From NCBI RefSeq assembly GCF_027595985.1, contig NC_073304.1:220944500-221008499 (forward strand): a DNA stretch of 64,000 nt, given 5' to 3'. Source of the DNA: Sorex araneus (taxonomy: Eukaryota; Chordata; Mammalia; Eulipotyphla; Soricidae). The translations under genes were made by a program, and so were the position numbers. The notes under the pieces were generated by a model. That model searched no databases. It was not told where the DNA came from and worked only from the letters and a program-made list of their open reading frames with translations. Positions 1 to 64,000 of the stretch are shown here, piece by piece; position 1 is the first letter of the stretch, and each line of letters opens with the position of its first letter.

Positions 1-280
1 AGTTTTTCCAATTTAAGAGTCATCATGAGGATGTTTTGGACTGGTCCAAGTGACACTTGTGTTGCTCCCATGTCTCTGAGGGAGAAAGCACAAGCATGAT
101 GTGAATCCAAATACAGAAGCTCTAGAGTTACATAGATGAGATTAAAGAGGCATAACTTTGATTCTGGCCTTGCTGTAAAGTCAGGTCAATGGTTTACTCT
201 AGACCATAATTCCAGAGAGCTCTTACTGATAAGAGATTTCTTTGTCACCAAATTAATTACAATTTGGTAGACTAAATAAA

Positions 281-440
281 TTTCCTTCCTTCCTTCCTTC
301 CTTCCTTCCTTCCTTCCTTCCTTCCTTCCTTCCTTCCTTCCTTCCTTCCTTCCTTCCTTCCTTCCTTCCTTCCTTCCTTCCTTCCTTCCTTCCTTCCTTC
401 CTTCCTTCCTTCCTTCCTTCCTTCCTTCCTTCCTTCCTTC
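281..440. repeat. (CCTT)n microsatellite
   Basis: A nearly perfect tetranucleotide run of about 160 bases, followed to about 510 by an interrupted pyrimidine-rich stretch (ccctt, ccctcc units). One strand is all pyrimidine, so length polymorphism and assembly collapse are likely here. The flanks (1-280 and 441-540) show nothing I recognise. Confidence 0.97.
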
Positions 441-544
441 CCTTGTTCCCTCCTTCCCTTGCTCCCTCCCTCCCTTCCTACCTCCCTTCTCTTGTCCTTC
501 CTTCTCTTGTCAATTTAGACTTCTCATTCTAAATTGCATCTACT

Positions 545-745
545 TCTTTTAATGTTTCTTTTTCATGTGAGCTGGGGGTGGCCTTGGATTTTGGCCACAT
601 CTGGCAGTACTTGGGAGATATGTTGGGTGCTGTACTTGTGGGTTGCTCTGAGTAGGACTCCAGGGAACACATATGGTGCCAGAGATTGAATCCAGGCCTC
701 TAGCACGCAGTGCATGGGTTCCAACCACTGACCTATCCGGTCCTC
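545..745 (-). mobile_element. Degraded SINE I (SOR-type), antisense
   Basis: Old copy recognised by the order ggccacatctggcagtac, then ggtgccagagattgaatcc, then ctgacctatccggtcc, which is the antisense layout of the family. It has many substitutions and small gaps. Bases 746-1294 are AT-rich with nothing recognised. Confidence 0.6.
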
Positions 746-1294
746 TTTTCTTTATTTTCTTTTTTAAAATAATGTTTACATTATTACTTGTTACTTTCTG
801 GAATAAATAATACTTCTACATGCATCTGTATGTTCTTATCTATATGTACTCAACATTGCTCTTTTGCTCTGTTGGCTGTTACCCGTGTACATTCTTTTTT
901 AATCTTTTCCTTTGACAATAAATCTCATTTCAACAATCCAGTGTTAAAATTCAAATGATAACTTTTAAATTCAATGCAAGACACTTAATCTTTGACAAAA
1001 ATGGAGAAAAATAAAGACCACAAGTTATAGCAAAAATCATATGAGCTACAAACTATTACAATACTTACAGATATTTTAATGCTGGCAATTGAAAAAGATA
1101 TGAATCTTCCATAGTTGTTCGAGGATTATGACTGAGAATTCTAAAAAAGTACAATAAAATGAAAATTATCTGCATAATCAGTAGCTAGCATTAAAGCTTA
1201 TATTTATATTACTGGCATGGAACTTGAAGGTGAAAAACTTTATTTTCTGTGATTATCTATAATCACACTTAGAATCCATAAAGCATTCTCCCCC

Positions 1295-1471
1295 TTTTTT
1301 TTGGTTTGTTTTTGGGTCACACCAGTGATCCACAGGGGGTTACTTCTGGCTCATACACTCAGGAATTACTCCTGGTGGTGCTTGGGGGACCATATGGGGT
1401 ACTGGGAATTGAATCCGGGTCAGCTGTATGCCAGGCAACCACCCTACCTGCTGTGCTATTTCTCCAGCACT
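1295..1471 (-). mobile_element. SINE I (SOR-type), full length, antisense
   Basis: Runs from the poly(T) side and tttgggtcacacc to tctccagcac. It is flanked by a perfect 12-bp target-site duplication, aagcattctccc, at 1281-1292 and 1472-1483. The short ORFs across it are translations of the SINE only. Confidence 0.93.
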
Positions 1472-1625
1472 AAGCATTCTCCCTTTGGGAAACAGCCACG
1501 TCTCAAGATGATAAAGTGAAGGGCAAATGGGGGTGGGGGTGGGGGTGGGCGGGAGGGGGGAAACAAAACAAATGTACAGCAAAAAAAATATGCTAACAAA
1601 TTTTTCCATGTTGAAAACTCTGTGA

Positions 1626-1800
1626 TAGGGGCCAAATAGTACAGCATAGTACAGCAAGTGGGGCACTTGCCTTGCATGCAGTTGACTTGTATGTTTCATT
1701 CCTGGAATCTTATATAGGCCCCAGAACATCCTAGGAGTGATCTCTGAGCACAGAGTCAGGAGCAAGCCCTGAGAACCACTGGTTGTGTCTTCCCATCACC
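1626..1800 (+). mobile_element. SINE I (SOR-type)
   Basis: Diverged sense copy: a head with cagcaagtggggcacttgcc, a central catgcagttgac, and a degraded tail. A G-rich simple run (gggggt)n at about 1527-1560 precedes it. Confidence 0.75.
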
Positions 1801-1912
1801 CCATCACCAAATAAGAAAGAAAACCCGAGGAGTGATGATGTCTGCAGGAAGTCCTTGCTCTGCAGCAAATATTATTTCTTTTTCTTTTTAAAAAAGTTTT
1901 ATAATGTAGGAG

Positions 1913-2351
1913 TGCCGGAGTCCAGCTCCGGCATGAAGACCACCGACTCAGAGATGAAGCATTGACCAGCAGCTATCGAGGCTGAAGGCAAGGTTTTTTC
2001 TCAAGCAAGCAGTTTTTATATTCTTAACATACATTTGCCCAGGCACGTAGCCAAGTCAAAAGATGTTCTCATGAGTTATACACCAAACAGACATATTTTG
2101 TGTTTGTCTCAGGATGCTCTCATTAAAAAATACCAAGTCAGATTATTCCCAAGGTTACTTAGAGCACGAGGAGTATGTACGTGCAGGATGTGTCCTGCTT
2201 ATCTTGCTGGTAGATTTTACCTTCAAGGCCCCTCTTTCAAGAGGCCATCTGCACAGGACTCTCCCAAGCCCCCAGTGCAGGTCATACAAAGTTCATTGTC
2301 CCACGCTGGTCTCTAGTCTCTAGTCTATGTGCTCTAAGCAATCCCACTACA
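1913..2351 (-). mobile_element. Solo LTR, ERVK/IAP-like, minus strand
   Basis: Read on the minus strand, the element begins TGTAGTGGG and ends CTCCGGCA, with TG/CA termini. It contains a TATA-like aatataaaaact about 100-150 bases from its end and a U5-like tail with gagtcggtggtc. A perfect 6-bp direct repeat, taggag, flanks it at 1907-1912 and 2352-2357, as expected for class II retroviral integration. No internal sequence, primer-binding site or second LTR is attached, so it is a solo LTR formed by recombination. Family assignment rests on general LTR architecture. Confidence 0.85.
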
Positions 2352-2404
2352 TAGGAGCACTGCTATTTATTCAGCCATTGGTTAAGCTGATTAAATTGGG
2401 CATA

Positions 2405-2740
2405 AACTCCACATTACGTTTAAAAAATTTTTAATTTTATAAGTTAGTTCACAATGTTTGATTACACTCAACATTCAAACACCAATCCCACCACCATTAT
2501 ACCTTCTGTCCACCAAATTTCGGATGTTTCCATCCCAAGCCCCAAGCCCTGTCACAAAACACAACCGAAGTAATATATTTTGTGTTGTTATGAAGAACTG
2601 CTGACCATGCTTACAAAAAAGTATTCATATAGGAAACAGCGTGAAGATTGTTCTATTTTGGCAGGAACCATTAAGGCCTTCTGGAGGATATCACTAACAT
2701 GTTGTTGAAGTTTGTGTGGCATGAACTTTGGTGTACATCT
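2405..2740 (-). repeat. Interspersed repeat, antisense (same family as in 34.8 and 39.1 kb)
   Basis: The reverse complement contains ggtggtgggattggtgtt followed by an AT-rich end. It aligns by eye with 34760-35270 and 39115-39420, including the motif around taatggt(c/t)cctg. The family is probably an L1-like or non-autonomous 3' end; I cannot name it. From 2741 to 4085 there is a (TA)n run at about 2755-2782 and otherwise unassigned sequence without a convincing coding exon. Confidence 0.6.
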
Positions 2741-4089
2741 CTGAAAATATGTATATATATGCATATATATATATATATATATACATTTCCCCCTATTTTT
2801 TATTGTCTACTATCTGAACTCCATCAAATGTGGTGTGGTAATTATGGAGAATGGGTAGGAAGTGTTGCACGATGTGTTGCGAGGCCACTTTTGCCACTGC
2901 ACAATCCAGGAATATGTTTGCTCATAGGTGAGGCACAGCCTGAGTGCACGGGGCACGGCCTTGAGTATGGCGGCTGTTGGGTTGTGGAGGTTTTTGGCTG
3001 CCAGAGCTGGGTCCCTTGGGGTGGGAAGGGCTCTCACCCACACCCCTCTGGGGTGCACTGTGTGAAACAGCCTGGTGCGGAGTCCAGTGGCATGGTTATG
3101 GGGAACTCATGTTATGCTCCCTTTCGGGAGAAGCAGCCATGTCATCTGCACAGTGGCTGATGATGAGATTATCTGGCGCCAGCAGGAGGTGGCTTATGGC
3201 ATGACCCCTGGTCACCGGAGACTGGAGAAAGTGAGCAGAAGATCTCCTCTCCTGGTCCCATTGAATCTAGAGTCCAAGGTCACAAAGTTCTGCATTACCT
3301 AGGTCATATAGGACTTCACTCATGCGTGAACTCGGCCAGAGCGTGTGGGGAGCAGCCTTGAGCGTGGCATGGGTTCCTGCCTACCTCTGCACTATGGGCC
3401 CTAACTGTGTCTTTTGATATCTTTTGAGATTTATGGGCATCTGAAATAAGGCCAATAAATGAGCTTATAAAGCTGAGCCGGATGTGGTCTGTGGGTGTGA
3501 CTCCCACATACCTAACTTTTGGCCATTTAAGTTCTTGGTAAACTTGGCCCCAAGTTGTTGGGGTCTGGCCAAAGGCTCTGCAGCAATTTTGGGGTAAATG
3601 GAAATCTGAAGGCACCATCAGGCTGTTGATACACTTGCCCCAGGTACAGGTTGATCTGCTGGTGGCATCATACCCCCACAGATATTTCTAATGGCTGCCA
3701 CTACAATTCAAAATGTTTCTTACACCCTGAGAAATTCAAACCATTTCATGGCTTAACATAAACAGCTAAAGATAAAAGTAGGGTCAATCCTTGGTTTTGA
3801 ACAAAGAAGACAGGGTCACTCTAAGAGGAGCTGGTGGGAGCTGTCATGTCACCAGTCATTCCCACAGAGATCTCTGTGCCCTGACCTTTATCACACTGTA
3901 TGTGATCACTGACTCACCTGTCAGCCTCCTGATTTTTCAATTTCTTGAATGCCAGGGCCACTTGACTGTCACTGGTCTGACAATATCCGGTAGTTACTAG
4001 ATACTTCAGAAAAAACATTATGGATATATTGGTCAAATGAACCAGTTCCTTCCCTCCCTCCCTCCCTCAGTTCCTCACTACTTTCTCTC

Positions 4090-4240
4090 TTTCTTTGGTT
4101 TGTGGGCCACACCCAGGAATGCTCAGTGATTACTCCTGATGGTGCTTAGGGGAACATAGGGAATGCCAGGCATGAACCTGGGTCAGCCACCTGCAAAGCA
4201 AACTCTTTTCCTGCTATATTCTCAGTCCAGTCCCAGAAGC
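4090..4240 (-). mobile_element. SINE I, antisense
   Basis: Antisense copy starting at tttgtgggccacaccc and ending near ctcagtccag. It is moderately diverged and follows a short (ccctcc)n run at about 4050-4070. Confidence 0.8.
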
Positions 4241-4267
4241 AGCTCATTTTTGACAAAAAAAAATTTT

Positions 4268-4442
4268 GTTCCAAGGAACTGAAGCAATAACACAGCAGAT
4301 AGGACATTTGCCTTGCATGCGGCCAACCTGACTTCGATTCCCAGCATCCCATATGGCCTCCTGAGCACCGCCAGGGGTAATTCCTGAGTGCAGAGCCAAG
4401 AGTAACCCCTGTGCATTTCGGGGTGTGACACAAAGAGCAAAA
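4268..4442 (+). mobile_element. SINE I, sense
   Basis: Sense copy with agcaataacacagcagatagg at the head and gggtgtgacacaaagagcaaaa at the tail. It lies head to head with the antisense copy just to its left and is inserted immediately upstream of an L1 3' segment. Confidence 0.88.
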
Positions 4443-5735
4443 GGAAAAACAGAAAAGGTCTTCATCATGAATCATCAGAGAGATGCAGATCAAAACAGCT
4501 ATGAGATACCACCTCTCACCACAGAGACTGGCACCCATCCAAAAGAACAAAAGCAACTGCTGTTGGCGTGGATGTGGGGAGAAAGGGACTCTCCTACACT
4601 GCTGGTGGGAATGCTGACTAGTTCAGCCCTTTTGGAAAACAGTATGGATGCTTCTCAAAAAATTAGACATTGAGCTCCTATTTGACCCAGCAATACCACT
4701 CCTGAGAATATATCCCAGAGAGGCAAAAAAGTGTTGTCGTGGGGCTGGAGCGATAGCACAGCGGGTAGGGCGTTTTCCTTGCACGTGATCAACCTCGGTT
4801 CAATTCCCAGCATCCCATATGGTGCCCTGAGCACCGCCAGGAGTGATTTTTGAGTGCATGAGCCAGGAGTACCCCCTGTGCATCGCCGGGTGTGACCCAA
4901 AAAGCAAAAAAAAAAAAAAAAGTATTGTCGAAATGACATCTGCACTCGAATGTTCATTGCAGCACTGCTCACAATAGCCAGAATCTGGAAAATACCCGAG
5001 TTCCCGAGAACAGATGACTGGTTAAAGATACTTTGGTACATCTACACAATGGATAACTATGCAGCTGTTAGAAAAATAATGAAGTCATGACCCTTGCATA
5101 TAAGTGGATCAACATGGAAAGTATCATGCTAAGGGAAATGAGTCAAAAACAGAGAGACAGACATAGAAAGATCGCACTCACCTGTGGTGTATAAAGTAAG
5201 AGAATGGGAGACTAGCACCCAAGAGTAGTATCGGTAAGTACCAGGAGGTCTGCCCACGGCTTGGAAGCTGGCCAAACAAGTTGGAAGAAAAGGCAGCTCA
5301 GATAGAGAAGGGAATACCAGGTAAAGGGTGGTCCAAGGACCCACTGCGGATGGGAGATACGCGCTGAAAGTGGAATATGGATCAAACACGATGGCTACTC
5401 AATACCTCTATTGCAAACCACAACACCTGAAAGTAGAGAGAGAACAAAAGGGAATGCCCTACCACAGAGGCTGGGTGGGTGAGGGGGGGTAGGGTGGGGA
5501 GGGGGTGAGAGGGATACTGGGATCATCGGTGGTGGAGAATGGGCACTGGTAGAAGGATGGGTACTCAAGCATTGTGTGACTGAAACATAAGCATGAAAAG
5601 TTGTAAGTCTGTAACTGTACCTCATGGTGATTCATTAATAAAAAATTTTAGAGGGATGTAAATGAAATGCAAACATGGAAGTTCATAAGTTTGTAACTGT
5701 ATCTCACGGTGATTCACCAATAAAGATTAAAAAAA
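4443..5735 (+). mobile_element. L1 LINE 3' end (ORF2 end and 3' UTR)
   Basis: The sequence has the standard mammalian L1 3' layout: catcagagagatgcagatca, ccacagagactggcaccc, a catt-gcagcactgctcacaatagcc block, and a G-rich 3' UTR with atgggcactggtag. It ends at gtgattcattaataaaa. The last approximately 60 bases are repeated at 5680-5735. A younger SINE I interrupts it at 4741-4921. The copy is 5' truncated and has no intact ORF. Confidence 0.9.
4741..4921 (+). mobile_element. SINE I, full length, near-consensus
   Basis: Starts ggggctggagcgatagcaca and ends cccaaaaagc plus a poly(A) run. The flanks gtgttgtcg and gtattgtcg are a 9-bp duplication with one mismatch. It is inserted in the L1 3' end, so it is younger than that L1. 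Confidence 0.95.
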
Positions 5736-5937
5736 AATTTTTTAAATGCTCTGGCAAATTCCTGGGAAACTAGACCATGAGACCCAAAGTCTATGTGACT
5801 GTAGCAAAAAAGACTACTATCATTAATAGATGAATTCCATGAGGTTGTAAGATACAGGAGCAATATGCCAAAATTAGTCATATTTCTAGACACTAGCTAG
5901 AAGTAATTAAAGATGAACATTTTTTCAAGTTTCACAT

Positions 5938-6130
5938 AAAGGGCTCAGAGCTATAGTACAGCGGGTACAGCGTTTGCTTTGCATGCAGCTGATCTGGGTG
6001 TGGTCCCTGGTAAATCCTATTGTCCCCCACAACACTTCAGCAGATATCCTTGAGTGCAGAGCCAGGAGGAAGTCACCCAATGTGTCACTCAATTTGTCAC
6101 CCAATGTGGCTCAAAAAGAAAAATAATTTA
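5938..6130 (+). mobile_element. SINE I, sense
   Basis: Head gctcagagctatagtacagc, tail with ccaatgtggctcaaaaag. The internal cacccaatgtg segment is locally duplicated near the tail. Confidence 0.82.
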
Positions 6131-6227
6131 AAAAAATAAATTTTAAAGGTTTCATATATAATGTCATAAAAAATGATAAACAGGAGAAGAGATGAACAGG
6201 AACTTCCTCGAAAAAGAATACAAATGG

Positions 6228-6405
6228 TCAGGGTCCGAGAGATAGCATAGTGGGTAAGGTGTTTGCTTGGATGCAGCAAACCTGGGTTCAATCCCCAGCA
6301 TCCCATATGGTTCCCCAAGCAGCATCAAGAGTGATAACTAAGTGCAGAGCTGGGAGTAAGCCCTGAATATCGCCAAATATGGCCCAACTCCCAGCCCAAA
6401 ATAAA
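6228..6405 (+). mobile_element. SINE I, sense
   Basis: Head gtccgagagatagcatagtg, central gggttcaatccccagc, tail tatggcccaactcccagccc. The spacing to the next L1 segment is only about 20 bases. Confidence 0.85.
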
Positions 6406-6424
6406 TACAAATGACCAAAATGCA

Positions 6425-8040
6425 TATGGAAAAAATGTTCTATATCACTAATCATCAGAGAAATGAAGATCAGAGCAACAGTTGGAGATCATCTCATGCC
6501 ACAGAGACTGGTACTCATCAAAGAGAACAACAATAACTAGTGTTTACGAGGATTTGGGGGAACAGGGCTCCTCATTCACTGCTGTGAGAATGCTAACTGA
6601 CCCAGCCTTTCTGGGAAGACAATATGGACATTCCTCAAAACACTAAGAATTAAACTTCCATATGACTGGCAAAGGAACCCAGGTGTGTGGGACCTGGGGC
6701 CTAGATCTCCAAGGCTGCTCAGATTGGGACTGGGCCTCTTCTACCCAGATTCTCCATTTTCCCATAGCTAGGCAGTCACACCCAGAAACCTCCCACCCCA
6801 GCTCCCACACACACACACATACCATGTAATCCCTTCAACAGCCAACATCCAGAGAATATAAAACCAAGCTCCCAGAAGCGTGCGGATGCAATCACACAAC
6901 ATCTGATACCCTAGTTATCCCTCTTGGAAAACCTGGCAAGTTACCGAGAGTTTACTGCCCACACGGGAAAGCTTGGCAAGCTCCCCATGATGTATTCACA
7001 TGCCAAATAGAATAAGAATGATGGGTCTCATTCTCCTGACCCTGACTAGCCTCTAATGAGGCACCGTTGGGAAGGACAAGTAAAGAGAGGCTGCTAAAAT
7101 CTCAGGACTAGGATGAAGGAGCCATTACTGGGCCCGCTCAAGCAATCGTTGATCAGCGGGATGACAGTAATACATACTTGCAGAAAGCCCAGCAAGCTAC
7201 TGAGAGTATCCCGCCCATTCGGGCAGAACCTCGTAAGCTACACGTGGCGTATTCAATATGCCAAAAACAGTAAAGCTAGGTCTCATTCCCCTGACCCTGA
7301 AAGAGCCTCCATTCATTGGGAAAGACGAGTAAGAAGAGACTGCTAAAATCTCAGGGCTGAGAGAAATAGAGACGTTACTGGTGCCCGCTCGACTAAATCG
7401 ACGAACAACGGGATGACAGTGATACAGTGATGACCCAGAAATTCCACTCTTGTGAATATATCCTAAGGGCCCAAAAGCACAATGCCTAAAAGACGTCTGC
7501 ACTCCTAGGTTCATTGCAGCACTATATACAACCGCCAAAATATGACAACAGTCCAAATACCCACGAATAGATGACTGGATAAAGAAGCTATGGTATAGAT
7601 TCACAATAGAATATTGCCCAGCCATATAGGAGATACAGTCATGCAATTTGCTGCAATGTGGATGGATCCGAAGAGCATCGTGTTGAGTGAAATGAGTCAG
7701 AGGGAGAGGAAAGGACTCAGAACCATCTATCTCAAACTTTGTAGGGGAACCTCAAATGTCCAATGGCAATGGAAACAATGAGCTGAACTGGTCTTCAGTA
7801 GGAACTTGCCACTGGGGCAGAGGTGGGAGAAAAGTTTGTGAGGGGAACAGTAGGACAATGAGATGGCTGGATAAAGTGCCTGCTACAGGGGCAGAGGGGG
7901 TAAGGGGGAGCAGGGGAGACGGGTGGAGAGTAGTGGACACTAGTGAAGAGATTGGTGTTAGAACAATGTATGCCTGCATCTCAATCATAAATATCTTTGT
8001 AACTTTGTAATTCACAGGGATTCAAAACAAAATTTTTTAA
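6425..8040 (+). mobile_element. L1 LINE 3' end, split by an RTE-tailed insertion
   Basis: The 5' portion (6425-6667) carries the L1 catcagagaaatgaagatca and ccacagagactggtactc blocks. The L1 resumes at about 7431 with tgacccagaaattccactc and continues through the cactatatacaaccgccaaa block to a poly(A) end near 8040. About 760 bases of foreign sequence (6668-7430) sit between the two halves. No L1 ORF is intact. Confidence 0.85.
6668..7430 (+). mobile_element. Composite RTE-tailed non-autonomous element with two tandem SINE II modules
   Basis: Two related modules follow each other, ending near 7172 and 7430. Each has the SINE II core (ctaccgagagt-like, gcccgctc, ctaaaatctcagg) and ends with a cgggatgacagt tail. 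The second module starts at agcccagcaagctac. The first is preceded by about 165 bases unrelated to SINE I. The shared ending gttactggtgcccgctcg(a/c) resembles the RTE LINE 3' end at 58836-58885. The insertion lies inside an L1; a short atgac repeat at the junctions is a possible target-site duplication. Confidence 0.7.
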
Positions 8041-8042
8041 AG

Positions 8043-8240
8043 GATAAAGAGACTGGAGAGAGCATACATGGGTTAAGGTGCTTGTCTTGCATCCACTGAC
8101 CCAGGGTTGAATCCCCCACACCCAGATGGTTACCACCAATAGTCATTCCTGAGTACAGAGAGCCAGGAATGGCCCTGGGAGCTGCTGGGTGTGGTCCCCA
8201 AACGAACAAAACCCAAAAACCACCCGTAAATTTAAAAATA
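8043..8240 (+). mobile_element. SINE I, sense, diverged
   Basis: Head gagactggagagagcatacatgggtt, tail ctgctgggtgtggtccccaa. Its last approximately 70 bases are part of a long direct repeat (8177-8247 and 8566-8636) that brackets the next element. Confidence 0.7.
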
Positions 8241-8247
8241 CCTGGGA

Positions 8248-8565
8248 GACATTCACGATTACGATCATGATATCCCATTAATCACCGATTTCTCAAGCGG
8301 GCTCAGTAACATCTCATTTTGACCTTTCCCTGAGATCTTAGAAATCCATCTGGACTCGGCCCTCCTAAAGTTGTTGCTCTGGGGGCTCTTCAGGGTCAGG
8401 GGAATGAGATCCAGCTTGTTACTGGATTTTGCATATGAATTGCATATGAATACACCATGGGAAGCTTGCAAGGCTGTCCCATGTGGGCAGGAAACTCTCA
8501 GAGCATTGCCAGTTTCTCCCAGAGGGAGAAGTAGGCCAAAGATATCCCGGGGCCTCAAAGCATGT
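8248..8565 (-). mobile_element. SINE II (RTE-tailed), antisense, flanked by a long direct repeat
   Basis: Read on the minus strand it ends in gagcccgcttgagaaatcg and gggatatcatgatcg, the family's RTE-like tail, and upstream carries gtaacaa(g)-type and ccagagagggag-like SINE II segments. Both sides carry about 70 nearly identical bases (tgctgggtgtggtcccc through cctgggagacatt). Confidence 0.75.
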
Positions 8566-8739
8566 TGCTGGGTGTGGTCCCCAAGTGAACAAAACCCAAA
8601 AACCAAACATAAATTTAAAAATACCTGGGAGACATTAAAGATGGAAATAAACAGAAAGACACGTCCTGGCCAGAACCCTATTGGTGATAGTATTCATCAA
8701 ACTGAGCTATGCTTTTAGTATCATCTTTGTACAAATCCC

Positions 8740-8925
8740 AGCTTTATTTATTTATTTATTTATGGAGGTCAGGGATACATCTAGCAGGATTCCGGGCTTA
8801 TTCCAGGCTCTGTGTTCAAGGGTCTCTTCTGGAGGTGCTAAAGGACCATCTGTGGTACCGGGGATAAAAACAGATTGTCCACAGCAAGGCAAGTGCCCTA
8901 CCCGCTGTACTATCGCTCAGCTCCC
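8740..8925 (-). mobile_element. SINE I, antisense, old
   Basis: Diverged antisense copy beginning after a (TTTA)n run at about 8741-8762 and ending ctgtactatcgctcagctccc. Confidence 0.7.
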
Positions 8926-8949
8926 AAAGTGGATTTTAAAATGATTATA

Positions 8950-9260
8950 ATAAGCCTGAGAAGATAGTTAATGTCTTCCCATTAGCAGAACACAAATCCA
9001 AGTCACATCAGATACTACTTCATACTCAGTAAGATGGCTAAAAGCAGACAAAAGTGCAACCAGGGTGATGGAGAAATTGAAATCCTTATGCACTGCTGGT
9101 GAAAATATAAAAAGAGGCACTGCAGAAAAGCTTGATGCTCCCTAAAAAAAGTTAGCCATAGTTACCAAAGACTCAGCAATGTAATACCTGGATATGTGCC
9201 CAAGAAAAATGGAAATGTGTCTATACAAAAATGAGTATTCATAGTCGAAAAATGGAAGGG
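8950..9260 (+). mobile_element. Old L1 3' fragment
   Basis: Weak but ordered resemblance to the L1 3' end: aagtcacatcagatactac, agtaagatggctaaaa, gcactgctggtgaaaat, then ccaagaaaaatggaaatgtg. It is more diverged than the other L1 segments. Confidence 0.6.
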
Positions 9261-9404
9261 GCACCTGAGCACATGCTTTGCATATCAGTACTTTCTCTGG
9301 CTGACTTCTGCATTTCAAAATGTATGCGCACGCCTAGCTCATTCATTGCCTCTTTTATATTCATGACCTTATCTTTATGCTTTATGGAGTAAACTGTGGC
9401 AAAA

Positions 9405-9840
9405 GGACTAAGAAGTATGGCTCAGAGGTAAAACACTTGTCTTGCAGGAATAAAATCTGAGGTTCTATCCCCAGCCCGGCAAATAAAGGAGCAACAGTTT
9501 TTATCAATCTCAGAGAGCATGACTGAGTTGGGGAGTTCGCTCAAAGTGGCAGAGCAGATGCCTGGCATTTGCGAGGGGTTGAGTTTGACTCCTGGTATAA
9601 TCAGATCCGTGAGCACCACCATAATTGGTTCCTAGGTCCTTTGGACATTATTGGAGAATCCTATTTAAAAATCAACAAAAAGAGGGTTCAAACAAACAAA
9701 CCAAAAAGGGCTGGGGTAAATGCCTTGCCCAAGGGGGTGGGGTGGGCAGGTTCCTGGCACTACCTGGCCCCCTTCAAGCACCCCCTCAGGGACGAGCACC
9801 CCATGAGCACTGCAGGGTATAGTCCAAAAACAGTAAAAAA
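9405..9840 (+). mobile_element. Cluster of two or three degraded SINE I copies
   Basis: Family landmarks recur: ggtaaaacacttgtcttgcag at 9428, agatgcctggcatttgcgagg at 9555, and gctggggtaaatgccttgcc at 9710 with a cctcagggacgagcacccc middle. The ORFs here are translations of these relics. Confidence 0.55.
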
Positions 9841-9859
9841 AGACTGATCTCTTTCAGTA

Positions 9860-10045
9860 ACCAAAAACCTTTCTTTTGGTTACTGGGCCACACCCAGCTG
9901 TGCTCAGGGCTGACTCCTGGCCGTGCACTAAAGGATCAACCCCGGTGGTGCTCTGGGGAGCACATTCAGTTTTGGGGATTACACATGGGTCAGTGACATG
10001 CAAGGCAAGTGCTCTCCCAACTGTTCCATCTCTCCGGCTCCAGCC
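9860..10045 (-). mobile_element. SINE I, antisense
   Basis: Starts tggttactgggccacaccc and ends ctctccggctccag. Confidence 0.8.
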
Positions 10046-11355
10046 AATATTACTTTAAATGACTTTTTAAAATAGATCTTATCTGGGGACACTGCCCTCT
10101 GTTGCTAGAAACCACAGACCCTGTCGTGGCTTCCTGCCTAGGTCACTGTGGCTGAGCAGATGGCTCTCTGCCAGTGGGCATGGGTGGAGTTCAGTCTCAG
10201 GAAAAGCAAGACCCCAAGAAGCATATAAATCCACCTCAAAATTCAGGCAACAAAGGTCTTTGCTGATCTTTGATATAAAAGAGAAAGGGTGCGCAAGAAC
10301 CATGCCGAGAAGTGGTGCCTCTGACAAGCACAGGTGTGAGCATGGCTCATAGAAGGTGCTCTAATACACGAGGATTAGAAGAGCGACACCTGTTGGTCGT
10401 GTGTGTGTGTGAGCCTCCCGCCCTCCCCCCCCACCCCAAAGCATGGAGGCCTTTAGCAAACATCAGCCCAGGGGGCAAGTGCCTGGCCCTGATGTAGGAT
10501 TTCCAGTGAGCACCGCAACTGAATTTGAGCATCACAGCCAGGGGTGTGTATGACCCTCAGACATCTCTCAACAATAAAGATGAGGAGTGAAGGTAGAACC
10601 TGTTTGGGGGCGTGGGGGCAGCAGGGAGCCTAAAGGGAGCAGCTGGACCACATCTGGGTGGTGCTCAGATGTGACCCCTACAGTGCTCCAGCAGCACTGT
10701 AAGTTGAAACAGAAGATATCTCCTTATGAAGATGGGAACTAAAAGACGCACTTGGGAGAACAGACGCTTTCAGTTGCTGAATGTGATCAACTCCTCAACT
10801 TTCCAACTATAACAAAGAATCCAGTCACCCCTAAACCATTCCAAGGTCCCGAGTGGTCTTCATCTTTAAGGTAGAAGCTTTTGAACGATGAGAAGCTGCT
10901 GCCAGGATTTCAGTACATACCCCAAAGTGATAACAATGCCTTAGAGTAAGCTCTCGTGTGGACACTCATCTAAAGACAGGCCATTATGCTATGTGGCTGG
11001 GAGAGCGTGAGGGCCTCGAGGTGACCCCAGCTCCGTCTGCCTTCACAGTGCAGCTCCCCACCTCACTGACAATCTCCACAGTGGGGTCAAGCGGTCAGTA
11101 GGAACAAGGTTTGGGTTTCCTTTGTTCTCTCTTAGTACTTATGTCTTGGCAAAATACTGATGTTCCACAAACAAGCCAGAGTGTCCACTGCTCTGTCTGA
11201 GTAAGGCATCGCCTTTCTACTTTGTCAAGTCTGCAGTTGCTACAATCATGGAACTTGTACCGATGAAATGACTAAAAGAATTTTTTAAACAAGTCATCAC
11301 TCTAGACCTGTGTAGATGAAGAAACACTGGAAAGTCAGAAGGAAAAAAATAATTC
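10046..11355. other. No gene recognised; degraded repeat traces
   Basis: I see a short (gt)n run at 10400-10412, a C-rich run near 10425, and weak SINE-like landmarks around 10440-10570. No ORF here has a recognisable domain or credible splice context. Confidence 0.5.
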
Positions 11356-11540
11356 TTGGGGCTGGAGCAATCGTACAGCAGGAACAGCAGGTAGGGCATT
11401 TGCCTTGCACACAGCTGACCTGGGTTTAATTCCTGGCATCACATATGGTTCCCCAGACACCGCCAGGAGTAATTCCTGAGAAGAGAGCCAGGAACAACCC
11501 CTGCCTGAGCATGGCGGTGTGGCCCCAAAACAAAAACAAA
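11356..11540 (+). mobile_element. SINE I, sense
   Basis: Head ggggctggagcaatcgtaca with a small internal duplication (gcaggaacagcaggtagg). The tail is ggcggtgtggccccaaaaca. Confidence 0.87.
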
Positions 11541-12625
11541 AGAACAAAAAGAGATACTGAACATTTAGGATTAGCAAACACTGTTGGATTTCCATAACAT
11601 ACTTCATTCCTGATTTCATCTGTAAGAGATGTGATTATCACCCTTTCAAAAACAGTGGCATCTTATTAATATTTTGACAATGTATGGAAAATTTATTAAT
11701 TTACAGTTGCAAATTATTATGGCATATTGTAGGTGACCTGATTTTTATTTAACTGATATGTTCACCACTCAATGTCTATTAATATTATAGATGCTTCATT
11801 CAAGAAACTGACTGAGAGATAATTACCCGGAACCCAGGAAGAATTAAGGTTTTGTGGGCCCTGAAATTCATCTAGTTTATTAAAATCCTGTTAAACAAAT
11901 TAATGAAATGCAAAATTATGAATATAAAAATTGCTGGGATCTTCCCGAGATCTTGCAAGTAAGGTTTGGAGTTCAGCTTCCTTTAATTCCTTATCAATTC
12001 ACCTCAGCTGGACCTTTTTGTTTTGTTTGTGCTTAGGTTTGGATTACACCTGGCAAGCCTCAGCCCACTGAGCTCTCTGTCTGGCTCTCACCTTGACCTT
12101 TCCTCAGCTATATTTAATGCAGGGAGTAAATTATGATCAACCCAGCCTCTAATCAACCCAGTCATTTGTCAGATAGGTAATAAAATGACCTATCTTTGTT
12201 GCATACGTTTAAGTGGTTTGGAACTTTGCACATGAACAGGAACCAAAGTTGGGACTAAATTGGGAATTTAAAACCTCATTCACAATTCAGCGCATACCAG
12301 TGACAATGCTAACAGGTGCCTTTCTGTTAGTGCTCGCGCCAATAATCAATAATAGTGAAAGCAAAGCCTGCCACGCCCCATGCAGATCTCCTGGCCTCCT
12401 TAGTTTCCTCATTTGAAAAAAAGGGATTGGATCTCAGGACATACTTGTTAAGAGTTCACACTGGCCTTATACCAGTGAGTTAATAATAACTGTGTGATGT
12501 TTTTATGCACAGTTTCAATATATATTTATCTGCTTTTTTCACTTTCATCTTTTGTAAAAAGTCATTCCATGCCAGGACTGAAACGTTCCAAAGCTCAGTT
12601 CGGTGATTAACTCGCAACCAAGATT
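11541..12625. other. Unassigned non-coding DNA
   Basis: AT-rich sequence with one weak SINE-like stretch near 12020-12080 (gtgcttaggtttgg). I see no coding exon or recognised repeat. Confidence 0.45.
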
Positions 12626-12629
12626 CCTA

Positions 12630-13445
12630 TCAAAGAAAAAAAGAAAAAATAAAAGCAGCAGCAGTAGAAAAAAGAAGAAAGAAGAAAAAGGAAGGAGAAA
12701 AAGAAGAAAGAAGAAGAATGAAGAAGGAAGAAAGAAGACAGAAGAAGGAAGAAGAAAAAGGAGGAATAAGAAGAAGGAAGAGGAAGTAGGAAGAAGGAAA
12801 AAGGAAGAAGAAAGAGAGGAGGAGGGGGAGGAAGAAGATGAAGACAAAAACAAAAAAGAAGAGGAAGAAGGAAAAGGAAGAAGGAAGAGGAAGAAGAAAG
12901 AGAGGAGGAGGAAGAAGAAGAAGAAGATAAAGAAGGAGGAGGAGGAGGAGGAGTAAGGGAAAAAAGGAAGAGGAAGCAGGAAGAAGAGGAAGAGGAAGAG
13001 GAGGAAGAAGAGGAGGAAGAAGACGAAGAAGAGGAAGAAGAGGAAAAGGAGGAAGGAGACGAGGAAGAGTAAGGAGACGAGGAAGAGGAAGAGGATGGAG
13101 ATGAGGAAGAGGAAGAGGCAGAGGAGGAAGAGGTAGAAGAGGAATAGGAAGAGGAGGAAGAAGAGGAAGAGGAAGAAGATGAAGAGGAGGAAGAGGAAGA
13201 GGAGGAAGAGGAAGAGGAGGAAGAAGAGGAAGAGGAAGAAGAGGAAGAGGAAGAAGAAGAGGAAGAGGAGAAAGAGGAGAAAGAAGAGGAAAAGGAAGAG
13301 GAAAAGGAGGAAGAGGAGGAAGAGGAAGAGGAGGAAGAAGAGGAAGAGCAGGAAGAGGAGAAAGAAGAGGAAAAGAAAGAGGAGGAAGAGGAAGAGGAGG
13401 AAGAAGCAGTTGAAGAGGAAGAAGAGAAAGAAGAAAAAGAAGAAA
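12630..13445. repeat. Approximately 820-bp polypurine (GAA/GAGGAA)n tract
   Basis: An almost uninterrupted run of purines on the plus strand built from gaa, gaggaa, aggaag and related units. Only rare pyrimidines interrupt it (for example gatgaagac near 12835 and gatggagatg near 13093). Long ORFs on both strands (Lys/Arg/Glu-rich or Leu/Pro/Ser-rich) are low-complexity artefacts, not genes. It borders a SINE-like tail remnant at about 13448-13490. Confidence 0.97.
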
Positions 13446-14955
13446 TATTTTTTCTTTTGGGGTCACACCAGGCGTTACTTTCAATTCACATAAACACAGC
13501 ATTTCATGCACTAAACATCACTGTGGAAGACCTAAGCTTAAGGTTTATTATTTGATGTTTATGATGCTGTGGGAGCATTAGACACAAAATAGCAAATGCT
13601 TAACAAATACTTAATTTCTCTAAAACAGGGATTCATGACTTCAGCACTACTGCCACATGGGGGCTGGCTAGTTATGGGGGGGCTGTCCATTGCATTGTAG
13701 CTATTCAGCAGTGTATCTGGAGGCCTCTGCTCACTAGGTACCAACAGTATCATTATAGATCTGACCATTAAAACAATAAAAAAACCCTCAAGGCACTATC
13801 AAGGGTCATGTGGGTACAAAATCATCCTGGTTGAGGGCCACGGTTCTGTTGTTCACATTGCTCTGACTAGTAATTCTCATAGTAATCCTTACTTACAGGC
13901 AAAATGGATTTGCTGTACAGTTTTCGTAGCTATTTATAATGTTCTAATAATATTAAATAAATAACAGAAGCTGACATTGAAGTGTTCTAAAAATTCCAAA
14001 AATAATGAAGCATATTTTTAACTTACACATACTGCAGATATAGTAGTGCTTCAAATATATGCCTTTAATAAACTGTATTTTATTGCAGGATAAATCTCTA
14101 GAAAAAGGAAAAGGAAAATATTGCTCGAATTAACTACCAAATATCAAATTTTAGGAATAACCAGTAAAGCCAAAATAGTATTGAATGAGTAGATTTGAAT
14201 GTTCCAGAACTCCTAACCTTGCTTTCATTTCTCTCAACCACAAATCTTCATTAATAAAGTATATGACTACTTGGTTCTAATATTGGACTTAAACTTTTCT
14301 CAGAGCAGAGAATTGATTCGGTGATTTTTATGTTCTCAATGATAGATGGAGTTCAATTTTTTTATCTTCATGTAAAATTACTAAATTTAATATAATTATT
14401 TCAAAAATTCATATAAACAATCTCATGTTTATATACCTTACTATTTAACTGTTTTCTAGGCTAAAAAGTTGACCCATTTTCAGATAATATGAGATGAAGT
14501 TACTCTTTCAGACAGAATTTTGAACTAATTTAGAAATAAACTTTTCTATCATAATAGAAATTCAAATTTTATTTTGCTTTCTGAATTTTTAGTTTTGAAT
14601 ATTTTCTGAATATCTTGAATTAAATAAAATATATTAAAATTTATAATAAACAATAGATAAAAGATAATAAATAAAATATATAAGTAGATATATAATATAT
14701 TAAAATTAAAATATAAAACAAAATTATATCATTTATATAAAATAAAAGAAAATTATTATTTTATTTTCTAAATTTTTATTTTCTGAATATTTCATGAATT
14801 TCACTGCTTTCTTTATACAGTGGTGGAACAAACAAAAGCAGAGTGCTCAATTTTTATTTGATTACAGTTGACTGTTTTATATCTATGAATTCTACTTAAG
14901 TTCTTTCACATATGACTAAGATGGGTATAACTATCTTCAAACTCATTCCTCTTCT
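13446..14955. other. AT-rich unassigned DNA
   Basis: Very AT-rich, especially 14360-14780 where runs of ata, tta and aaat dominate. No repeat family or exon recognised. Confidence 0.5.
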
Positions 14956-14959
14956 TCCT

Positions 14960-15135
14960 CTTGCCTCCCTTCTTGCCTTTCTTCCCTTCCTTAGCAGTGC
15001 TGAGGGCTCACTCCTGACTGCACACACATCACTCTGGGGGGCTCAGGGGACCCTGCATGGTGCTGGGAATCAAATCTGGGTCACCCATGTGCAGAAGCAA
15101 GCTCCTTACCCCTGTCCTATCACTCCAGTCCCAGG
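14960..15135 (-). mobile_element. SINE I, antisense, diverged
   Basis: Landmarks agtgctgagggctcactcctg, gggacc-ctgcatggtgctggg and ctatcactccagtccc in the antisense order. Confidence 0.75.
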
Positions 15136-15929
15136 CTTTCCTTTTCTGACCCACAATGCACACCGTCATGTATTAACTTTCCAAATAGTTCTCAAACACC
15201 AGTCTCACTTGGGAGCTGATTGAAGATGCCTGTTCTCTAATCAACCTACTCCAAATCAGCTGAAGCGGGAACTGTGGTGGGGGGTTAACAGGCCCTCCAA
15301 GTGATCTACTGCAGGCCTGAGTGACCCAGCGCAGGTGGGCACGAGGGAGCTCTGCATGCTAGCCCTGGCTTACAACTCCTGGGTCTAGGTGTCTACCCTT
15401 TTTTTGGTATTCTGAGAGCATTGTGGTGTTTTTCCTGTGTTCTACCTTTCTCCCACTCTCTTTTTACAAGATTCTGTCCAAGATGTCTGTCTGACAATAG
15501 CCCAACTATTCCTACACCAGAACTCTCCTCGTGATAATCTCACATGTTCTTAATACTACTGCTATAGAATCACTCTGTTTAACCCAAGTATTTCATATTT
15601 AAATGTTCATTTAAGTTATAGATAATTCAGAAATATGTTGACATAGGGTTTAAGAATGTATTGTAAATCACAATGATGAAACTACACATATGTTTTAAAA
15701 TTCTGGGCTAATGGGATTCAAGTTAAGTTCTTTATTTTTTTTCGATAATTCAGGTTTATTTTCATTTTTAAAATAATTTTTTTATTAAACCGGCTTTAAA
15801 AAGTTTTCAATAAAGGCCAGAAATTTAAAAATAATAATATTCTAGGTTTTGGAGAGCATATTTTTATGATTTTTTTCTTTTACAGAAAAACACAAACATC
15901 GACTTTATATACACAAACATAGTTTGAGC
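15136..15929. other. Unassigned non-coding DNA
   Basis: No recognisable gene. 15710-15880 is AT-rich. Sequence immediately right of it grades into an LTR fragment. Confidence 0.4.
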
Positions 15930-16140
15930 TTCCTCTTCAAGCTGTGCTCTCCCGTGTGTCTCGCTTGCTAGCAACTATGTTCCTTGGCTTATTCACTTGC
16001 ACTCTGGAAAAGCCGGTGCTCTCTCTCCAACATCGCCCTCTTTTCTCTCCTCCCACATCTTCCAAGGCACGTTTCATTCAATAAAAACTAACCTGCTTCA
16101 CTGTTGCACCTCTTTAAGTTCTTTCCTGCAAGGGACAGGC
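15930..16140 (+). mobile_element. ERV LTR fragment (R-U5-like)
   Basis: Contains cttgcactctgga, a pyrimidine-rich stretch, and an AATAAA-type signal (caataaaaactaacctgcttca), the arrangement expected around an LTR polyadenylation site. It is related by eye to 16565-16770. No flanking internal ERV sequence is recognised. Bases 16141-16470 are unassigned. Confidence 0.55.
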
Positions 16141-16469
16141 AGTGGACCCATGATGCCTGTGATGAGGTTGGGACTGCCTTCCCTTTCCTGCTGGTGCAGG
16201 CTGGCAGATGTACTTTGGGGGAATAATAATACTAAAGAAGACATTCCCTAGCCCCAAAGTAGCTCAAGGCTTGATGATCACATCATTTGAAATACAAATC
16301 CTGAGCTCTTGGAAGAGAAACTGAGGTACCACCAGGATGCAAAAATCCAAGGCCCCACCCAGAAAAGGCTGGTCCCCTCAGAAAAGGAGAAGTTACACAA
16401 GAATCCATGAGATTATAAAGAGAACATCAACAGTGCAAGACATTCCTGTTCAACACCCAGACTAAGTTT

Positions 16470-16555
16470 TAGTATGCACAACTCCAGGAAAGAACAAGAT
16501 GGCCACTCAATACCCCTATCGCAAACCACAACACCCAAAGGAGAGAGAACAACCT
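16470..16555 (+). mobile_element. Short L1 3' UTR fragment
   Basis: The stretch with aacaagatggccactcaatacc and gcaaaccacaacacccaaag matches the L1 3' UTR segment at 5388-5440 almost word for word. Confidence 0.7.
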
Positions 16556-16564
16556 TTTGGAAGG

Positions 16565-16770
16565 ATTGAATAAAAGCACCTCCTGAAAGTTCTCAGGGCT
16601 TGCTCTTCACGCCCTGAATATCTCACTTGCTTCTTTCTCTGTTTCTTTGCTGGATTATTTGCACTCTGGAGAGCCTGTGTTCTCTCTTGAACACATACTT
16701 CTTAATTTCTCTCCCTCACATCTTTCTAAATAAGTTTTAATAAAATCTATCTTGCTTCAGAGACAAAATT
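16565..16770 (+). mobile_element. Second copy of the ERV LTR fragment
   Basis: Shares with 15930-16140 the order tttgcactctggagagcc, ctctcttgaacaca, ctccctcacatctttc and aataaaatctatcttgcttca. The two could be remains of one LTR pair or two independent insertions; the gap between them holds an L1 fragment. Confidence 0.55.
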
Positions 16771-16792
16771 AAAAAAAAATAAATAAAAACAT

Positions 16793-16990
16793 GGGGCCGG
16801 AGGGATAGTACAGCGGGTGGGGCGTTTGCCTTGCACGCTGCTGACCCGGGTTTGATCCCGGGCATCTCATATGGTCCCCCCAGCACTGCCAGGAGTAATT
16901 ACTGAGTTTCCTGAGTGCAGAGCCAGCAGGAACCCCTGAGCATCACTGAGTGTGATCCAAAAAGCAATAAATAAATAAATAAGTAAAAAT
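16793..16990 (+). mobile_element. SINE I, sense
   Basis: Head ggggccggagggatagtaca, tail gtgtgatccaaaaagcaataaa ending in (AAAT)n. The middle contains a small duplication (gagtttcctgagtgc). Confidence 0.9.
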
Positions 16991-17019
16991 TAAAAATAAA
17001 AACATGAACATATTTGCAT

Positions 17020-17175
17020 AGATCTTTGTTTTTATTTAGTAGTGCTCAGAGGCTACTTCAGGGACATTACTGGGGGGTCAGGGAATGGAGAGCCCAGAAC
17101 CATGTCCTGCTGGGAGTCCATCCTGGGCCTCCTGTTGCTAAGCATCACACTCACCATTTGTGCAATCTCCCCAGC
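17020..17175 (-). mobile_element. SINE I, antisense, old
   Basis: Landmarks agtgctcagaggctacttc and gagcccagaaccatgt, ending caatctccccagct. Heavily diverged. Confidence 0.6.
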
Positions 17176-18140
17176 TGACAAAAACAATTCTTAACTTAAT
17201 GGGCTATGTAAAACAGGACCATGTGTTGGATTGGATTCAGGATTAAAGGAACTTTTATATTGAAAGAAACTTTCTTAGAAAGATGTGGAGGGTGGGAAAG
17301 AGAAAGAATGTGTTCACGAGATAACCCAGAATTCTCCAGAGCAGAAAAAGCAAACAAAGAGTCATGGGGACAAGTAAGAAAAGTACATGATCCAGGGAGA
17401 ACATGGGCTTGAAGAGTAAGCCTAGAGGTTTTTTATATATGTACATGTATATATATATACAGGCAAATGTAATTTAGTGCCAGAAATGACATGAGAGGTT
17501 GTTAATGCTATAATCACAAAACTATGGAATAGTATTGCTGGAAGAAATGATAAAGATTAACTTGTACACCCTTTGTTTTATAAGCAACAGATCTAGAAAC
17601 TCATAAATAAATGATTAACTTACAAGTACTTGAGGGATAGCAGACCTTCAAATGAATCCTTATGTAATTCAGTCAAAGAATTGTCACTGAGAAATCTGAG
17701 AAATGGAAAAATTATTTCTGGACCAAAATGCAAAATAACTATGACTATTTACTACATAAGACTAATTCTTACACATAATAATGGTGCTTTCTAAAGACCC
17801 CAATTCTTATTTAACTTAGGGATAGTGATCTCTATTTATACTCTTTGTTTTGTCCACACTTATATCCATCATGCACACAACACAGCTATTGACTCTTCTC
17901 ACCAAGTAACCTATATAAAGCATATTATCTAGGTCACAAAATCTGTCAGATCCAAATTCTGAGTGACACCAGGACCACAGGATTGCCACTCCCTCCTCTC
18001 TTCCCAAACATTACTCTGGATACCTCATAAAGAATAAAATTAAGCCTGTAAAGGAAACCCTTCGAAACTGAACACCATTAAATTTTTTTTCTTGTTCTGG
18101 GAAGTAAAATGAGCACAAAATGCACATGACAAATACTCAA
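17176..18140. other. Unassigned non-coding DNA
   Basis: A short (AT/GT) run lies at 17430-17460. No exon or repeat family recognised. Confidence 0.4.
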
Positions 18141-18144
18141 GAAC

Positions 18145-18300
18145 GATTGAGGCCAGAGCAATAGTACAGAGGGGAGGGCGTTTGCCTTGCATATGGCTTA
18201 CTGGGTCAGACCCGGCACCCCATATGATCCCCCAGGAGTAAACCTTGAGCCCAGAACCAGTGGCTGTGCACCCCCCAACATGAAAGAACAGTAAAGCAAA
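18145..18300 (+). mobile_element. SINE I, sense
   Basis: Head gaggccagagcaatagtacaga, with the centre shortened relative to the family (the block between the B box and gtaaaccttgagc is reduced). A second tail-like scrap with gtgatccaaaaaagc is at 18468-18490. Confidence 0.75.
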
Positions 18301-18779
18301 GGCCCCAAGACATATTCCTGACAAGAAGTACAGATTCACAGAGGCCCCAAATGTGCCCCTCCCAATCACACTTTCCTCTATCACACACCCCTGGCTTTAA
18401 TGAACATTTCTTTATTATTTGGTGGGGTTCCTTTGGTGCTTTGTTTTGTTTGGGGGCCACACGCAGGTGTGATCCAAAAAAGCAAAAAATAAAAAAACAA
18501 GAATTAAAATTAAAAAAATTAAAAAGAGAACTAAATCATGATTTTAGTGACAAAGGGAAGGCACCATACAAGGCTATGTCTCAAAGGCTCTGTGGTAGGT
18601 ATATTCTGTCAGTGCTATTACCATACAGTTTTGCCGTCTGATCTATTCTGGACATTCCTGAATAGGTCAATGGGAAGGGAGAAATTAGTCAAGATCATGG
18701 CACAGATCTCACACTGATGATATATTTCAAATGGGCAAATTGAAACTTGACACCTATAGACTACTCTACTAGAAAGCAG

Positions 18780-19857
18780 AAACTTGACATACCTCACAAG
18801 GCTAATATTCCAAGAGTAGCACTCCACATTTAATGGGGTTTAAAGTAAAAGGTAACCAATCTTAGGGGGAAATTTTTACCCTGGGGACTGCCCTTCCTTT
18901 CTCTGTCCATCAGATTTTCTTCCCTGGTTCTTGGAGGGTCAGATCGATCGATCAGGTATGTATGAATGCACATGCATATGATTTTGTTGCCTTTCTGTAT
19001 GTCTGTCTGTGTTAAGTGTTTAAATATTGAAGTCAGATTGAAATCAGAATTAAAGGTAAGTAATAAGTACTCCAAAAAATTTTTTAAAGTTTGACTGTTT
19101 TTTGGAGCTTATGAAGACTTGTAAAATTAGAGCATGAAACCAAGGTAAAAATTGTTAAAGATTGGTGTAAAAGATTCATGATTTGAAATATCTAAAGTAT
19201 AAGAACTATTAAAATTAATTAAAAAGATGTTTTCCTCATGCTTTGTAAAAATAATACAAGTTTTTATTAGTTAGTACATTTTTCTCTAAATATGTACATT
19301 ATAATTTTTGTTTGTATCTGCATTATATTGAGTTGTTAAAAAGAGAATTGAAATAATTGTACATAAAAATAGGTTCAAAAGATACTGGTTTCATTCAAAA
19401 CATAAGTTTTAAGAGAAAACAGGTTTATTATATAAGACTGGATGATATTCCATGCATATTTTATCCGGGCATCTGTGAAGTTTGAGAAAGAGGAAGTTTC
19501 TAATTTGGCTTATGGATGCTGGCGATTCTTCTTTGTCTATGAAAGAAGAATCTGATACCGAGAGTGTTTCGGCAGTTACTGATTGTAGAAAAAGCTGGAC
19601 TGTGAAGTTCGTCCAAAAAGGCATGAAAGTGTTGTTTTTGTTTAGAGACTAATCGGTCTTTTTTGACAAATGTCTCTGAACGAGGACTGGAACTGATATA
19701 TTGGTTAATGTGTGTAAACTCTGTATTGTAAAATGAAAAACAATTTCTGTAGAATAAGTTTAGATTTTCTTAAGATTTTCTTGAGGTATTACTGGAAGGA
19801 TTTGTGAAAATGTTTGTATTTTTTATTACTGATCATTTTAAACAAAAAAGGGGGAAA
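18780..19857 (+). mobile_element. ERV 3' internal remnant ending in a polypurine tract
   Basis: Non-coding ERV-like sequence related to 27760-29000 and 38070-38165. Shared landmarks are gctaatattccaagagtagc, ccctggggactg, gatcgatcgatca with (tctg)n, and catgatttgaaata. It ends in the purine tract aaaaaagggggaaa at 19844-19857, directly before an LTR, which is where a retroviral PPT should be. No env ORF is readable. Confidence 0.65.
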
Positions 19858-20224
19858 TGTTGGTGTACACATCCCATAATCTCAGGCCTAGCTAGGCTTG
19901 GAAGTAAAGTAAAAAAAAAAAAAAAAATCGTTTTCCCTGTTGCTGTAACTTTAACGGACCATACTAACGGCTGTAACTGACTTTGATACTGTTTCCGTTG
20001 AGGAAGTTAATTTGCATATTCTGCCTATGTGGCTGAATATCATTGGTTAAAACATCAACCTAGTTAATAAAAGGGGACTGAACAGGCTGCTCTCCAGCAG
20101 GCCACAACACAAAAACGCTGGAGACAGTTATGTGATCCTCCCAGAAAATGTATATTTCTTTTGCATGCATATCTTAAATGCCTCAGACTGTCTGACCAAA
20201 CCTTACAGCAACATTATTGCAACA
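19858..20224 (+). mobile_element. ERV LTR (class II type)
   Basis: Starts TGTTGGTGTACAC right after a polypurine tract and ends ATTGCAACA, so it has TG/CA termini. A TATA-like ttaataaaagg lies near 20068-20080. A primer-binding-like sequence follows after two bases. A poly(A) run interrupts U3 at about 19910-19927. Confidence 0.8.
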
Positions 20225-20226
20225 CA

Positions 20227-20241
20227 TGGTGCCCAATGCAG
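20227..20241 (+). other. Retroviral primer-binding site (lysine tRNA-like)
   Basis: TGGTGCCCAATGCAG follows the LTR end by two bases. It resembles the lysine tRNA primer-binding sites of class II retroviruses, with a few differences. A SINE head begins immediately afterwards, which cuts the site short. Confidence 0.65.
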
Positions 20242-20392
20242 CTGGAGTGATAGCACAGCGGGTAGGGCGTTTGCCTTGCACGAGGCCGATCCAGGTTCAA
20301 TTCCGAGCATCCCATATGGTCCCCTGAGCACCGCCAGGGGTAATTCCTGAGTGCAGAGCCAGGAGTAACCCTTGTGCATCGCTGGGTGTGAC
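20242..20392 (+). mobile_element. SINE I, inserted at the ERV primer-binding site
   Basis: Sense copy, head ctggagtgatagcacagcgg, ending at gctgggtgtgacg. Its A-rich tail has turned into the long GA-rich array that follows. It separates the LTR/PBS from the gag start. Confidence 0.93.
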
Positions 20393-20439
20393 GAAAGAGA
20401 GAAAGAGAGAAAGAGAGAAAGAGAGAAAGAGAGAAAGAG

Positions 20440-20525
<86 letters not shown>

Positions 20526-20870
20526 GAAGGAAGGAAGGAAGGAAGGAAGGAAGGAAGGAAGGAAGGAAGGAAGGAAGGAAGGAAGGAAGGAAGAGAAAAG
20601 AAAGAAAGAGAGAAAAGAAAGAAAGAGTGAAGAAAGGAAGAAGAAAAGTAGAAAGGGAATAAAGAAATATAGATAGAGAAAAAAGAAAGGGAAGAAAAGG
20701 AAAGGGATTAAAGAAATATAGGTAGAAAAAAAAGGCAGAAAAACAAAAAGAGAAAGAAAGGGAACAAAGAAAGATAAGCAGGACTTAAGAAAAAAAGGGA
20801 AAAGAAGAAAAGGAGAAAGAAAGAGAGAAAGAAATAAAGAATAAATAAAGGAAGAAAGGGAAAAAAGGGC
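20393..20870. repeat. (GAGAAA)n-(GAAA)n-(GGAA)n array grown from a SINE tail
   Basis: Three successive pure blocks: gagaaa units to about 20440, gaaa units to about 20523, ggaa units to about 20593. Degenerate A/G-rich sequence follows to 20870. The lysine/glutamate/arginine-rich ORFs are artefacts of this array. Confidence 0.95.
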
Positions 20871-20871
20871 A

Positions 20872-21100
20872 ATGGGTAATTCTGTAACATCTCAGCAGGA
20901 TGCCTATGTTGACACTTTGAACTCTCTAACAAAAGCAGCTGGTCTGCCTTTAAAGGAACAGATAATAAGATGCCTCCTTGAGAGAATACAAAAGTACTGT
21001 CATTGGTTTAAGCCAAAAAATATGGAAAATTTCAATTTAGATTTATGGATAAAAGTAGGGAGAGAATTGTGTTATGCACAGGAAAACGATATTTACATTC
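20872..21100 (+). pseudogene. ERV gag matrix N-terminal remnant
   Basis: A 78-codon ORF begins MGNSVTS at 20872, so Gly2 gives the N-myristoylation context used by retroviral matrix proteins for membrane targeting. Further in, residues about 39-70 carry CLLERIQKYCHWF and LDLWIKVGREL, which resemble the matrix helices of betaretroviruses (Trp in HWF, and LxxWxKVGREL). The ORF stops where the ERV is broken: the last codons run into an inverted LTR tip. Only the matrix start survives; capsid, protease and pol do not follow. Start choice: first ATG after the leader, with the Gly2 motif. It is a fragment of an endogenous retrovirus, not a host gene; I am fairly sure of the family level only. Confidence 0.75.
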
Positions 21101-21143
21101 AAGCCTAGCTAGGCCAGAGATTCTGGGATGTTGTACACCAACA
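21101..21143 (-). mobile_element. Inverted 5' tip of the same ERV LTR
   Basis: The reverse complement reads tgttggtgtacaacatccc and continues through ctggcctagctaggctt. This matches the first approximately 43 bases of the LTR at 19858 with a few differences. So the ERV fragment is bounded by LTR starts in opposite orientations. Confidence 0.85.
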
Positions 21144-21600
21144 ACCAGGGAAAACAGGGGCTAGGAAGACTGGGTCAATGGTTGAACTCAACCACAGATG
21201 TGTGTGGGGCAGAGGGTATGCAAGAAAGAGAAGACGCCAGTATGACAGTAATTGTTGGGAATGATCACATTGGACAAATATTGAGTGTTGAAGGTAGATA
21301 AGGGGATATTCTTGATAACCTTCAGTATCAATATTGCAAACACAATTCCCAAAAGCAGAGAGACAGAGACAGAGAGGCAGAGACAGAGAGAAGAAAAGTG
21401 CCTGCCTTAAGGCAGGCAGAGTGTGGGGGGTGGGGTGATGGGAGGGAACATGGGAACACTAATGCTGGGAAATGCACACTGGTGGAGGGATGGGTGTTGA
21501 AACAGTATACGACTGAAACCTACTCATGAGCAACTACCATGAAACACTACCATGGACAGTACTGTAAAACAGTAAACCATAATGGCTACATAAAAAGATA
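21144..21600 (+). mobile_element. L1-like 3' end fragment
   Basis: Contains atattgcaaacacaattcc, a G-rich segment and acactggtggagggatgggtg, followed by gactgaaacc, as in the other L1 3' UTRs of the window. A small (gacaga)n stretch lies at 21358-21390. Confidence 0.65.
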
Positions 21601-22165
21601 TTTTAAGATATGAACTAACTAGTTATAGCCTTTTCCATTCTTGCCAATTGGCATCAAATTCCTATGATTACCATGCTTTCATTAGCTAAAACGTCATTTA
21701 TTGCTTGTATTCAAGTTGTATTCAAGTTTAATGACATACAAAACTCAAGTCGGCTACTTTGGATGTCAATATTTTTCTATATATCACTTGTGTCTAAAGT
21801 GACTTATCAATAAAAAAGCAATAAACACAGTAAAATGGGCAAAGGACCACCAATTCAAAAAAGGTTCAGTGAACATGAAAAGTATTTAAATTTAAAAATA
21901 AACAGAAAAATTAAAATATGGACTGGATCCCTTTTGTACAGTCATCAGACCAGCCCCCAAATGAAGAATGTCCAGAGGTGGATGGCATGGAGAATCAATG
22001 CTTTCATAAACAGTTAAATTAGCACAAATATCTTTGTCAACTAAATTTTCTTAACGACACATTCTTCAGCCCAGAAAATCCATTTCTAAATATCTATTAA
22101 ACAGACCAATCTGCCCACATTCACAAGCCAGTGTGCTGTACTAATACATGTGACAAAAAGACAAA
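21601..22165. other. Unassigned non-coding DNA
   Basis: AT-rich, no recognised family. It lies just downstream (minus strand) of the LRRC37-like exon remnant. Confidence 0.4.
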
Positions 22166-23436
22166 AAAACATATTTCTTACAGTATAGTGATTCGTACAG
22201 TATAGTGAAGGTGCTATTGATGTTGGGCCTTGGCACAAGCATCCTACAAGCCACTTCTCTGGACTGAGACCAGTACAGGAGAGGGTATTCTTTGTGCAGG
22301 TAAAGAGTTCACATATGTTGAAGGTCATGGGTACATTCTGTTCCAGTTGCTCAGGAAAATCTACATGTGCCTTTTCTGAAGAAGATCGTACACAGGGCAG
22401 GGCAGAAGAGTGAGACAGGGAAGAATGAGCTGTCCTTGATGTTTCTGGTTGTGGAGTTTCGTCCAAAGATACAGATGTGTGTTCACCCAGATCTGTGTGC
22501 TGCTGCTGACGCTGTTCTGATGGCAATCCCTGTGTGGGGATTGTCGAAGTGATACTTGTTGATATGCTACCTCAGCTTTCTTTGGGGCCTTTGTAGGCTG
22601 ACCTGGAGTCTCTTGCACGATGGAGATATAACTGAACTGCCTTCAGTGACAGTAACATCCTTGTTTATAGGTGGATATGCAACTTTACTCAGGTTTGAAT
22701 GAGGACTCAGAGACGGTGTGATAGGTGTCTCATTTGAGTGTTCTGTAGCACTGGTACTCGTCAGGGTTGCAAGGGTTTATTCTTCACTGTGCATTCTGGA
22801 GTTACAGCCAAATATTGATTTTAACCCCCAGACTGGGTAGAGCTGAAACTTTAGTTGGCCAGATTGAATGAGTCTGCACATGCCCTGATGGTTTTGTCAC
22901 AGTGTGCTCTGTGGGAGTGGTAGTCTTCTTCAGGGTCGCAGAACCTTTGCTCTTCCTACTTGGTTCTGCCGTGATAGTCGTGACATGGGCTGATGATGGA
23001 TGCTGAGTTGATGCTGAAACTGTTTGTTCCAAATGCTCTGGAGCCTGAGGCAAAAGGATATCAGTTGGTAGCTTTGAAAGCTGGGTGAGGGTCTCCTGCA
23101 TAGGTGAAGAAATTTCCATTTCCTCAGCAGGTTCCTTGTCTGGTGAAAGCTGAGTTTGAGTCTGTCCTGAATGTAGAACTACCCTCTCACTCTGGAACAT
23201 CTGTGTTTCTGAAGTGGTTGAAGATACAATCTGCCTGCCAGATAATTCCATGTTCTCAGAGAGGCCTGGAAATGAAGCCAGGACCTCCTGAGATGGAGAT
23301 GATTCATCCTCCTGGGGAGATCCAGGAAACAGAGTTGGGTTCTCCTGGAAGCCTGGAGATTGCACTTGGCTCTCTTGGGGAACAGACTGTGATGCTATCA
23401 TCTCAGGGTGCTCTGTAGACTGAGCTGCGTTTTCTT

Positions 23437-23624
23437 TTTTTCTTTTTTTTTTTTTTTTTGCTTTTTGGGTCACACTCAGCAATTCTCAGGGGTTACTCCT
23501 GGCTTTGCACTCAGGAATTGCTCCTGGCAGTGCTTGGGGGACCGTATGGGATGCCAGGGATCGAACCCGGGTCGGCCGCGTGCAAGGCAAACGCCCTACC
23601 CGCTGTGCTATCGCTCCGGCCCTA
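23437..23624 (-). mobile_element. SINE I, full length, inside the LRRC37-like exon
   Basis: Near-consensus antisense copy with a long T run. The flanking 14-bp duplication is agctgcgttttctt (23423-23436) and agctgcattttctt (23625-23638), with one mismatch. It is in the coding strand's sense orientation. Confidence 0.95.
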
Positions 23625-25561
23625 AGCTGCATTTTCTTGTTGGAATAAAAATATTTGAGAATCATTCGAAGGCTCATCTGTAGTCAAGTCCTCCTGAGAG
23701 ACTGAATGTTGCGGTGGGGTCTCTTTCTGGGTTACAGATCTGGTTGTTGCAGTAGTCTGTAGAGGACGAGCTGAGACCGGATCCTGAACAAATGGTTTAA
23801 TCTCAGGGTGCTCTAGTGAGTTTTTTGGGATCTCCTGGGAGACTGCATAAGTGTTCACCTCAGGAAAATCTGGAGTCTGAGCAATGGCCTCTTGTTGACC
23901 TGGCGTAGCTTCAATCTTTTCAAGGCTGACTGCAGGGTGATCAGAGTCTTCCTCATGGACCCCGAACCTAGAGAAAGTGTCATTTTAGATAACACTGATT
24001 GTGGTTGCTGAGCTTCACCCAGATCTAGAGGTGACGCTGTGACATTCTGATGTACAGATTTAGCTACAGGATCCATAGTTAACTCTGTAGACAGATCTAC
24101 ACTTTGTGCACCTTGGAACCTCACTGTCAGCTTGGATTCTTAAGTGGGCCCTCCTGCTGAATTTGAGAAGACTGAAGTCCTTCAGACTGTGTCGGGACTT
24201 CCTGATTGACTGAAGAAAGTATGAAATGATTCCCTCATCATTTCAGAGGGAGTTGAATACAGATCTGGGCCATCTTGTTGCAGTGCCAAAAGTCCCAGCT
24301 TTCCTGTGGAAACCAGAGAGTTGGCTGGGGTCTCTCACTGGGGTGGTGAAGTTGTGCTAACCCTCTGAGCCTCAGATTTAACTTTGGGCAATGTCAGAGG
24401 CAGAGGTTGATCCCGACTCACAACAGAATCTGTTGACACATCAGGTTCTGGAGGATAAGTTATTTCATTAGAGAGCCCTAGATTTTGATTTGTGGTTCCC
24501 TTTTTGGGTAAGGGGGCGGGGCCTCATTCGGGGTTAAAGATTCCATATTATAAAGAGGGGCTGAGTGTGTTGTAGCCTGCTGCCCATGTGGAGAATGCCC
24601 TGCTACTGTACTGGGGTGCACTGTTACGGCAACAACCACGTTGGCAGATTCAATCACGACACTGGGGATGTGTGAAGGTGAAGCGTGAGGGGGTCTTGGT
24701 GAAACTGTCATCTTCTGATTCTCCAGAGTCTGGCTTGGGAATGCTTCGTAAGTCTGAGCTGGAGAGTTTGGAGTTTTAGGAGAGGTGCCTGGCTGAGTTG
24801 AAGAAATGACTACCTCAAGATGTTCAGGAATCTTAAGCATGACGTCCTGCTGGGTTGCGGAAGATAAACCAGTTTTAGTGGTCTCAGACTTGTTACTTTC
24901 AGGTTTCTTACGATGAGCCTTATACCTCTTTGCAGTCTGAGGTAGCAACTGATAACTTTTGGAAATTTTAGGTGCTGATAAAGAAAACTTGGATGACAGG
25001 GAGCCAGTTCCAGATAGAGGGTGGAGCAGATCCCCTTGAGTGGTTATGAAGGTAATCATGAAGGTTCTCTACAGGCTGGGATGATTCTTGCTCCATAGTA
25101 GAAAAGCTTTTCTCTGGGTGCTCTGGTCCTTGAGTCTGCACTTCATGTAGGACAGAAGGTTCCCCGAGCACTGTGAGGTCGGTGCTTTCATATGATGAAA
25201 ATGTAGTCTTTGTCCTGGCTCAAAACCTGGCTCAGAACCTGATGCCCATCAGGTACAGAACTCAGCTCCGCATATCCCATGTGTGGGATAGCTTCTTGTT
25301 CCCTGAAGGCTCACTTGTCGGTGAGCCTCTAGATGCTCCATGAGGAATGGAGTCAGGGATCAGAGACGCCTTTACCTGCACTGTCAGGGAATCCTCCAGA
25401 CAACCGTGAAAACCTGATGTGCTGCTTCTAAGGTTCTCTTGAACAAGCTCCCTTTCTACCTCAGGGCTCAAATCTTGTCCCTGTACACCAGAATTTAATC
25501 TGTGGGGACTCTGGGTGGGAGAAATGGTAACTGTATCAGGGCAGGGAATATCCAAGGCAGT

Positions 25562-26205
25562 GCAGAATTGAAGGGAAGCTATACTAAGCTATAATAAGCT
25601 ATACTAAGATTATTCAGGGTGCCTCAGAACCCTATGCAGACTTCACAGGGAGGTTGATGGAAGCCATAGAAAAGCAGGTGAAGGGTAAGGAAACTCAGGA
25701 GCTTCTGTCAAAAGAACTGGCCTTTGAAGATGCTAATGAGGATTGCCAGGACGTGCTGTGCCCCATTAAGGAGGAGGAGGAGGACATTATGGGGTACTTT
25801 AAGGCATGTGGGAATGTTGGTTCTATCAAGCACCAGGCACCTATGAATGCTGTTGAGGCCTATGCCATACAGAGGACAGATCAGGGCAAATGTTTTAATT
25901 GTGGGAGATCAGGCCACTTCCATAAGGACTGCAGGGCACCTCCAAACAGTGCCACTGTGAGAATACCACCTGGACCTCGTCCATGATGTTGTAAGGGAAA
26001 ACATCCATTGGGCCAGAGATTGTCCCTCCCATCTTGGCGTGGCTGGTGACCCCAATTCGGGAAACTTACAGTGGGGCCGGCCCCAGGCCCCACAAAATCA
26101 GGGAACATTCCCAGCTCTAGACATTCCCTTCTCCACAACGTGTAGCATCAAAGTTCCAGGAAGTAGATTCACTGCAGGGCCTCCTCTTAGCCTAGAGATT
26201 GTTTA
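25562..26205 (+). pseudogene. ERV gag fragment (capsid C-terminus and nucleocapsid), antisense in the LRRC37-like exon
   Basis: The plus-strand frame from about 25612 to 25986 contains QGASEPYADFTGRL, a good match to the retroviral capsid major homology region. An acidic stretch follows, then a CCHC zinc knuckle, CFNCGRSGHFHKDC (C-x2-C-x4-H-x4-C; residues 80-93 counted from 25654). This knuckle binds genomic RNA in packaging. The frame stops at 25984; a second knuckle-like CCKGKH region follows but is broken. Downstream sequence to about 26205 is degraded and may be gag-pro spacer. The flanks on both sides return to the minus-strand LRRC37-like frames, so this is an insertion of roughly 640 bases without LTRs. 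It is class II (betaretrovirus-like) by the two-knuckle layout; I cannot tell which provirus it came from. Confidence 0.82.
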
Positions 26206-27178
26206 TTCTCTTCAAGGCTCTCTGCAGTGCGAATTAGATTTAGGGTTTCAGGCTGGCTTGATGTTTCACCCTCATTGGTGACTCTTGGAGTTCTGGTAAT
26301 CTGCAGATAGGCAGGTTTGATGGTGACAGAAGATATATTTGAAAGATGGGCTTCTTTCTGGATTGCAGACAGCTCATTCTTTGGATGCTGCAGTAAAGAC
26401 TGCACTACCAGTTTCAGGCATGACTCTGAAGGCTGAGCTTCCACCTCCTGAGGCACTGGAGATCCCCCTTCCTCAGCAGCCAATGTAGGCTGAACTAGGG
26501 TTTTTGGCAGGACTGAAGCAGTATGACCCTCTTCAGGGGTACTGGACAGCAAATCTGAGTCCTGAACTAAAGAGGGTTTTGTTTCTAGGAGATACTGGAA
26601 GTGCAGCTGGGGTCTGTTGTGTGCTTGCTGAAACTTCAGCTTCCAGGGCCTTAAAGGGAAGCTGTTCTATCTTTTCAGAGGGTTCTGGATGCTGGGACTG
26701 GGGTGAAAAGGATTCAATCTTGTGAGGGATCTGTGGATGTTGCTCTGAACCTCCCAGTACATCCAAAGTTTCACTCTACTCAGGATAAGATATCCATACC
26801 AGAATCTAAATAATCATTCTGCATTTGCTGTGGCAGACGATGGGGTCTCTTAGAATTTCTTGGAGTTCCAACAATTTTAGCGGCATGGTGACGGCCAACT
26901 AGACCCTCCCTCCTGTTTTCAGGAGAAATAATGAAGTTTAGTACTTTTGGAATCTGTGCACTAGAGGTGGAGCAGGCATTTCAAATGTCTGGTCTTCAGG
27001 TTGTTCTAGATCTACAGTTGGAATTGTGCTTGTCCCTCTAGGAGACAAATCTAGAGGTGGACTCTGATCCTGAGTCCATCTTATCATTGGATCAACTGGG
27101 AGCCTCTGATGTGTTGCCAGCTTGTCATTCAAACCCTGGTGTGGAATGGCAAATCGATGGGATGTAGAGGGTAATTCT

Positions 27179-27377
27179 GGGTTTTTGTTTTTGTTTTTGT
27201 TGTTGTTTTGCTTTTTGGGTCATACCCAGCGATACACAGGGGTCACTCCTGGCTCTACACTCAGAAATCACCCCTGGCGGTGCTCAGGGGACCATATGGG
27301 ATGCTGGGAATCGAACCTGGGTCGGTCGTGTGCAAGGCAAACGCCCTACCCGCTGTGCTATCGCTCCAGCCCCCTAC
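27179..27377 (-). mobile_element. SINE I, full length, near the 5' end of the LRRC37-like exon
   Basis: Perfect 13-bp target-site duplication agagggtaattct at 27166-27178 and 27378-27390. The T run is interrupted as (gtttttt)n. Confidence 0.96.
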
Positions 27378-27696
27378 AGAGGGTAATTCTTTACCTGAAT
27401 CTTCATCCAGGGTGGGAATGAAACTCTTAAACTTCTGTGGCGGTAACAACATCCGGGGAACAGTTGAGGTGAAATGGTGATGAAAAAACCCGGACTTGGT
27501 CTGGAGTTGAAGGGCATGAGGCAATTCAGGTGCAAGAACACGGGAAGGTGAAATCCAGGGCTTGGAGGGCTCTGAGGGGTTGGGTATCAGCAGGACTGGG
27601 TGCAGGACCTGCTTCAGGATCAGAGGTCCCTGCATCAGCAACCACATTGGTCACCACATGAGGAGACATGAGACATAGGACATATAGCTGTTGCCA

Positions 27697-30600
27697 ATGA
27701 TGTAGGCAGGTAGATAGGGAAAATCCCTGGGCAATGAAAATTTAGATTTAACAGTTAAGCTGACAGGGCTTAACTTTGCCCTGGGGACTGCTCCTTCCTT
27801 TCTCAGTATATCAGTTTTCTCCCTGCCATTTTTGAAGGGTTAGATCGATCAATCAACTACAGACGTGTGCACATGTAGTGGTGTTTTTTTAGTCAGTTCA
27901 TTGTCTGTCTGTCTGTCTGTCTGTCTCTATGTTGTATACTCGAGTGTTGGAGCCAGAGTGAAAATCAGTAGTAAAAATTAGACCTGGGGAAGCAGGATCA
28001 CCACAAGAGATCAAAGTGATATGCAGTCCAGCAATTTAAAGGGTCAAAGAGGTGCTTTTTGGAACTTGTTAGACCAGGTTTAAACAAAGATTTCTTATGA
28101 GAATGTTGAGCCTACAGAGAAAGCAAAATTCTCAATCTAGATTTCTTATTGTAAGAAATGGCTATTAAAATGGCTATTAAAAGTTGTAATTCTTCTGAAC
28201 TTCAGAATCTGTACTATCTAGGAAGAGCTGCGGAAGTAAAACTAAAACTAAAGTGAAATAAGAGTTCAGAGGATGCAAGGCTTTATCTTACAAGCCTCAG
28301 CCAATCTTAATGAGGAATTTAGCTGTTTTACAAGTAACAGAGGTACAGAAGCTATCAAAATTATGTTTTCTTATGTTTCCATAAACATTGACAGTCCAAG
28401 TGTTTTTTCTATGCTATATCAAAGTTTGGTTAAAAACAAAAAACAAAAAACAAAAAAACAAAGGGTTCTTTCTGTGTCTGAAAGCATGTTTGTATTGTGG
28501 AATTGTTAAAGTTAGAAAGCTCATGATTTGAAATAACTAAGGTACAAGAACTATTGAACTTAAGCCAAAGAAGGTTTACTCATGTTTCATAAAAATTGAT
28601 GGTTTTAAAAAAATCGATGGTCTTATGCTGTTGTGTCAATGTACATATGCGTCTGCAATGGATTATTAGAATGTGAGCTGAAATAATTGTGGAAAAACAG
28701 GTTCAAAGAGTAATGGTTTAGTTAAAATATGAGTTTCTAGAGGTATGAATTTGGTTGCAAAACTTATCCTACTGTATTTTATTTGATCTCTGAGACTTTT
28801 GGTAACTAAACTTTCTAGAGATACTTAGCAAAGAATTATAATAGATTAATCTCAGGTGTCAGTCTGATAGTCTGAAGCCATAGCATTGCGCCTAGGTTAA
28901 AGCTTGAGATAAGAATGGAGATTTTTGTGGAAAATGTGGGAACTTTTACTGACTATTGTTAATCAGACTGGCTGTTAATCAGTCTGTCCAGTACATAAAA
29001 ATGCATGTTATTATTCTGATAACTTTATTCCATGCAAAGTTTTGTCACCAGGTATCAACTTGACCTTCAGAGACCTTCATACACAAGTGTGAAATCTTGT
29101 TCTAGTACCTTTTTGGTAGAATCTATGAAGACGATATTGGATGGATTATCTGGACTCCTATTACAGTGCTCTTAGGGAATAGAATTCTTCAAAAGTTGCA
29201 GGAAATCAAAGTTTTTTCAAATGTGATTAAATGGTTTAGACATGTTTTACTCTACACTGGACTTCTGGTACAGTGCTCTTATTAATGGGAAGTCAAGGTT
29301 TTCGACATGGGATTGAATGGGTTAAATATGATGTTAAATTGTATACTTTATCTCTACCGATTTTAGCTTCTTTGACTAGGACCCACAACAAATGGGTGTA
29401 TTGCATCTCATTGTGAGTAAAGTGAAATGTTTGCTTTTCTCTTCTTTTGTACCTTCAGTATGTTTTTGATGCTTCATGGCACTATGTTGGTTTGCATAAA
29501 TCCAGATAAAAGTCTTTCCTCTCTGTAATAGGGTCTACCCCTCTGCAGACAGGAAAATCAGTTATGGGACCCCAAAGCCCTCTTTCAGGGAAACAGTCAA
29601 GGGATTGGTCTAAATGACAGGAGCAGGTATTTAACAGGTACTGTTTCAAGGACTCTACAAACCTCAGGGAGACCCTAGAGGCCGGCTGGCTCAAAGAAAG
29701 AATGGAAATCACCACTGCTATGGAGAATGAGGAATCCGGAAATCTGTGTGACTGACACAGCCTGGGCCTACTCTTAGCATCAAGAAAAACCCTGGAGACC
29801 AGGATCTCTCCCAGCCCTGAAGAAGGAGGGGATGGACTCCTTTCTGCCAGGATGCCTCTATGGAAAATGAGGCCCAAGGCCACCTCCAGTTCAACCTGAA
29901 GACTTGAGGCCATCCAGTTCATCGTGGGACAGGTCAGGCCTGGGTAACTCTGACGTGACACATAAGATTAATGCCATTATTGGTGTTTCCTGTCTTTAGC
30001 CAACCCCCAGGACTTCTCAGTAAATAACTGGGGTACCCCAAATGGAGAGTTCTCCAATCTTGCTGTATTTATGCAAAGGAACAAGTCAGATTTGTTAAGC
30101 CATTAGGCAAATTTTAAAATGAGGGTGGAGAGAAAACCATGTTTCTGTAACTTGCTTTTTAAAGAATCAGATTCAAATTCTACAGAGTGATCTAGTAAAT
30201 GTATTCTAATCTTGATCTAAAAGGTATCCCCTTTGGGTAATTCAGGTAAAATGTGTTTTACCAACTGGAAAGTAAGCAGCCTAGTCTTTGGGACTCAATG
30301 TTGAACAAGCTGTCACTAGTCTGACCAGGGTATTGGAAGCCAGAGCTTTAGTAGGGGGAACCTCAGCTCAAAGTGCAGAATTAATTGATTTCCCCCAACT
30401 TGTCAATTGGCTATAGTGCCAAGAGTGGACATCTAAACTGGTTCTAAGTATTCAATTTTAGTTCTATGAACACAGTCATTTGGAGAGAACTAGAATTTTT
30501 TTTAACAGCTCTTAATTCTCGTCCATCATGGGATTAATACCCCATCCAGAGAATACTCATATAAGATACTCTGCAAAAGAGGAACAATAGGCATTGGAAC

Positions 30601-31374
30601 AAGGTTTTCAAAAGGAAATTGACAGATAAAGGGTTACACTAAGCTTCCAACATGGGAAGAGATTGCTTTAATAACACTGGTGAAAGCCTTCATTCATGGG
30701 GAGGAACTCAGAACTGTGCTTTCTGTGCCATTACTGAACCTAGTGGAAAACCTGGGCCTCCTTTCCTAACACTTGTTCAGCGTCAAGGAACTTACCAAGG
30801 AGAGGATTGGCAGCTTGACATGCAAATGATCAAACGCTCATATTCAAGGTATAAATATCTACTGATTCCAGTTGATAGCTTCAGTGTATGGGTAGCTTTT
30901 CAAATCTGAGAAGTAGCTTGGTGCTTCTATGCCACTAGAAAAATCTGGATATAAGCCATTTTCTATCAACCATGGGTGAAGCAGTTATTCCTTTCCATTG
31001 TTTTTATGACAGAAATAGGTATGGCATTATATTGCTTTGGTTTCTGTTGCTTTAACTCTTAATGTTTCCTAAGACAGCAAACTATTCTGTCCTTACTAGG
31101 TCAGAAAGGACCTTCCACATCTCCAGGGTCTAATCATTTCAAAGTGCCATCCCTCAGTCTAATTGATCTGATCTTGTCTTTCAGATAACTTCAGGAACCC
31201 AACCAGTTCATTGCCTGGGGCCCACTAAAACTAAGGTAGCATGAGGTTTCACCCCTTGTGCAGGCAGGGCCAGCGCCCCTTTGTCAGCATGAAGCAGCTC
31301 CAGAAGATGGACCTTCAGCCATTTTCCCTTAAAGATTTAAGGTGGTGAAATCTCTGAGGGGGGCGGGGGGGATA
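27697..31374 (+). mobile_element. Class I (gammaretrovirus-like) ERV internal region with partial 5' LTR
   Basis: At 27697 tgatgtaggcaggtagatag and about 60 following bases match the start of the LTR at 31375, so this is the remains of a 5' LTR. From about 27760 the sequence is related to 18840-19800. Integrase sequence is readable at 30652-30909. A G-rich purine run (gaggggggcggggggga) at 31356-31371 sits where a polypurine tract should be. I see no intact gag, protease, reverse transcriptase or env. Small (gtct)n and A-rich runs lie at 27905-27925 and 28434-28460. Confidence 0.65.
30652..30909 (+). pseudogene. Gammaretrovirus-like integrase remnant
   Basis: An 85-codon frame contains QRQGTYQGEDWQLDM and RYKYLLIPVDSFSVW. 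These resemble the start of the retroviral integrase catalytic core: GEDWQxD with the first acidic catalytic residue, and YKYLLxxVDxFSxW with the second strand and its Asp. In class I ERVs this sits in the C-terminal part of pol. The frame ends after that strand and the second and third catalytic acids are not readable in frame. It lies about 470 bases before the 3' LTR, which is short for a provirus with env, so env is largely deleted. Clearly non-functional. Confidence 0.75.
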
Positions 31375-31967
31375 TGATATAGGCAGGTAGATAGGGAAAA
31401 GCCCTGGGCAATGAAAATTTAGATTTAACAGTCTCTGGGAAGGAGAATCTTAAGACTTGCAGATTCAAGAAAACAAAAGACCCAGAGGAAACCATCAGCA
31501 GACCCTGAGGATAATGGGCCCCTCCCCAGGAAGTTTCCCAAAGAAGGCCATCAGCACTCCCAACCTCCCTGGTAACCTTAGCAAGGAACTTTTACCTGGA
31601 AAGAAACCCCACGTGGGGGCAGGTTGAAGAAACCCTATAAAAGACACCTTGAACAAAGGAAGCTGCCTGAGCCCCTGTGCTGCTTGTGCCCACGTGGCCG
31701 AGCACATGTGTCGCCCAAGCACATGTGTTGCCCGCATCTCCCCTCTTGAGATGTGTACTTTCATGCTTTCATACTTTTGTGTCTAAAGCTCGGTTATGTG
31801 TCGGGGCTTCCTCCACCCTTGGAAAAGACCCCGTTCTCTCTTGATCGCGTTACTCTTACCTGTCTCTCCCTTTCTTTTATCCCTTCCTCCTATCCTCAGA
31901 AATCTCTGAATAAAATCAATTTACTTCACTGCTTGTCTTCTCCTGAAATTCTTTACCGCAAGTGAGA
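31375..31967 (+). mobile_element. Class I ERV 3' LTR
   Basis: Begins tgatataggcaggtag after the purine tract. It has a TATA box (ccctataaaaga at about 31632), a pyrimidine-rich R/U5 and a poly(A) signal (gaataaaatcaatttactt at about 31906). The 3' boundary is uncertain; about 100 bases of GC-richer sequence follow. Confidence 0.72.
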
Positions 31968-32640
31968 CAAGAACCCAGTAACCCTGGGTCCCGGGTGGTA
32001 GAGGCGGTTGGGGAGAAAGTGACAGTCGAGTCACCTGTGGGGCCCACCGACATCACCAGGACATGACACGTGGATTAACTGGAGAGACATAGTCCAAGCG
32101 ACTAGGGCGCTGGCGTCCTGACCTGAGGCCAGCCATTATGGCAGCCTGGAGATGCATGCGCGCACACTTAGGCACTGCTTGACCTTAGCAACTGCAAGCC
32201 CCTCCCCCGAGCACCTTTATGCCGCCTTTAAGCAGCCTTTATTGGGTCCAGGCAGAGCCTGGTCCCTGTAAACAGCAGGAGCCAGGCTTTCCTTCCTCCC
32301 TGGCAGGCACAAAAGATGTTCAATCAGGTCCTCTTCCCACCCCCTCCGCCCACCCCCAGCTTCCCCTCCCCACCCCTGCCAGCCAAACAGGACTGGGACT
32401 GCCAACTACTCTGGGCCTAGCCCCATGGTGGAGGTGAGGAGGGGAAGGAACAGTGTGTCCCTGGGTGGGCACGCTGGCGAATTCAACAGTACTAGTCCAC
32501 TTGTGGTGGTCTTGGTGCGTCCTCCTCACTACTGAAATCCGAGACACATTCTTCCACCCCTTGGCCATTCTGCTTCCAAGAAAGCTAGCTGACCTGCAAA
32601 AGGAGCACTACTTAGGGTGGATGGGGGTTCACAAATGTTC
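31968..32640. other. Unassigned GC-richer DNA
   Basis: It could include an ERV leader just after the LTR (about 31970-32060). The rest has no recognised domain or repeat. The ORFs here are proline- or glycine-rich and unsupported. Confidence 0.4.
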
Positions 32641-32651
32641 TCATTTCCTTT

Positions 32652-32845
32652 ATGTTTTTTTTTGTTTTTTTTTTTTTTTTGCTTTTTGGGTCACACCCGG
32701 CGATGCACAGGGGTTACTCCTGGGTCATGCACTCAGGAATTACTCCTGGTGGTGCTCTGGGGACCATATGGTATGCTGGAAATCGAACCCGGGTTGGCCA
32801 GGTGCAAGGCAAATGCCCTACCCGCTGTGCTATTGCTCCAGCCCC
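32652..32845 (-). mobile_element. SINE I, full length
   Basis: Perfect 14-bp target-site duplication ttctcatttccttt at 32638-32651 and 32846-32859. Near-consensus. Confidence 0.96.
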
Positions 32846-33424
32846 TTCTCATTTCCTTTGAACTCTCAGTATCTCTGATTATTTATCAGTCTCCGAGAGA
32901 GGGGATAGCATGGAATCAATGACCCAAAATTTTCTGAAGGAAAGATCTGGGGCCATAAACAGTTTATTCTGGGAGACCGACCTTAAACTGAATGAACACT
33001 CATATACACTCCTTTACACAGGCCTGGGGAAAATCCCCCTGTCTTGCATGGAGCTCAACATTAACCATAGAGAAAAAGTAGCAAGCCCCTTTCTAGAGGG
33101 CTGCCTGCCTTTCTAGCACTCCTAGAGAAACCACTGAAGACCCTAACATCAGAATGTAACAAGACTCTCTTGCCATACTGTGACTAGCACCCAATTTACT
33201 TTCTTCACAGTCCTTCTCATCATTTTCAGTTCTCATTATCTCACACTTCTAGAATATAAATTCAGTGAGAAGGGGCTTCCTCCCAGTGTCTAATTGAGTA
33301 GAGAGCTTTGAATGGAGTTGGTTCCAAGAGTGGCCTCATTTAGGGATGGATGTTAGTTTTCTGAATTCTTTGGCATTAGTACTAAATGTCTTCTCACGTT
33401 TCACAGTAAGGTGGACGTTTTTTG

Positions 33425-33560
33425 TTTGTTTGGGGGCCACACCTGTAGGTGTTTGAGGTTGCTCCTGGCAGTGCTCTGGAGGCCATGCAGTGGCAGGTAT
33501 CAAACCCAGGTCTCCCTCACGCACAGTCCATGCTCTAGCCTGATGAACTGTGTCTCAGGC
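33425..33560 (-). mobile_element. SINE I, antisense, diverged
   Basis: Starts tgtttgggggccacacctg, ends tctcaggcccc. The B-box side is altered. Confidence 0.7.
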
Positions 33561-33846
33561 CCCTAAGCTAGTCTTGTTAAGACTCCATTGTAGGTGTTTG
33601 AATTTTCTTGATGAGTTTGATTTAACTATTTTAAAAATTATTGTTCAAAACTAGGTCAATAGTTCAAACAATTGAGTCCTTCAGTAAGCTCCTCAAAAGT
33701 CCTATCTTCCACAGCTATTTGACCACTTTCTGAAATAGAGTTAACAGAGATCAATTCAAAATAATTGTCTAAAATGACCTTTCTCTGAAGGTAGTACTCA
33801 ATGATATTAGGTGTGTTCTTCCTTTATACATCAAATAATTTTATTT

Positions 33847-34029
33847 ATTTTTTGCTTTTTCGGTCATGCCCAGCGATGCACAGGGGTTATCCAGTCTCAT
33901 GAACTCAGGAATTACTCTTGATGGTGCTTGGAGGACCATACGGGATGCTGGAAATCTAACCTGGGTGGCCGAGTGCAAGGCAAACACCCTACCCGCTGTG
34001 CTATCGCTACAGCGACACCGCCCCCCCCC
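33847..34029 (-). mobile_element. SINE I, antisense
   Basis: Flanked by the duplication aataattttattt (33834-33846 and 34030-34042). The head side ends in a C run, accgcccccccccc, an unusual expansion. Confidence 0.92.
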
Positions 34030-34114
34030 AATAATTTTATTTTGAAAGCATAAAATAAGAGCACTTTCCTTTTCAATGCAGACATTAAGTTTGGTTCTTT
34101 TTGTTTCTCTGTTT

Positions 34115-34425
34115 TGAGCCAGACTCAATGCTGTTCAAGAATTTTACCCACTTAGAACTTGGGAGTCACTCCTGGCAATGCTGTGCTGAGCTGGAACTGA
34201 AACTATGCATCCTGCATGCCAAGAGTGTACTCAGTCTTCTGAGCTATCTCTCCCACCCACTGCTTCTTGTACTTCTTTTATATTTTGGGTGTAGGGATCA
34301 TATCCTCTGGTACTCAGGGGCTATTTCTGGCTCTGTGCTCCCTGGTGGTGCTAGAGGGGACCACATGCTGTGCCAGGGATATGCAAGGCAGGTACCTTGG
34401 CTCCAGTACCATCTTCTTAAGCCCT
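34115..34425 (-). mobile_element. Two adjacent diverged SINE I copies
   Basis: The first ends at ctgagctatctctcccacccac (about 34258). The second begins ttttgggtgtagggatcat and ends tccagtaccatcttcttaagccc. Both are in the same orientation. Confidence 0.65.
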
Positions 34426-34664
34426 GAATGGTTCTTAAAGGTTCTTATAGTTGATAGAAATTTTACTAGATGACCAACGAAGTCACTTTTACTAGAAGAA
34501 CTGCCCAGACTACAAGGCTGAAGTCAACCCAGCGTCAACTCGTGTAACAATATAAGATCTCTGACAACTTAAAATTTCTAAGACTGCAGGTATATAGAAC
34601 AAGGAGAGCAATTCTGTTTGTGGATTCTCTACTGATTCTTCAGTTTCCTTCGAGGAAAAAATAT

Positions 34665-34712
34665 AAATAATATATATATGTATATATATATGTATGCATG
34701 TATGTATGTATA

Positions 34713-34758
<46 letters not shown>
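34665..34758. repeat. (TA)n / (TATG)n microsatellite
   Basis: Alternating ta with gtatg interruptions, at the left end of a duplicated block. A similar run is at the left of the second block copy (39078-39115). Confidence 0.95.
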
Positions 34759-34760
<2 letters not shown>

Positions 34761-35695
34761 CACAACAGGCTCAACTGTTAACAATATGTCAGTAAGCTCT
34801 TACTGAAGGGCTTAATGGTCCCTGGGGGAAATACAACAATCTTCACATACTTTCTCTAAGGAAACATTTTTGGAGCATTTTCAACAGTTGGAGCGATAGC
34901 ACAGCGGTTGGGCGTTCACCTTTCACTCGGATGACCCGAGTTCGATTCCTCCGCCCCTCTCAGAGAGCCCAGCAAGCTACCAAGAGTATTGAGCCTGCGA
35001 GGCAGAGCCTGGCAAGCTACCCGTGCGTATTGGACATGCCAAAAACAGTAACAATAAGTCTCTCAATGAGAGACGTTACTGGTGCCCGCTCGAATAAATC
35101 GATGAGCAACGGGATTCAGAACAAACAATACAAAATAAATTCTTTTGTTCTGCTTTGGGGCTGGAGTTCGGGATCGGGATGGAAACATCCAAAATACCAT
35201 GATAGGAAGGTGTAATGGTGGAGGTATTTAAATATTAAATGTAATAAAATATTGTGAATTACTCTATAAATTTAAAAAGAAAACAGGATCTTGAGAAAGG
35301 TTTGGTAGTGGCATAGATGAGCTGGTTTCTCCCTGAGATTCACTTACTAGAGTCTGTTCCAGTTCTTTTTCTAACATCCCGGTTTTTTTGACTGTATACC
35401 CTAGGCCTAAGTGCCATAGATTCTGGGGGGAAAACATTTAATTAGTTTATTTCATTATCTAGATGAAGGTTTTGCTGGGATAACAGAAGATTACACATGA
35501 TCTATACTTGAAAGATTACTTTGGAACAAAGAAGATTGTTGCCCCAAATAGGAGAAACACTGTTCCCATCCCATGCCCCTAATCTTCGTGGTAGGAAGAC
35601 AGCTCTCAAATTGTGAAGTTAAGGTTCTGTCAGAGTGATAGTACAGCAGGTAGAGCACTTGCCTTGCATGTAGCCAACCCAGGTTTGATCTCCAG
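34757..35695 (+). repeat. Duplicated block, copy 1
   Basis: From aagcacaacaggctcaac to the SINE I head near 35695 the sequence matches 39112-39830 closely. The match extends beyond the interspersed-repeat 3' end into single-copy-looking sequence (gattttgctgggata, agaagattgtt). Copy 1 has an extra SINE II at 34891-35112. Confidence 0.85.
34891..35112 (+). mobile_element. SINE II: SINE I-like head with RTE-like tail
   Basis: The head gttggagcgatagcacagcg and B-box-like gagttcgattcc correspond to SINE I. After about 80 bases it switches to ctctcagagagcccagcaag, then aaaaacagtaacaa, then gttactggtgcccgctcg and caacggg. Copy 2 of the block shows the empty site (cagcagttgattcag at 39236-39250). 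No clear target-site duplication is visible beyond one or two bases. Confidence 0.9.
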
Positions 35696-35795
35696 CATCC
35701 CACAGAGTCCTCTGAGCACCGTCAGGAGTGATTTCTGAGTGCTGAGCCAGGAGCATCATTAGGTGTCCCCAGCACGTCCACTTCCCCCACCCCAC
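35625..35795 (+). mobile_element. SINE I, sense
   Basis: Head tctgtcagagtgatagtacag. Its first approximately 60 bases are also in copy 2 of the duplicated block, so it predates the duplication. Confidence 0.85.
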
Positions 35796-35917
35796 CCCCT
35801 AAAATTCTGTTCGTAACTACCTAAGGTTTAAACAAGTATTGTTAAAAACATCTGCCTAAGGCTTTAGCAGTTTAGCAAGGAGAGGGCTGTTTCTGATGTA
35901 TCTGAAAATATGATGAG

Positions 35918-35981
35918 GGAGGGGGAGAGAGAGAAAGAGAGAGGGGGGGGGGGGAGACAGAGAGAGAGAGAGAGAGAGAGA
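35918..35981. repeat. (GA)n / G-run purine microsatellite
   Basis: gggagagagagaaagagagag, then a G run, then (ga)n. Confidence 0.95.
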
Positions 35982-36414
35982 ATTCTTACCCACACCCCCA
36001 TTCCAGTCCCCACAGAGACCTCACAGTTTATCCAAAGTCTCCTTAGCTATGCCAACTCCAGGGCTCTTGCAATCAAAGGGTGACAATACCACCTCTAAGC
36101 ACAGAAGATCTTTATGCTTTTCTTCTGAAATGGTGCCACAATATCTTCATTTTCCCTTTCTTCAAGGTCAGAAAGATCCTGAAGCTGGATTTTAGATTGA
36201 AGGTCCTTCTGAACATCTCAATGCAGATTTTAAACTGTTTAATTAAAAACAAAACCTCAATTCCAGCAATCCGTGCTAACAGTTGAAGTAACCTGTGACT
36301 TCAACATTAAGCCAAACTTTCCATGAACTACACCAGCCACACACATACAGAGCACAAAAGTGCTATATGACACCACCATCAATTCACTGAGATCTTGATT
36401 GATTCTGGGGTGTG

Positions 36415-36490
36415 AACGGTGCTCAGAAACTTTCACTTTCAGCACAGGCTCTGCACTTGAACTTTCAGCACAGGCTCTACACTTGAACTC
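36415..36490. repeat. Short tandem duplication (about 30-bp unit)
   Basis: The unit around cttgaactttcagcacaggc appears twice in a row, with a third partial start (ttcactttcagcacaggctc) just before. The overlapping minus-strand ORF has no recognised domain. Confidence 0.75.
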
Positions 36491-36754
36491 TCTCTCCACT
36501 TCCACCTTCACAATCCTTTTATACCATCCATTGAAACCAAAATAGTAGTCTGCCAGTTCCTGGCACTGGGAGCTGTTTAGGGCAAGGACACGATGCTGAA
36601 CTGCTTTATGTCTGCTGAGACGAACCTAAAGACAGAAGAGACATACTCGAGGATAGGAACGACTTGCCACAGAGATCTAATTCAGCTGACCCAAGACTTC
36701 TCAATACAACTTTCATAAAGTGGCTGTGAAGAGCAAATCAAACAAACTTTGGTG

Positions 36755-36925
36755 GTTGCTGTTGTTTTAGAGCCATACTCAGCAGTAATCAAATACTCCT
36801 AGCTCTGTGCTCCGGGATCACTCCAGGTGGTGGTTGGGGCAATCATATATGCTACTGGGTATAGAACTAGGCTGGCAGCAGCAAGGTCAGCACATTAACT
36901 CCTGGCCTATTTCTTTGGTCCTTAA
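36755..36925 (-). mobile_element. SINE I, antisense, old
   Basis: Landmarks ttttagagccatactcagcag, ctctgtgctccgggatcactcc and ctatttctttggtcc. 35982-36750 and 36926-37230 otherwise show nothing recognised. Confidence 0.6.
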
Positions 36926-37243
36926 ACATTTTAGGCGTTAAGTTCATAGTAAGGACTAATACTCATTATTTTCAAGCCATGGTACTTTTCTGCATTATTT
37001 CCATAGTCTCCCATTAATTTGAGCGTTTGTTTCCCTGATTCTGCTGGTCAGTGAAAGTATAAGTCAGGAAGATCTTCAAGACTGTAGATAAGCAAAAGAA
37101 GTAAATTGCTTCAGTGATTCTATCTAGCAGCTCTTGTCTGAAACTATAAGCTGAAGGAGAGCTAAGACAGACATGCCCCCAAGGAAGGACCTCCATGTGT
37201 AACACTCCCCTCTCCAAATTATTAGCCTTGCTAGAAGAGACTA

Positions 37244-37498
37244 TGCAGCACTGTCGTAGCACTGTCATCCCCTTGCTCATCGATTTGCTCTAGTGTGCAC
37301 CAGTAACGTCTCTATTGTGAGACTTCTTGTTACCTGTTTTGGCATATTGAATACACCATGGGTAGCTTGCCAGGCTCTGCCCTGTGGGCGGGATATTCTT
37401 GGTAGTTTGCTGGGCTCTCCAAGAGGGACAGAGGAATCGAACCCGGGTCAGCTGCGTGCAAAGTAAATGCCCTACCCTCTGGGCTATCGCTCCAGTCC
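37244..37498 (-). mobile_element. SINE II, antisense, with target-site duplication
   Basis: On the minus strand it starts with the SINE I-type head (ggactggagcgatagccc), passes through the B box gggttcgattcc and the agcccagcaaactacc block, and ends ggtgcacactagagcaaatcg followed by gatgacagtgc. The duplication agaagagacta is perfect at 37233-37243 and 37499-37509. This copy best shows both the tRNA-like head and the RTE-like tail. Confidence 0.93.
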
Positions 37499-37699
37499 AG
37501 AAGAGACTACAGTATAGTTATTTTTATAGCAATTTATGAGTAACTCTCATCTGCATAAGAGCTTCCTTATGAAATAAAAGCTATGTCTGTTATTAATTCT
37601 CTAGATACACATTATTGTGGACTTCTTACAACATTAGTTCTTAAATGTCAAATTCAACTTTCAGCCAGCATGTAGTATATGAACATATTATAAAAATTC

Positions 37700-37870
37700 A
37701 AATGCAAGGGTGGAGAGATAGTCCAATGGGTAAGGAATTTTTGCATTGCATATGGACAATCTGGATTCGATCCTCAGCACCCCATATGGTGTCGCCAAAC
37801 CTGCCAGGAGTGATCCCTGAGAGCAGAGTCAGAAGAAAGCCCTGAGCACTGCCAAACAAAAAAGAAAAAC
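37700..37870 (+). mobile_element. SINE I, sense
   Basis: Head gcaagggtggagagatagtcc, tail gagcactgccaaacaaaaaag. Confidence 0.82.
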
Positions 37871-38069
37871 AATTTAAATACAAATAAAAGCAAAGCAATA
37901 TTAATTATTGATTTATGTGCCTATCACTATTACCAGTTTATAAGCACCTTGAGTGCTCAAAGGATCCATATTGTATCCTTTCTCATTCTTTGAAGCGAGA
38001 AAAGTTTGTTACCAGAAGTGTATCAATCGTTCGTTGGTTGAGAGAATAAATCAAGGAATGATAAAAGAG

Positions 38070-38165
38070 AACAGAATTTGACATATCTCATACTGCTAAT
38101 ATTCCAAGAGTAGCACTCCACATTGGATGGGGTTTAAAATAGAAGGCAACCAAACTTAGGGAATA
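38070..38165 (+). mobile_element. Fragment of the ERV internal family seen at 18.8 kb
   Basis: ttgacatatctcatactgct and accaaacttaggg closely match 18785-18875. It ends directly at the RTE fragment. Confidence 0.75.
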
Positions 38166-38169
38166 TATA

Positions 38170-39075
38170 TTCCTCGAGAACATCATGCAACTACTGGAAT
38201 GGGAAGGAATGGGAGTGAATATAGATGGTTGGCAACTATACCACCTCTGCTTCGCTACTGACATTGTTCTCATAACACCAAACATTAGCAAGCGGCACAA
38301 ATGCTGGCCGACTTCAACTGCGAGTATGAAAGGTCGGACTGCAGTTGAATCTCAGCAAAACAGTATTCATGAAAAACGAACTAGTCCCTGACATTCCATT
38401 TGCTCTCAATGGAACATAGATCTCTGAATGCAGCAGTTATGTGTACCTGGGTCAAGAACTCAACATGAGAAACTACTTGGTGCCAGAATTGCCCAGGAGG
38501 AAGAGAGCAGTGTGGAACACTTTCAAGAGCATCGAGGAAGTGGTTAAGAGGACAAAGAACCTCCAGCTGGCCACCACTTTTCAACTCCATGGTTCTTCCT
38601 GCACTAACATAGGCCTCAGAGACCTGGGCCCTACAAAAACAGGATGAGAACGATATTCAGGTATCCCAAAGAGGAACTGAAAGAGCCATGCTTGGAGTAT
38701 CATGTTTCACTCAAGTGAAAGAAGGAATCCGGAGTCCAGACATCCGTCAACGGTCAAGAATCAGGGACGATGTCTCGTTTGTCAAGGCGTCAAAAATCAG
38801 ATGGGCCGGACGTGTAATGGGATTCAGAGACAACCACTGGACTAGAGCTGTTACTGACTGGATTCCATGGGACGTCAAAAGACCGCATGGCCACCCACCA
38901 ATAAGATGGCCACACTTCTTTGTCAAAACCCTGAATGAACGGTTTGAGGCTCTTTGTGTTCCTGGAGTGAGCAGATATCATTGGGCTACACTAGCACGTG
39001 ACAGAGACGAATGCAGACATTACTGGAGCCCGCTTGAGCAAATTGAAGATCAACAGGATGACAAGTGATACATGT
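38170..39075 (+). mobile_element. RTE-clade LINE, 5'-truncated 3' half of the ORF
   Basis: Pieced over frames, the sequence encodes the end of a non-LTR reverse transcriptase. YHLCFATDIVLITPN (about 38238-38283) is the palm motif, where the usual FADD reads FATD, so an active-site Asp is lost. SYVYLGQELNM follows at about 38430. The C-terminal part is 38688-39068 (RAMLGVS, RSRIRDDVSF, KIRWAGRVM, DWIPWDVKRPHG and ARDRDE). The WAGH-like, DWIPR and RPPxRW series is typical of RTE/BovB-type proteins. The stop is followed by tgatacatgtgata, then a TA repeat. Frameshifts near 38330 and 38640 make it inactive. Resemblance is to nematode-type RTE proteins as I remember them. Confidence 0.85.
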
Positions 39076-39111
39076 GATATATACATATATATATATATAT
39101 ATGTATATATA

Positions 39112-39830
39112 AAAGCATAGGAGGCACAGCCTTTAACAACATGTCAGTAAGCTCTTATTGAAAGGCTTAATGGTGCCTGGGGGAAATACAACAAACTTCA
39201 CATACTTTCCTCTAAGGAAACTTTTGGAGCATTTTCAGCAGTTGATTCAGAACAAACAATACAAAATGAATTCGTTCATTTTGCTTTGGGCCTGGGGTTT
39301 GGGATTGGGATGAAAACATCCAAAATACAGTGGTAGGAAGGTGTAATGGTGGTGGAATTGGTGTTCAAATATTGAATATAGTAAAATATTGTGAATTACT
39401 CTATAAAATTAAATTAAAAATAAAAACAGAAGCTTGAGAAAGATTTGTTAGTAGCATAGATGAGCTTCTTTCTCCCTAAGATTCAACTACCAGAGTCTGT
39501 TCCAGTTCTTTCACTAACAGCCTGCCTTTGACTGAATATCCTAAGCCTAAGTGCCATAGATTCTGGGGGAAAAACATTTATATTAGTTTATTTCATTATC
39601 TAGATGAAGATTTTGCTGGGATAATGGAAGATTACACATGATCTATACTTGAAAGATTACTTTGGAACAAAGAAGATTGTTATCCCCAAATAGGAGAAAC
39701 ACTGTTCCCATCCCCATACCCCTGAGCTTCTTGGTAGGAAGACAGCTCTAAAATTGTGAAGTTCAAGGTTCTGTCAGGGTGATAGTACAGCAGGTAGGAC
39801 ACTTGCCTTGCATGTAACCAACCCAGAATT
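39112..39830 (+). repeat. Duplicated block, copy 2
   Basis: Direct-orientation match to 34757-35695, without SINE II. It ends inside a SINE I head (gtgatagtacagcaggtagg at 39778), where the duplication boundary cuts the SINE. It abuts the RTE 3' end on its left. Confidence 0.85.
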
Positions 39831-40011
39831 GACTATAGTGTCTCTATAAGGTAAGGGAAAATAAAATTTCAAAAACAAAGTTAAATTAAATTTAAAAAAA
39901 AATACACCAAACCAGGGCGAGCTGTCCCTTTCACCAGGAGGCTGGCAGCAATGAAGGAGAGAGACAATCAAAATTGGTGGTGAAGATATGTAAAACGTAC
40001 TGTACCTTTTA

Positions 40012-40185
40012 GGTTTTTTTTCCTTTTTGGGTGACACCCGGCGATGCACAGGGGTTACTCCTGGCTTTGCACTCATGAATTACTCCTGGTGGTGCTTAGG
40101 GAGCAATATGGGATGCTGGGAATAGAACCCGGGTTGGCTGTGTGCAAGGCAAATGCCCTACCTGCTGTGCTATTGCTCCAGCCCC
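40012..40185 (-). mobile_element. SINE I, full length
   Basis: Perfect 12-bp duplication tgtaccttttag at 40000-40011 and 40186-40197. Confidence 0.96.
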
Positions 40186-40239
40186 TGTACCTTTTAGTTT
40201 TTAACAATGTGATAGTACTCAAGAGACTAACCAGAGGGA

Positions 40240-40430
40240 CCAGAGGGAGAGTTTAATAGTCTGGGGCACACAGTCCATGTTTGGGAGATGCACATTCCAT
40301 CCCTGGCAGCAGAGGGTCTCCCCCAGCCCCCAGTCCTAGCAGCTCCAGGAGCCACCCCTGAGCACTGAGCTGGGTGTAGGCCCTGAGCACCTCTGTGTGT
40401 GCCCCCTAACTAAAACAAACAAATGAAAAA
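40240..40430 (+). mobile_element. Degraded SINE I
   Basis: Weak landmarks: gggagatgcacattccatcc, gagccacccctgagcac, tgtgtgccccctaac. Confidence 0.5.
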
Positions 40431-40449
40431 GGTTAAACCTGGAATTAAA

Positions 40450-41030
40450 CTGGATTCCCATTCTGTAGATAGTCTTGGTATTCTGGTCACTATTTCTTTT
40501 GATGTACAGAAATTTCTTGAAGTAGCATTTTGTAGTTTTCTTTGTATAAGTCCTTTACCTCCTTCATTAAGCTGATTCCGAGGTACTTGATTTTCTGAGG
40601 CATGATTACAAATGGGATGACCTTTTTCATATCACTTTCTTCTCTCTCGTTATTTGTGTATAGGAAAGCCATGGACATATGGGTATTGATTTTATAGCCT
40701 GCGACTTTACATGTTTACTGCTTCTAGGAATTTCTTGGTAGAGGCTTTAGGGTTCTCTAAATATAGTATCATGTCATCTGCAAATGATGAGAGTTTTTTT
40801 TCTTCCTTTCTGATTTGGATACCCTTAATGTTTTTTTTTCTTGACTAACTGCTATGGCAAGTACTTCCAGAACTATATTAAATAGTAGTGGTAAGAGTGG
40901 GCATTCTTGTCCTGTCCCTGATCTTACAGGGAAGGATCTTAGTTTTTCTCCATTGAGTATAACGCTTGTCGTGGGTTTATGGTAGATGGCTTTGAGTATA
41001 TTGAAAAAGTTTCTTCAATTTCCATTTTGC
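40450..41030 (-). mobile_element. L1 ORF2 segment, inverted part of a twin-primed L1
   Basis: The minus-strand frame includes [29 protein letters not shown] and NYKMLLQEI, a characteristic stretch of L1 ORF2p downstream of the reverse transcriptase active site. The frame is interrupted. It lies head to head with the plus-strand L1 3' end that follows, consistent with 5' inversion during insertion. Confidence 0.9.
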
Positions 41031-42155
41031 TGAGACAAAGACAGTCTACACAATGGGAAAGGTTATTCACACAATGCCCCTCTATAGAAGGGGTTCATAT
41101 CAAGGATATAAAAGGCACTGGTTGAACTCCACAAGAAGAAAACATCCAACCCCATCAGAAAATGGGGCAATGAAATGAACAGAAGAAGAAATCCTTTTTC
41201 TTCTTCCTCAAAGAAGAAATCTGAATGGCCAAAAGACACATGAAAAAATGCTCTTTGTCACTAATCATCAGAGAGATGCAGATGCCTACTGGTTCAGCCT
41301 TTCAGGAAAAGAATAAGGACACTTCTCAAAAACTAGAAATCAGTTCCCACTTGACACAGCAATAACATTTCTGGGAATATAGCCCAGAGATGCAAAAAGG
41401 TACAGTAGAAATGACATAGGCACTTGTATGTCTATTGCAGCACTATTTACAAGAGCTAGAATCTAGAAACAACCCTAGTGCCTGAGAACAGACCACTGCT
41501 TAAAGAAACCTTGGTATATCTACACAAAGGAATATTATGTAGCTGTAGAAAAAAAATGAAGTCATGAAATTTGCGTAGAAGTAGATCAACATGGAGAGTA
41601 TCATGCTAAGTGAAATGAGTCTGATAGAGAGGGACAGACATAAAAGGACTGCACTCCTTTGTGGGCTACAAAGTAACATAATAGGAGACTAACACCAAAG
41701 GATAGTTAAGTAAGGGTCAGGAGACTAACACTAAAGGATAGTAAAGGTCAGGGGCACTGCCCCAAGGCTTGATAGCCAATCTCATGCTCTAGGTGAAAAG
41801 GTAGCTGGGTTGGAGAGAGGAGCACTAAATAAATAATGGTTGGAGGGATCGCTGGGGATAGTAGATGCATGTTGAAAGTAGATTATGGACCAAACACGAT
41901 GGCTGCTTGTTACATGTATTGCAAACCATAACAACACCCATAAGGACAGAGAGAGTAAGAGGGATTGTGTCTGCCACAGAGGCAGGAGGTGGGAAGGGGT
42001 TGGGTTGGGGGTGGGGGAGGGATACTGGGAACATTGGGGATTGGGAATGGGCACCAGTGGAGGGATGGGTGCTTGAACATTGTTTGACTGAAATGCAATC
42101 ATGAAAGTCTGTAAGTCTGTAAATGTACCTCACGATGATTCATTAAAATAAAAAA
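41031..42155 (+). mobile_element. L1 3' end, sense part of the same insertion
   Basis: Contains aaatggggcaatgaaatgaac, catcagagagatgcagatg, gcagcactatttacaagagc and the G-rich 3' UTR, ending gatgattcattaaaataaaaa. A deletion removes the section between catcagagagatgcagatg and cctactggttcagcc relative to the copy at 4443. A small tandem duplication (gactaacaccaaaggatag) lies at 41688-41750. Confidence 0.9.
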
Positions 42156-43140
42156 AATTAAAATAATTAATTAATTAATTTTTTTTTAAAAAAAGCAGAT
42201 AAGAGAAGTTTAGAAGTGCATGTGTTTGCAAGGCCCAAAATGAATCTAAACAAGGGAATGAGCAGACTGTGACTAGAGGGGGATATTGGAGCAGATTATA
42301 TAGGAGCTTGTTAAGGAGTTTGAACATTATATAGGTAGTGAGAAGTCATTTGAAAGTATTAAGTATAAAACAACCCACATTTTCTGTTTTAATATAAAAA
42401 TGAAAATAGAAATAAAAACAAAATGTTAAGTAAATAAATAAGTACAAAAGAAGTAAACTGGATTCCCCCAATATTCCACTTTACATGCACTGAGGAGAAA
42501 TAAAAACATACAGACACAAATATAATTGCAAAAGTGGCAGAGGAAAGTCCATCAGCCAGTGATAAATAAAATGTAACCTGGCCGTACAATGCCACCTACA
42601 CAGGAATGTCAGTCGACAATAAAAGGGAATGATGCTGCTCCAAGGCTGAGCCTGTCATGGGGTGACAGTAGGGCAAGTTGTATGGTTCATGCCACTATAA
42701 GGGACCCTCCTGAACAGGCCTGACTACTAGCAAAGTGGCTGAGGGAAGGCCACAGGCCAAGGGCAGAGAGAGGACTGGAGAGAGACTGGTAATTGAAGGT
42801 GTTTCCTTCAGCGGGGGGATGACAAGGTTTTAAAGTGAAACTGTGGGGTTCAAGAGACAGCTCAGCAGGCTACAGAGCTGGCTTTTCACACAGGAGGCCC
42901 AGGCGGTATTCCTGGCAGCTCTGAGCCCCCAAGTGCTGCCAAATACACATCCTGGAGCAGTCTGAGTGTTGGTGGGTGTGGCCACAGGACCAAAAGAAAT
43001 TAAACTTTGGTAATGGCTACACAATCCTGTGAGTCTATTCAAAAATTAAATTTTACACTTTAATTGGTGAATTAGAGCCCAATAAAGCTATTCTTAAAAT
43101 GAAGGGCATGTATGTATGTACATGAAAGTGCTAGCAGTGA
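42156..43140. other. Unassigned DNA with one degraded SINE I
   Basis: 42156-42835 holds no recognised family. 42845-43010 shows weak SINE I landmarks in sense orientation (ttcaagagacagctcagcagg and gggtgtggccac). Confidence 0.45.
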
Positions 43141-43141
43141 G

Positions 43142-43370
43142 GGCCGGAGGGAAGGGATATGGCTCAGTGGCAGAGCACAGGCTTCTAAGTATGAGGTCCT
43201 AGGTTCAACCCCTCGGATCACATATGCACACACACAAAATAAACATGTTAAAGAATTATAAATCTAAGAAGTAGAGTTGGAGTGATAGCACAGCGGTAGG
43301 GCATTTGCCTTGTACCCTTCTGAGCACAGAGCTAGAGTAACCCCTGAGCATCATTGGGCAGCTGCCTTCC
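43142..43370 (+). mobile_element. Two partial SINE I copies
   Basis: 43142-43245 is an old copy (gaagggatatggctcagtgg). 43274-43370 is a younger copy (ttggagtgatagcacagcgg) with an internal deletion from the cttgtaccc region straight to ttctgagcac. 43371-43805 shows nothing recognised. Confidence 0.7.
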
Positions 43371-43811
43371 CTTTCCCTGGCCCAGCCATCTGGAGCTGAC
43401 CTCACACTGGACCTTTTCCACCAATGCTCAAGTCAAATCAACAACCACGGAACATCTGTCCCTTTGACTAACACACTGCTACATTCTTCCTTGGGGGTTA
43501 GTGACCTGGGCACTTGTTCGTGCCCATTTTGAGAGTTGGCATTATTTCCCTTGAAATATAGAGGGGCCACATAATTTTCTTTCATATATTAAGCCTTGTA
43601 CCCATTTTGGTTTCTGAGCACATGTGATACACAGTCTGAGGTAACACATTTACTGAGTCACAAAGTGTTTGCAGATTACACAAAGCTTTCAAAATTTGTG
43701 TTTTCTCACATCCTATAATTTCAAAGTTGCTAACCTGGTTATGTGGTGCTAATGAGAGGCTCTAATTGGAAGTTTCAGATTTCTTGATTTTACAAAAAAA
43801 TAGTGGGGTGG

Positions 43812-43985
43812 GGTGGGCAGAGACAGTACAGTGGGTAGGGGGCTTGCCTTGCATGCGGCTGACCTCAGTTTGATCCCCAGCATCCCATATGGTCTCCTGA
43901 GCATCACCAGGAGTGATCCTTGAGTACAGAGTCAGGAGTAACTCCTGAGCAATGTTGGGTGTGGCCCGAAGAAAACAAATAATCA
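43812..43985 (+). mobile_element. SINE I, sense
   Basis: Head gtgggcagagacagtacagtg, tail tgttgggtgtggcccgaag. Confidence 0.88.
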
Positions 43986-44002
43986 AATGAAAAACTTCAG
44001 TA

Positions 44003-44150
44003 AGGGCTGGAGAGATAGCTGAAAGACCTGTAGTATTTGCTTTGCTTGTAGCAGCTCCAGGTTTAGTCCCCGGCACCCCATGGTATCCAGAGCACCACAC
44101 CAGGAGTAAAAACCGAGCACCAGAGGAATGTGCCAAAAAACACCCTAAGA
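44003..44150 (+). mobile_element. SINE I, sense, diverged
   Basis: Head aagggctggagagatagctg, tail ggaatgtgccaaaaaacacc. 44320-44600 carries a further, very degraded antisense copy ending cacagagctatctccccagc. Confidence 0.75.
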
Positions 44151-44659
44151 CAGTACACATTAATCTATTTGGTGTTAAGTAAAATCACAGAGTTTATTTT
44201 CTATGCATCCTTTACTGCTACCTGTCTAATAAAGTTTCAAGTTCTCTTTCAAACAGATGGGTCACTATAAAAGATCCATAATTCTCTCTAGGAATCTTTA
44301 CCGGTTTCCTGAGAATGGGAAACGGCAAGGGTGTGGCCACCCAGCTGAACTACTGGGTCCTGGTCTAAGCTCACAAGGGCCCATGCAGGGTTCTCCCAGG
44401 AGCTGTCTAGGGCTGGTTCCCTTGGATGATCAACACACTGGACTACTGCAGCAATACTCGGCCAACTGGTCTGCACGGGCCAATGTTAGGGCTCATGCCA
44501 TGTGGTGAATGAAGCATGAGGAACTGGGACTTATAAATGAGTCCCTGTGCATGCAAGGCCTGTAACCCATGACCACAGAGCTATCTCCCCAGCTCAGGAC
44601 TAGCCGTCTTTCAAGTGTCTAACCACATTATTAGACAATGTGGTTCCTTTGTCTTTTGT

Positions 44660-44815
44660 ACCCTACATGGCAATGCTCAGTGGTTACTTCGGACTCTGCA
44701 CTCAGGAATCACTCCTGGTAGTGCTTGGGGACTATATGGGCTGTCGGGGATCAAACATGGGTTGGCCATGTCACAAGACAAGCTCCCTCCCCACTGTACT
44801 ATGGCTCCAGTCCCT
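44660..44815 (-). mobile_element. SINE I, antisense
   Basis: From cctacatggcaatgctcag to ctatggctccagtccc. The usual gggtcacacc end is altered. Confidence 0.78.
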
Positions 44816-45227
44816 GAAGAGTGTGTGGTTCTAAACCTGATTCCTGTCGCAGAATGAGATTTATATGAACTGTTAATTTAACATGGGCTAAGGGGAAAAT
44901 AAAGGCTGAGTGAGCAAAGTGTCTTGCCTTAGGAAAGTGTCTTGGCACAGATGAGCCTCAGCACGAAGTCTGTGGTCAGATGAGCATTAGCTTCCCCCAG
45001 GGCTGATATGTGCTGACAGGACACACCTACAGGAAGTGTCTAGCACTGTGTCTGCCTCATCTCCTCGACTCACACCCAGAAGCCCGGGCTCCATCATTGC
45101 CAGGCAATGAATCCCAGCACTGGGAGGGGACCCAGGGCTAATGGGGAAAAGGCAGGGACCACTCAGAGTCACTAGCTGAGACACTTCATGGGGCCCATCT
45201 ACCCCGCCCAGAGCTTGCCCAACTCAC

Positions 45228-45890
45228 TGGGCTTGCGGGTGAGGGAACCACGATGCTCAGTCCGGCTCCATCCTCCCGAGGTTCTGGCTGGCTGCTCCCC
45301 TGGCAGGCTGCGCTGGTCAGCTCGCCCACCAGACCTGAATGCTGCTGGCATGGAGTCCTCCCTGCAGAGACAACAGGGGGAGTTCCCAGTGGTGGCAAGT
45401 CCGGGAGCCACCGTCTAAGGATGCTCGGAATTATCAAATGCTTCCTTTTCAGCAGGTCCAACTTCAGGGGGCGGGGGGGACTCCAAAGAATAATAGTGAG
45501 TTTTTGTTCAAATATTGAATGTAATTAAAGTAAAGAGAAAGTAAAGTGAAATTTATCAGCTACACAGGCGGGGTGGGGGGCTGAGGGGGGCGTGGAGGGA
45601 AGGTTTACTGTGGTTCTTCGTGGTGGAATATGTGCACTGGTGAAGGGATGGGTGTTCGAGCATTGTTTAACTGAGATTTAAGCCTGAAAGCTTTGTAACT
45701 TTCCACATGGTGATTCAATAAAAAAATAAATAAATAAATTTTTTAAAAAAGAAAAGGCTGGGTCAGGCAGGGCTGAACTGATGTAATGGGGTGTGGACGG
45801 GGCGGCACAGGGTTTGCTGCTTCCTGGGTTAGTTGGCAGGTTGGCACAGAGTCCTTCTGGGCTTTGCTGAATTCTGACAACACCTTTGGA
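45228..45890 (-). pseudogene. PLEKHM1: PLEKHM1-like coding segment, split by an L1 3' end
   Basis: Minus-strand 45890-45746 reads PKVLSEFSKAQKDSVPT. Minus-strand 45425-45228 reads PPVVSAGRTPCQQHSGLVGEL in two parts and then DGAGLSIVVPSPASP. From memory of human PLEKHM1 these match the linker after the RUN domain, where an LLEFSKAQ stretch precedes a QQ...DGAGL..VV.SP.SP stretch. A good splice donor (ccca|gtgagt) follows at 45227. PLEKHM1 is an adaptor at late endosomes and lysosomes linking Rab7/Arl8 to HOPS and autophagosomes. Here an L1 3' end (45470-45745) interrupts the exon, and intervening coding sequence is missing. The downstream PH-domain and zinc-finger exons are not recognised in the window. 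I call it a pseudogene remnant. Confidence 0.68.
45470..45745 (+). mobile_element. L1 3' end in the PLEKHM1-like exon
   Basis: gtgcactggtgaagggatggg and tttgtaactttccacatggtgattcaataaaa with an A/T-rich tail match the L1 3' UTR ends at 5590 and 42100. Confidence 0.85.
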
Positions 45891-46770
45891 AGTTTTAAAC
45901 AAAAAAATACCCTGTATGACAAGTTGCCCACTAGGATGCCCACCACGGAAATCATACGTAGGGAGATATGCTGCTTTGTGATCTGAACACAGAGCAAACA
46001 TCTCTCTGAGCCCTCCCCATGGGGACAGGCCTCCTCCCCCGCAGTCCCTCTGCTCCCCCAGCACAGAGGGCAGCAGGTATGAGAGCTGAGAACCTCGGGC
46101 AAAGGAAGCTGACAGGGCAGAGACAAAGGATGCGATGGGAAAGGGAAGTAAGTACCTTTGAACTCCAAAGCAGCCTAACTGTGGGCCTGCAGTTAGATCA
46201 GAAGCCCAGGCCCCAAGACTCCTTCCTGGGACTTGGAATTTGGTCACGTGGGGACCATTTTATTCTCAGAGCAGTGAGGTGCTGCTGGTTTACCTCTGTG
46301 CTGTGGGGACAGAGTGCATTTGTTTCCTGGTCTCTGCACCCAGAGCTCAAGGCTTTTCATGTGGGCACAAGTACAGACATGGGGGAGGGCACCACTCAGT
46401 CCCCCCCCAGGGGGTTTGAGCAAGGCCTTCTCTCCTCTCTGCATGCTTCTGGGGCCACAGGGAGCCAGTGTCCCTGTCTCTGTGGACGCACACCCTTACA
46501 CATTCAGGCACACGAGTCTCCTTCTCAGCCTTCTAGAATGGGCACTAGGCTAGTGTTTTCTCTTCCCTTGTGGAGGTTTCTCTTGTTGTAGGGCCAAGAG
46601 ACAGTAGCCTAACGGTGGCCCACATCTGCCCCTGTGGCTGAGAGTGCAAACGCCCAAATGTGGGCTCATGGGAAAGAAGACTTTTATCTGATAGTCTCCT
46701 AGCTGAGCTTTACTCTGACCTACCTTCATGAATCAGATCTTTCAAAACATCCTAGTCAAGAAGAGGTGAT
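45891..46770. other. Unassigned GC-richer DNA
   Basis: Expected position of the missing middle part of the PLEKHM1-like gene, but no convincing exon is seen. The long minus-strand ORF 45678-46247 continues from the remnant without further similarity I can name. Confidence 0.4.
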
Positions 46771-46771
46771 T

Positions 46772-46950
46772 AGAGGCTGGAGCCATAGCACAGTGAGCAG
46801 GGCATCTGCCTTTCACACTGCTGACTTGGGTTCAATTCCCCCAGTTCAATTGGGGGCACCCTAAATACTCCCCCACCTGGAGTGATCCCTGAGCACAGAG
46901 TCAGGAGTAAACCCTGATCATTGCTGAGTGCAGCCAAACAAAACAAAACA
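46772..46950 (+). mobile_element. SINE I, sense
   Basis: Head gaggctggagccatagcacag, with a local repeat cccccagttcaattggggg after the B box. Confidence 0.85.
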
Positions 46951-47082
46951 AAGGTAATAGGGGATCACCTACACATTTATGGTCAGCTTTTTAATCAAGG
47001 GCACCAAAATATCTGGATGCCAATATTTTTGTTCTTGTTAAAAACATTTTGGTTTTGTGCTGCTGACGTTAAACCAACAGGA

Positions 47083-47240
47083 GGGTTTGGAGTGATAGTA
47101 CAGTGGGGAGGGTGTTTGCCTTTAGTGTGGCCAACCTGGGTTTGATCCCTGGCATCCCATATGGTCCTCTGAACACTGCCTGAGTGCAGAGTCAGGATTA
47201 ACCCCTGAGCACCGCTAAGTCTACCCCACCTCCAAAATAA
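47083..47240 (+). mobile_element. SINE I, sense
   Basis: Head ggtttggagtgatagtacagtg, shortened in the middle (ctctgaacactgcctgagtgc). Confidence 0.85.
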
Positions 47241-47407
47241 ATAACTAAACAAATAAAACCAAAAAACGGGAAAGACAAAAAGAAAAATTTCAAAACAAGT
47301 TTAAGAAAGTTCATTTAGGGAGGGTAAGAGTGAAATGGTCCTGGGTCTATATATGTTGTAGAGGAGGATTTTCAAAACATTTTCTACTTGTCAATTTTTG
47401 GCAGTTT

Positions 47408-48045
47408 TTTGTTAGTTTGTGGGCCACACCTGGCAGCGCTCAGGGATCACTCCTGGTATGTTGAAGTTCAAGCCTGGATTGGCTGCAAGGTATGAGCGCT
47501 ACCAGCTATACTATCTTGTCATCCCAACTTATATGTTATTAACAGAAATTATATAGTAAATGTTGGTGAAAATCTTAAACACTACAACATATACTCCAAG
47601 GGCTGGAGAGACAGTACAGGGAGGGGTTAATACACTTACCCTGTATGTGGCGAATCCAGGTTTGATCCCTGGTACCACATGCCCCCCCAATATCACTGAG
47701 GACAGAGCCAGAAATAGCCTCTGAGCATGGGAGGGTGTGGCACAACACCCTCCCCTTCCCTGCTGTGCATTTGTGTGAGTGCTCCCAACTTCTTAGACTG
47801 TAGCTCATGAGCCCTTAGGGTAACTCACGGAAACTGAATGTGAGAGGGTTGTGAGCATGTGGGCCACAGGAGAGTTATTATTTTGGGGGCCTTACCTGGC
47901 GATGCGCAGGGCTGACTCCTGGGTCTGAGATCAAGGATCACTCCTTGCAGGGTTCGGGGAACTGTAGAAGGTGCCAGGGTCAAACCTGGGTTGGCCATGT
48001 GCAAAGCAAGTGCTCTCCCCGCTCTCCTATCTCTCTGGCCCAGGA
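47408..48045. mobile_element. Three diverged SINE I copies
   Basis: 47408-47525 antisense (ttgtgggccacacctggc); 47600-47745 sense (gggctggagagacagtacag); 47875-48045 antisense (gggggccttacctggcgatg to cctatctctctggccc). Confidence 0.72.
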
Positions 48046-48275
48046 AAAGCTTTCTGAACTGAGCACTCATTCAAAATCAAGCTCCTCACGAACCCGAGGT
48101 GCTTCTGGCAGCACTTGCGCAGGGTGGCATCTCAGAAGCCAAGAGGGGCGGCGAGTAGAAAGAGTGTAAGAGGCCCCCTGTATGCTCTAGAACTTGGCAC
48201 TGCTGGGGATTTCCCCGCACAGTGATGGCTCCACCCCCACCCCATTTCTGCCCCCACCCCACAGCCAAAGCTCAC

Positions 48276-48633
<358 letters not shown>

Positions 48634-48839
48634 CTACTGAACTAGCACCACTTGAGGCTAGAGGCACAGAAGGAAAAATCACACATACACACCACTCAGA
48701 GGAAGCCGCTGTTTGTTAGGTTGTTTACTTATTTGGATACGGGGTGGAGAACGTGGATTTCAGGAGGCCCAAGGGCCTCTCCAGTGATTCTCAGTAACTG
48801 GCATGGCAGTTCAGTGCGAGGGCCTAAGGGTCTGTGCTA

Positions 48840-49000
48840 CCTGTACTGTGCAGTGCTGGGCATTAGCTGGGTCACCCCTGGATTCTGGGTGCCACCAAGC
48901 CATGCCCACTGATGCTGGGAGGCTAGGTGGTGCTAAGAATGAAACCTAGGTCAGGTGCACACTAAGAGTTGCCCTAACTGCTATACTCTGTTCTGGTCCC
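48840..49000 (-). mobile_element. SINE I, antisense, old
   Basis: Landmarks gcagtgctgggcattagctgg, gtggtgctaagaatgaaacc and ctatactctgttctggtccc. Confidence 0.6.
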
Positions 49001-49023
49001 AAGTAGCAATTAAAAAGTTTTTC

Positions 49024-49205
49024 AGGGACTGGAGCAATAGCACAGCGGGTAGGGTGTTTTCCTTGCATGCGGTCGACCAGGGTTCGATTCCCAGCATCCC
49101 ATAGGGTCCCCCCAGAAACCGCCAGGAGTGATTCCTGAGTGCATGAGCCAGGAGTAACCCCTGTGCATCGCTGGGTGTGACTCAGAAACCAAAAAAAAAA
49201 AAAAA
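49024..49205 (+). mobile_element. SINE I, sense, young
   Basis: Head ggactggagcaatagcacag, tail gtgtgactcagaaaccaaaa plus poly(A). The flanks aaagtttttcaggg and aggttttcaaggg look like an imperfect duplication. 49215-49680 contains at least two further degraded copies. Confidence 0.92.
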
Positions 49206-49894
49206 GGTTTTCAAGGGCCAGGGAGCTATGCAACAGAAGGGGCATAACCTTCACAAGCAGGAGGCTTGGGTCCAGCCGAGCACCACCAGGAGTAGGCCCC
49301 AACACCCGCCCGCCACACCCATCCAGGAATATCCCTTGAGCACCACCTGTGTGGCCCCACCAAAAATTACCCAACAAAATGTTTTTTATGCTTCCTCTTT
49401 CCAAAGCTTCCAGAAAATGGGCTGCCAGGATGACTTTAGCACATGTAGTAGCACCAGGGTTTGGACTTGTGGCCTCAGGAGCTTGTGACCTCATTTAGGC
49501 TTTAAGCCACTGGACCACCTATAGCCCTTGGTGTGTGTTTTTTTTTTCTTAAACAGAGGCTATTCCTGTTATGCATCGCTGGGTGGGCCTGAGAATGTTT
49601 TGGGGATGCAGTGACTGGGCTCAAAATCAGGGCCTTAAAGACAAGAGCTTGGCCACTGGCCACCTTCTCTATTTCTGAAACATGGGCTTAGAGCCACGTG
49701 GAACTGGGATTCAGAGGCAGACTCCCTCAGAGGGACTGCTCTGGAGCCTGGGGAATGCCTCTAGGCAGGGCTGAGCTTTTCACCTGATGCTAGACCTAGA
49801 CTGCAGAGCATCAGTAAGAGGAAAAAGTACTGCATTAGAGCCAGAAAACAAAGGAGACAGGCATTTCTTTCTATGGTAAGAAAGAGTCCAGGGA

Positions 49895-50020
49895 CCAGGT
49901 AAATAATAGAGCAGGGCTGACCCTTGCCCTGCATATGATCCCCTGAGCCCTGCAGGAGTGATTCCTGAGTATAAGCCGGGAGTAACTCCTGAGCATACGC
50001 CAGATGTGGCCCCCAAACAA
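49895..50020 (+). mobile_element. SINE I, partial
   Basis: Only the 3' two thirds is clear: catatgatcccctgagccctg to agatgtggcccccaaac. Confidence 0.7.
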
Positions 50021-50356
50021 AATACAGGAAAGGATTCTAGGGCGTTGGAGATGCTCAAAGGGCTGAGCACATGATACCTGGCATATACAGGGCCTGGCAA
50101 TCAATCCTCTACACCGCATGCAGGAACTCCGGCGCACCGCTGGTGGAGAGCAGCACTGCTGGAGCCTCACTCCCACCCAAGAGGGAGAAAGACGTGAGAC
50201 TGCAGAGGCCTGAATTTAGTCCGGCTGTGCCTGTCACCAGTTGGAACATCTAGACACTTCAGGTTCCTGAGTCCCAATTTCTATCAGATGGAAATAAATT
50301 TCCTCATCTATAGCACTGAAATTACTACACTGAGGGCAAGGCTGGATTTTTTGTTT

Positions 50357-50528
50357 GTTTGTTTGCATTTTGGGGTCACACTCGTGATGCACCGGGGTTA
50401 CTCCTAGTCCTGCACCCAGGAATTACTCCTGGTGGTGCTCAGGGGACCAGATGGAATGCTGGAAATTGAACCCGGGTTGGCCACGTGCAAGGCAAATGCC
50501 CTACCTGCTGTGCTATTGATCCAGCCCC
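50357..50528 (-). mobile_element. SINE I, antisense
   Basis: From gttttgttt-type run and ggggtcacactcgtgatgc to ctattgatccagcccc. Confidence 0.9.
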
Positions 50529-50629
50529 ATGGCTGGAGTTTTTAATGTACTTTTCTGTCCTCCTCATTTGGCACAGTTCCTGGTACATGGAAGCTCTCAG
50601 TAAGTATTTGCTGAAAGAAGAAATTAAGT

Positions 50630-50775
50630 GGGGCAGAGGTGATGGCTCAAGGCCTTTGCATGTGGGGGACCTAGGTTTGATCCCCAGTACTGCATGAACC
50701 CTGAGCACCACAAGTCTTAGGAGTAGCTCCTGAACTTTGAGCACTGCTGAGTGTGGCCTGGAAATCAAGAATAAA
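50630..50775 (+). mobile_element. SINE I, sense, diverged
   Basis: Head gtggggcagaggtgatggctc, tail gctgagtgtggcctggaa. 50776-51230 shows nothing recognised. Confidence 0.7.
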
Positions 50776-51240
50776 CAAACTTGAAGGAGGGCAGGGGAGA
50801 CAGTTTAAGTAGGTGCCGGCACCATATGGCCCCCTCGGCATGCTGTTCTGATGGTCTGAAATCACCGAAATGTTGCCATGGTGCCCTGCTAGCACCTCTG
50901 GGCTAAGCATGAAGAGCATCACAAATGGTTCCATGATGCGACAATTAATTTACAAGAGATGTTCAGAACTGGAATATCTATAGAAATAGAAAACATCTGC
51001 ATGGCTGCCAGAGACCGAGGGAAAGGGGAACAGGAGGAACTGCTACTGGGTGCTGCAGTACTTCTTTCAAGGGGGTGCAAATATTCTAAACTTAGATTGC
51101 GGCAACAGTGGGTGGCACAGTTGTGTGAATAAACTAAAAACCACTGACCTGTGTATTTCTGATGAGTACATGTCATGCCATATATGTACTCATTGACTAT
51201 TTTAATATATTACCTTGAGAAGCATGTCTTTAAATCCTTT

Positions 51241-51415
51241 TTTTTTTTTTTTCTTTTTGGGTCACACCCAGCGATGCTCAGGGGTTATTCCTGGCTTTGC
51301 ACTCAGGAATTACTCCTGGCGGTGCTTGGGGGACCATATGGGATGCCGGGGATCGAACCCGGGTCGGCCGCGTGCAAGGCAAACGCCCTACCCGCTGTGC
51401 TATCGCTCCGGCCCC
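51241..51415 (-). mobile_element. SINE I, full length, near-consensus
   Basis: Perfect 10-bp duplication taaatccttt at 51231-51240 and 51416-51425. Good reference copy for the family in this window. Confidence 0.96.
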
Positions 51416-51509
51416 TAAATCCTTTATTTTTAACTGGATCTGCTTTTTATTGTGGAAGTATGAAAGGCCTTTATATATTCTGGCTATTAGACCCTTTTAA
51501 GGTTTTGAT

Positions 51510-51960
51510 GTTGGGCCAGAGACACAGTATGGGGGTTATGGCACTTGTCTCCCATGTGGCAGACTCCAATTCTATTTGCTCGTACCACATATGGGCTCCC
51601 AAACACTGCAAGAAATATTTACTGGGCACAGAGCCAGGATTGAACCCTGAGCAGTGCTGGTGCCCAATGCCCCACCTCCTCCCCCCCATAAATAAAGGAT
51701 TTTAAATCTTTATGGAAGTTCAACTAAAATTTTTTTTCTACATTAGATAGTATTACTATATTATATAGAAGGTCCAATCAGGGGTCAGAGTGATAATGTA
51801 GTACGTAGCGCTTGTCTTATAAGCAACTGGCCTGGGTTTAACAACTGGTACCTTCTATGAGCTTGAGGCTGCCAGGTGATCCCTGAATGCAAAGCCAGGA
51901 GTAAGCTCAGTAAGCTCTGAGCACCACTAGGTATGGCCCCCAAACAAAAACAAAACAAAG
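51510..51960 (+). mobile_element. Two diverged SINE I copies in tandem
   Basis: 51510-51695 (gggccagagacacagtatgg to gtgcccaatgccccac) and 51782-51960 (ggggtcagagtgataatgtag to ggtatggcccccaaac). Confidence 0.75.
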
Positions 51961-51997
51961 ATACAATGCTTCCTTCAGCTGAACTTCTAAGGGATAG

Positions 51998-52323
51998 TGT
52001 GGAGAGCCTCCACGGGACCGTGCTTTGTAAACAACACCTGTTTCTTGTTAATTGCAACGTGCTTCGAAAATAACTCCTAATAAGGAAACAGGATGTCCAG
52101 TCACACCCACAAGGTGTAACTAGCCTATCAGCTGCAGACACTTGGGCGTAAACAAGCAGCAACAGGTATATAAGGAGGGAAGCTGCCTAGCTAGTCGGTT
52201 CCCCGTTGTTGGTCCCTCTCTCCTCGTTCCGTTTTTTCGTTTCATCGAAAGTCCCTGAATAAATCGTGGCAAGAAGGATCTCCGAGTTGTGTGTTTCTTC
52301 GCTGGTCGAAGCGGCGTGCGACA
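51998..52323 (+). mobile_element. Solo LTR, class II type, plus strand
   Basis: Starts TGTGGAGAGCC and ends GTGCGACA (TGT...ACA). It contains a TATA box (ggtatataagg at about 52165) and a poly(A) signal (tgaataaatcg at about 52256), followed by tgtgtttcttcgctgg. The flanks ggatag (51992-51997) and gggtag (52324-52329) are a 6-bp duplication with one mismatch. No internal ERV sequence is attached. It belongs to a different family from 1913-2351. Confidence 0.85.
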
Positions 52324-53514
52324 GGGTAGGGTAGGAATAGACGACGAAGGCACATATGCACCAGAAGCCTACTGCCTAAAGACTCAGTCCTTGTCAGGAT
52401 GCAGAGCCAGCCAGTGGCTCTGCCCAACCTCTGAGGAGCACTGGGAAGGTGGCATAGGGAACGGCCTTCCGAGGAGAACCAGCCTATGGAACAGACGTCC
52501 CAGTGGCCAGGAGGAGAGAAGACACAACTGAAGCTCGAAGTTCTTTGCTGGCAGAAAGTTCTCAGAATTATGGAACATCAGCAAGGAGAGAAAGCAAGCT
52601 CAGCTTCTCCCAGGAAGACACCTCAGAATTTGGTTTCCAGACAATCCAAACATCGTTCTCACACTCTGCCTCTCCCAGGGAATGCAGGGCCCATGGAGAG
52701 GCCAGGAGAGCCCAGGCCCACAGCCACCAACAGGTCCCCTTGCAAGGGCCAGAAGGAGGTAGTCTTTCGACTACATGGAAAGGAATGGACATCATGTGAG
52801 AGGGGAGGCTGGGGGAGCACAAGGTGAGGAGCCTTAACATGTGCAGGACAACTCACACACCATTCTGCCACCACACAGTGGCATCTCCACTTCCCCAGGC
52901 CAGCAACGTGACTGGAAGGACTGGGTCCTGCAGCTGCAGTGGAGTGAGCGACTGAGGCACCAGCACTCACCTTCAGGGATTTGGCTGCTGCCTACCAGGT
53001 GGGTGGCCAGCAGAGGGAGTCCAACACCAGTGCCAGACACACAAACCCCAGGACAGCCCAGGGAGATAGAAGGTGAGGAGAAACTCTGGCTACACAACAG
53101 GGGCGGCCCCCCATGCTAGCTGACCACTGGAGACCTTCAGGGGCCAGTCCAGCCAGCCCCCTTCACTGCCAGGTTGTGCGCAAGCGTCTGTATTTGGCTG
53201 CTGTGGGCAGTAATGGGGGTTGGCAGAGGGCTCTGAACTTTCTCAGACCGCATGGAGACTGGGTCAAGGGGCGATGGGTGCGGAGCTGAGGCCGCGGGCA
53301 GAGGTGCAAGGACCTTGCTGGGTTTGTCATGAGACCGATGAAGAAGCGGAGACGGGGCCAGGGAGGACCAGGAGGACACGGGAGTGAGGCGCTGAGCTCG
53401 GGCACATTTAAGGGCTGGTCCAGGTTGTCACCAAAGCGCTGGGCTCCACCGGCCACTCGCCTTGGCTGTGCCAAGCGTGTGGCCAGCGGAGGTGGAGGGG
53501 GGCTTGGAGGAGAA
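52324..53514. other. GC-richer sequence upstream of the CpG island, unassigned
   Basis: Contains several donor-like sequences: plus strand acaag|gtgagg near 52822 and gaag|gtgagg near 53072; minus strand ctgaag|gtgagt near 52973. I recognise no protein and cannot build a transcript. The expected first coding exon of the PLEKHM1-like gene was looked for here and not found. Confidence 0.4.
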
Positions 53515-53640
53515 GCCCCTGGTTTTTGGCTTTTTTGGGGTAGACACCCGACAGTGCTCAGGGCTCAGTCCTGCGCTCCACACTCAGGAATCCCATACGC
53601 GATGCCGCGGGGGATCGAACCCGGGTCCCCGGGCGGGCCT
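53515..53640 (-). mobile_element. Partial SINE I at the edge of the CpG island
   Basis: gtagacacccgacagtgctcag to gggatcgaacccgggtc. The head end is missing. Confidence 0.7.
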
Positions 53641-54100
53641 CGTGGTGCACTACAGGGAGCTGAGGGAAACTGGGCTAAGGGAGCCGAGCCCGCGAGGGGC
53701 AGAGCGGCGAGGGCGGCCCCCGGGGTCGCGGGGCGATGGCGGGCCGGGGTCGGGCTCGCGGGCTCGGGTGGGGAAGGGGCTGGCAGACGCCGGGCTCGGG
53801 GCGGGCGCCCGGGGGGATCCGCGGGGGCTCCCCGCCGCCGCGACGCTTCCCCTCTGCTCGCCCCCTCAGTCGTCACTCACCACAGGGAGCCGGGAGGCGG
53901 TGACGGGCGCTCAGGGCCGCGGCAGCCCCTCAGCTTCGCTCCGGACGCGGTGGCCGCCTCGCAGCCTCAGACAACTGGAAGCAGCGCCCGCGGCGATGAC
54001 GCAAGCACGTCGTCTGGAGGTCGGGCCACGCCCCCACGCGACGGCCCAATCGCGGAGCCCCGAGGAGGTTGAGGGCGGGGCCAGTCATTAGGGGCTTCGC
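53560..54100 (-). promoter_or_regulatory. CpG-island promoter
   Basis: This is the only strongly CpG-rich stretch in the window, with dense cg dinucleotides from about 53590 to 54080. It has GC-box-like elements (gggcggggcc at 54074, ggccacgccccc at 54024), a CCAAT box (cccaatcgcgg at about 54045) and a CRE-like tgacgcaag at 53997. Such islands mark constitutive promoters. A minus-strand donor inside it and the PLEKHM1-like exon 5.4 kb further along that strand suggest it was or is the promoter of that gene. Bidirectional activity is possible. Confidence 0.75.
53881..54000 (-). other. Candidate non-coding first exon (minus strand)
   Basis: Minus-strand sequence in the CpG island runs to ctccctgtg|gtgagtgac, a near-perfect 5' splice site at 53880/53879. 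There is no ATG-led frame that continues to it, so it would be 5' UTR. The 5' end is not defined; 54000 is a guess from the CCAAT and CRE positions. Confidence 0.5.
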
Positions 54101-54419
54101 CCCAGAACCCGGAGGAGCCTGAAGACCTTCCCCCTAGTGGGGCTTGCCACTGTCGCAGGTGTCTTAGGCTCTAGATCCTACTGGCTACCTTCCCTTGCCG
54201 GCCACCTTCTGTGTAAGGATCGGGCCGTCTGGGCTTCTGTGAGTGAAGCTTGCTCACTTGTGAAGCCCCCCGTCTTTGCTTTCCCAGGACGTTGGCGCTG
54301 GGGACCAACAGAGCTCAAGCACCTTCCTGCCCAGGGGGCTCTCAGGAAAACGTGTTTTCCCTACTCCTTATAACAGGAGCGCGCCCTGAAAGCCCACCGC
54401 GATGTTTTATAGTCAACTG

Positions 54420-54700
54420 TTTGGCATCTGTCCCAAAAACCCAAGACATTTGCACCCTTCTGGTCTTTGCAGCACTATTCACAATGGCCAAAATCTAGAG
54501 CCGACCCAAATGTCCAAGAATTGAGGACTGGTTAAAGAAGCTGTCTCTATCTTTAAAGGTACATCTAGAATGGAATACTACTCAGCTCTAAGAAAAGATG
54601 ATAGCATGTAATCTGCTGCTTATGTGGATAGATCTGGAGATTATCAGGACAGATTAGTCAGGAGAAGAGACCCAGAATAACCTCCCTGACATATAAAAAT
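54420..54700 (+). mobile_element. L1 3' fragment
   Basis: gcagcactattcacaatggcc, gaggactggttaaagaagctg and ggaatactactcagctctaag are L1 3' landmarks. It is short, with no poly(A) side visible. Confidence 0.8.
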
Positions 54701-54714
54701 ACGAATCAGTACTT

Positions 54715-56265
54715 TGGCTCCTTTTTCCGGGTGGGATGTGGAGATCACTCTCAGGTCTGTGGTTGGGAAATGGTCACTCCTGGCAGCGTTTCTGGGACCA
54801 TGAAGTGTTGTGGATCGAACCCTGGCCTCCAGCATGCAAACTCTGTGCTCAGCCAGTGAAGGCAATCTCTGCAGCCTGTGTGACCTTTGATGGCAGCCCC
54901 AACTTATCCTTCCCTGCAGGGCGGGGTGAGAGTTGGGAGGCTTCAGAATTCAACCCCAGCTCATGGACTTGGATGTGTGAGCTTGAGCACTTGAGCACTG
55001 GCTGTCTAGAGAACAGCCATCCCTTGCTCCGCATCCACAAACTGAGAGCCCTGACAAGAAAGTGACGGGCAGTTCACTCAGCACACTGACCTGCAGAATG
55101 TGCTGGCCCCAGGCTCCTTGCAACACACTCATTTCATATGTCCAGAGTGTCAGCATTGATGTTGTGCTCCTTTAGGTAGGTGATCAAATCTGGCTCACTG
55201 CTCATTTTCCTCGCTCTTGTATTCAACTTTTCCTGGCTTACAAGTGCACGGGTGATATATCAAGATGATTACTTTTCTTTTTGGGTCACACCCGGTGATG
55301 CACAGGGGATACTTCTGGCTCGCACTCAGGAATTACTTCTGGCAGTGCTTGGGGGACCATATGGGATGTGGGAATCGAACCTGGGTCAGTTGTTTTCAAG
55401 GCAAATTCCCTACCCACTGTACTATTGTTTCAGACCCCAAAGATCATTATTTTGGAGTATCTAGAAGTTATGAGTATCTTTGTTGGAGAGGGAGATCTGT
55501 GCTTCTTCCACTGCTACTGGGGTTCTTGCTGCCACAGATCTATCTCAGGTGGGATGGAAGGTGGGGTGCATGAGACTGGGATAAGCCCACTGGACCCAGG
55601 AGAGCCTCGGGCAGTACCTGGCTGCACCAATTTTTGGTTTTGGGGCCACACCTGGAAATGCTCAGGGGGTTCTCCTGACTGCACTCAGGAGTCACACCTG
55701 ACCGTGCTCGGGGACCATATGAGATGCCAGAGATCAAACCACGTCAGCAGCACGGAAGACAACCACCTTTCCTACTGTCTCTCTGACCCCTCTTAATTTT
55801 TAAAAAAATATTTTGGGGCCATACCTATCCAGGTCTTACTCTTGGCTCTGTGCTCGTGAATCACTACTGGCAAGGTTCAGGGGATCATATTGTAGGGTCA
55901 CGGATCAAACTCAGGTCACTTGGGTGCAAAACAAGTGCCCTACCCACTGGTCTATTACTCCCATCCCTCCACCAATGTTTTCTGAAATCGAGGTGGAGAA
56001 ATATCATCTTAGTCAACTACTGCTCACACATTCATCTTTACTCTGTGCCTCTGGGCATCCTGCTCACTTCGGACTGAGGGGTTTGGTTTGTTTAGCTTTT
56101 AGAGAAGTGGGGCTTCGTCCCAACCTGGTGGTGGTCAGAGGATATTTAATGCTCTGTATTCAGGGGTGACTCCTAATTGGGCTTGGGGAACCAGAGGTGG
56201 TGCTGGGAGTGAATTACACCTTGGTCAGTAACCTGTAAGGAAAGGGCTCTCTTTCCAGCCTGGAA
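54715..56265 (-). mobile_element. Cluster of five antisense SINE I copies
   Basis: Copies at about 54715-54865, 55270-55440, 55630-55790, 55805-55975 and 56080-56265, all antisense. The one at 55270 is the best preserved (tttttgggtcacacccggtg to actattgtttcagacccc). The others are diverged. Sequence between them is unassigned. Confidence 0.75.
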
Positions 56266-56905
56266 AACTATGTTTTTCATTGTGTTTGTGTTTTAAAATA
56301 ATACCAAGCCCCCCCCCCCCAAAAAAAAGAAAATTTTCTGCAAGGTTTTAAGGGAGGAGAACCTTCAATACTAAGATAGGGCATGCACTTGTGAATAAGT
56401 CTGAGAGCTTGGGAAAACAGACAGGCCTTTAGCATCAACAGCAGTATAGACACAGCTGCAAAAGTTCTAACCATTTCAAGAGCCCGAAAGTGTGACCATA
56501 AGTAGGGGTAGGAATTGAATCTGCTGTCATTAATTGCTTTGGCACTTGGGGAGCACTTGGACAGAACCACAGGACTGCTTGTGATTTGCTTTAATACTCA
56601 TCCCTGCTGGAGGATGATGGCTTTAACAGCTTTTCAGGAACGATTATTCTGGGGCCACAGGAGAGGCTCCCATCCTCCCATTCTCCCACTCCTCGTGGAC
56701 CTCATCCCCGCCTCGGGGAGGGATTCCAGCTCACGTCCAGCATTTCCTGCCAACAGCCTTTATTGGTTACATGAACGTTGACCTTTTCGGCTTTACTTCC
56801 CAAGCCCATCGCTGGACTTATTCATGTATGCATTTTAAAGTGAGGAAATAGGTATTTTACAGGAAATGCTGAGAGGCTCTTCAGAAAATAAAATTTCCAG
56901 GTGGT
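56266..56905. other. Unassigned DNA
   Basis: A C run plus A run at 56308-56328. Otherwise no recognised repeat or exon. Confidence 0.4.
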
Positions 56906-56907
56906 GT

Positions 56908-57878
56908 GTTGCAGGGAGCTGCCTGCTCATGCAGGGTCCTTATTTGGACATAGCCCTAGGAGCTGCCTCACACAGAGGGCCAAGAACACTTGGCATAGTT
57001 CCCTGTACTGCCACCCCCAGTACGCAGAGAAGCTATTATATTGCCAACCCAAGCCTATAGAGATTAATACATTCCCACCCTTAGCCTACTGAGAAGTTAA
57101 CAGGATATAGATGTGTTAATAGATTAGTAATCCCATCAAGGGCCAAGATCCAGAGACAATATGAAACAAATCTCCCAGAAGCATGAGGCCACTTTGTGGC
57201 TGCACAACCACTTATAGTCTAGCCCACTGATGTGCCTAAAGCAACACCCATGTGTTAGGTTTTAACAAACTTGCTTCTATTCACTGATATACACTCTCCA
57301 TTCCTCTCAGAGAGTCTGGCAAACACCGAGAGTATACCGCCCACATGGAAGAGCCTGGCAAGCTCCCCGTGGCATAATCGATATGCCAAATACAGTAATA
57401 GTTAAAGGTCTCATTCCCTTGACCCCGAAAAAGCCTCCAATCATTGGGAAAGACAAGCAAGGAGAGGCTACTAAAATCTCAGGGTTGGGATGAATGGAGA
57501 CTTTACTGGTGCCCGCTCAAGCAAATCGATGAACAACGGGATGACAGTGATATAGTGACAGTGAATAGATTAGTAGGATACACACGTAGCTGTACGGTCT
57601 GCTAATCATTAAAAGGTTTAGGAATGATCAGGTTGTTCCCCATTGCATTTTGTTATGATCAAAGAAATGTATGATCTTAGGAATATGCTTTTTGCCATTA
57701 CAATGGATGACAATGCTTGCCAAGTTCCTGATAGAGATGTAGAAAAGGCTGCTTCAAATAAAGATCGAGGCTGCTGGTCCACAAGCACTCAGACCTCTCA
57801 ACCACTTATTTGTCTGTGTCTTTAAGATCCTCACCTTCCCTCTTAGCCCATTCCTTTGACAGCCCGCATGCCCTCTAA
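56908..57878 (+). mobile_element. ERV 5' LTR, interrupted (boundaries approximate)
   Basis: A poly(A) signal (caaataaagatc at about 57755) and a cttatttgtctgtgtcttt end are followed at 57880 by a primer-binding-like sequence, so the LTR 3' end is near 57878. The 5' end is a guess at tgttgcaggg near 56908. A 434-bp RTE-tailed element (57130-57563) with its duplication splits U3. Confidence 0.55.
57130..57563 (+). mobile_element. RTE-tailed composite element with perfect target-site duplication
   Basis: The 12-bp direct repeat aatagattagta is at 57118-57129 and 57564-57575. Inside, the 5' part (catcaagggccaagatccag) is not SINE I-like. The 3' part has the SINE II core (agagtctggcaaacaccgag), then ttactggtgcccgctcaagc and cgggatgacagtgatatag. 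A related 5' part precedes the array at 6840. Confidence 0.88.
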
Positions 57879-57879
57879 G

Positions 57880-57897
57880 TGGTGCCAGAACTAAGGG
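57880..57897 (+). other. Candidate retroviral primer-binding site
   Basis: tggtgccagaactaaggg follows the LTR end. It starts TGG like all primer-binding sites; the matching tRNA is unclear because of decay. Confidence 0.5.
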
Positions 57898-57997
57898 CAA
57901 GAGGAACAGAGGTGTGTGGCCTGGAAAAGACAAGGCAGCTGCGGAATAGGTAAGGAAGTCTGGGGCGGGACAGATATTGCTGAGTAAGGGGGGACAA

Positions 57998-58385
57998 TGG
58001 AGCAACAATTAAGTAATCAAAAACTGTTTGCACAGATGCTTGCTTTCATGATTCAAAGTGGAGGTTTAAAGTAAAATAAAGTCAGATTGTAAAATTTTTG
58101 CAGCATGTACATTCTGTTTCTCCTTGGTTTCCTAGCCAAGGAATTCTAAATGAGCCAACTCGGAAACAAGAGCTTGGATCAAGATCTCCAGCAGCATTTT
58201 AATAATTGTGGTCCTGATAAAACTCCAGTAGATAATTTTGCTCTCTGGACATTTATTATGGAAGGGATCTGCTTCCAGGAAGAAAAATGTGTTCCAGAAC
58301 AAAAAAGGGAGAAAATAGAAACTAAGGAGGAGCCAGAACAAGGGACAGTCCTTCGGGTCCTCCCACTTCCACAGCTCCTATAGTA
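57998..58385 (+). pseudogene. Betaretrovirus-like gag matrix remnant
   Basis: An ATG at 57998 opens a frame with QKLFAQMLAFMIQSGG, resembling the first matrix helix of betaretroviruses. It has no Gly2, so the myristoylation signal is absent. It stops after 25 codons. A second frame from 58150 has LQQHFNNCGP and VDNFALWTFIM, the matching later matrix segment with the conserved aromatic-Trp pair; it runs acidic/lysine-rich to 58381. Several stops separate the parts. Capsid and nucleocapsid do not follow; an RTE fragment is inserted at 58461. Confidence 0.7.
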
Positions 58386-58460
58386 GCTGTTTTAGAAGAA
58401 GAAAGTACTAACAATCTTATAGCAGATCTGTTACAAAAATTAACTGTTGTTCCTATTAAA

Positions 58461-58890
58461 CAGGATGAGAATGCTATTCGGGTATCCCAAAGAGGAATCA
58501 AAAGAGCTATGCTAGGAGTATCACGTCTCACTCAAGTGAGAGAAGGAATCTGGAGTTCAGACCTCCGTCAACGGTCAAGAATCAGGGACGATGTCTCATT
58601 TGCCAAGGCATCAAAAATCAGATGGGCCGGACATGTAATGCGATTCAGAGACTGGTCTAGAATTGTTACCGACTGGATTCCACGGGACATCAGAAGACCC
58701 CGTGGCCGCCCACCAATGAGATGTTCAGACTTCTTCATCAAAACCCTGAATGAACAGTTTGAGGCTCTTCCTCTTCCTGGAGCTAGCAGATATCATTGGG
58801 CTACACTAGAATGCGACAGGGACAAATGGAAATGTTACTGGTGCCCACTAGAGCAAATAGAAGGTCAATGGGATGACAAGTGATACAAAA
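58461..58890 (+). mobile_element. RTE-clade LINE, short 3' fragment inside the ERV
   Basis: From caggatgagaatgctattcg the frame runs open for about 140 codons to a stop at 58881: RAMLGVSRLTQVREG, RSRIRDDVSFAKASK, IRWAGHVMRF, DWIPRDIRRPRGRPP and WATLECDRDK. Compared with the copy at 38641-39068 it keeps WAGH and RPRGRPPMRW, while the older copy has WAGR and RPHGHPP. The tail after the stop is short (tgatacaaaagtgatatt). The 5' truncated insertion is sense to the ERV. Confidence 0.9.
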
Positions 58891-59140
58891 GTGATATTCC
58901 TTGAAGATACTCAGCTTCTTCCTCCATATTCTGAGAGGCAATCTGTGTGGGAGGAAGCGATTGCAAAGGCTACAGCAGCAGGAGAGGATGTCAGGGAATT
59001 TACTCTATCTCTTGTCAGACTGAATGTGCAAGGAAACCGTGTGCATAATAGTCTTACCCTCAAGGAAATTAAATGGGTGTGGTTTGGGTCGCACCCTCCC
59101 TGGATTTTCCCCCACGGTCACTGTCGAGTGAGCAGACCCA
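58891..59140 (+). pseudogene. ERV gag/pro remnant
   Basis: The frame after the RTE fragment reads LLPPYSERQSVWEEAIAKA, then FTLSLVRLN, a fragment I place in gag by its Pro-rich start and position. It then joins pol-like sequence near 59090-59140. The rest of gag, the zinc knuckles and protease are deleted. Confidence 0.5.
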
Positions 59141-59655
59141 GTAGTTTGGCTTTCTGATACACCTGTCTGAATTGAGCAGTGGCCACTTAATAAAGAAAAT
59201 CTCGCTGCTGCAGAATAGTTCAAGGACAATTATATTTGGGACATATCGTGCCTTCTAATTCTCCCTGGAACTCACCAATTTTTGTAATAAAAAAGAAATC
59301 TGGTAAGTGGAGGAGGCGACGAGATCTTAGAGCAGCTGATGACATATGCAGACTATGGGAGCTCTGCAGCCGGCCTGCCAAGTCCTGTTGCTATTCCTGG
59401 TCTGTATTACAAAGTTGTTTTGGATTTAAAAGATTGCTTTTTTACTACACCTTTGCAAGAAAAATATTGTGGTTGCTTTGCCTTTCATGTTCCTAACATT
59501 AATTTACAAAACCTTATGAACATTATTATTGGGTTGTTTTACCCCAAGGAATAAAAACAGCCCCACTTTGTGTCAAAAGTTTGTAGCTAAAGCTATTCAG
59601 CCTATAAGAAAATTATATGAGCGTGTCATTATTTACATGATATGAATGATATATG
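59140..59655 (+). pseudogene. ERV reverse transcriptase, fingers and palm, decayed
   Basis: Frames in order show [20 protein letters not shown] (59234-59293), a [20 protein letters not shown] region at 59370-59427 with the first catalytic Asp context, and SPTLCQ-like sequence near 59560-59580. The active-site loop at about 59635-59650 is out of frame and reads Met-Asn-Asp instead of Met-Asp-Asp. These are class II (betaretrovirus/ERVK) RT features. At least three frame changes and stops are present; the enzyme cannot be made. Confidence 0.82.
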
Positions 59656-59687
59656 TATAAATAAATATATATATATATATATATATT

Positions 59688-59857
59688 TGCTTTTTGGGTC
59701 AAACCTGGCGATGCACAGGGGTTACTCCTGGCTCATGCACTCAGGAATTACTCCTGAGGGTGCTCGGGGGATCCTATGGGATGCTGGGAATCAAACCTGG
59801 GTTGGCTGCGTGCCAGGCAAACACCCTACCCGCTGTGCTGTCACTCCAGCTCCCTGA
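59688..59857 (-). mobile_element. SINE I inserted at the ERV RT active-site region
   Basis: Antisense copy, tttttgggtcaaacctggcg to ctgtcactccagctccc, after a (TA)n stretch grown from its tail at 59665-59685. Confidence 0.92.
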
Positions 59858-60440
59858 ATGTTATTCTTATGGCTGCCAAAATTGAAGATTTAATAAAAGA
59901 AGCATATGTGGCATTACAAGATAATCTTAAGAAATGGGGACTTGTTATAGCACCAGATAAAATCCAATGGAAAGCCCCATATGAATATTTCAGCTATAGG
60001 TTATTACAAAACCGAATTGTGCCACAAAAAGTGCAAATTTGGAGAGATTGTTTGAAAACTTTAAATAATTATTAAAAATCACTTGGAGATATTAATTGGA
60101 TTCTACCTGATTTAAAATTAACTACTGGGAAATTAAAACCTCTTTTTGATATGTTAAAAGGTGATGCTGATCCTTTATCCCCCAGGGAGTTAACTCCAGA
60201 AGCTTCCTTGGCATTAGAAGCAGTAGAAGAGTATCTTCAAGCGGCTCAGCAAAAATACTTGAATTATAATCATCATTATCCTGGTGATAGATTGTTACAA
60301 CTTGCCTTAAAGACATCTTTTATCTTTCCCCATGTTGTTAAAGACTTCTATTGCAGGGGCCTTAACTGTATTTACTGAGGGCACCCCTAAAGGATTTGCT
60401 AGTATAGTTGTGAAAGATACACTTCAGTTGTTTTCTATTT
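59858..60440 (+). pseudogene. ERV RT thumb/connection remnant
   Basis: Frame LIKEAYVALQDNLKKWGLVI with APDKIQWKAPYEYF (59890-59995), then [20 protein letters not shown] after a stop (about 60080-60140), then [19 protein letters not shown]. This is the thumb and connection portion expected after the RT palm, in correct order and strand. Stops at 60073 and 60377. Confidence 0.82.
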
Positions 60441-60777
60441 CTATTGCATCTGCACAGCAGTGAATTATATGCTATTTGGAAAACTTTGCAATTATGGAAA
60501 GACATTTTGAATATTTTTATGGATAGCTACTATATAGCAAAAAATTTGCCAGCAGTAGAAACAGGCATTTTGTCTCAAATGAGTACCTCTCCCATTGTTA
60601 CTTTGTTTATTAATAATCAGCAATGCTTGCAAGCCCGGACCTCTAGGGTGTATATAGGACATATCAGAGACGTGTGGTGTCTATATAGGACATATCAGAG
60701 CCCATTCAGAGTTACCAGGTCCTTTATCTGAAGGCAATGAGCAAGCAGACCTTGCTCTTAGATATCATACTATTCTT
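60441..60777 (+). pseudogene. ERV RNase H and start of integrase, decayed
   Basis: ELYAIWKTLQLWKDILNIFM and DSYYIAKNL resemble the RNase H region with its conserved Glu and the DSxY segment. A small tandem duplication (tataggacatatcagag) lies at 60651-60700. Integrase begins near the end. Confidence 0.7.
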
Positions 60778-60787
60778 ACACCTGAAC

Positions 60788-61040
60788 TGTCACTGTCATC
60801 CTGTTGCTCATAGATTTGCTCGAGTGGGCACCAGTAACATCTCCATTGTGAGACTTGTTGTTACTGTTTTTGGCATATCAAATATGCCACGGGTAGCTTG
60901 CCAGGCTCTGCCATGCGGGCGAGATACACTTGGTAGCTTGCCAGGTTCTCCGAGAGGGGCAGAGAAATCGAACCCATGTCGGCCACATGCTAAGCAAACG
61001 CCCTAGCTGCTTGGCTATCGCTCCAGCCCAGGCTATCGCT
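60788..61040 (-). mobile_element. SINE II, antisense, inside ERV integrase
   Basis: Perfect 10-bp duplication acacctgaac at 60778-60787 and 61041-61050. The minus strand has the SINE I-type head (gctggagcgatagc, duplicated once as gcctgggctgg) and ends gtgcccactcgagcaaatc with ggatgacagtgacagt. Confidence 0.95.
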
Positions 61041-61050
61041 ACACCTGAAC

Positions 61051-61457
61051 AGTCAAATAAATTACATCCTCAAAATGCAAAAGCCTTTCAATATCAATTT
61101 GGACTTACTAGAAAGGCAAAAATTGTTAAAAATTGCCCTGCCTGTGCACGTCATTTCAGAATAGTTTCTGATGGGGTTAATCCAAGAGGACTCCTTCCTA
61201 ATGAATTATGGCAAATGGATGTTACTCATGATCCTTAATTTGCAAAATTGAAATTTATTCATGTTTCTGAGGACACGTTTTTAGGTCTGATCTTTGAAAC
61301 TTGACAAACTGACGAGGCCTTTAATAATGTATCACGTCATTGTTTTAGTCCATTTTTTCAATTTGGTATTCCACAATCCTGTAAGACTGGTAATGGCCAG
61401 GATATACTGGTAACGCATTTTATACTGGTAGCACATTTTAAAACTTTTGCGTTCACT
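61051..61457 (+). pseudogene. ERV integrase remnant, truncated at its 3' end
   Basis: The frame has AFQYQFGLTRKAKIVKNCPA with CARHF, containing the CxxC of the integrase zinc-binding domain; the matching His pair lies before it. LPNELWQMDVTH follows (about 61195-61230), the first catalytic Asp strand. Further on GNGQDILVTH is the equivalent of the second catalytic strand, with its Asp changed. The ERV ends at about 61457: no third catalytic residue, env or 3' LTR. The right flank is a host exon 38 bases away. Confidence 0.8.
61254..61259 (-). terminator. Candidate polyadenylation signal supplied by ERV sequence
   Basis: The minus strand reads AATAAA 236 bases after the stop codon of the gene ending at 61495. 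It lies within the ERV integrase remnant. A second canonical signal closer to the stop is not seen. This is position-based inference only. Confidence 0.35.
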
Positions 61458-61494
61458 GTGGGGCCTCTAACACCATGTCCTCCGGTGATGGTTC

Positions 61495-61840
61495 CTATTG
61501 CTCCTCATCAATCTGAGTTGAGATCTCCAGTGATGACAGGATCTCCTGGGATCTGAAGGACTCTCGTGCATGGGGGACCTGTGGAGCCTTGATGGACTGT
61601 CGTGCTGAGAGGGGCTGTGAAGACCTGATGGACTGTCGTGACTGGGGGGGAGTCTGTGGTGTCAGGGTGTCATGTAGAGATTTGCTGGTCTGTCGTGCCA
61701 GGGGGACAAGTGGTGGTGGGGGGTGCTGAGGTGCCTGAGTCTTCCGTGCTCCCTGGGACTTCATGGCTGCCTTGGTCTCCTTGGCTGCTTTCTCCTCAGG
61801 AGTCAGTTCTGTTTTCACTACTCCGACCTCCCTGAGCTCC
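61495..61840 (-). CDS. Last coding exon of a membrane-protein gene (LRRC37-tail candidate)
   Basis: The acceptor cttgttccag precedes 61840. Codon phase (one base, then GAG) fits the donor of the exon at 61936. The frame stays open to TAG at 61497-61495: ELREVGVVKTELTPEEKAAK, a basic/Ala-rich helix-like stretch, a Pro run, then four loose repeats (ARQTSKSL, SRQSIRSSQ, ARQSIKAPQ, ARESFRSQE), ending STQIDEEQ. Low complexity and Ser/Arg/Gln-rich, so a cytoplasmic disordered tail. I do not recognise it with certainty. Position next to PLEKHM1 remnants on the same strand makes an LRRC37 C-terminus the leading idea. An ERV fragment begins 38 bases after the stop. Confidence 0.6.
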
Positions 61841-61935
61841 CTGGAACAAGAATACAGTCAGCTCTCGCAATGGACGTCCCCCCTCTGCACCTCTTCCTGA
61901 CTTCAATTTGGTATTGGACCTGTCCCATCATTTAC

Positions 61936-62078
61936 CCTTGGTTTCTGTTGAAAGTCTCGTCCTCGTCAGAGGAATCCTTGTCTTGTAGCTTCCGTGCCAT
62001 GTTTTTCTGACGTATGGCATTGAGTGGCTGATACATGTCCCTCAACCACAGGGGCCGCCTTCGCCAGAAAAAGTCCTC
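61936..62078 (-). CDS. Penultimate coding exon (cytoplasmic tail)
   Basis: Acceptor ccttttccag before 62078, donor aagg|gtaaat after 61936. 143 bases, beginning in phase 0 and ending with two bases of a codon, which the next exon completes. Protein: EDFFWRRRPLWLRDMYQPLN, then AIRQKNMARKLQ, then DKDSSDEDETFNRNQ. A basic juxtamembrane-like start is followed by an acidic serine cluster of casein kinase 2 type. The frame is undamaged, in contrast to the LRRC37-like exon at 22-27.7 kb. The sequence reminds me of LRRC37 C-terminal tails, but I cannot verify that. Confidence 0.62.
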
Positions 62079-62161
62079 CTGGAAAAGGCAAGGGGAGCTC
62101 ATGATCCTGAACCCCGGCCCACTCCTGTCCTGCCTCAGTGCCCCTCCTTCCCCTTGCTTAC

Positions 62162-62216
62162 CTGAGGCTCATGTTCCACTGAACTTCTCCTACGAAGCAA
62201 TAATCCAAAGAAGATC
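62162..62216 (-). CDS. Upstream coding exon with the end of a transmembrane segment
   Basis: 55 bases between an acceptor-like tcctccaag and the donor ctcag|gtaagc (62161). In the phase that joins the next exon it reads IFFGLLLRRRSSVEHEPQ: the end of a hydrophobic membrane span followed by a basic stop-transfer cluster, so the following exons are cytoplasmic. The acceptor is less typical than the other two. The preceding exon that would complete the membrane span is not firmly identified. Confidence 0.55.
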
Positions 62217-62383
62217 CTTGGAGGAAAACACGGACACACATCATTCATCATTCACCCATTTCCCATGCTTCCTAGGATGGAGGTCTCTGGTCTTGTTAGG
62301 ATAACTACATCGGTACCTAGGTCTGGAGCCATGATGAGTCAAACCACTATGACCTGACACCTTGACAAAGTTTCCATGCATAC

Positions 62384-62463
62384 CTGTGGCAGTTTTAAGA
62401 CATTTGTTGGGTCCTTCCAAAGGGACCACACAGTCTCTCAAGAGACCATTACATGTAGCCTGG
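62384..62463 (-). other. Possible further upstream exon, low confidence
   Basis: 80 bases bounded by tgtttttctag and acag|gtatgc with one open frame, QATCNGLLRDC and VVPLEGPNKCLKTA, three cysteines. Its end phase (1) does not match the 62162-62216 exon start in the membrane-span frame (needs 2). Either an exon between them is missed or this is a chance exon. Confidence 0.3.
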
Positions 62464-63057
62464 CTAGAAAAACAGGAATGACATGTAGTTGTGCTCACCA
62501 CCATGGCCCCAGCAAATGCCCTGTGCAATGAACAAACTGCCCACCACACTGAGAGAAAGCACTAGAGTCTGTCCAGAAGCCTTTCCACTGGTTGCCTCTG
62601 GATTTAGTCTCTCAGGCACCCTTTACCGGAAGTTTTGGTTGGGGGAGGTGATTCTATCGTCCCAGCTGCTTTATCCCAGATGCTGAACTAGAGTAAATGC
62701 CTGTGTGCAGTTAGCCAAGTTCTTTAGCACACTAGCTTTCATCCTGCAGACAATCGCCAGTGAGCAAAGAAGCCACAGGTATCAGCATCAAAGGCAGGAA
62801 CCACACTGAGGCACGGCGATGGGTTTTAGGTGTGAACAGAGGAGAGAGCAGTCTCGCGCTTTACAGGCAGTGTGTGTGTACAGAGCAAGAGGGCGCTGAG
62901 TGGAGGCAAGAAATGCAGCTCCCAGTTCAAGGACTCTGGTTATCAATGGAGAGGTCCCAAGGGACAGGGACCATGTTCTTTCCCACTCACCAGCAGTGCA
63001 CCCCCAAGGGCAAGGTAGTTTCCATTTTCCCTCGGTTCCTTCTTATAAGAGTTAGAG
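62464..63057. other. Presumed intron or upstream region, unassigned
   Basis: If the terminal exons belong to a gene entering from the right, this is intronic. No LRR-encoding exon is recognised. Confidence 0.4.
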
Positions 63058-63290
63058 ACAGAGGTTGGGGGATGTGCCTCAATGGTAAAGTACTTGGCTT
63101 GCATGTGTGAGGCCCTGGGTTCAATTCCTGGCACCACACTGAGCGCTGAGGCTAGAGTAGCCCCGAGCTACTGGAAAGAGAGTTAAAAGGGCCTTTTGGG
63201 CGTGAGCCTCCAACTTTGGTCTCTGGCACCATATGGCCTCCCTGAGCACAGGTGGGCTGTGATCCCTGAGAGCAGAGCCACCCCACATGG
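63058..63290 (+). mobile_element. Two partial SINE I copies
   Basis: 63058-63170 old copy (ggggatgtgcctcaatggtaa, caattcctggcaccac); 63185-63290 second partial (ccaactttggtctctggcacc, tgatccctgagagcagagcc). Confidence 0.65.
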
Positions 63291-64000
63291 GGGACTGAGC
63301 AGCCTGGCCTTACGGGGCCCTAAGACACTAATGCTGAACTCAGGCCAGGTCACAGGGCCAAGTAGCACACGGAAGGGCTCCAGAGTCCCTAAGCACGGCG
63401 GGGAAGGACACTCCAAGGTAAATGAAAGATTGACAGACTAATATTTACCTGGATCTTCCATCTTTACACTCCTCTGGTCTATGAGAATAAATCTGTTTTA
63501 AAAAAAAATATGATCATGATTATCACGGTGACCAATCTCTATACAACCTTATTAAATCCATTGATTTTGCTGTACCTACTCACTGATGTCACTTTTTGAG
63601 AACAGGAATTCTCTTCTGATTAATAGTCCCTGGACTCTCCTACAGCACATGACTTAAGGGGCACAGTTAGGAATACAGCTTAGTGACTGTTTTAGAGAAA
63701 TTCAGCACATTAATCCAGATTTAAAATTTTAAAAAAATGAGGTAGGAAACAAAGTATCTGCCAATACCCAAACACAGAAACATTCTTTTTAACAATGTTT
63801 TCTAAACAATGTCAAGAACCAGTCTGATGCCTTTCCCATCGCCACTATTCATCCCCAGTGAGGAGTCCACCTCAATGCAACGAGCAGAGTCGAGTCTTAC
63901 GGGAGACAAAACTTGGTTGCAATTGCAATGTTTCCTCCCCAAACAAACCAAATCCAATAAAGGTTCTATGAGATATGTCGATTCCTGGAGCTATAAATAT
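63291..64000. other. Unassigned non-coding DNA at the right edge
   Basis: No exon or repeat recognised. 63480-63740 is AT-rich. Confidence 0.4.

Follow-up and report, generated by a model that had tools for sequence, protein, structure and literature searches.

Retroposons at the flagged locus and in the window

The 64,000-nucleotide stretch of Sorex araneus DNA analysed here (the window) carries three copies of a short retroposon, SINE II, together with copies of a second family with an A-rich tail, SINE I, two truncated copies of an RTE LINE and four headless, RTE-tailed elements termed X (Table 1). All three SINE II copies start with a head that is common to SINE I and close with sequence that matches the two RTE fragments (58458-58897, 38637-39080) at their 3' end, and the pairwise identity of the three copies is 81–83%. 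The two RTE fragments are themselves 85% identical over these intervals. SINE I gave 36 matches in the window, three of which are the heads of SINE II, leaving 33.

Table 1. Retroposon features of the window (positions count from its first letter)
Feature	Position	Strand	Remarks
SINE II copy, young type	34889-35115	+	flagged by the sequence-only reading (at 34891); 3'-truncated, no target duplication
Flagged copy: head of tRNA origin, with A and B boxes, as in SINE I	34889-34950	+	
Flagged copy: body derived from RTE 5' leader	34951-35060	+	limits by consensus position
Flagged copy: tail derived from RTE 3' coding end	35066-35115	+	
SINE II copy, older type	37260-37500	-	given as 37244 in the sequence-only reading; target duplication TAGTCTCTTCT
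SINE II copy, older type	60791-61031	-	lies among retrovirus-like remnants; by reading, flanked by the direct repeat tacacctgaac
Example SINE I copy	32660-32850	-	A-rich tail; target duplication AAAGGAAATGAGAA
5'-truncated RTE LINE copy	38137-39080	+	part of reverse transcriptase, 3' end
5'-truncated RTE LINE copy	58458-58897	+	C-terminal coding end, tail repeats
Headless X (RTE 5' leader region joined to RTE 3' end)	57303-57558	+	
Headless X	6917-7174	+	
Headless X	7181-7431	+	
Headless X, old, degenerate	8272-8535	-	
Paralogue of 34712-35688	39068-39832	+	the flagged SINE II is absent here, its empty site lying at 39244

When the genome (2.406 Gb, 65 contigs) was searched with a SINE II query, 40 matches were scored out of 4390 first-look candidates, and each spanned 218–222 of the 222 query bases. 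Target-site duplications were detectable in 18 of the 32 non-redundant, 5'-complete SINE II copies, as is the case for the dispersed copies of a SINE. Given these near-complete matches and duplications, the copies do not owe their resemblance to chance. The duplication of the copy at 37260-37500 was found by rule at a near-identical copy (L065) and is readable in the window too. Next to the copy at 60791-61031, a second short head start (gcgatagcct, within 61030-61050) lies between its 5' side and the direct repeat, and looks as if the start of the template had been copied twice. The surrounding retrovirus-like remnants, recognised by reading, extend over 57900-61500 and are interrupted by an RTE fragment, SINE I and SINE II.

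The flagged copy itself is an atypical member of the family. It has the letters ttactggtgcccgctcgaat, breaks off at gggat and lacks gacagtg; no target-site duplication was found at it. In the paralogue at 39068-39832, which is 88% identical to the flagged locus before the insertion point and 87% after it, the empty site is uninterrupted, with cagttg directly followed by attcag. Eleven further copies of the same insertion, 97–100% identical, lie on contigs 3 and 7, and the junction letters of all these loci (L001-L012, where L003 is the window itself) fit one single insertion. As they represent one duplicated segment, we judged the behaviour of the family more from the 18 dispersed loci L013-L030 and from other copies. 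Queries placed at 34891, 38137 and 58468 outlined the segment pattern: the window seemingly lies in a segment present about 12 times at 97–100% identity, on contig 3 (220.4-223.7 Mb) and contig 7 (3.6-13 Mb), and a further set at approximately 94–95% identity on contig 7 was seen with two of the three queries.

The LINE-derived part of SINE II and the headless element X

SINE II is very probably a chimeric, non-autonomous retroposon made of the head of SINE I, a body from the 5' leader of the RTE LINE and a tail from its 3' coding end. The head (~67 nt, pol III) would be that of the host's L1-type SINE I, the body (~110 nt) would correspond to a leader segment shortly upstream of the open reading frame (ORF) of the LINE, and the tail (~53 nt) would represent the 3' coding end, followed by (ACAGTG)n-type repeats. 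The agreement scores for head, body and tail given below compare consensus with consensus, the old SINE II consensus having been written by hand from two window copies.

The sequence-only reading had likened the tail of SINE II to the 3' end of the RTE, and this parallel is borne out. Over the stretch that begins with AATGGAGACG and ends with GATGAC, the old SINE II tail agrees with the RTE 3' consensus, built from 19 non-redundant copies out of 47 matches, at 51 of 53 positions; when the terminal repeats are included, the agreement is 56 of 61 positions, with three gap columns. As to the two end strings that were quoted for SINE II, an RTE-like end is present in all three window copies, but ttactggtgcccgctcgagc is a consensus that occurs literally in none of them, and gggatgacagtg is literal in the copy at 37260-37500 but only there among the three. 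In translation the SINE II tail gives QWRRYWCPLEQIDEQRDD; 15 of 18 residues match EWRRYWRPLEQIDDQRDD, with which a Nippostrongylus protein ends. Because the tail thus corresponds to the coding end of the RTE, matching the C-termini of nematode RTE proteins, capture ran from the LINE to the SINE. The pattern of the tail was found at 0 places in viral contigs. Folding z-scores of the tail were -1.6 for old SINE II, -2.2 for young SINE II, -1.0 for X and 0.2 for the RTE, which weakly supports a terminal hairpin; for the whole SINE II RNA the score was -1.8.

The earlier view of SINE II as a SINE head that had captured a LINE 3' end holds for the head, the tail and the direction of capture. It is incomplete, however, in that the middle of approximately 110 nt also comes from the RTE, namely from the 5' leader, so that a second part of the LINE was acquired. 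The consensus body agrees with the RTE leader at 104 of 111 positions. At locus L080, on the reverse strand, the sequence matches the SINE II body from about position 823 and runs on into the RTE ORF. The same contiguity of body and ORF was seen in all 40 genome copies scored (out of 8548 first-look candidates), L080 included; 35 of them cover all 389 bases of the joint query, and the other five start at base 3-13, which is still before the body. It was also apparent in the six loci that we read (L080 and L088-L092). L080 and five others that were read have about 300 nt more leader upstream in common, and some extend over more than 400 nt. Since the leader reaches some 300 nt or more further upstream, the SINE took an inner part of it, close to the ORF. 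Concerning the start of this ORF, most nematode proteins begin with MAICTFN or MTICTFN, whereas for one Haemonchus protein the prediction places the start further upstream. The region above the MAICTFN/MTICTFN start is present in X and in the RTE and missing from SINE II; compared with the Haemonchus protein, it is 73% identical over 62 residues in the RTE and 69% over 36 residues in X. Within the SINE II body, as in the RTE leader segment, the motif gagcc.ggcaagctacc occurs twice, some 45 nt apart, and might represent a protein-binding element.

None of the four RTE-tailed X elements of the window has a visible tRNA head. In a hand-made X consensus, both RTE pieces lie in one reading frame. 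The two X elements at 6917-7431 are arranged almost head to tail, a few bases apart, and the second is without its first bases. Upstream of the body, X copies (57127-57195, 6830-6870, L079 and L084) have an additional stretch in common, around atccagaga.tataaaaccaagctcc, and an X-like element at L071:2271-2467 has part of its middle missing. L084:338-491 is another deletion derivative of the RTE, whose 3' piece is longer and whose tail is of SINE type; we had considered it an RTE LINE with such a tail and dropped this, as L084:395-491 belongs to the deletion derivative.

How SINE II relates to X can be read from diagnostic letters. The RTE LINE tails sampled carry GAAGATCAA and ACAAGTG, SINE II and X carry GATGARCAA and ACAGTG. 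The SINE-type letter at site 38 appeared in three of 22 presumed RTE tails, and these turned out to be SINE II copies (L019, L022) and the derivative L084. The exact partner, an RTE subfamily with the tail letters of SINE II, was not found among the RTE LINE tails sampled; as all queries behind this sample had one type of tail, such a subfamily may exist. As the shared tail letters GATGARCAACGGGATGACAGTG are absent from 19 RTE tails, a common bipartite ancestor of SINE II and X is suggested. X as the direct parent of SINE II is weakened by several body sites at which SINE II agrees with the RTE against X, and for this reason we view the sampled X copies as cousins rather than parents.

The RTE part of SINE II may have come through a headless deletion derivative and not through capture of a 3' end alone. 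In the mechanism that we consider likely, the RTE enzyme, while reverse transcribing an internally deleted, X-type RTE RNA, would jump to a SINE I RNA, and the jump would fuse the SINE I head to the RTE part where both have a short CC. LINEs of the RTE clade are reported to switch templates in part of PMC4476161. A direct fusion of LINE RNA and SINE I in one step, without any headless intermediate, is the most tenable alternative, although we consider it the less probable course. It would account for the body letters in which SINE II equals the RTE and differs from X (sites 16, 46, 65 and 91, among others), but not readily for the tail letters that SINE II and X share and that occur in 0 of 19 RTE LINE tails, for their common body letter at site 35, or for the bipartite build of both.

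The shared head, target sites and mobilising enzymes

The heads of the SINE I and SINE II consensus sequences agree at 64 of 67 positions, and the proposal of a common head stands. After ttcgattcc the families diverge, SINE I continuing into its A-rich tail and SINE II into tctgcccctctcggagagcc and then the RTE-like end. The A and B boxes of a type 2 pol III promoter are readable in the consensus of the head. ARAGORN called both consensus heads tRNA-Ala(tgc) at a low score, the SINE I head being drawn with mispairs. Rfam, applied to 32600-37600, returned eight matches: seven microRNA-like ones on a TA repeat and one tRNA match to a single SINE II head (37425-37493, reverse strand) at 22.8 bits, under the cut-off of 29. 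SINE II could in principle have taken its head straight from a tRNA gene, independently of SINE I, given that both heads resemble tRNA-Ala with the same ARAGORN call and that capture of a tRNA head is usual in RTE-moved SINEs, according to the relevant passages of PMC3747384. This is improbable, as so many positions are shared even though both heads are degenerate as tRNAs, by their mispairs and their sub-threshold Rfam score, which argues for one SINE ancestor of both heads. SINE I itself is probably the Sor (SOR) SINE of shrews, an assignment made by description and not by letters: like SINE I, Sor is a pol III SINE of shrews, and it is placed in the T- class in the passages concerned of PMC8466645, PMC11240701 and PMC7279448.

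To compare insertion sites, an identical duplication rule was used for both families, and copies with too-short flanks or nearly identical to one already taken were dropped before counting, which left 41 SINE I and 32 SINE II copies that were 5'-complete and non-redundant. A duplication was detectable in 22 of the 41 SINE I copies, next to the 18 of 32 for SINE II, and none was found by the rule in the other 19 and 14. The samples behind the signatures are small (18 SINE II, 22 SINE I and 3 RTE). A TTT run at positions -13 to -9 before the duplication was present in 7/18 SINE II copies versus 0/22 SINE I copies (Fisher p 0.0017); compared with the upstream background of SINE II itself (6.6%; SINE I background 9.6%), the enrichment had a p of 9e-5. 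Conversely, the duplication started with AAA in 13/22 SINE I copies versus 0/18 SINE II copies (Fisher p 8e-5), where the SINE I count is inflated because the poly(A) tail blurs the start of the duplication, an effect that does not directly touch the T-run count. An earlier count with other settings gave T-runs in 8/17 SINE II versus 1/19 SINE I copies, and AAA in 0/17 versus 12/19. The first base of the duplication was A in nine of the 18 SINE II copies. Among 18 RTE LINE 3' ends, three had a clear duplication and 15 none that was clear; a T-run preceded two of the three, by reading.

Bov-B LINEs and their SINEs, and likewise plant RTE LINEs, are reported to have a T-run about 10 nt before the duplication, whose first base is A in the LINEs and T in the SINEs (in the parts of PMC13295347 that deal with them). 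The T-run upstream of SINE II fits this site signature of the RTE clade (PMC13295347, same parts). The A-rich tail and A-rich target start typical of L1 are present in SINE I and absent from the 18 SINE II copies with duplications. For SINE I, the sequence-only reading of a poly(A)-ended, L1-type element is upheld by the A-rich tails in the window and by the AAA target starts; its further suggestion that the mobilising partner was switched agrees with target signatures that differ between the families in the direction expected for L1 and RTE.

One promoter head thus appears to be moved now by two different enzymes. Pol III would most likely transcribe SINE II from its head, judging by the A and B boxes; the ends taken from the RTE would then be recognised by the RTE protein, which would nick DNA at sites of RTE type and start reverse transcription there, while SINE I would continue to insert at its own L1-type sites, giving one head with two engines. 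L1 mobilises unrelated RNAs, and with a head nearly identical to that of SINE I, SINE II might likewise be moved by L1 and carry its RTE sequence as a passive passenger. We regard this as very unlikely: the 18 copies with duplications show no poly(A) tail and mostly end in acagtg-type repeats, and both the AAA starts and the T-runs separate them from SINE I. Mobilisation of SINE II by the RTE protein remains our preferred reading.

Copy numbers and ages were estimated from a non-random sample of 158.6 kb, comprising the window plus off-target flanks, with pieces of at least 60 bp counted. It held 81 pieces of SINE I, 17 of SINE II (one of them, L075, with the body only) and seven of X, a count that leaves out an eighth match, the leader of the RTE copy L080. 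If the sample is representative, SINE II has on the order of 10^5 copies. The median CpG-free K2P distance to the consensus was 0.144 for SINE I (n=81), 0.133 for X (n=7, hand-made consensus), 0.068 for old SINE II (n=15) and 0.042 for young SINE II (n=2); two RTE tails, at 0.047, are too few to place the LINE in this order. Young SINE II copies with duplications are 93–98% identical to their consensus, in a search that favoured copies near the query. SINE I and X look older than SINE II, and since SINE I is more diverged than old SINE II in this sample, it was apparently spreading first. A derivation of SINE I from SINE II by loss of the RTE part, for which one could cite the same head and the young members of both families, is the least credible of the alternatives in view of this greater divergence of SINE I.

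The RTE engine, related systems and implications

A search with a 609-residue partial consensus of the RTE reverse transcriptase yielded 935 matches at E<=0.001 among 7999 scored candidates. Among the best 120 of these, 107 carry a name, and all 107 are from strongylid nematodes; the other 13 are unnamed and include the three best (80, 79 and 77% identity). The best named relative within these 120 is from Ancylostoma, at 76% identity; the 16 best are 71–80% identical or close to that, and many carry PF00078 and PF03372. At the protein level, the RTE engine belongs to a lineage that it has in common with strongylid nematodes. A nematode-shrew transfer has been published for RTE1_Sar, an RTE that occurs in both the common shrew and strongylid nematodes, in the passages concerned of PMC6542046. 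That the LINE was horizontally acquired, as the sequence-only reading had it, is in keeping with this publication and with the named relatives among the 120 best matches being nematode throughout. The partner LINE seems to fit RTE1_Sar, to which we liken it by its strongylid protein relatives and not by Repbase letters; being a common-shrew RTE shared with strongylid nematodes, RTE1_Sar agrees with the relatives of the RTE found here. The main text of PMC6542046 does not contain the word SINE; nor does it name Neomys, Cryptotis or Crocidura, and its passage on Suncus concerns parasites.

The design of SINE II has known relatives. SINEs mobilised by Bov-B were reportedly described by Gogolevsky et al. 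in 2008. They include Bov-tA and Bov-A2 in ruminants and Ped-2 in the springhare, which, like SINE II, combine a tRNA head with parts of an RTE-clade LINE; Ped-2, whose head came from an existing SINE (ID), is a precedent for the head of SINE II, and Bov-A2, which starts with the Bov-B 5' end, is a headless counterpart like X here (in part from the sections of PMC3747384 on these families). The Bov-B systems differ in belonging to another RTE lineage and other hosts, whereas the engine of SINE II is of nematode type and its head comes from the shrew SINE I. SINEs mobilised by AviRTE in birds, such as ManaSINE1, have several different heads, which derive from genes for tRNA-Glu, 5S or 28S RNA or from GC-rich sequence, and again involve another RTE lineage and host (from the part of PMC4844689 that treats them). 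In other mammals, AfroSINE/RTE1_LA, RTE1-N1_LA and RTESINE1 comprise RTE-partner SINEs and headless derivatives with an RTE 5' end, yet they also rest on other RTE lineages (PMC3747384, same sections). The LINE part of SINE II, as its alignments indicate, is bipartite (5' leader plus 3' end), as in the Bov-B and AviRTE SINEs.

No description of a SINE partner of RTE1_Sar was found in the literature searched, with Repbase, Dfam, SINEBase and most subscription journals lying outside this search, and the SINE II family may already have an entry in a repeat database. Three features are apparently new within the literature searched: the LINE partner, the host, and the pairing for comparison with a sister SINE that has the same head and L1-type sites. 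We hold the full scenario to be evenly balanced, in which, after the entry of a nematode-type RTE, an L1-type head was fused to both RTE termini and reached some 10^5 copies with the spread of the head by L1 continuing.

If this is true, the same build of leader plus 3' end, seen with Bov-B, with AviRTE and now with this RTE, would imply that, besides the 3' end, the RTE protein requires a signal from the 5' leader in cis. SINEs moved by RTE keep gaining a segment of the 5' leader, which a simple model of 3'-end recognition does not require. SINE I and SINE II would offer a natural comparison of two engines in one genome, with one promoter head, two tails and two target signatures, and would make testable which parts of an RNA the RTE protein needs. 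The published nematode-shrew transfer would thereby be extended to a likely consequence, namely a large secondary expansion of a SINE driven by a parasite-type LINE.
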